DNA of 22,979 nt from a virus: positions 1-22,979 of the IMG/VR virus record IMGVR_UViG_3300021226_000004. One strand, written 5' to 3'. The first letter of the stretch is position 1, and each line of letters opens with the position of its first letter. The notes under the pieces are model-generated. The model did not search any database and was not told where the DNA came from. It saw only the letters and a list, made by a program, of their open reading frames with translations. The position numbers and the translations under genes are program-made. This document shows positions 1-22,979 of this stretch, in pieces.

Positions 1-192
1 CCTTGTCACTCCCTCCATCCACTCTCGCCAGACCCCTCTCTTTTGTTCGTTCTTCTACATCCTCCAGCCCTTGTTGTCTCTCTTACGTCTGTTGTTTATA
101 ATCATTGATCCTCTCCTCGTCATTTTTTCTTTTTTCTGTCTCAGCGCCCCCCTTGTTCTCCACTCTTTCCCTACACGACGCTCTTCCGATCT
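1..192. other. Illumina adapter read-through and junk (not biological)
   Basis: Positions 161-192 match the 3' 32 bases of the Illumina TruSeq universal/P5 adapter exactly, ending in CGACGCTCTTCCGATCT. Upstream, 137-160 can be aligned to the rest of P5 with many substitutions, mostly where the minus-strand read should show T and instead shows A or G. It then runs into an A-rich minus-strand stretch and a pyrimidine-rich (plus strand) jumble. This is what a read running off the end of a short insert looks like. Translations across it give the known adapter-derived peptides (RSEERRVGKE on one frame, DRKSVV on another). Genuine phage sequence starts at about 193. Confidence 0.96.
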
Positions 193-434
193 GCTATAGC
201 GACCACCAGAGGACGTTGTAGCCTTACGATAGCCTCTACCCACAAGTACGATGGATTAGAGCCACCAGCCTCGTTTAAAGCCTTAAACATATCTAAGTCT
301 AACTGCTTGATTTGAGTGTATTGCTCAATCGTAGCTGGTTTAAACTGTTCAGGTGCTACAAACTTAGCGATTAAAGACTTACCTAAATCTACTGCAAGTG
401 GAGCAAAAGCTGCTAGTAGTGTAATTGGGTCCAT
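193..434 (-). CDS. Partial holin, 3-TM (GTA_holin_3TM-like), C-terminus missing
   Basis: Eighty codons are genuine, starting MDPITLLAAFAPLAVDLGK. The apparent continuation (DRKSVV) is translated adapter, so the C-terminus is lost at the contig edge. Residues 3-25 are a hydrophobic segment, followed by a charged amphipathic stretch rich in Q, E and K, then a second hydrophobic segment starting at about residue 73 (RPLVVAIA). This layout, with the Arg-Pro just before the second membrane segment, resembles the family of three-TM holins of phages and gene transfer agents. Holins open the inner membrane at lysis. The start ATG overlaps the stop of the 675-residue upstream gene by one base (TAATG), which supports the start and co-translation. 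Family assignment is from recall of the pattern; a generic small membrane protein is the alternative. Confidence 0.6.
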
Positions 435-2461
435 TATTGACTCTGTAGTTGTTGTAATCTTTGTTGAATCTGCTCACGAGTAACTTCCATTGGAGCAGGA
501 GCAGCTTGTAGTGCTTGACCGCTTTCACGACCTTGTACTTGCGCTGCTGCACTAACAGTTCCACCGATTAACGCATCAGAAGACAAGTAGTCTAAAGCAG
601 ACTTCATCTGTGTAGGTAGTTTCTGTCCAGCTTTTAAGCGAGCTGCTTCACGAATGAGTGATTGTCCATTAGGATTAGTCATCATCCAAGCTAACTTCTC
701 AGGGCTTGACACAGCACCAGAAATACTATCCCAAGCATCTTGAGCAAAGTTAGTCGCTAATCTTGCTTTATATCCTAGTCCAACACCAGCAGCTTCGCCA
801 GTATTACGAGACAAAGCTGATACAGGCTCTTTAGGAATCTCTACTTTACGAGTAACAGTCTCTAAATCACGAATAAGAGTGTTTACTTTAGCTTTTTCTA
901 CTGGAGTCTGAAATAAGAAGTCATTGGTATTAATAGAACCTGCTTCAGACTTCTGTTTAGCGATATCTTTAAGGCTAGTGAATAACTTAGGCAAGTCTCC
1001 ACCCGACTGCTCGATAACAGTTCCTAAAGCACGACTACGAAGACTATCTAAGACTTCAGGACGACTATTCTCAAGCACTTTAAACATCGTTACACGCTCA
1101 GTTGGACTAGCGTTCTGCAAACGTTCTACAACGGCTGTAGGGTCTTTAACATCACCAAAGAACTTAACAAGGCTTTGATTTTGAAACTCATTGACATTCT
1201 GTAGTCCTGATTTAAACTGTTCACGAGCTGCAACAAGTTTCTCAGCACCGGGAATACCTTGAACATTGGCTGCATCTAAGTCTTTTCTAAACGCATTGAG
1301 AACATCACGAGACAGTTTCTTAACAGTTCCAGTTGTGACATCACCAAGATTAACACCATCAACAGTGTAAGAGCCAGTCTTAGCAGACTTCCCCCAAGAC
1401 TCTAAGTTCTTCTGTAATTCATCAACAGTCAACTTTACTGTTTCAGGTTGACCTTTAACAACAGCAGGATTGCCTTGAGCATCCAAGATAGTTGTTGGTT
1501 CAGCTTCTTTAATCAGGTTACTTTTAACTTGCTGTAGTTTCTTAGCAAAGGCTTGCAATTCCATTGGCATTGTATCAGCGCCATAAGTAGCAATAGCGTT
1601 GTCTAAAGTGCTGTTTACGTTAGTGGTATCAAAGATACGAGAATCACCAGCTTCTTGCTTTGCAGCATCAAAAGCACGACGATTATCAACACGGAACTTG
1701 TTTAGAATACGATTGTTCTGATACGCAAACGCATCTTCTGCACCTTTAGCGATGTCAGTGACAGTCAGATTAGGATTCTTAGAGAACTGTTGAATCTTAT
1801 TAGCAAAGTCTTCAGCAGACGCTACGTTAGCTAAACCAGCTTGTTTAAAGATTGGTTGTCCTTCTGCAGTCGCAGCAACGTTAGCTTCAGCACGAAGCAA
1901 CGCTTGTGAGCCAGTACGCTGACCAGCAGTGGCAGTCATACCTGTCTCTGGAAGTTCGCCAGCAGTAGGGACTTTAGGAACACGAGTACGAGCGATATTC
2001 GCTAAACCAGCAACACCTGCAGGTAATAGACCAAACAAAGTCTGTGCTACAGGGCTTTCAGGAGCGTAGTATTTAGCAGCAACGTTAGTGACACCACCAA
2101 GTAAACCAGCACCAGCAGCAGCTAGTGGGTTTAATGTTGCAGCGCCAGTAATAGCAGCGGCTGGAGTAGCGCCTTCCATGAAGTTATAAGCAAACTGTCC
2201 AGCACCACTACGAGGCTCTTGTGGAACCCCTAATTCTTGACGCATTACTTGCGTAGGAGAAGGCTCACCAATACCAGCTAAGTAGTTGCTAATAGCATTA
2301 GGAATGTTTGCAACTTCTAGCGGTAGACCTGCAACACCAGCACCGCCTGACGCAGCGCCTCCAGCAGCACCACGAAGGATGTCCATTGCTGGACTAGGTG
2401 CTGAAGTTTGTTGACGATTTGCTAGTTCTGCAAGAATCTGCTCACGAGTATATTCAGCCAT
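434..2461 (-). CDS. Large internal virion / DNA-ejection-type protein (675 aa)
   Basis: The sequence is rich in Ala and Gly in the first 160 residues, with hydrophobic, small-residue runs at roughly 30-60 and 98-155. A long charged, helical and Gln/Lys-rich body follows at about 170-560. I see no catalytic signature such as a transglycosylase motif. Position decides the call: it is the third of three consecutive large Ala/Gly-rich proteins downstream of the tail adaptor and stabiliser genes, the place where short-tailed phages keep the internal proteins injected with the DNA (compare P22 gp7/gp16/gp20 or T7 gp14-16). The N-terminus (YTREQILAEL) and C-terminus (VTREQIQQRL) carry the same short helical motif. 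The ATG at 2461 is 7 bases below the previous stop. The role is inferred, not read from a recognised domain. Confidence 0.6.
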   Translation of the reverse strand: MAEYTREQILAELANRQQTSAPSPAMDILRGAAGGAASGGAGVAGLPLEVANIPNAISNYLAGIGEPSPTQVMRQELGVPQEPRSGAGQFAYNFMEGATPAAAITGAATLNPLAAAGAGLLGGVTNVAAKYYAPESPVAQTLFGLLPAGVAGLANIARTRVPKVPTAGELPETGMTATAGQRTGSQALLRAEANVAATAEGQPIFKQAGLANVASAEDFANKIQQFSKNPNLTVTDIAKGAEDAFAYQNNRILNKFRVDNRRAFDAAKQEAGDSRIFDTTNVNSTLDNAIATYGADTMPMELQAFAKKLQQVKSNLIKEAEPTTILDAQGNPAVVKGQPETVKLTVDELQKNLESWGKSAKTGSYTVDGVNLGDVTTGTVKKLSRDVLNAFRKDLDAANVQGIPGAEKLVAAREQFKSGLQNVNEFQNQSLVKFFGDVKDPTAVVERLQNASPTERVTMFKVLENSRPEVLDSLRSRALGTVIEQSGGDLPKLFTSLKDIAKQKSEAGSINTNDFLFQTPVEKAKVNTLIRDLETVTRKVEIPKEPVSALSRNTGEAAGVGLGYKARLATNFAQDAWDSISGAVSSPEKLAWMMTNPNGQSLIREAARLKAGQKLPTQMKSALDYLSSDALIGGTVSAAAQVQGRESGQALQAAPAPMEVTREQIQQRLQQLQSQ

Positions 2462-2468
2462 TGTAATC

Positions 2469-3590
2469 CTATTGTTGTAGTGCTGCTTTGAGTTCTTCTG
2501 CAGACATTTGTTCTAATGGTTTCTCCAACTTAATCTTTGGAGTTTCAACTAGACCGATTGGTGTCTTAGGTTCATATCCTGAGAAAGAACCTTGATTCTT
2601 ACGGAAGTAGTCTAAACCAGCTTTAGCTTCGTTATATGTATCACGATTCGCTTTAGTTAAAGTTGTCAATACTTGTTGCACACCTTGTGGTGATTTTACC
2701 AGTTCTGGCAAACCTTGTAAAGCAGTTTTTACGTCTACGTTAGAAGGATTAGCACCATATTGCTTGATAACACCTTGCAATAGATTAATCAACTCTTTCT
2801 GATAGGCTTCAGTGTTTGCTAAGCTCTTTGTGGCTTTTTCAGTGTTCATACCAAGACCTTGCAACACACCTAAAGTGGCTGTACGAGCTTCAGCAGCAGT
2901 TCCGCTGATAACACCTTTGTCTAATAAACTTTGCATCCTATCTAATGTAGGCAGTGTTTTAGCTGCAGTGTTTAATGCAGTAGCGTAGTTTGTTGCTTGG
3001 TCTTTATCAATCTCTAGGACATTCTTAGGACCTTGATTGATAACAGACAGATTAGTCTTCTGTGTAAAGCGACTGTAAGGAGCACCTAACTGTTGAATGA
3101 TGTTGCCATCTTTATCAACTAAGACACGCTGCATCATCTCAGGTTGTCCGGGAACACCAACTTCAATCTCTTTACGACCAAGTAACCGAGTCTCTTCCAT
3201 TGTCTTACCAAGAGTAGCAGTCTTTTGCATCTGTCCTTGAGCAAGCATTACCATCTGACGAGCACCGACAGCATCACCAGCTTGGTTCAAGAACTGTGCA
3301 GCTTGTGCCAATCCTTGAGGAGTGTTAGTATCAAACTGTTGTTGAGCTTGTTGCCGTAAATTAGCAAGTTGCTCTTCAGGAGTTTGTTGTCCTAGTGCTT
3401 GACGTAGCCCAGTAGCGCCTCTTTCAGAAAAAGCGCCAACTTGACCTAAAATACCGCCTAATAGGTTAGTTCCTGCAGCAGTTCCACGACCATAGGCTTG
3501 TTGCTCACGAGCTAAAGCTAATCCTTCAGGACTGGTTCCAAACAAAGACCCGACAACACTTAATTCTTCTTTATCAAATAAATCTGCCAT
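2469..3590 (-). CDS. Internal virion protein-like, Gln-rich helical (373 aa)
   Basis: No enzyme motif is visible. Residues 1-60 contain a Gly/Ala-rich segment with a run of hydrophobic small residues (TNLLGGILGQVGAF). Residues 65-140 are strongly Gln/Ala-rich and probably coiled coil (EEQLANLRQQAQQQF). The C-terminal half is mixed, ending in an acidic helix (MSAEELKAALQQ). It sits between two other large Ala/Gly/Gln-rich proteins with gaps of 7-10 bases, so it is probably made with them and packaged in the head or tail as a pilot/ejection component. The start ATG at 3590 has a purine-rich AGGAAAG just upstream. A structural role is likely from position and composition; an individual function cannot be given. 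Confidence 0.55.
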   Translation of the reverse strand: MADLFDKEELSVVGSLFGTSPEGLALAREQQAYGRGTAAGTNLLGGILGQVGAFSERGATGLRQALGQQTPEEQLANLRQQAQQQFDTNTPQGLAQAAQFLNQAGDAVGARQMVMLAQGQMQKTATLGKTMEETRLLGRKEIEVGVPGQPEMMQRVLVDKDGNIIQQLGAPYSRFTQKTNLSVINQGPKNVLEIDKDQATNYATALNTAAKTLPTLDRMQSLLDKGVISGTAAEARTATLGVLQGLGMNTEKATKSLANTEAYQKELINLLQGVIKQYGANPSNVDVKTALQGLPELVKSPQGVQQVLTTLTKANRDTYNEAKAGLDYFRKNQGSFSGYEPKTPIGLVETPKIKLEKPLEQMSAEELKAALQQ

Positions 3591-3599
3591 AATCTTTCC

Positions 3600-5594
3600 T
3601 TATGATAACCAGTTACCTAAAACAGAGCCAATACCCTGTCCTGCAGCGCTAACTAAAGGACTTACAGCAGAGCCGAGAGCAGCGCCTTGACCATAAATAT
3701 TAGCCAACTGTCCTTGTAATTGAGTTTGTGCTGCGCCTTGACCACCTAATAATCCATAGTAACCAGCTTTAGCACCAGCAGTAGCACCAGCAGTGCCAAG
3801 AGCAGTAGACAACGACAACGGCTGTTGTGCGTATTGCTCAAGAGTGTTAGCAGCGCCAAATAAGCCAGTACCTGTAGCAATCTGTTGATTGAGTAAGTTC
3901 TGAGCATATGTCGGTGCATTAGCAGCTAACTGTGCATTTTGCTGTGCTTGTGCATTATAGTATGCAGCCATCTCAGGATTAGTAGCCATCAATCCTTGAG
4001 CATTAGGAGCATAGCCAGCCATTGTACCACCAGTAGCTAAACCAGTAGTTCCACGCTGATACTGACGATTACGCAACTGAGCTAATTGCTGTTCACGACC
4101 CGGAGCCAATAAACCTTGTTGCTGTGCAATATATTGCTCTTGCATTGCTTGTGTATTAGCAGTTGTTGGCAGTGCTTGAGCACCCAGACCAAACAGATTC
4201 TGTACTTGTCCTGAAACTGCTGCAGTTGGTGTATAACCAGCAGATACCAATTTACCAGTAGCAGGGTCATATTGGAAGTTAGACTGTCCAAAAGCTGTGG
4301 TCATTCCAACAGGAGTAAATGAAGCCTGTTGTTGTGCTTGCTGTGTTGCAGCCTGTTGAGCTGATACGTTTTGTCCGTAGACATTACGCAACTGACCTAA
4401 TTGGTTTTGTGTTAAGAAATAGTTTGCACCAGCACCTAAAAGACCAGTAGCGCCTTCCATTGCATTAATCTGCGCTGGAGTATATCCTTGTCCTCTCAGT
4501 TGAGCACGTCTTGCAGCGTTAGACACAGCACCAGAAAGTGTAGAACCACCAGCACTGATTAAGGCTTTAGCAGCTTGTGTGCCGTATTGTTTAATCAGGT
4601 TTGTGATAGTGCTTGCAGGTAAACCAGAAGCAGCAACTTCGCCAGTAAAGTTAGCGATTTCTTCAGCGTTGCCAAGTCCTGTACCAGTTGCAGTGCCATA
4701 ACCTTCAGGAGAATACGAACCAGCATATCCGCCAGCAGCGTTAAACTCAGCCTGTGCTTGCGCCCATGCAGCATCAGCGGCAGCTTGGTCTGAATAACCT
4801 AAGTCAGCATAGTTAGGTCCTGTATAACCTAGTTCTTGATAAGTTGGTCCCATGCCGGGATTATATCCAAGCTCAGCATAGGTTGGTCCGAATAGTTCAT
4901 CCATATTTGTATTTCCTGTATTTGTGCTTCCTATACCACTCAATAATCCTGCACCTGTGTCTACTGCAGCGCCGACACCTGCTCCAATTCCAGCGTTTAA
5001 TGCGCCAGATAAAATTCCTGTTCCAACATCACCACCTGCTAAACCTGAACCAACTGCACCGCCAGCAGCACCGCCAGCAACTTGACCAATAGCGGTAGAC
5101 GCTACGTTACCAGTGCCAATGCCAACGTTCTGAGCAGCAAGCATTGCAGTTTGCTGTGAACCAATGTCTGTACCAAACTCTGCAAGAGTTCCGACATAAT
5201 CTGCAACGCTAACACCAGCTGCAGTTGCAGCAGCAGAGATTGCAGTCATCTTTGCTACGTCTTCAATAGGAACACCAGCAGCAATCGCTTTAGTGGCTGT
5301 GTAAGCTGGAATAGCGTATAAAGATGTACCACCAGTGACAGGAGCAGCGGCAATAGCGCCAATCTTAACTACAGTGCCAGCGGGGTCATCAATGGCTGGT
5401 TGAATAACAGCGTTATCAATGGTTGTACCAATATCTGACACTACATTGGCTACAGACTGCCCTGCATCGGAAACAGCACCACCAATATCTTCAAAGACGT
5501 TACCACCTTTATGCAGAGTCATTCCATACGCAAATGGACCTCTACCTAGTTTAGGAGAAAATGCTCGAAGCGGAAGACTACCAAACTCCATCAT
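3600..5594 (-). CDS. Internal virion / ejection-type protein with glycine zippers (664 aa)
   Basis: Residues 70-225 are almost free of charge and dominated by Gly and Ala, with GxxxG-type spacing around 160-225 (for example GGAAGGAVGSGLAGG), typical of membrane-inserting glycine-zipper segments. Next comes a tandem repeat of nine residues, GPTYAELGY (236-244), GPTYQELGY (249-257) and GPNYADLGY (259-267). The C-terminal half is Gln/Ala/Tyr-rich and low in charge. This fits a protein that is disordered in the virion and assembles in the host envelope during DNA entry, as for podovirus internal proteins; that role is inference. The start codon overlaps the upstream stop as ATGA. A second ATG follows immediately, and the GAGGTG ribosome site is 5 and 8 bases from the two ATGs, so either could be used. 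Confidence 0.6.
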   Translation of the reverse strand: MMEFGSLPLRAFSPKLGRGPFAYGMTLHKGGNVFEDIGGAVSDAGQSVANVVSDIGTTIDNAVIQPAIDDPAGTVVKIGAIAAAPVTGGTSLYAIPAYTATKAIAAGVPIEDVAKMTAISAAATAAGVSVADYVGTLAEFGTDIGSQQTAMLAAQNVGIGTGNVASTAIGQVAGGAAGGAVGSGLAGGDVGTGILSGALNAGIGAGVGAAVDTGAGLLSGIGSTNTGNTNMDELFGPTYAELGYNPGMGPTYQELGYTGPNYADLGYSDQAAADAAWAQAQAEFNAAGGYAGSYSPEGYGTATGTGLGNAEEIANFTGEVAASGLPASTITNLIKQYGTQAAKALISAGGSTLSGAVSNAARRAQLRGQGYTPAQINAMEGATGLLGAGANYFLTQNQLGQLRNVYGQNVSAQQAATQQAQQQASFTPVGMTTAFGQSNFQYDPATGKLVSAGYTPTAAVSGQVQNLFGLGAQALPTTANTQAMQEQYIAQQQGLLAPGREQQLAQLRNRQYQRGTTGLATGGTMAGYAPNAQGLMATNPEMAAYYNAQAQQNAQLAANAPTYAQNLLNQQIATGTGLFGAANTLEQYAQQPLSLSTALGTAGATAGAKAGYYGLLGGQGAAQTQLQGQLANIYGQGAALGSAVSPLVSAAGQGIGSVLGNWLS

Positions 5595-5989
5595 TTATTC
5601 ACCTCTAATGTCCATTCAATGTTTTGTCCGCTTTTCTTTGTCTTTACAGGACCTAGTTGTTTTAGCATTTGAACAAAACGCATATTAGTTGTTTCAGATG
5701 TTAATTTTTTAACACCGGCTTTTTTAACTGCATCAAAAGCAATTTTCATTGCTTCTGGTAACATAGCTGCTGGGTCTAATGTAAACATATGTACTTCGAG
5801 CACACCATTGTCTTTACGTTTACCGACAAAGACTGTATTATTATGACGAACAATAACCGCTTTATTTCGTTGAATAAGTGTTTGTAAGTCTTTTAATATC
5901 TTTTCTTCGTTTTTAGTAAAGCCACCACGCTCAAGGTCTTTCTTGATAATATCCGTAGCTGTATACGATTGGTCGACAATATTTGCCAT
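5591..5989 (-). CDS. GNAT-like acetyltransferase-fold protein (132 aa)
   Basis: A compact alpha/beta protein. Residues about 42-78 give beta strands (AVIVRHNNTVFVGKR, LEVHMFTLD), followed by a helix with a Pro/Ala-rich entry (AAMLPEAMKIAFDAVKKAG). Then comes a strand plus N-x-x-F-x-x-M-L-x-x-LG (MRFVQMLKQLG), similar to the last motif of GNAT folds. The phosphate-binding R/Q-x-x-G-x-G/A loop of active acetyltransferases is not clear, so activity is uncertain. Small acetyltransferase-like proteins occur beside internal virion genes in T7-like phages, which suits this position between the tail genes and the ejection proteins. Its stop overlaps the next start as ATGA. Treat the fold call as probable and any enzymatic role as unproven. 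Confidence 0.5.
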   Translation of the reverse strand: MANIVDQSYTATDIIKKDLERGGFTKNEEKILKDLQTLIQRNKAVIVRHNNTVFVGKRKDNGVLEVHMFTLDPAAMLPEAMKIAFDAVKKAGVKKLTSETTNMRFVQMLKQLGPVKTKKSGQNIEWTLEVNK

Positions 5990-5991
5990 GA

Positions 5992-6267
5992 TTAGTAGCT
6001 ACCACCATCAACTGAAGCTGCTTCTAAAGCGCCAGTAACTGTCAAAGTACCGCCAACAGTTTCGTTACCTGTGACAGCCAATACAGCAATCGTTGCAGTT
6101 CCTGTAATAGTTGGACTAGCAGAATCAGCTTTGCTATTAACTGCGACCTGAATAGCACTAAACTCAGTATCTATCTCTGAACCACGAACAAGTTTAGAAG
6201 GATTGCCTGTTGAAAGAGCATCCTTAGATGTAAAATTAGTTGCTTTTGTGTAATTAGAAATTTTTAT
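5992..6267 (-). CDS. Fibre N-terminal-type ORF lacking a canonical start (about 89-91 aa)
   Basis: Between the HNH gene and the GNAT-like gene one frame is open and clearly coding: KISNYTKATNFTSKDALSTG then KLVRGSEIDTEFSAIQ, a pattern common at the start of short-tailed phage fibre proteins (NYT-x-A-x-xF-x-x-KD-x-L, G-S/T-EID-x-EF). It continues with repetitive Thr/Val/Gly sequence and ends DGGSY, much like the DGGSF end of the 306-residue fibre protein. No ATG, GTG or TTG precedes the conserved block. The codon expected to be ATG is ATA (6267-6265), overlapping the HNH stop. An ATT at 6261 lies about 6 bases below a strong AAGGGGA. It may start at ATT, be poorly translated, or be a recent pseudogene. 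The stop at 5992-5994 lies 2 bases before the next start. Confidence 0.6.
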   Translation of the reverse strand: MKISNYTKATNFTSKDALSTGNPSKLVRGSEIDTEFSAIQVAVNSKADSASPTITGTATIAVLAVTGNETVGGTLTVTGALEAASVDGGSY

Positions 6268-6812
6268 TCCCCTTGTTTCAAATATGCTAACAAGATTTCC
6301 AAATCTTCTACAGACGCATAACCTTTAATTCGGTTTGCTTTCCATGAGATAATTTGTACATTATCTTTTGTATAGCCTTTGTTAGAATCAATCCGGTCTA
6401 GACTTGGACTTGTCTCTCTAAATCCACTTCCATTCCATTCCAGTGTAAACCCAAAAATAGGACACTTATTATCTGCTGGATACAGTTCAAATAAATCTTG
6501 TTTTGTAAGTGTGTGTTCTCTGTTTTTAGCTTTTGCTCTAGCACGAGAGGCATTTAAAAGACCTTGTAATCTAAACTCTAAATTTTTAAAATTCTTTTGT
6601 CGATATTCTTTGCTATATTTTTTTAAGTGTTCTTGTTTTTCTATTCGTCTTTTAGCTTGTCTTTTATTATCGCAACTTTTACAAACATATTGTAAACCAT
6701 CTTTTTTGTTTGCTTTATTTTTTGCATAAGCCAACAAAGGTAACAACTGTTTACAGGTTAAACACTCTTTACCAAACTGTTCTTCAACATTAGAGACAAG
6801 GGCTAAACTCAT
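6264..6812 (-). CDS. HNH-type endonuclease, free-standing (182 aa)
   Basis: The N-terminus has two CxxC pairs (C17/C20 and C44/C47) forming a zinc-finger-like module. A Lys/Arg-rich helical linker follows (about 50-95), typical of DNA binding. The nuclease core is at 135-163: SPSLDRIDSNKGYTKDN, then VQIISWKANRIK. This is the recurring signature of phage HNH endonucleases in which the first His is replaced within a DRID block and the later Asn residues and the N-x-x-K are kept. Such enzymes are usually homing-type mobile genes that cut a related genome lacking the insert. The ATG overlaps the stop of the tail gene as ATGA, so it is co-translated rather than split off. The gene is more AT-rich than its neighbours, consistent with later acquisition. 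Confidence 0.85.
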   Translation of the reverse strand: MSLALVSNVEEQFGKECLTCKQLLPLLAYAKNKANKKDGLQYVCKSCDNKRQAKRRIEKQEHLKKYSKEYRQKNFKNLEFRLQGLLNASRARAKAKNREHTLTKQDLFELYPADNKCPIFGFTLEWNGSGFRETSPSLDRIDSNKGYTKDNVQIISWKANRIKGYASVEDLEILLAYLKQGE

Positions 6813-8410
6813 AGTGTCTTACCGCCTTTAACGAAAACGTCTACCTTCTGTAAGGAGACTGCATTGTTGTCAATATCTGTTTCAAAACCTAGTTGCAATA
6901 CTTTACCTGTACCGCCAGCATTGATGTTGTTATTAAAGATAATAATTCCACCAGAATACTCACCGATGCCATATTCACCAACTCCATATTCAGCAATAAT
7001 TGATGGAGAAATTACAGTTGTAGCAGATTGATAGGATTTCTTAAAATCAAAGTCCCACTTAACAGTGATGTCTTGATTCTGTGCGCCAATCAACAACATC
7101 TCAATCTTCTTTAAAATCTTTGATACAGTAGGTTGTTGAAAATCAAAATAGCTAGAATAGTAAGACATACGATAAGACGCTGTATTGTCTGCATATCCGT
7201 CGTAAAGACCAATGTAACCAGCTTTACCAATTAAAAACTGACGATTAAAGGTTGTGCAGAACGCTGTAGGAGTAATTGTGTCCCAAGTCGTTGCTCTTGC
7301 AGAACCATCTGGTAATAAACTTCTTGAATCAAAACAATAAACTGTATCTACATCCGAGAAAGACAATACATAAAATGCTTCGTGTGCAGAGTAACCTGAC
7401 TTGATAGACTTCACATCTGTCGTAAGCTGTAGTGTATTTAACAGCTCATCACGAACATTCTTAGAGACATCACGCATTGGCATGGATTTCTCTTGAATAG
7501 TTCTGGAGAAGCTACGAACACCTGTAGAAGACAAGAAGATAATGTCTGTTCCGGTAGGCTGTACTGAATCTCTAGCAATACAACCGATACCAGTTACTAC
7601 GTCAGCTAATGATAAGTTTGCTGGGTCTTGAGCACCGCTATAAACTACTGTATGATTCTCACAGAAGATAATTAAGAATCCATTGTGAAAAGCTAAAGCA
7701 GTGATAGGGTCTCCATCACCAACCACTTCAGAAATGTTCAACGCACCAGCAGTACCAGTCTGATAGTTTAAAGGGTCTGTTAAATCGCTAAAGTATACTG
7801 TTTGTTTATCATTAGAAATATCTGCAACCCAGATTCGTCCATAAGCAGACAGACACACATTAGGTGTAAATGTGGTAGCTGTATGTGCAACAGGCACTTG
7901 TGGAAGTGTTGCTAAATCCGCTAAGACTTGAAAGACATAAGCATTGGTTACGCTAGAATAGTTATAGAATAATGGCTTATGTCCTGCCTGTGTCAAAACT
8001 GCTTGACCACGAGCTGTGACTGTATTTGGCAAAGAAGCAACTTGCCAATGGTTGTCTGTGACAGTATAGGTAGCATTACCTGTATCAGTGCTATTGCGAA
8101 TGTTCTTAGTTACTAACGCAGTACCATTCGAGATGAACAACTTTGTATTGCCAGCAGCAATGACTTTGTTATCGTTTGCTGTAGGAGACAATACTTCAGA
8201 AATCATATCAACTGAAGCAGTGCTTAAATCTGTGTTAGATGGCAAAAAAGGTGTCCAGCCTTTACGAGCACCGATACGACCAAACTTATCAATAACACAG
8301 TTATTCGCTTCTAAAGCAAAGCCAGCCTCTAATGAGGTTGGAGCATCCTGCAGGTTAAGTCCAGCAAAACCCGGTGCAGAAATAGAAGAGGTTACAAGTT
8401 GTTTGCTCAA
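6809..8410 (-). CDS. Tail stabilisation / tail tubular B-like protein (533 aa)
   Basis: The N-terminal block (PGFAGLNLQDAPTSLEAGFA, then EANNCVIDKFGRIGARKGW) is characteristic of the beta-propeller-type tail hub or 'stabilisation' proteins of short-tailed phages, which cap the portal and adaptor and carry the fibres. The body is made of short beta strands with many aromatic and Asp/Asn turns. Near the C-terminus there is a tandem EYGVGEYGIGEYSGG (about 474-488), a Gly/aromatic repeat often seen at this place in the family. It starts with an ATGA overlap on the stop of the adaptor gene, the usual order adaptor-then-stabiliser. The exact homology group (T7 gp12-like or P22 gp10-like) cannot be decided by eye. 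Confidence 0.75.
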   Translation of the reverse strand: MSKQLVTSSISAPGFAGLNLQDAPTSLEAGFALEANNCVIDKFGRIGARKGWTPFLPSNTDLSTASVDMISEVLSPTANDNKVIAAGNTKLFISNGTALVTKNIRNSTDTGNATYTVTDNHWQVASLPNTVTARGQAVLTQAGHKPLFYNYSSVTNAYVFQVLADLATLPQVPVAHTATTFTPNVCLSAYGRIWVADISNDKQTVYFSDLTDPLNYQTGTAGALNISEVVGDGDPITALAFHNGFLIIFCENHTVVYSGAQDPANLSLADVVTGIGCIARDSVQPTGTDIIFLSSTGVRSFSRTIQEKSMPMRDVSKNVRDELLNTLQLTTDVKSIKSGYSAHEAFYVLSFSDVDTVYCFDSRSLLPDGSARATTWDTITPTAFCTTFNRQFLIGKAGYIGLYDGYADNTASYRMSYYSSYFDFQQPTVSKILKKIEMLLIGAQNQDITVKWDFDFKKSYQSATTVISPSIIAEYGVGEYGIGEYSGGIIIFNNNINAGGTGKVLQLGFETDIDNNAVSLQKVDVFVKGGKTL

Positions 8411-9063
8411 TTAGCTACCCAGTTGGAGTCTTCAACATAGCGATTAGATTCTAAAGCAATATAGTCAGCCATCAAGTTACGAGCTAAAGCATAGGCTTCA
8501 GAAGACTGTAAACCGCCGTCTTCACCACGCTCAACTACTGCTCTTGCAAAAGCATTTAAAATAACAACATCACCCGGAACTTTAATTAAATCAGCATCAG
8601 CAACAAGCGGAGCCTGTGGAAGAATAACGTTAAAGCGTAATGTATACGCAGCATCAGGAATAGGAAAGACATCAACTAAAGTGTCTCCGTTAGCATCCTG
8701 ACCATTAAAGTTATAATAACTAGGTGCTCCATGAGCAGGTGCAGCACTCATAAATTGCTCAGTCATCCAAGTGGTGTGAGCCAAATTCATAAAAATATGC
8801 TGCGATGCGTTATACACATCAACAATCTTAAAGCGAACACCAGAACCAGTTAAGACATAACTAAAGATGTCTGGACTTGTAACAGCAGTTAAAGTGTCTG
8901 ATAAAGCGTTCCAGCCAAAGGCAGCTTCTACAGACGATTTAGAATCGTTTACAAGCTCACCAATCATTTTGCTATAAGCGTTCTCATTGACTGTAGAAAC
9001 CTCAGTTTCCCTAAGTCTTCGCAGTACGCTATTAACAGCCTGTAAATAAGTAGTAGTTGCCAT
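8407..9063 (-). CDS. Head-tail adaptor / tail tubular A-like protein (218 aa)
   Basis: The N-terminal helix (YLQAVNSVLRRLRETEVSTV) is followed by a helical hairpin with Trp (AFGWNALSD), a beta-sheet domain with alternating hydrophobics (YVLTGSGVRFKIVDVYN), a PIPDAAYTLRFNV strand, and a C-terminal helix (ARAVVERGEDGGLQSSEAYALA). This arrangement is the one seen in adaptors that sit under the portal in short-tailed phages, and the 'L-x-x-x-GE/ET-V' N-terminus recurs in that group. The length is typical. The start has a clear GAGGAAA ribosome site. It heads the tail block after a 47-bp gap containing a promoter-like sequence, and its stop overlaps the next ATG by four bases. Confidence 0.75.
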   Translation of the reverse strand: MATTTYLQAVNSVLRRLRETEVSTVNENAYSKMIGELVNDSKSSVEAAFGWNALSDTLTAVTSPDIFSYVLTGSGVRFKIVDVYNASQHIFMNLAHTTWMTEQFMSAAPAHGAPSYYNFNGQDANGDTLVDVFPIPDAAYTLRFNVILPQAPLVADADLIKVPGDVVILNAFARAVVERGEDGGLQSSEAYALARNLMADYIALESNRYVEDSNWVAN

Positions 9064-9073
9064 GTCTTTCCTC

Positions 9074-9102
9074 AGTGTAACACAGTTTTAGTTCTGTGTC
9101 AA
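9074..9102 (-). promoter_or_regulatory. Sigma70-like promoter with dyad in the spacer
   Basis: On the minus strand: -35 TTGACA (9097-9102), a 17-bp spacer (9080-9096) and -10 TACACT (9074-9079), preceded by TGTGT, which supplies an extended -10. An inverted repeat ACACAG / CTGTGT (9081-9086 and 9094-9099) lies across the spacer and could be an operator. The -10 is only 4/6 and transcription would start about 4 bases before the ATG at 9063, cutting into the ribosome site, so a functional role is less sure than for the other two promoters. Confidence 0.5.
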
Positions 9103-9110
9103 CAATTATT

Positions 9111-9359
9111 TTAGTTACAATCCCATTTTTTTAATGCTAAGGCTTTTCTAGTGGGTCTGCCTTTTTCGTCCTTCATAGGACCTTTAACACCTTCCATACG
9201 AGCGCAAAAGCTCTTACGACGTGCAGCCGCTTTAGGCGACTTTGCTGCTGCTTTAGCCGATACAGGTGGCTTTAGCTTAGAACCAGTAGTCTTATTGTAG
9301 TAGTCTCTACCTTTTTGGTTAAGACCACCTTCAGGGTTCTGATATACTTTTTTAACCAT
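9111..9359 (-). CDS. Conserved basic phage protein, DUF6321-like (82 aa)
   Basis: A small, strongly basic protein with an NPEGGLNQKGRDYYNKTTG block (8-26), an Ala/Lys/Pro-rich linker, and a conserved end (RRKSFCARMEGVKG, then DEKGRPTRKALALKKWDC). I recognise this as a widespread phage/environmental family of unknown function (DUF6321 by memory). It forms a group of three with the 49- and 63-residue proteins just upstream, and the start overlaps the previous stop by one base (TAATG). Lys/Arg richness suggests nucleic-acid binding or a role inside the head, but that is inference. Confidence 0.75.
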   Translation of the reverse strand: MVKKVYQNPEGGLNQKGRDYYNKTTGSKLKPPVSAKAAAKSPKAAARRKSFCARMEGVKGPMKDEKGRPTRKALALKKWDCN

Positions 9360-9508
9360 TATTTCTTCTTCTTTGCAGTCTTAGCAGCGTCTTTAAAGTC
9401 TTTAGCACTAGGAGCACCTTTAGCGCCCACTTTGCGCATCTTTTCGCCAGAGCCTTCAGCGATACGTTTACGCTTTGCAGCGATATTGGCGTAGAGTCCC
9501 TGTTTCAT
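9359..9508 (-). CDS. Conserved basic phage protein of 49 residues
   Basis: Translation from the ATG at 9508 gives MKQGLYANIAAKRKRIAEG, then SGEKMRKVGAKGAPSAKDFK, ending in a run of Lys and TAA at 9359-9361. The KRKRI-x-x-GSGEKMRK-x-G-x-KGAP block is a very common small phage protein of unknown function. Both ends are joined to its neighbours by TAATG one-base overlaps, so its start and frame are well fixed. More than a quarter of the residues are Lys or Arg. It is short enough to be missed by size-filtered gene calling. Confidence 0.85.
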   Translation of the reverse strand: MKQGLYANIAAKRKRIAEGSGEKMRKVGAKGAPSAKDFKDAAKTAKKKK

Positions 9509-9699
9509 TAGCGACCTCTACCAGCCTTTTTCATCATCTTCTTAGGTTTAGTCATGCCAGCTTCAGATAGCGCAATCGCAACAGCCTGTTTACGAGACTT
9601 AACAACTGGACCGCCTTTACCACTATGCAGAGTACCAGATTTGTACTCACCCATTACTTTACCGATTTTAGCTGGTTTCTTTTTCATTGTTGCCATCAT
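9508..9699 (-). CDS. Small basic phage protein, DUF6496-like (63 aa)
   Basis: Lys-rich at both ends, with a central motif (MGEYKSGTLHSGKGGPVVKS, then RKQAVAIALSEAGM) that I recognise as a frequent phage and bacterial small-protein family (DUF6496 by memory). Function is unknown; the charge suggests DNA or RNA binding. It has two possible starts (MMATMKKK): ATG codons at 9699, 9696 and 9687. It is followed by the 49-residue gene through a TAATG overlap. Confidence 0.7.
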   Translation of the reverse strand: MMATMKKKPAKIGKVMGEYKSGTLHSGKGGPVVKSRKQAVAIALSEAGMTKPKKMMKKAGRGR

Positions 9700-9708
9700 A
9701 GTCTCCGA

Positions 9709-10077
9709 TTAATATTGATTAAACTGAATTGCAGCGGAAGGTTCTAATTCAACAGTAACGATACAAGATGCAGTAGCGCCTGTTTCAGTTTGAACTCGAA
9801 TTTCATCACCTTCTTCTAAAGTAACGTATGCACCACCATCAAACCTTAAATAGGTTTTAGCTGCTAATGGATATTCAAAAACAATAGATACTTCCGTATT
9901 AGTGCTTTTGTCATACCACCAAGCAGTGAAGTGTTTTGGGGACGCAGTATTGTTAATAGCCCACAAAAGACTCCATTTACCAATCTGCTGCTTAGGAACA
10001 ACAAACATTGTTGTCTTTGTATTAGCAGTAAGGTTCTTTCCGTTCGAGACTGGTCTCATAGGTGTTTTAATAACCAA
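9709..10077 (-). CDS. Beta-rich virion-associated protein, unknown (122 aa)
   Basis: No family is recognised. The sequence alternates hydrophobic and polar residues with several aromatic positions (GKWSLLWAINNTASPKHFTA, WWYDKSTNTEVSIVFEYPL) and ends in beta-like strands (EEGDEIRVQTETGATASCIV), consistent with a small beta-sandwich. A decoration, collar or fibre-linked protein is plausible because it lies between the fibre genes and the tail adaptor. It overlaps the XhlA-like gene by 22 bases at its start (10056-10077), which favours the ATG at 10077 being tolerated rather than ideal; a later start at residue 6 (ATG, MRPV) is possible. Confidence 0.6.
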   Translation of the reverse strand: MVIKTPMRPVSNGKNLTANTKTTMFVVPKQQIGKWSLLWAINNTASPKHFTAWWYDKSTNTEVSIVFEYPLAAKTYLRFDGGAYVTLEEGDEIRVQTETGATASCIVTVELEPSAAIQFNQY

Positions 10078-10262
10078 TCTTTAGCTAAGGTTATACAAAT
10101 CATTACTCCAGAAGCAAGGAAAGCAATACCACCAAGAAAGCCCTTGTACCGGGTCATCTCATCTTTAACTTCGTGCATTAATTTGAGAAGCTCTTTGTGG
10201 TTGTCTTCTAAGTTTTCAACCTTAGTTTCTATCACAGCGATTCTTTCAAAGTGGTCTGTCAT
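10056..10262 (-). CDS. XhlA-like coiled-coil membrane protein (68 aa), possible holin
   Basis: Residues 3-40 form a charged coiled coil (HFERIAVIETKVENLEDNHK), followed by one hydrophobic segment (about 44-60, GGIAFLASGVMICITLA) and a short basic tail. This is the plan of XhlA/hemolysin-type proteins and some small holins, which help disrupt the membrane at lysis. The start lies 4 bases downstream of the previous stop. Together with the 3-TM holin-like gene at the left edge it gives two candidate membrane-lysis proteins in one late operon. A tail-anchored virion protein is an alternative. Confidence 0.6.
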   Translation of the reverse strand: MTDHFERIAVIETKVENLEDNHKELLKLMHEVKDEMTRYKGFLGGIAFLASGVMICITLAKDWLLKHL

Positions 10263-10265
10263 TGC

Positions 10266-10478
10266 TTACTCTTCTGTTGGTTTTGCTAGGGCTTCTTCGA
10301 GCATCTTAATAAAAGCGTTCTTTCCGACATTGAGTTGGTCAAGCGAAAACTGAGCTGACGCTATTTTCCTATCAAGGTCAATACAATGTGAAAACAGTGC
10401 TTGTTGTTCTGGTGTTAAATCTTCGTAAAAATACTCTACATCGTTTACAAAAATAGCATTTTTCTTGTCTTTAGCCAT
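10266..10478 (-). CDS. Small acidic phage protein, possibly DUF6447-like (70 aa)
   Basis: The N-terminal strand-turn-strand IFVNDVEYFYEDLTPEQQAL is followed by a long helix with heptad-like hydrophobics (LDRKIASAQFSLDQLNVGKN). This resembles a family of small phage proteins near fibre genes that I associate with DUF6447, though from memory only. A GGAGAATAAA ribosome site precedes the ATG. Function is unknown; the position between a fibre and the coiled-coil membrane protein says only that it is late expressed. Confidence 0.6.
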   Translation of the reverse strand: MAKDKKNAIFVNDVEYFYEDLTPEQQALFSHCIDLDRKIASAQFSLDQLNVGKNAFIKMLEEALAKPTEE

Positions 10479-10512
10479 TTTATTCTCCTAAGTTGTACTA
10501 CAGTTAAAAAAC

Positions 10513-10767
10513 TTATTTTACAGCATCTTTGAATGGTTGTAAATCATAGCCAGCATAGAAGTCACCTTTAGCAATCTGAATCTCTAGGTGTTCCTTATTA
10601 CGCTTAACTGTATCTGCCCAATCTTCGTCAGACATATCTTCAGGTTTGCCAGCGTTGAGTAGGTTTACGCTATCAAGTGCAGCCTTGTAGTGTTGCGCAA
10701 TTTCTTCTGCGGTAGGCGCAGCCTGTAAACTTGGGTTGCTTTGTAAGTCTTGTACGAGTTCAGTCAT
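10513..10767 (-). CDS. Small acidic helical phage protein, unknown (84 aa)
   Basis: Mostly helical and acidic (APTAEEIAQHYKAALDSVNL, then MSDEDWADTVKRNKEHLEIQ), ending in an aromatic patch (FYAGYDLQPFKDAV). No family is recognised. It directly follows the S74 fibre gene with a 1-base gap, a position often taken by fibre-assembly or chaperone proteins in tailed phages, but nothing in the sequence proves that. A GGAAAATAAA ribosome site supports the ATG at 10767. Confidence 0.55.
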   Translation of the reverse strand: MTELVQDLQSNPSLQAAPTAEEIAQHYKAALDSVNLLNAGKPEDMSDEDWADTVKRNKEHLEIQIAKGDFYAGYDLQPFKDAVK

Positions 10768-10768
10768 T

Positions 10769-12355
10769 TTATTTTCCTTCTACTTTTAATTTAAGGGAAG
10801 CTATTTCAGTTGATTGCAAATCAATGATTGCTTTGAGTTCTTGGATTGCAGCAGTTAAGGTAGCTACTAAGAATGATGTATCAATGCCTTGTGGCTTAAT
10901 AGAACCATCTTCATTAACAGCATCTTTCTCACCAATTACACAGTCAGGCACAACATCTTGAAGTTCATGTGCAATAAATCCTTGACCATCAGAACCATTT
11001 GATTTCCATGTATATGTAACGGGTTTAAGTTTAGCTACAGTAGCCAATGCGCCTGTCATTGGTGCAACATTTTCTTTTAAACGATAATCTGATGATGTGC
11101 TATAAGTTGTAGTAGAGCCAGAAGATTGAATATAACCAATAAGTCCGTTTCCGTTGTAAAACAATAAATGGTTAAATCCTGTTGTTCCAGAACCTGCGCT
11201 TGATATAGAGCTTCCACTTACTTTACTAATTTGAAACCCTTGAATAGATGCGCTAGGTTGAGAAGTGCAACCAACTAAGAAATTTCCAGCAAAATCAAAT
11301 ATACCTCTAGGATTACCATCACCATCAGATAACACAATGTAGTTACTTGCTGTGCGGATGTCTAGACCGCCTTGATTGCCGTTGTAAGTACCAAGAATAG
11401 TGTTTTTTGCACCCGAAGTAACATATAAGCCAGCACCAGCACCAATCATTGTATTGTTTGAACTAGTTAAATTTGCACCAGCTGTAATACCAACAATAGT
11501 ATTGTAAGCACCTGTGCTATTTGTATAACCAGCTTGATAACCAACTAAAACATTTCCACCAGTTCCTGTAGTATTACTATATCCAGCTTGATAACCTACT
11601 GCTGTATTATTAGATGCGGTGGTGTTAAAAGCTAAAGCATTTCTACCAATAGCCACATTGTTACTGCCAGTAGTGTTGGAATTTAAAGGTTGAAAACCTA
11701 TTGCCACATTTGAATCACCAGTAGTATTTGCGCCCATTGCTGATTGCCCTACTGCCACATTTAATGCGCCTGTGGTATTGCTTTGCATAGCTATATAACC
11801 AACAGCAGTATTGTTACTTGCAGTATTGTTGTACAAAGTTTGATAACCTACTGCTGTGTTGTTAGAAGCGGTGGTGTTTGAAAATAAAGAATCTTGTCCA
11901 ATAGCGGTATTAGAAGCACCAGTAGTATTTGTGTATAAAGAAGCACGACCAAAAGATGAGTTTCCGTTACCAGTAGTTGTACCAGCAGAAGATAAATAAC
12001 CAAAAGCTGAGTTGTAATAACCTGAAGTATTTGCTGCTAAAGCACTTCCACCAAAAGCTGCGTTTGCTGCCCCTGTAGCTGTTGCAGCCATAGCACCACT
12101 ACCAATAGCAGTATTACTAGCAACAGCACCACCACCCTTACCAACAGTAAGACCTGATATAGAAGCATCATTAGTAGTAGTTACTGTAGTGAAATTGACA
12201 CTTGCGCCAGTACCAATCAGTTGTACTGGACTAGAGGCTGCATTACCAACCCATAATTTCTTATCGGTGATGTTAGTAGCGACTTCACCTTGAACTAAGG
12301 TGGTTGGTGTTGCAGTCGTTGTAACACTGTTTTTTAATTTAATTGTAGTAGCCAT
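10769..12355 (-). CDS. Tail fibre with repeated head-domain motifs and C-terminal S74 chaperone (528 aa)
   Basis: Residues 1-50 form an attachment segment (KLKNSVTTTATPTTLVQGEV). From about 75 to 340 there are many copies of an NTTGSNNVAIG / NTAVGYQAG motif, like the beta-roll head repeats of trimeric adhesins. The last 108 residues are a peptidase S74 (intramolecular chaperone) domain, with the diagnostic SSDYRLKENV (421-430), YTWKSNG, GFIAHELQDVVPD, and a C-terminal coiled coil (AAIQELKAIIDLQSTEIASL). In this family the domain drives trimerisation and then cleaves itself off before the Ser-Asp. It is therefore a trimeric receptor-binding fibre. The GGAGG ribosome site lies inside the end of the upstream fibre gene, 11 bases from the ATG. 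Confidence 0.88.
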   Translation of the reverse strand: MATTIKLKNSVTTTATPTTLVQGEVATNITDKKLWVGNAASSPVQLIGTGASVNFTTVTTTNDASISGLTVGKGGGAVASNTAIGSGAMAATATGAANAAFGGSALAANTSGYYNSAFGYLSSAGTTTGNGNSSFGRASLYTNTTGASNTAIGQDSLFSNTTASNNTAVGYQTLYNNTASNNTAVGYIAMQSNTTGALNVAVGQSAMGANTTGDSNVAIGFQPLNSNTTGSNNVAIGRNALAFNTTASNNTAVGYQAGYSNTTGTGGNVLVGYQAGYTNSTGAYNTIVGITAGANLTSSNNTMIGAGAGLYVTSGAKNTILGTYNGNQGGLDIRTASNYIVLSDGDGNPRGIFDFAGNFLVGCTSQPSASIQGFQISKVSGSSISSAGSGTTGFNHLLFYNGNGLIGYIQSSGSTTTYSTSSDYRLKENVAPMTGALATVAKLKPVTYTWKSNGSDGQGFIAHELQDVVPDCVIGEKDAVNEDGSIKPQGIDTSFLVATLTAAIQELKAIIDLQSTEIASLKLKVEGK

Positions 12356-12356
12356 A

Positions 12357-13277
12357 TTAGAATGAGCCTCCGTCGATTGTTCCGTTTATTTTTGACCCTG
12401 CCAATGTAGTAATCCATGCTGGGTCAGCATAGCTACCGGTTGTGTAGACACCATTAGTGACTGTTCCTGCATTACCACTAATAGAGCCTGTAATTAATGT
12501 GCTAAATGTTTTATCGCCAGTAATGGTTTCTGTACCAGCTAAATGCACTAAAGTATTATCTGCAACAACTGCTGCAGTACCAAGACCTAAATTAGTTCTA
12601 GCTGTAGAGACAGAAGGTAAATCACTAAGGTTATTAGCTTTTGCTAAAAAACTATCACCAGCAGCGTAAGCATCGACCCAAATAGTTCCGGTATATACTT
12701 TCATTACACCGCTGATAGAATTAAAATATAACTCTCCAGCTTGTAAAGCATTACCATCATTATCTAATACAGGGTCAGCTATTTTAGCGCCTAAATACCT
12801 ATCATCAAAACTATCATAAGCAGCTAAAGTAGCGTCTCTTGCTGATTCTGCTGCTGTTTGTGCATTTGCTGCACTTGTAGCGCTGGAAGCTGCATTAGTT
12901 GCAGAAGTAGAGGCGCTAGAGGCTGAACTGCTTGCTGAAGTAGCACTTCCTGATGCGGCAGTAGCTGAGCTTGCTGCGTTTGTAGCAGATGTGGAAGCGC
13001 TTGATGCACTACTTGCAGCATTGGTTGCAGAAGTTGATGCTGCACTTGCGGAATTACTTGCATTAGTTGCCTGTGTTGTTGCTGTCGTTGCAGAACTCGC
13101 TGCGTTAGTTGCAGACGTAGAAGCACTGCTTGCTGAATTGGAGGCTTCCGCAGCAGAGGCTTGTGCTTGATTTTTAGATACTTCTGCGGCTGAAGCGGCG
13201 GCACGTGCTAAAATTGCTTGACTATTAGCGTCATTAGTAGCATCGCCTGAACCGCCGGGACCTCTATATAGGGACAT
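12357..13277 (-). CDS. Ala/Ser-repeat fibre or fibre-stalk protein (306 aa)
   Basis: The N-terminus (MSLYRGPGGSGDATNDANSQ) and the long Ala/Ser/Thr coil after it are typical of phage fibre stalks. Residues 38-145 are nearly pure A/S/T/N, and ASTSATNAASSA recurs at 52-63, 80-91, 94-105 and 122-133. All are offset by multiples of 14 residues. The C-terminal part contains DDRYLGAKIADPVLDNDGNA and LYFNSISGVMKVYTG (a common fibre domain), then an NLSDLPSVSTARTNLGLG motif and SYADPAWITTLAGSK, ending DGGSF. It probably forms a trimeric rod linking the virion to a tip. The start has an AGGAG site 5 bases upstream. It is the first gene after the capsid terminator-like hairpin. Confidence 0.75.
   Translation of the reverse strand: MSLYRGPGGSGDATNDANSQAILARAAASAAEVSKNQAQASAAEASNSASSASTSATNAASSATTATTQATNASNSASAASTSATNAASSASSASTSATNAASSATAASGSATSASSSASSASTSATNAASSATSAANAQTAAESARDATLAAYDSFDDRYLGAKIADPVLDNDGNALQAGELYFNSISGVMKVYTGTIWVDAYAAGDSFLAKANNLSDLPSVSTARTNLGLGTAAVVADNTLVHLAGTETITGDKTFSTLITGSISGNAGTVTNGVYTTGSYADPAWITTLAGSKINGTIDGGSF
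12879..13124 (-). repeat. 42-bp-register repeat in the fibre stalk
   Basis: Four copies of a 36-bp coding unit (for ASTSATNAASSA) start at residues 52, 80, 94 and 122 of the 306-residue protein, with offsets of 28, 14 and 28 residues. The register of 14 residues equals two heptads, so length change by recombination would keep the coiled-coil phase. Confidence 0.7.
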
Positions 13278-13290
13278 TCAGACTCCTTGA

Positions 13291-13327
13291 CTTGTTTAAA
13301 GACACTCAGCGAATGTTCTTAAACAAG
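13291..13327 (-). promoter_or_regulatory. Second hairpin overlapping the terminator tail
   Basis: On the plus strand, CTTGTTTAAAGA (13291-13302) and TCTTAAACAAG (13317-13327) are inverted repeats with one bulged base and a 14-base loop. In the minus-strand RNA the 5' arm begins with the base that closes the upstream UUCG hairpin and includes its short U-rich tail, so the two structures touch or compete. It ends 8 bases before the AGGAG site of the fibre gene. Confidence 0.5.
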
Positions 13328-13346
13328 ACAGCCCCGAAGGGCTATC
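13327..13346 (-). terminator. UUCG-loop hairpin after the capsid gene
   Basis: In the minus-strand RNA GAUAGCCC, loop UUCG, then GGGCUGUC: eight base pairs, one of them G-U, closed by C-G around the very stable UUCG tetraloop. It is followed by CUUGUUUAAG, only a weak U-run. It lies 18 bases below the capsid stop codon. It is probably a leaky terminator or a 3' stabilising hairpin that lowers fibre expression relative to capsid. Confidence 0.6.
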
Positions 13347-13363
13347 CTGAATAGCTTAAAAGA

Positions 13364-14317
13364 TTAAGCGTTTACTGCGAGTACGAAACCAGCTTCTGGA
13401 CGTACTGTCTTCACACCAAACAATGTGTCTGCTGTGTAGAGAGTTGCCAAGTAGTCTTGCTTGTACTGAGTCTGTGAGCGAACACCAACTTGCTCAGCCA
13501 ATACCATTGTGTCGGTATGGAATAACAAAGCTGCTTTAACATCGCCACCAACAGAGTTGTTAGCATCAGTTTCGATAACAGGCATATTGCTAGATACAAA
13601 TACATCAATGCCATACAAAGAACCGATTTGACCAGTGTTAACACCACGACCATCAACGAAGTCGCTAGAGTTGTAGCGGTCAACGCCCATGATTGCATTG
13701 CGTAGTGATGGTGGGATTGCAAACTTACGACCATCCATTGGAACATCAGCGTCGTCCATCAACTGGATGAGCTTACGGAAACCAGCGTCAGTGAATACGT
13801 CAGAAGTTACAACTGTATCTTCAGCGTAAGCTGTGAGACCTGTAACAGCGTCGATATAGTAGCTGTTGCTATGAACCCAAGAAGATGTACCATTACCAAA
13901 AGTCTGACCCAAAGTAATTAAAGAGTCGTCAACTTTCTTAGCCAAAGCGTAACCAGCGTCTTCTGTGTAGAAAGAACGTAGGGAAGCCAAAGCCTGAGCT
14001 TCAGTGATGTCCTCGATGAAACGTGAGTATTCAAAATGTTGATTGATGAGAACTTGTACTTCGCTCTCTGTATCAGCTTGAATGGTAACTGCAGTGTTAG
14101 CAGCTTTAGCAGTTGCTGTACCACGAGTTGGTTTAGGGATATGCAGTGTATCGCCTTTTTTACCACGGAAAGACATCTTGCGAACAAGGTTTGCCAATAC
14201 TAGGTTCTTTTTATAGGCTGCTACTACCTCATCACTCCAGATTTCTGGAATGAAGGTTGCTGCGTTTGTGTTGTTTACGATGGATGTTGAACCACCCGGA
14301 TATGCTACTTTTGCCAT
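13364..14317 (-). CDS. Major capsid protein, HK97-fold type (317 aa)
   Basis: The N-terminal arm (residues 1-20) leads into FIPEIWSDEVVAAYKKNLVL, the standard opening of HK97-fold coats in which a helix precedes the first domain. The KGDTLHIPKPTRGTATAK strand segment follows, then a long central helix (EYSRFIEDITEAQALASLRS, ALAKKVDDSLITLGQ) and a C-terminal segment with DVFVSSNMPVI, which is usual for this class. Its size fits. The gene follows scaffold and is followed by a terminator-like hairpin, as expected for the most abundant virion protein. The ATG has an AAAGGAAAT ribosome site. I cannot say which podovirus capsid family it joins. Confidence 0.85.
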   Translation of the reverse strand: MAKVAYPGGSTSIVNNTNAATFIPEIWSDEVVAAYKKNLVLANLVRKMSFRGKKGDTLHIPKPTRGTATAKAANTAVTIQADTESEVQVLINQHFEYSRFIEDITEAQALASLRSFYTEDAGYALAKKVDDSLITLGQTFGNGTSSWVHSNSYYIDAVTGLTAYAEDTVVTSDVFTDAGFRKLIQLMDDADVPMDGRKFAIPPSLRNAIMGVDRYNSSDFVDGRGVNTGQIGSLYGIDVFVSSNMPVIETDANNSVGGDVKAALLFHTDTMVLAEQVGVRSQTQYKQDYLATLYTADTLFGVKTVRPEAGFVLAVNA

Positions 14318-14348
14318 GATTTATTTCCTTTGATTAGAAATTCTAAAA

Positions 14349-15185
14349 TTACTTAACTCGCCCTTCAGCGTATGCTGCCATGATTTCATCTGACATTTGC
14401 ATATATCTGTCTGGGTCTGTCATTCTCAATTTAATTAGGTCTGCTCGACGATATACTTTTCTACTAACTTCGCCAGCGCTACCAACATCAACTGAGGCTG
14501 CCCTTAATGCTGCGTCTTGAGCTTTGCTTTGAGCTTCATCATTTTTAACAGTTTGAGCCTGTTGTTTGATTTGTTTCAGTTCCTTGTAGGTACTTAACAA
14601 TTCATCGGCAGATTCAAAGTCATACTGTGAGTCAGCTTTAGCAAACAAGTTCAATCGAATCTGAGAAGATTTAACCCAATCTTGGAAACCAGCATCTTGT
14701 GCGATGGTTGCAAAATCAGGATGTTTAGCCGACAGTTGTTGTGCCGTCTTCATCTTCTTCATTTCTAATGCTGCTTGTCTTGCTTCAATTACTGCAGGGT
14801 GCTTCTCAACTTGTCTGTTAACAGCTTTAGCTGGGTCTACAAAAAAGTCTTCTTCAAGCGATTCTTCAATCGGCTTAGCCTGTTTAGCCTGAGTCTCGAG
14901 TTGTTGTTTCAACAGTTGGTCTGCTAGACTGCGTACTTCGTGAACCTCGTTTGCTTGACGACCTATTAGCTTCTCAGCTTCTTGGTGCATCTTTACAATC
15001 TCTTCAACAGACTTACCCTTGTATTTCTCAGGGATAATATCGTCTAGGACTGATTCACTTGGTTTGCCAACCTCTTCAGTGTTGTCCGCTCTCGTGGAGT
15101 CCGGAACTGGGGTTGTAACATCTTGTACTGTCTCTGCTTCGTTACTATCAAACAGTTCTTCTTCTTGGATAAAATTTGCTGCCAT
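14349..15185 (-). CDS. Scaffolding protein (278 aa)
   Basis: Very rich in E, Q, K and A, with an acidic disordered N-terminus (1-45), then IPEKYKGKSVEEIVKMHQEA (about 51-70), a common phage-scaffold segment. Long helices follow, with a Gln-rich coil (YKELKQIKQQAQTVKNDEAQ). The C-terminal basic helix-turn-helix (KVYRRADLIKLRMTDPDRYM) is the coat-binding tail seen in podovirus scaffolds. It lies directly before the capsid gene, 31 bases apart. AGGAGA 6-7 bases before the ATG supports the start. Scaffold proteins template procapsid assembly and leave before or during packaging. Confidence 0.8.
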   Translation of the reverse strand: MAANFIQEEELFDSNEAETVQDVTTPVPDSTRADNTEEVGKPSESVLDDIIPEKYKGKSVEEIVKMHQEAEKLIGRQANEVHEVRSLADQLLKQQLETQAKQAKPIEESLEEDFFVDPAKAVNRQVEKHPAVIEARQAALEMKKMKTAQQLSAKHPDFATIAQDAGFQDWVKSSQIRLNLFAKADSQYDFESADELLSTYKELKQIKQQAQTVKNDEAQSKAQDAALRAASVDVGSAGEVSRKVYRRADLIKLRMTDPDRYMQMSDEIMAAYAEGRVK

Positions 15186-15236
15186 TTAAAGTCTCCTGTC
15201 ACCGAATCAAGTGATTTTAGGATTTATAATCTGAGG

Positions 15237-15253
15237 CTTTACTTTCGGTAAAG
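15237..15253 (-). promoter_or_regulatory. Small hairpin in the scaffold leader
   Basis: Inverted repeat CTTTAC / GTAAAG around a 5-base loop, 50 bases upstream of the scaffold start and just after the zinc-ribbon stop. Six pairs with no U-run, so it is not a terminator. It may be a processing or stability element. Confidence 0.3.
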
Positions 15254-15258
15254 GTATC

Positions 15259-15489
15259 TCAGTCTGAATTACGTTTTGCTTCTTGCTTCGTTTTCTCTTC
15301 TCGGATTTTTGCCCACTTATCGTAGGCTCCGACGAAGGTTGGGTCAGTTCCATCAAGACTTATTCTCACTGGTGAGATAATTCTATTTGCAACGTCACCA
15401 CATTCACAGTTGATTACTGTTGTCTCATAATCAACAAAACCCTCTGTGAGATGTCCTGCACTACACTTAAAATCGTACATCCTACGCAT
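15259..15489 (-). CDS. FmdB-like zinc-ribbon protein (76 aa)
   Basis: The sequence MRRMYDFKCSAGHLTEGFVD carries C9 and H13, and C28-x-C30-G forms the second knuckle, so a zinc ribbon like the small FmdB-type proteins that many tailed phages carry near the head genes. ANRIISPVRISLDGTDP is the usual following segment, and the C-terminus is a charged helix. The ATG at 15489 overlaps the previous gene by 8 bases and has GGGAG 9 bases upstream. The Met at residue 4 (MYDFKC) matches the usual start of the family and is a possible alternative. The role is unknown. Confidence 0.75.
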   Translation of the reverse strand: MRRMYDFKCSAGHLTEGFVDYETTVINCECGDVANRIISPVRISLDGTDPTFVGAYDKWAKIREEKTKQEAKRNSD

Positions 15490-15739
15490 CCTGAGCTTCT
15501 CCCGAAGAGTCTTGAAACGATGCGTAAGTCTGTTCGGACACTTTTTTAAGGCTTAATAGCCACTGGAGAATGTCCAGTTGTCCTCGTTTTAAATGTAAAT
15601 CTTTCTCATCTTGGATAGCTAGAACATGGTTGATGCCTTCAAACATGGTTTGTGCGTCTTCCATTAAATCCTGCCACCCTTGAGTAGCCATCATGGAGAA
15701 TCGTTCTTCATAATAGCTTTGGAGTTCTTGTTTTGTCAT
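15482..15739 (-). CDS. Small helical head-module protein, unknown (85 aa)
   Basis: Mostly helical: a Gln/Tyr/Glu-rich start (TKQELQSYYEERFSMMATQG), a Trp (WQDLMEDAQTMFEGIN), then KRGQLDILQWLLSLKKVSEQ. It resembles small phage proteins encoded between portal and scaffold that I have seen without named function. It is the first gene below the second sigma70 promoter and has AAAGGATAAAGA before the ATG. It overlaps the zinc-ribbon gene by 8 bases. Confidence 0.6.
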   Translation of the reverse strand: MTKQELQSYYEERFSMMATQGWQDLMEDAQTMFEGINHVLAIQDEKDLHLKRGQLDILQWLLSLKKVSEQTYASFQDSSGEAQDA

Positions 15740-15761
15740 TCTTTATCCTTTTGGAGAATGT

Positions 15762-15781
15762 ATGTAAGTACTCACTTACAT
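15762..15781 (-). promoter_or_regulatory. Operator-like palindrome just below the promoter
   Basis: ATGTAAGT (15762-15769), ACTC, then ACTTACAT (15774-15781): perfect 8-base arms. Given the -10 at 15792-15797, it covers about +4 to +23 of the transcript, where a bound repressor would block elongation or an RNA hairpin would form. The half site ACTTACAT occurs again at 22734-22741 in the right control region. Confidence 0.6.
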
Positions 15782-15791
15782 TTATAGCCGT

Positions 15792-15820
15792 ATTGTACCA
15801 CAACTTTCTAAAAAAGTCAA
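15792..15820 (-). promoter_or_regulatory. Sigma70 promoter for the head genes
   Basis: Minus strand: -35 TTGACT (15815-15820, 5/6), 17-bp spacer (15798-15814), -10 TACAAT (15792-15797, 5/6), with TGTGG directly before it giving an extended -10. It lies in an 88-base gap between the collagen-like fibre gene and the small protein at 15739. It should give the host RNA polymerase an internal entry for the scaffold and capsid genes. Confidence 0.75.
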
Positions 15821-15827
15821 GCTATTT

Positions 15828-17993
15828 TTAATATGCTTCAAATATAATGATTCCGCCAGTGCCAGATGCAGCAGTAGCATTACCATGAGCACCACCGCCT
15901 CCAGCTCCAAAACCAGTGCCAGCTTGACCTGCCGTAGCCACCAATGCTAATGCTGGACCGCCTTGTCCAAATTGACAGCTTCCTCCAGCTCCTGAGAAGT
16001 TAGTAGTTACTGTAGTTCCTGAACCATAAGAATTACCACCTTTACCGCCAGCTATGTTAACATCACCTCCAGTAGCTGTGCCACCAGCAGGACCTGCAGT
16101 AAGAGAAGCTGCATATGCAGTACCAGCTCCGTTAGCGCCGGAACCAGCAGAAATAGTTGTAATGGTTAAAGTACCTGAAGATACTGTAGAAGCTGTACCT
16201 GAAGCTGTACCTACAGTATAAGTAAGTGTCTGACCTGTAGTTATTGATAACCATTTAATAGCTACTGCTCCTCCGCCGCCTCCAGTAGCTCTTTGGTTAG
16301 TAGCTGCTCCTCCATTACCACCGGGACCAACCACAGTAACTTTTACCCATTCTGCACTTGCAGGAGCTGTGTAAGTTTGTGCAGAACCTGTTGTAAAGAC
16401 TGAAGTTGCCTTTGCTAAAAAACTTGAAATATCCCCTGAACCTAATAATGAAAGTCCGTTAACAGTTTTAATACTTGTCCCACTAACTAAAGTATCTTGT
16501 TTACCATTAAATGTGGACCAGTCAGCAGAAGATAAAGCACCACGATTTGTGGCAGAAGCAGTTGGTACGTTTAATGTAATTACAGGAGTAGTAGTGCTAT
16601 TAGCAACAGTAGACGATAGGTCAGTACCTGTTGTTCCTAAAGTCAGTGCAGCAACGTTTGTAACAGTTCCAGAACCGCCTGTAATCGTAGACCAAGTACC
16701 ATCACCACGAAGGTATGTTGTAGAAGATGGAGTACCAGTTGCAGTGATTCCACCTACAGGTAAACTTGTACAGTTAGTAAGTGTTCCCGAAGATGGAGTA
16801 CCTAACGCACCGCCAGAAGTAATATAGCTTCCAGCAGGTTGTTTATTGTTAAATGTATTCCAATCAGTAGATGTTAGATAGCCATCTGTCGATGTAGATG
16901 CAGTACCTAACTTTGTTTTAATTGTAGCTGTAGTTTCATCACCAGTATTAGTTCCTGAAGCTGTACCAGTTCCTGTAGCATATGTCCCTGCAGGCTGTTT
17001 ACCATTAAAGGTATTCCAATCGGTACTAGATAGATAGCCGCTAGTAGATGTAGTCGCTTGAGAGATGCTGATAGTAGGAGTTGTAGTTCCTGTAGCTACA
17101 CTAATAACACCATTACCTGTTACGTTGGTAACTGTACCGACGTTACTTGTATATCCGTTAGGATTGGTAGAATTATAAGGTGTATAACCTAAAGCAGTAG
17201 TTACTTGACTAGATGTAATGGTTCCAGCATAAGTACCTGTAATATTAGCAGCGTTTCCACTGATATTACCTGATACTTTAGAACCAGCAATTGAAGTAAT
17301 CCAAGTGGGGTCTGCATAGCTACCAGTTAAAGAAACATAAGTAGTTGCTGCAGTAGAAGATAATAAATACCCTGCAGAAGCGTGATTACCCCAGCCGTAA
17401 GCGGTGTTCCAGTTGGAAGAGTTGTTTGTAGTGGTGTACCAGCTCGACGCTGCATACACAGGGTCTAATTCAGTGAAACCACCACTACTAATTGTAGCCC
17501 ACTGAGTGTTATAGTCCGTACCATCAATTTTAACTAACGCTTGTCCGGTTGTTCCGCCTGTGGGGACACCAACACCAGCAGGTCCAGTTGCTCCAGCAGG
17601 TCCTTGATTTCCGTTCATGCCACCGGGACCAGCAGGACCGACAACTTCACCTGCATCAATCTGACTTCCGTTAGATAAATCTAAAACTAACGACCCATCA
17701 AGAGCAACAGAAGCGCCAACAACAGAAATACCTGCTTTTCCGTCGTCTCCGTCTTTTCCAGCTTTTCCATCCTTACCATCACGACCATCTTTTCCGTCTT
17801 TTCCAGCAACTCCAGCGGGTCCTTGAGCGCCTTTGTCTCCTTTATCACCTTTAGCACCTTGCGGACCTATCAGTTTAGAGACAGTAGAGACCTGAGCATC
17901 AATTTCAGACAGTTTCTTGTCTAAAACAACACCCAACGTCTCTACTTTTGTCTCAACAGAGACATCAGCTAAGGTTATGTCGGTTAATTTCAT
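15828..17993 (-). CDS. Collagen-like, Gly-rich tail fibre / receptor-binding protein (721 aa)
   Basis: The N-terminus (1-42) is a helix with DKKLSEIDAQVSTVSKLIG. Residues 43-88 are 16 unbroken Gly-X-Y triplets, and a second shorter collagen-like run occurs at 119-140. The middle has repeated fibre motifs (SSWYTTTNNSSNWNTAYGWG, then STDWNTFNGKQ-type repeats three times). The C-terminus is a Gly-rich tip (GGGGGAVAIKWL, FGAGGGGAHGNATA) ending in hydrophobic GIIIFEAY, a common end of receptor-binding fibres. So: trimeric adhesin. It overlaps the portal stop as ATGA, unusual because fibres normally sit in the tail block. A SYADPTWITSIAGSK module at 222-236 is shared with the 306-residue fibre. Confidence 0.85.
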   Translation of the reverse strand: MKLTDITLADVSVETKVETLGVVLDKKLSEIDAQVSTVSKLIGPQGAKGDKGDKGAQGPAGVAGKDGKDGRDGKDGKAGKDGDDGKAGISVVGASVALDGSLVLDLSNGSQIDAGEVVGPAGPGGMNGNQGPAGATGPAGVGVPTGGTTGQALVKIDGTDYNTQWATISSGGFTELDPVYAASSWYTTTNNSSNWNTAYGWGNHASAGYLLSSTAATTYVSLTGSYADPTWITSIAGSKVSGNISGNAANITGTYAGTITSSQVTTALGYTPYNSTNPNGYTSNVGTVTNVTGNGVISVATGTTTPTISISQATTSTSGYLSSTDWNTFNGKQPAGTYATGTGTASGTNTGDETTATIKTKLGTASTSTDGYLTSTDWNTFNNKQPAGSYITSGGALGTPSSGTLTNCTSLPVGGITATGTPSSTTYLRGDGTWSTITGGSGTVTNVAALTLGTTGTDLSSTVANSTTTPVITLNVPTASATNRGALSSADWSTFNGKQDTLVSGTSIKTVNGLSLLGSGDISSFLAKATSVFTTGSAQTYTAPASAEWVKVTVVGPGGNGGAATNQRATGGGGGAVAIKWLSITTGQTLTYTVGTASGTASTVSSGTLTITTISAGSGANGAGTAYAASLTAGPAGGTATGGDVNIAGGKGGNSYGSGTTVTTNFSGAGGSCQFGQGGPALALVATAGQAGTGFGAGGGGAHGNATAASGTGGIIIFEAY

Positions 17994-20035
17994 TGATTAG
18001 AGGTAAACTGTGCTTTAAAATTGTTGTCTGCTGTATCTTTTTTCTTTTTTGCTTCTGTTTGAAGCTCAACAACCTTGAGATTTTGATTAATTTCTTTCTC
18101 TTTGAGCATCAATTCAGCAATTTTAACACGATTTTGGAAGTCTTTGGATTCGTTTTGACTATCTAAATTATTAGTTAATGAACCTACCATCTTTGCTTTT
18201 AACTCTTCAGGCAATAATTGAGTTTCAACCATTGTCTTTTGAGCTTCGGCAGAGTCACGCTGAGCTTTTGCTTGTAATGACGCAGTAGTTGCTTGTGCTT
18301 GTTGCATTTGCAACTGTGCAGCCATCTGAGCTTGTTGTTGCTGTTGTGGGTCTGGTTGACTCATCTTCTCTAAAGCAGCTTCCATTTCAGCACGATTAGA
18401 CAAACTAGAGTTTGCAATAATTCCTTTGAGGATAACAGGCAACACAGGCGTATTAGGTCCTAGTGTTTGTAATAAGCCAATAAGCTGTTGTTGTTCGTAT
18501 TCACGAGCCATGATACCCAATGTAGCGGTAGGGATGAACTTCATGTCTACAGAAGGATAACGCTCAGGGTCAAATTGCATATAACGAAAAGCTACCTTCT
18601 TAATCAACGGAACCATGAAGTCTTCTTGGAAGTTTGTCAAGGTACGTTTGTACTTCTTAATAATTCCAGCCATTGCCATTGACATACCAGCACCTGAAGC
18701 ATCACGAGAAGCCTGTGTTACAACACCTTGACTATCCAAAGTACCAGTTGCCATCAAGAGCATACGCTCAAACTCTTTAGAGGTATTAAAGCTCTCAGGA
18801 GATGTTTGACCAAACTTGAATGGGAATAGAATTTCAGCAGGATTGCCATTGGTAAGAATTGCTTTACCGGGTTTAACTTCAAACTTAGCACCACGAGGTA
18901 AACGAGTAGCGTCCATAGCAATCATCGGAGCTGTAGTCAATGCCAAGCTATCTAGGTGGCTACGAAGCTGTGCATCGATAGCCTTTTGCATATTGTAGGC
19001 TTTTTCTACTGTACCACGACCCCAGAAACGACCCGGAACTGTGTCATCCTGATAAGCCACTACAGGTCGGTCTTTCATCATGTAAGGAGACTTCTCTGCC
19101 TTGAGCAATAGACCATCATTACCAATGACCACAATAGCTTCTACGAGGTCGCTGTAGGTGTCAGCGGTACTGTCTTCAGGGAATAGGTCAACTACTTCTG
19201 AATCTTCGTTCTCAAGCTGTTCTATGTACTCTCTAGGGACTAATCCGTAGTAAGTGAGAATCTTTACTTTGTCGTCTTGGAATTGGATAACTTCTTGGGT
19301 TACTTCTAAGTCGTCATCATTACCAGCAGGTCCAATGTCTACCTTACGATAGATACCTTTTTCCATGTTCTCCACAACTTGGTGGATAGACACAAACTTC
19401 TCAATAGCGCAACCCATCGCATCATCAATGGATGTAGCGTTAGGGTCAATCAAGAAGTTCTTAGGATTTACTGGAATGGTTGGAACACAGAAGTATTCTC
19501 TTTCTCTCACTCCGTAAGCAGCCTGAGTAGAACCCGGAACTGGCATTGTTGCTGGGATATATTCTTTTTTCTTCTTAACCAGAATCTCGCCGATACCAGT
19601 GCCATAAATCTCAGCCATCAGTTCAATCTGGTCAACTGCTTTACGAATCTTCTCTTTTTCTAAATCTTCACGCAAGAGATTACGCATTGCTTCGACATCC
19701 ATTGGATTGCCGTTCATGTCCTTAACATCGTCTTCAATGTCAAAGAACTCGCCATTACCAAAAATAGCTTCCATGATTTCAGCGTGACGAGTCTCAACAG
19801 CTTGCTGCGTAGCAGGGCTGATTAAACGACTACGCTCTGAATCACGAGTCTTGTCTTCAGAAGCCCAGATGCCACGGAAGATACGCTCGTATTCTAACCA
19901 GTCTTCTAAATAGTTCTGGTCACGATAATCTCTCCAGCGGTCAGTGTGGGAGATAACAAAAGAAACCAGTTCTTTATCAGACTCAGTAGGTTCTTCCCAC
20001 TTTGCGCCTTCGTTATTGTCTTGCATCTTAGCCAT
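17990..20035 (-). CDS. Portal protein (681 aa)
   Basis: Forms the dodecameric ring through which DNA enters and leaves the head. The N-terminus (DRWRDYRDQNYLEDWLEYER, IFRGIWASEDKTRDSERSRL) is characteristic of podovirus-type portals. Later parts include an acidic beta section, DRPVVAYQDDTVPGRFWGRG, a long helix (EKAYNMQKAIDAQLRSHLDS) with LTTAPMIAMDATRL, and a Gln-rich coil at the end (MSQPDPQQQQQAQMAAQLQM). The size is between T7 gp8 and P22 gp1. The start ATG is 9 bases below the previous stop, and the gene ends in an ATGA overlap with the fibre gene. No other phage portal class is a better fit. Confidence 0.88.
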   Translation of the reverse strand: MAKMQDNNEGAKWEEPTESDKELVSFVISHTDRWRDYRDQNYLEDWLEYERIFRGIWASEDKTRDSERSRLISPATQQAVETRHAEIMEAIFGNGEFFDIEDDVKDMNGNPMDVEAMRNLLREDLEKEKIRKAVDQIELMAEIYGTGIGEILVKKKKEYIPATMPVPGSTQAAYGVREREYFCVPTIPVNPKNFLIDPNATSIDDAMGCAIEKFVSIHQVVENMEKGIYRKVDIGPAGNDDDLEVTQEVIQFQDDKVKILTYYGLVPREYIEQLENEDSEVVDLFPEDSTADTYSDLVEAIVVIGNDGLLLKAEKSPYMMKDRPVVAYQDDTVPGRFWGRGTVEKAYNMQKAIDAQLRSHLDSLALTTAPMIAMDATRLPRGAKFEVKPGKAILTNGNPAEILFPFKFGQTSPESFNTSKEFERMLLMATGTLDSQGVVTQASRDASGAGMSMAMAGIIKKYKRTLTNFQEDFMVPLIKKVAFRYMQFDPERYPSVDMKFIPTATLGIMAREYEQQQLIGLLQTLGPNTPVLPVILKGIIANSSLSNRAEMEAALEKMSQPDPQQQQQAQMAAQLQMQQAQATTASLQAKAQRDSAEAQKTMVETQLLPEELKAKMVGSLTNNLDSQNESKDFQNRVKIAELMLKEKEINQNLKVVELQTEAKKKKDTADNNFKAQFTSNQ

Positions 20036-20043
20036 TGTATTCC

Positions 20044-20514
20044 TTAGTCTTCGGTGGAGTCTTTAAACGGATTTTCATACTCATCGTTTTGTTGCATTGC
20101 TTTCATACGTTCATCGTCGATTGGACCACCCATCTCTTGCTCGTCACACGTACGAACAGGTGAGCAGGTTATATCGAACTTAGTACAGTAAGCAACGGGG
20201 TGTGATTCAATATCAGCCCATTTAGGTTTGAGAGGAAGCTGTGAAGCCTTGAGTTCGTAAGCTGGACCATTTGCGATACAGTCTTCGATTTGAGTTGTAT
20301 TAACATAATGTTCACAGTTTGCACAGAGTCGTCCACGAGCATCTCCTTCAGAGCAACCCCAACGTAGTGCCTTAGTCCTCCAGAACTCTTCGTTCGGCTG
20401 TCTTGGGTCTGCAGGACCTAAACCATGAAACTCAATGGTGGTTAAATGGTTCTTTACATTCAGTTTATTGTTCTGAAGTGGTAAAGGGCAATTATCTAGT
20501 AAAGACATATCCAT
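20044..20514 (-). CDS. Cys-rich protein between terminase and portal, unknown (156 aa)
   Basis: Nine Cys residues are spread over the sequence: WGCSEGDARGRLCANCEHYV, EDCIANG, AYCTKFDITCSPVRTCDEQE. The CxxC pair and later C-x-x-x-x-x-C-x-x-x-x-x-C spacing suggest a bound metal (zinc or iron-sulphur). Acidic and Pro-rich ends (ENPFKDSTED) flank it. It lies between large terminase and portal with 1- and 8-base gaps. I have no confident family name; it resembles small Cys-rich phage proteins annotated as iron-sulphur. A packaging or assembly role is only a guess from location. Confidence 0.65.
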   Translation of the reverse strand: MDMSLLDNCPLPLQNNKLNVKNHLTTIEFHGLGPADPRQPNEEFWRTKALRWGCSEGDARGRLCANCEHYVNTTQIEDCIANGPAYELKASQLPLKPKWADIESHPVAYCTKFDITCSPVRTCDEQEMGGPIDDERMKAMQQNDEYENPFKDSTED

Positions 20515-20515
20515 A

Positions 20516-21769
20516 TTAGTATCCCGAGATTACATCAAGTGCTGACCAATCATCATCAGCGTCATCAAACATTGGTGTAGTAATTGCTATCTGCTCGATA
20601 TAAGACAAAGCATCCACTGTGTCATCATGCACTCCAGCAGTGGGGAACATCAGCAACTCATCAACCAACACATCAAAGTCACCTTCAGCATTAAGGGTAA
20701 TCCTGCCATGCTCGAAAGGACCTTGCAAAGCCCAAACCACTCTATCTTGTTTCTTACGATTACCATGAGTCAAGTCGTGGATATGAGCGTAACAGTTATG
20801 CCTACGCATCGCTTCAGACAAAGGACCCATCACCGCTTGTTTAGCGATTCCTCGCTCAATTCCAACTGCTAGTGGTCGATAGTGCTCAATATTCTTAAGA
20901 ATCCTCAGAGCAGTCTCTTCGGTAGTCCAACGACCTAATTCAATCTTATCGACAAACCAAGCACCATCATCAGTGACTTTAACACAGGCAATAGCGGATT
21001 TGTCTAAACGCTTATTACTATTCTTCTTACCAATCTCTTCAAAGCCTGATAAGTCAACTGCCATGTACCAACTGCCATGGTCTGGTTCTTCACCAAACTT
21101 AATCCACTCTTCTTTAAACAAACCTGAACCAGCGTTGTTAAAGGAAGACATATATTCCTGATTAAAAGCAAAGGAGCTTAGTGTCCTCTTAGCAGCTTCA
21201 ATCTCTTTAGGGTCAATCGTTTCATTATCTGCTGTGGTAAAGTGCCAAGACTTCCAATCCTCATCAGTTCCGTCTTGACCTAGCTTAAACCACTCATAGA
21301 AGTGATTACGACCTGAAGGAGTAGAAATAAACATTGCTCTACCTTTTTTATCTGACAACGCAGCACGAAGTACTCGTTCCCAAATCTCAGGTTTAATAAA
21401 AGCCACCTCGTCCATTACCAGATATGTCAAAGACACACCACGCAAAGAATCTTGGTTATCAGCACCTCTGACTAATATCTTACGACCATTAATCAGAGTA
21501 ATTTCTAAGTTGTTAATGTGAGCAGACTTAATAATCGGTCTACCTAAATCCATTAACAAATCCCACATAATGGTTCTAGCTTGTCCCAATGTTGGTGCAA
21601 CATACATTACACTAGAACCTTCAGGACAATTAATACCTTCAATCAACAAAGTGACTGCAGATAATCTGGATTTACCACAACGACGACCAGCAGCAATGAC
21701 TTTAAACCTTGTAGGGTCTTTAAATACTTCTTTTTGCCAATTCAATAGGCTAAAGTTCAGTTCAGCCAT
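20516..21769 (-). CDS. terL: Large terminase subunit (417 aa)
   Basis: The DNA-packaging motor. ATPase: Walker A AGRRCGKS (27-34), Walker B YLVMDE (116-121) with the catalytic Glu, and coupling motif STP (149-151). Nuclease domain: WYMAVDLSG with Asp239, GIERG around 303, and HDDTVDAL (381-388) as the C-terminal acidic metal ligands. Its length is on the short side of normal and it appears complete and intact. The ATG overlaps the preceding small terminase stop by one base (TAATG). Confidence 0.95.
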   Translation of the reverse strand: MAELNFSLLNWQKEVFKDPTRFKVIAAGRRCGKSRLSAVTLLIEGINCPEGSSVMYVAPTLGQARTIMWDLLMDLGRPIIKSAHINNLEITLINGRKILVRGADNQDSLRGVSLTYLVMDEVAFIKPEIWERVLRAALSDKKGRAMFISTPSGRNHFYEWFKLGQDGTDEDWKSWHFTTADNETIDPKEIEAAKRTLSSFAFNQEYMSSFNNAGSGLFKEEWIKFGEEPDHGSWYMAVDLSGFEEIGKKNSNKRLDKSAIACVKVTDDGAWFVDKIELGRWTTEETALRILKNIEHYRPLAVGIERGIAKQAVMGPLSEAMRRHNCYAHIHDLTHGNRKKQDRVVWALQGPFEHGRITLNAEGDFDVLVDELLMFPTAGVHDDTVDALSYIEQIAITTPMFDDADDDWSALDVISGY

Positions 21770-22221
21770 TATTCAATATTCACATCAGTAATATCGTTGT
21801 CAATGACCTCTGCAGCTTCTACAGTGGGACTATTGATACCAGTAATGTTAATACTAATCTGAGGAACTCCACCACCAGTCTTGGCTTCAAAGCTAGACAA
21901 AGGTAATAACCTCTCACCGCAGAACTTGAGCATCGCTCCTTGAGCAGGGTGTCCATCTTCTAAGGCAGTCTGAATAATCTTAGTGATTACGCTATCACCT
22001 GCAGTGGCTAGTAGTCTAGCTTTAAACTCTGCAATTCTAGCGCCATCGCCACTGCCGGGAGGTCTCCCAATCAATCCGGGCTTCTTCTTCTTTTCAATAT
22101 CCGACTTCTTTGGACGACCTAACTTTGGTTTACCATTAACCACTTCACGTCGTTTAATCTTTGGACGTTGCTTTTTTTCAGCAACGACTACCACTTCGTT
22201 AGAAGACACATCATCATCCAC
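21769..22221 (-). CDS. Small terminase-like DNA-binding protein (150 aa), GTG start
   Basis: The N-terminal part is highly basic, with two AT-hook-like GRP cores (KLGRPKKSD and GLIGRPPGSG, about 33-57). A helical section (AEFKARLLATAGDSVITKII, then MLKFCGERLLPLSS) and an acidic beta-like tail follow. Location immediately before large terminase, and the ...LERALP-like helix end, suit a small terminase that recognises the packaging site. The start is GTG at 22221, with AAAGGA about 8 bases upstream; the overlapping ATGATGATG is in another frame. The alternative is an unrelated DNA-binding regulator. Confidence 0.65.
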   Translation of the reverse strand: MDDDVSSNEVVVVAEKKQRPKIKRREVVNGKPKLGRPKKSDIEKKKKPGLIGRPPGSGDGARIAEFKARLLATAGDSVITKIIQTALEDGHPAQGAMLKFCGERLLPLSSFEAKTGGGVPQISINITGINSPTVEAAEVIDNDITDVNIE

Positions 22222-22442
22222 AGTCTTTTATCCTTTTAGGAAGACAAACATTAAATTTTTTCAAAGCCCTACTAATACTATAGAGTGCTGTCGGGTTCAC
22301 AGGGACTGAATTGCGCTATTAGCTAAGAGGGGAACTAACTATCGTTTATCGTTCCCCATGCTACAGTATTCTATAACTTGTCGTCCCGAAGGGGACTGTC
22401 CCGATTCCTTTATAGTGTGCTGTCGTTTGAACTTGTAAGGCG
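22222..22442 (-). promoter_or_regulatory. Structured leader of the packaging operon
   Basis: About 215 nt of untranslated RNA between the promoter and the GTG. It holds a 7-bp stem (GGGGAAC 22329-22335 with GTTCCCC 22351-22357, 15-base loop), a 5-bp hairpin (GTCCC 22383-22387, GGGAC 22392-22396, CUUC loop on the RNA) and two near-identical 15-mers, TATAGAGTGCTGTCG (22279-22293) and TATAGTGTGCTGTCG (22411-22425). No gene longer than a few codons is present. A regulatory leader is the simplest reading. Confidence 0.5.
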
Positions 22443-22471
22443 ATTTTAGCATACTTTCGTGATTTTGTCAA
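22443..22471 (-). promoter_or_regulatory. Strong sigma70 promoter for the late operon
   Basis: Minus strand: -35 TTGACA (22466-22471, 6/6), 17-bp spacer (22449-22465), -10 TAAAAT (22443-22448, 5/6), with TATGC before the -10 giving an extended element. It is placed before terminase, the first gene of the block, and is the best promoter in the window, so host RNA polymerase can start the late genes here. Confidence 0.85.
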
Positions 22472-22749
22472 GCATTATTTTTATATCGTTGTTTACAGTG
22501 TGTCTAAGAGGGTCTACGACAGTGCAGAACAGCGGGGCTATGACAGCTATACAGTGCTCCGCAGACCTGCTACGCAGTGAGCAGTTTCCACTGGTTAAGA
22601 ACTATTCTTCTTTTCTCTAATAATATCATAGACTTAGAGAGATGTCTTCATTATTCTTTTTTGTATACTTTAGAGGCTCCGCCATTATAAATAACATTAG
22701 TCTACCCCATCCCCCCTATGTTAGTTAGCACTTACTTACATCAATGATG
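22472..22749. other. Non-coding AT-rich stretch with one GC-rich structured island
   Basis: No supported gene. It contains a minus-strand 23-codon reading frame (22626-22697) with a G-rich upstream stretch; I do not call it. The island at 22511-22584 has an 8-bp imperfect stem (GGTCTACG 22511-22518 with CGCAGACC 22560-22567, one G-U in RNA) and a second 5-bp hairpin (22567-22584). Confidence 0.5.
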
Positions 22750-22806
22750 ACTATATTGTCACGTTAGAGGGTAGTTTCTTTGAAGTAGCGTTGTTTCTAT
22801 ACCACA
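22750..22806. repeat. 57-bp direct repeat, copy 1
   Basis: Begins ACTATATTGTCACGTTAGAG and ends in CTATACCACA. Differs from the second copy at two positions only (near 22786-22788). Contains dyad site 1 at its right end. Confidence 0.9.
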
Positions 22807-22961
22807 GTGTTGTATTGACACAACAGTAACTATATTGTCACGTTAGAGGGTAGTTTCTTTGAAGTTGTGTTGTTTCTATACCACACCGAGTGTGTGTTGC
22901 TATGGTGCAACATATTAGACCTACTTAGGGGAACATAGACCAGTGTTGTATTTATACCACA
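22789..22961. promoter_or_regulatory. Array of five dyad sites, TGTTGY-N6-RCMACA
   Basis: Sites at 22789-22806 (CGTTGT..ACCACA), 22808-22825 (TGTTGT..ACAACA, perfect), 22868-22885 (TGTTGT..ACCACA), 22895-22912 (TGTTGC..GCAACA, perfect) and 22944-22961 (TGTTGT..ACCACA). All have 6-base arms and a 6-base spacer. On the minus strand three read TGTGGTATA, which also looks like an extended -10 promoter element. Likely regulator binding sites or clustered promoters. Confidence 0.6.
22829..22885. repeat. 57-bp direct repeat, copy 2
   Basis: Matches copy 1 at 55 of 57 positions with 79-bp spacing between starts. Contains dyad site 3 at its right end. Confidence 0.9.
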
Positions 22962-22979
22962 ATAGGGTTTATCCTTATA

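Follow-up and report, generated by a model that had tools for sequence, protein, structure and literature searches.

Near one end of a 22,979-base viral fragment, which we analysed at its full length and call the window, five dyads of fixed geometry (family M1) are conserved among syntenic relatives, and they lie in a slot that these relatives share and in which sites resembling those of known regulators are enriched. From these features we infer the binder, the occupancy of the slot, its function as an origin and the direction of any effect. The reading that we favour, and that we regard as about evenly balanced, is that the dyads would be sites of a dimeric and most likely host-encoded protein, within a swappable array of regulator sites at a divergent control region that is also the probable replication origin.

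Five dyads in the window

The original prediction described five dyads of the form TGTTGY-N6-RCMACA at 22789-22961, two of them perfect palindromes, in non-coding DNA, and this description was borne out. Four sites match exactly and the fifth (22789) has one mismatch, which is also the outcome with the wider pattern that we used, TGTKGY-N6-RCMACA; the arms are perfect at 22808-22825 and 22895-22912; and 22222-22979 is free of genes. The sites and the direct repeats found by repeat comparison are listed here.

22944-22961, minus strand: dyad A, exact motif match; plus strand TGTTGTATTTATACCACA, minus strand TGTGGTATAAATACAACA
22895-22912, minus strand: dyad B, perfect arms; plus strand TGTTGCTATGGTGCAACA, minus strand TGTTGCACCATAGCAACA
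22868-22885, minus strand: dyad C, the most frequent form among relatives; plus strand TGTTGTTTCTATACCACA, minus strand TGTGGTATAGAAACAACA
22829-22885, no strand assigned: 57-bp direct repeat, copy 1, which holds dyad C
22808-22825, minus strand: dyad D, perfect arms, first of the tandem pair D-E; plus strand TGTTGTATTGACACAACA, minus strand TGTTGTGTCAATACAACA
22789-22806, minus strand: dyad E, one mismatch, second of the tandem pair; plus strand CGTTGTTTCTATACCACA, minus strand TGTGGTATAGAAACAACG
22750-22806, no strand assigned: 57-bp direct repeat, copy 2, which holds dyad E

Elsewhere in the 22,979-base record we found no exact match to the motif and none to a reversed control pattern. The D-E tandem pair has a spacing of 19 bp that is conserved and recurrent, and the position of dyad A is matched in a relative (L017) by TGTGGTACAAATACAACA at -1179. 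Because dyads C and E lie inside the two repeat copies, which are 96% alike, the sites are not independent and four or fewer events built the array. Dyad B aligns with another conserved box of the relatives, GGTGCATCATCGC..ACAC, from which it seems to descend, and it may be a chance member that is not homologous to the other four. The record stops 18 bp past dyad A, so the array may extend further. At its other end, roughly the first 192 bases end in Illumina adapter sequence (ACACTCTTTCCCTACACGACGCTCTTCCGATCT), and this record end is an artefact.

All late genes of the window are on the minus strand, namely a terminase small subunit (terS) candidate, the large subunit TerL (phrog_2), the portal and the major head protein.

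21769-22221, minus strand: terS candidate, 150 aa, assigned by its position as first late gene
20516-21769, minus strand: TerL, phrog_2, E 5e-45; bait for fetching relatives

The terS candidate has no PHROG match; it contains two AT-hook-like motifs, LGRPKK and IGRPPG. A Cys-rich HNH-like gene, probably a homing endonuclease, lies among the structural genes (6264-6812, minus strand). With TerL as the query we fetched 80 relatives, and the control region was tracked through about 110; ten longer genomes measure 34-39 kb. One relative (G005; L087/L088) has terL-coding sequence at both contig ends, with 83.4% and 83.9% identity to the query, and is probably a chimeric or mis-circularised assembly. 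When TerL was used to look for the host among 84,980 species genomes of bacteria and archaea, none of them yielded a relative. In the ten longer genomes the early genes run leftwards, divergent from the control region, and they encode a PolA-type polymerase, a primase-helicase and exonucleases, together with what looks to us like a B12-type ribonucleotide reductase. Among the early genes examined we recognised no integrase, no repressor and no single-subunit RNA polymerase. The GC skew flips sign at the control region in the genomes compared, which fits an origin, though it is confounded with gene direction.

Enrichment of the dyads and the slot beside the G-box

The spacer of the dyads had been predicted to be constant, and a spacer of 6 is indeed exclusive, with 41 sites observed against 0.1 expected and 0-1 at other spacers. 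In the control regions of 62 relatives (75 kb) we counted 45 M1 sites against 0.12 expected from shuffles, compared with 5 in the remainder of ten long genomes (358 kb), that is, 0.60/kb versus 0.014/kb; since relatives share ancestry, counts across them are not independent. M1 is therefore concentrated in one intergenic region and rare elsewhere, rather than equally frequent inside genes, and in relatives it keeps its place between the early genes, which run divergently, and the terminase-portal block of late genes. An unbiased palindrome search of 48 control regions ranked TGTTGT-N6-ACAACA first (22 of the 48), and among 38 distinct sites positions 8 (T) and 11 (A), which the search pattern left unfixed, are conserved and symmetric. 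The slot has no general surplus of 7-bp palindromes (20 versus 24 expected), so the excess sits in specific site families. We also scanned 2.9 million viral contigs for the tandem pair and for a single site beside the G-box. The D-E pair pattern occurred in 25 viral stretches, and all those checked encode proteins of the same phage family; the loci newly fetched by these scans likewise carry family proteins and have the site between the early and late blocks. Fixed geometry, non-coding location, conservation and rarity in genes are what had been foreseen for the sites of a dimeric regulator, and they support, at the level of sequence, the assignment of the dyads to a dimeric DNA-binding protein.

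Three features adjoin the dyads on the late side.

22720-22739, minus strand: M2, second dyad family, GTAAGTAAGTGCTAACTAAC; of TetR-family-operator type, adjoins the G-box
22705-22716, minus strand: G-box GGGGGGATGGGG, an anchor present in 115 loci
22600-22704, minus strand: AT-rich stretch downstream of the G-box, conserved by sequence comparison; candidate unwinding region

Among relatives the G-box reads ACATAGGGGGGAGGGG (core GGGGGGAGGGG) and precedes AT-rich DNA. On its upstream side, 100-300 bp form a hypervariable slot in which the site family differs from relative to relative. The families are M1, M2 (GTAAGTRAGYRCTNACTNAC), M3 (GTTAGT-N4-ACTAAC), NtrC, Fur, DnaA and LexA-like (CTGT-N8-ACAG), the Fur, DnaA and LexA-like boxes being assigned by consensus match, and at least one family is present in 67 of 69 distinct G-box loci, a frequency inflated by those loci that had been found through a site pattern. 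The prediction of one regulator thus has to be widened, since the same slot carries in relatives at least six other site families, several of them matching host regulators. Counts in control regions and in shuffled sequence were 38 and 0 for M2, 29 and 0 for M3, 52 and 0.75 for NtrC, 12 and 0.25 for Fur, and 15 and 1.0 for LexA-like sites; the enrichment over shuffles is large for all families but DnaA, which is concentrated in few loci. The concentration of NtrC, Fur, M2 and M3 in the control region is similar to or stronger than that of M1. Sites for CRP, PhoB and ArgR, scanned as negative controls, were absent from the control regions scanned, and the window's own control region has no NtrC or Fur box and no exact DnaA box. 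The slots of four relatives (L076, L063, L066, L082) hold other, unassigned tandem units, TGTCTGTGTTG and TATGCGTCAATGCG.

Many relatives contain AGCACTATATTGGTGCA, and E. coli K-12 has the identical sequence upstream of glnA, where it is an established NtrC site. A scan of all viral contigs with GCACTATAWTGGTGCA added 75 loci to the set, and at 49 of these the phage family's core proteins are encoded. Four copies of the NtrC box stand in tandem in one locus (L414), and in two others (L397/L407) the order NtrC-Fur-NtrC-DnaA fits inside about 90 bp. No sigma-54 promoter was found beside the NtrC boxes, and 60 Burkholderiales genomes contained no exact copy of the NtrC 16-mer. The M2 20-mer occurs in 57 bacterial stretches, about 34 of which have a TetR-family gene start nearby, and proteins sampled next to these occurrences match TetR_N. 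M2 therefore appears to be an operator of TetR-family type, the same palindrome standing beside TetR genes in bacteria. DnaA boxes in distant members number 68 versus 4.4 expected, and their commonest spacing is 11 bp on one strand (11 pairs); arrays are present in L006, L054, L368/L408, L405, L437 and L438, and in L405 and L438 the boxes directly precede the G-box. Several of the site families in the slots of relatives match known regulator sites, and host proteins would presumably be their occupants.

Promoters, candidate binders and competing readings

The late side of the control region and the second late unit have the following elements.

22443-22471, minus strand: late promoter TTGACA-N17-TAAAAT, the top sigma-70 match in almost all relatives compared
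22219-22442, minus strand: late transcript leader, about 200 nt, with many invariant blocks
22223-22245, minus strand: ribosome-site hairpin of terS, covarying, with two-sided changes of the outer pairs among relatives
15792-15820, minus strand: internal late promoter TTGACT-N17-TACAAT with extended -10 TGTGG, from the sigma-70 scan and relatives
15760-15779, minus strand: M2 palindrome GTAAGTGAGTACTTACATAC, shortly past the internal late promoter

The original prediction placed the dyads at the head of the late block. That placement was not supported: they sit in the divergent early/late control region, about 320-490 bp upstream of the late promoter, with 318 bp between this promoter and the dyad closest to it. 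The invariant blocks of the leader are CTATAA..TTATAG, GATAGCG and CTATAGTA, and neither the late leader nor the control region of the window has a match in Rfam. A hairpin round the ribosome site opens both late units (22223-22245 and 15737-15760, minus strand), with the form stem-TCC-loop-GGA(T/C)AAA-stem', and is a possible translational control element. M1 and M2 take each other's place at two points, one next to the G-box and the other shortly past the internal late promoter; at the second, a TGTGGT-N6-ACAACA dyad (M1) replaces M2 in six relatives (L005, L006, L007, L044, L046 and L050). In L023 and L072 the M2 palindrome at this promoter is followed by an unrelated reading frame instead of the usual gene, which looks as if it had been inserted at the operator.

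We looked for the binder on both the host and the phage side. A perfect-arm search of 250 Burkholderiales genomes found M1 only slightly more often than the reversed control pattern, and the M1-like sites there have no regulator in common as a neighbour. A 49-50 aa protein that is little beyond a sigma-70 region 4 helix-turn-helix is encoded by a minority of M1 genomes; its carriers are L085-L104 (G003, G010), L023, L028, L045, L047 and L048. Winged-helix-like proteins, a reading of our own for proteins that have no Pfam match, are patchy and occur only where M1 is absent. Since both kinds of gene are patchy, a shared phage regulator of the M1 genomes was dropped as a candidate, as was a lysogeny repressor, given the early gene content described above. 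A literature search for the dyad sequence returned no relevant match.

If the binder were instead phage-encoded, the dyads would be operators of an early/late switch, and the other families further operators or coincidental captures. We consider this the chief competing reading, possible but doubtful. It would account for the restriction of the tandem pair and the single sites to one phage family, always between the early and late blocks, and for the M1 or M2 palindrome just downstream of the internal late promoter, and the region-4-like protein in some M1 genomes and the winged-helix-like proteins in M1-lacking clades would offer it candidates. However, no DNA-binding gene is common to the M1 genomes, the region-4-like protein also occurs where no M1 slot was detected (L047, L048), no helix-turn-helix was found among the early proteins of G018, which has M1, and it is left unexplained why the slot also carries NtrC, Fur, DnaA and LexA-like sites. 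The NtrC, Fur and LexA-like boxes, which belong to transcription factors and not to initiators, also weigh against the idea that the dyads are initiator sites, phage or host, of a pure replication origin unconnected to regulation or host state. The location between divergent blocks, the skew switch, the DnaA arrays at the same position in relatives, the G-box with its AT-rich core and the 57-bp repeat all speak for an origin, but the same dyad stands in for M2 at a promoter well away from the candidate origin, and we hold an origin of this pure kind to be improbable.

The prediction had further read three dyads as minus-strand extended -10 promoters, with the same bases doubling as operator. 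The minus-strand form TGTGGTATA(A/G)A fits TGn-TATAAT in part, lacking the final T of the -10, and D and E jointly give TTGTGT-N17-TATAGA. The sigma-70 scan nonetheless made no call at the dyad sites, no -35 is conserved, the dyad persists in distant relatives as TGTTGTATA with the extended -10 lost, and the real promoters lie elsewhere and are conserved; on these grounds we ruled the overlapping promoter and operator out as very improbable. A packaging (cos/pac) site for the small terminase seems hardly credible: the region is upstream of terS and three contigs break at the G-box, but contig ends are scattered across about 1 kb, which led us to reject it, site families swap among relatives that have similar terminases, and sites are present at the internal promoter too.

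Possible host-state gating and known phage systems

We return to the favoured reading, to which we give about even weight, of a host protein binding within a swappable array just upstream of the G-box and AT-rich stretch. The control region of this freshwater phage family would probably also be its replication origin. Host proteins would occupy the slot, a putative M1 binder in the window and DnaA, NtrC, Fur, LexA-like and TetR-family-type proteins in relatives, and this occupancy would gate origin firing, early and late transcription, or both, by host state. Because the slots of relatives hold sites of well-known bacterial regulators, the virus may read the physiological state of its host. 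Tentatively, and with somewhat less than even confidence, we propose that a family without lysogeny genes in the genomes examined senses its host's physiology through a swappable array of host operators next to a G-box origin core, and in this way gates either replication or early transcription, with M1 as the operator of another, unnamed host regulator. The inputs sensed would be nitrogen, iron, DNA damage, replication initiation and TetR-type efflux or stress.

The usual picture of apparently lytic phages is one of a fixed programme. If the proposal is true, such phages adjust their replication to the state of the host by cis elements alone, different lineages having picked different sensors, and whether the environment gates lytic growth in uncultured freshwater phages becomes a directly testable question. 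The slot would also serve as a comparative system for finding new regulators, as whatever fills it is probably a regulator site.

A swappable, mixed array of host-regulator sites was not found in the open-licence papers searched, and several known systems share parts of it. As in an oriC-type DnaA origin, the 11-bp-phased DnaA boxes of distant members adjoin a GC-rich block and AT-rich DNA, whereas the window's region lacks a DnaA box and the dyads fill that slot. Mycobacteriophage stoperators, which are asymmetric, genome-wide and bound by a phage repressor (PMC9283540, PMC6550527), may be likened to the dyads as repeated short phage sites for a regulator, but the window's sites are symmetric and clustered, and no repressor is among the early genes examined. 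GIL01 is a temperate phage controlled by one regulator, LexA, and uses this host stress regulator through boxes in a phage promoter (PMC4551915); in the present family the early genes examined include neither an integrase nor a repressor, and LexA-like sites are one of several families. GIL01 and the CtrA-site arrays of Alphaproteobacteria phages ('lytic deferment') come closest, each with one host regulator; for CtrA, binding was shown experimentally (PMC9437464). In the CtrA phages too a large intergenic region carries dense, position-specific and repeatedly evolved host-regulator sites, whereas in the present family several site families, known from sequence alone, swap in one slot.
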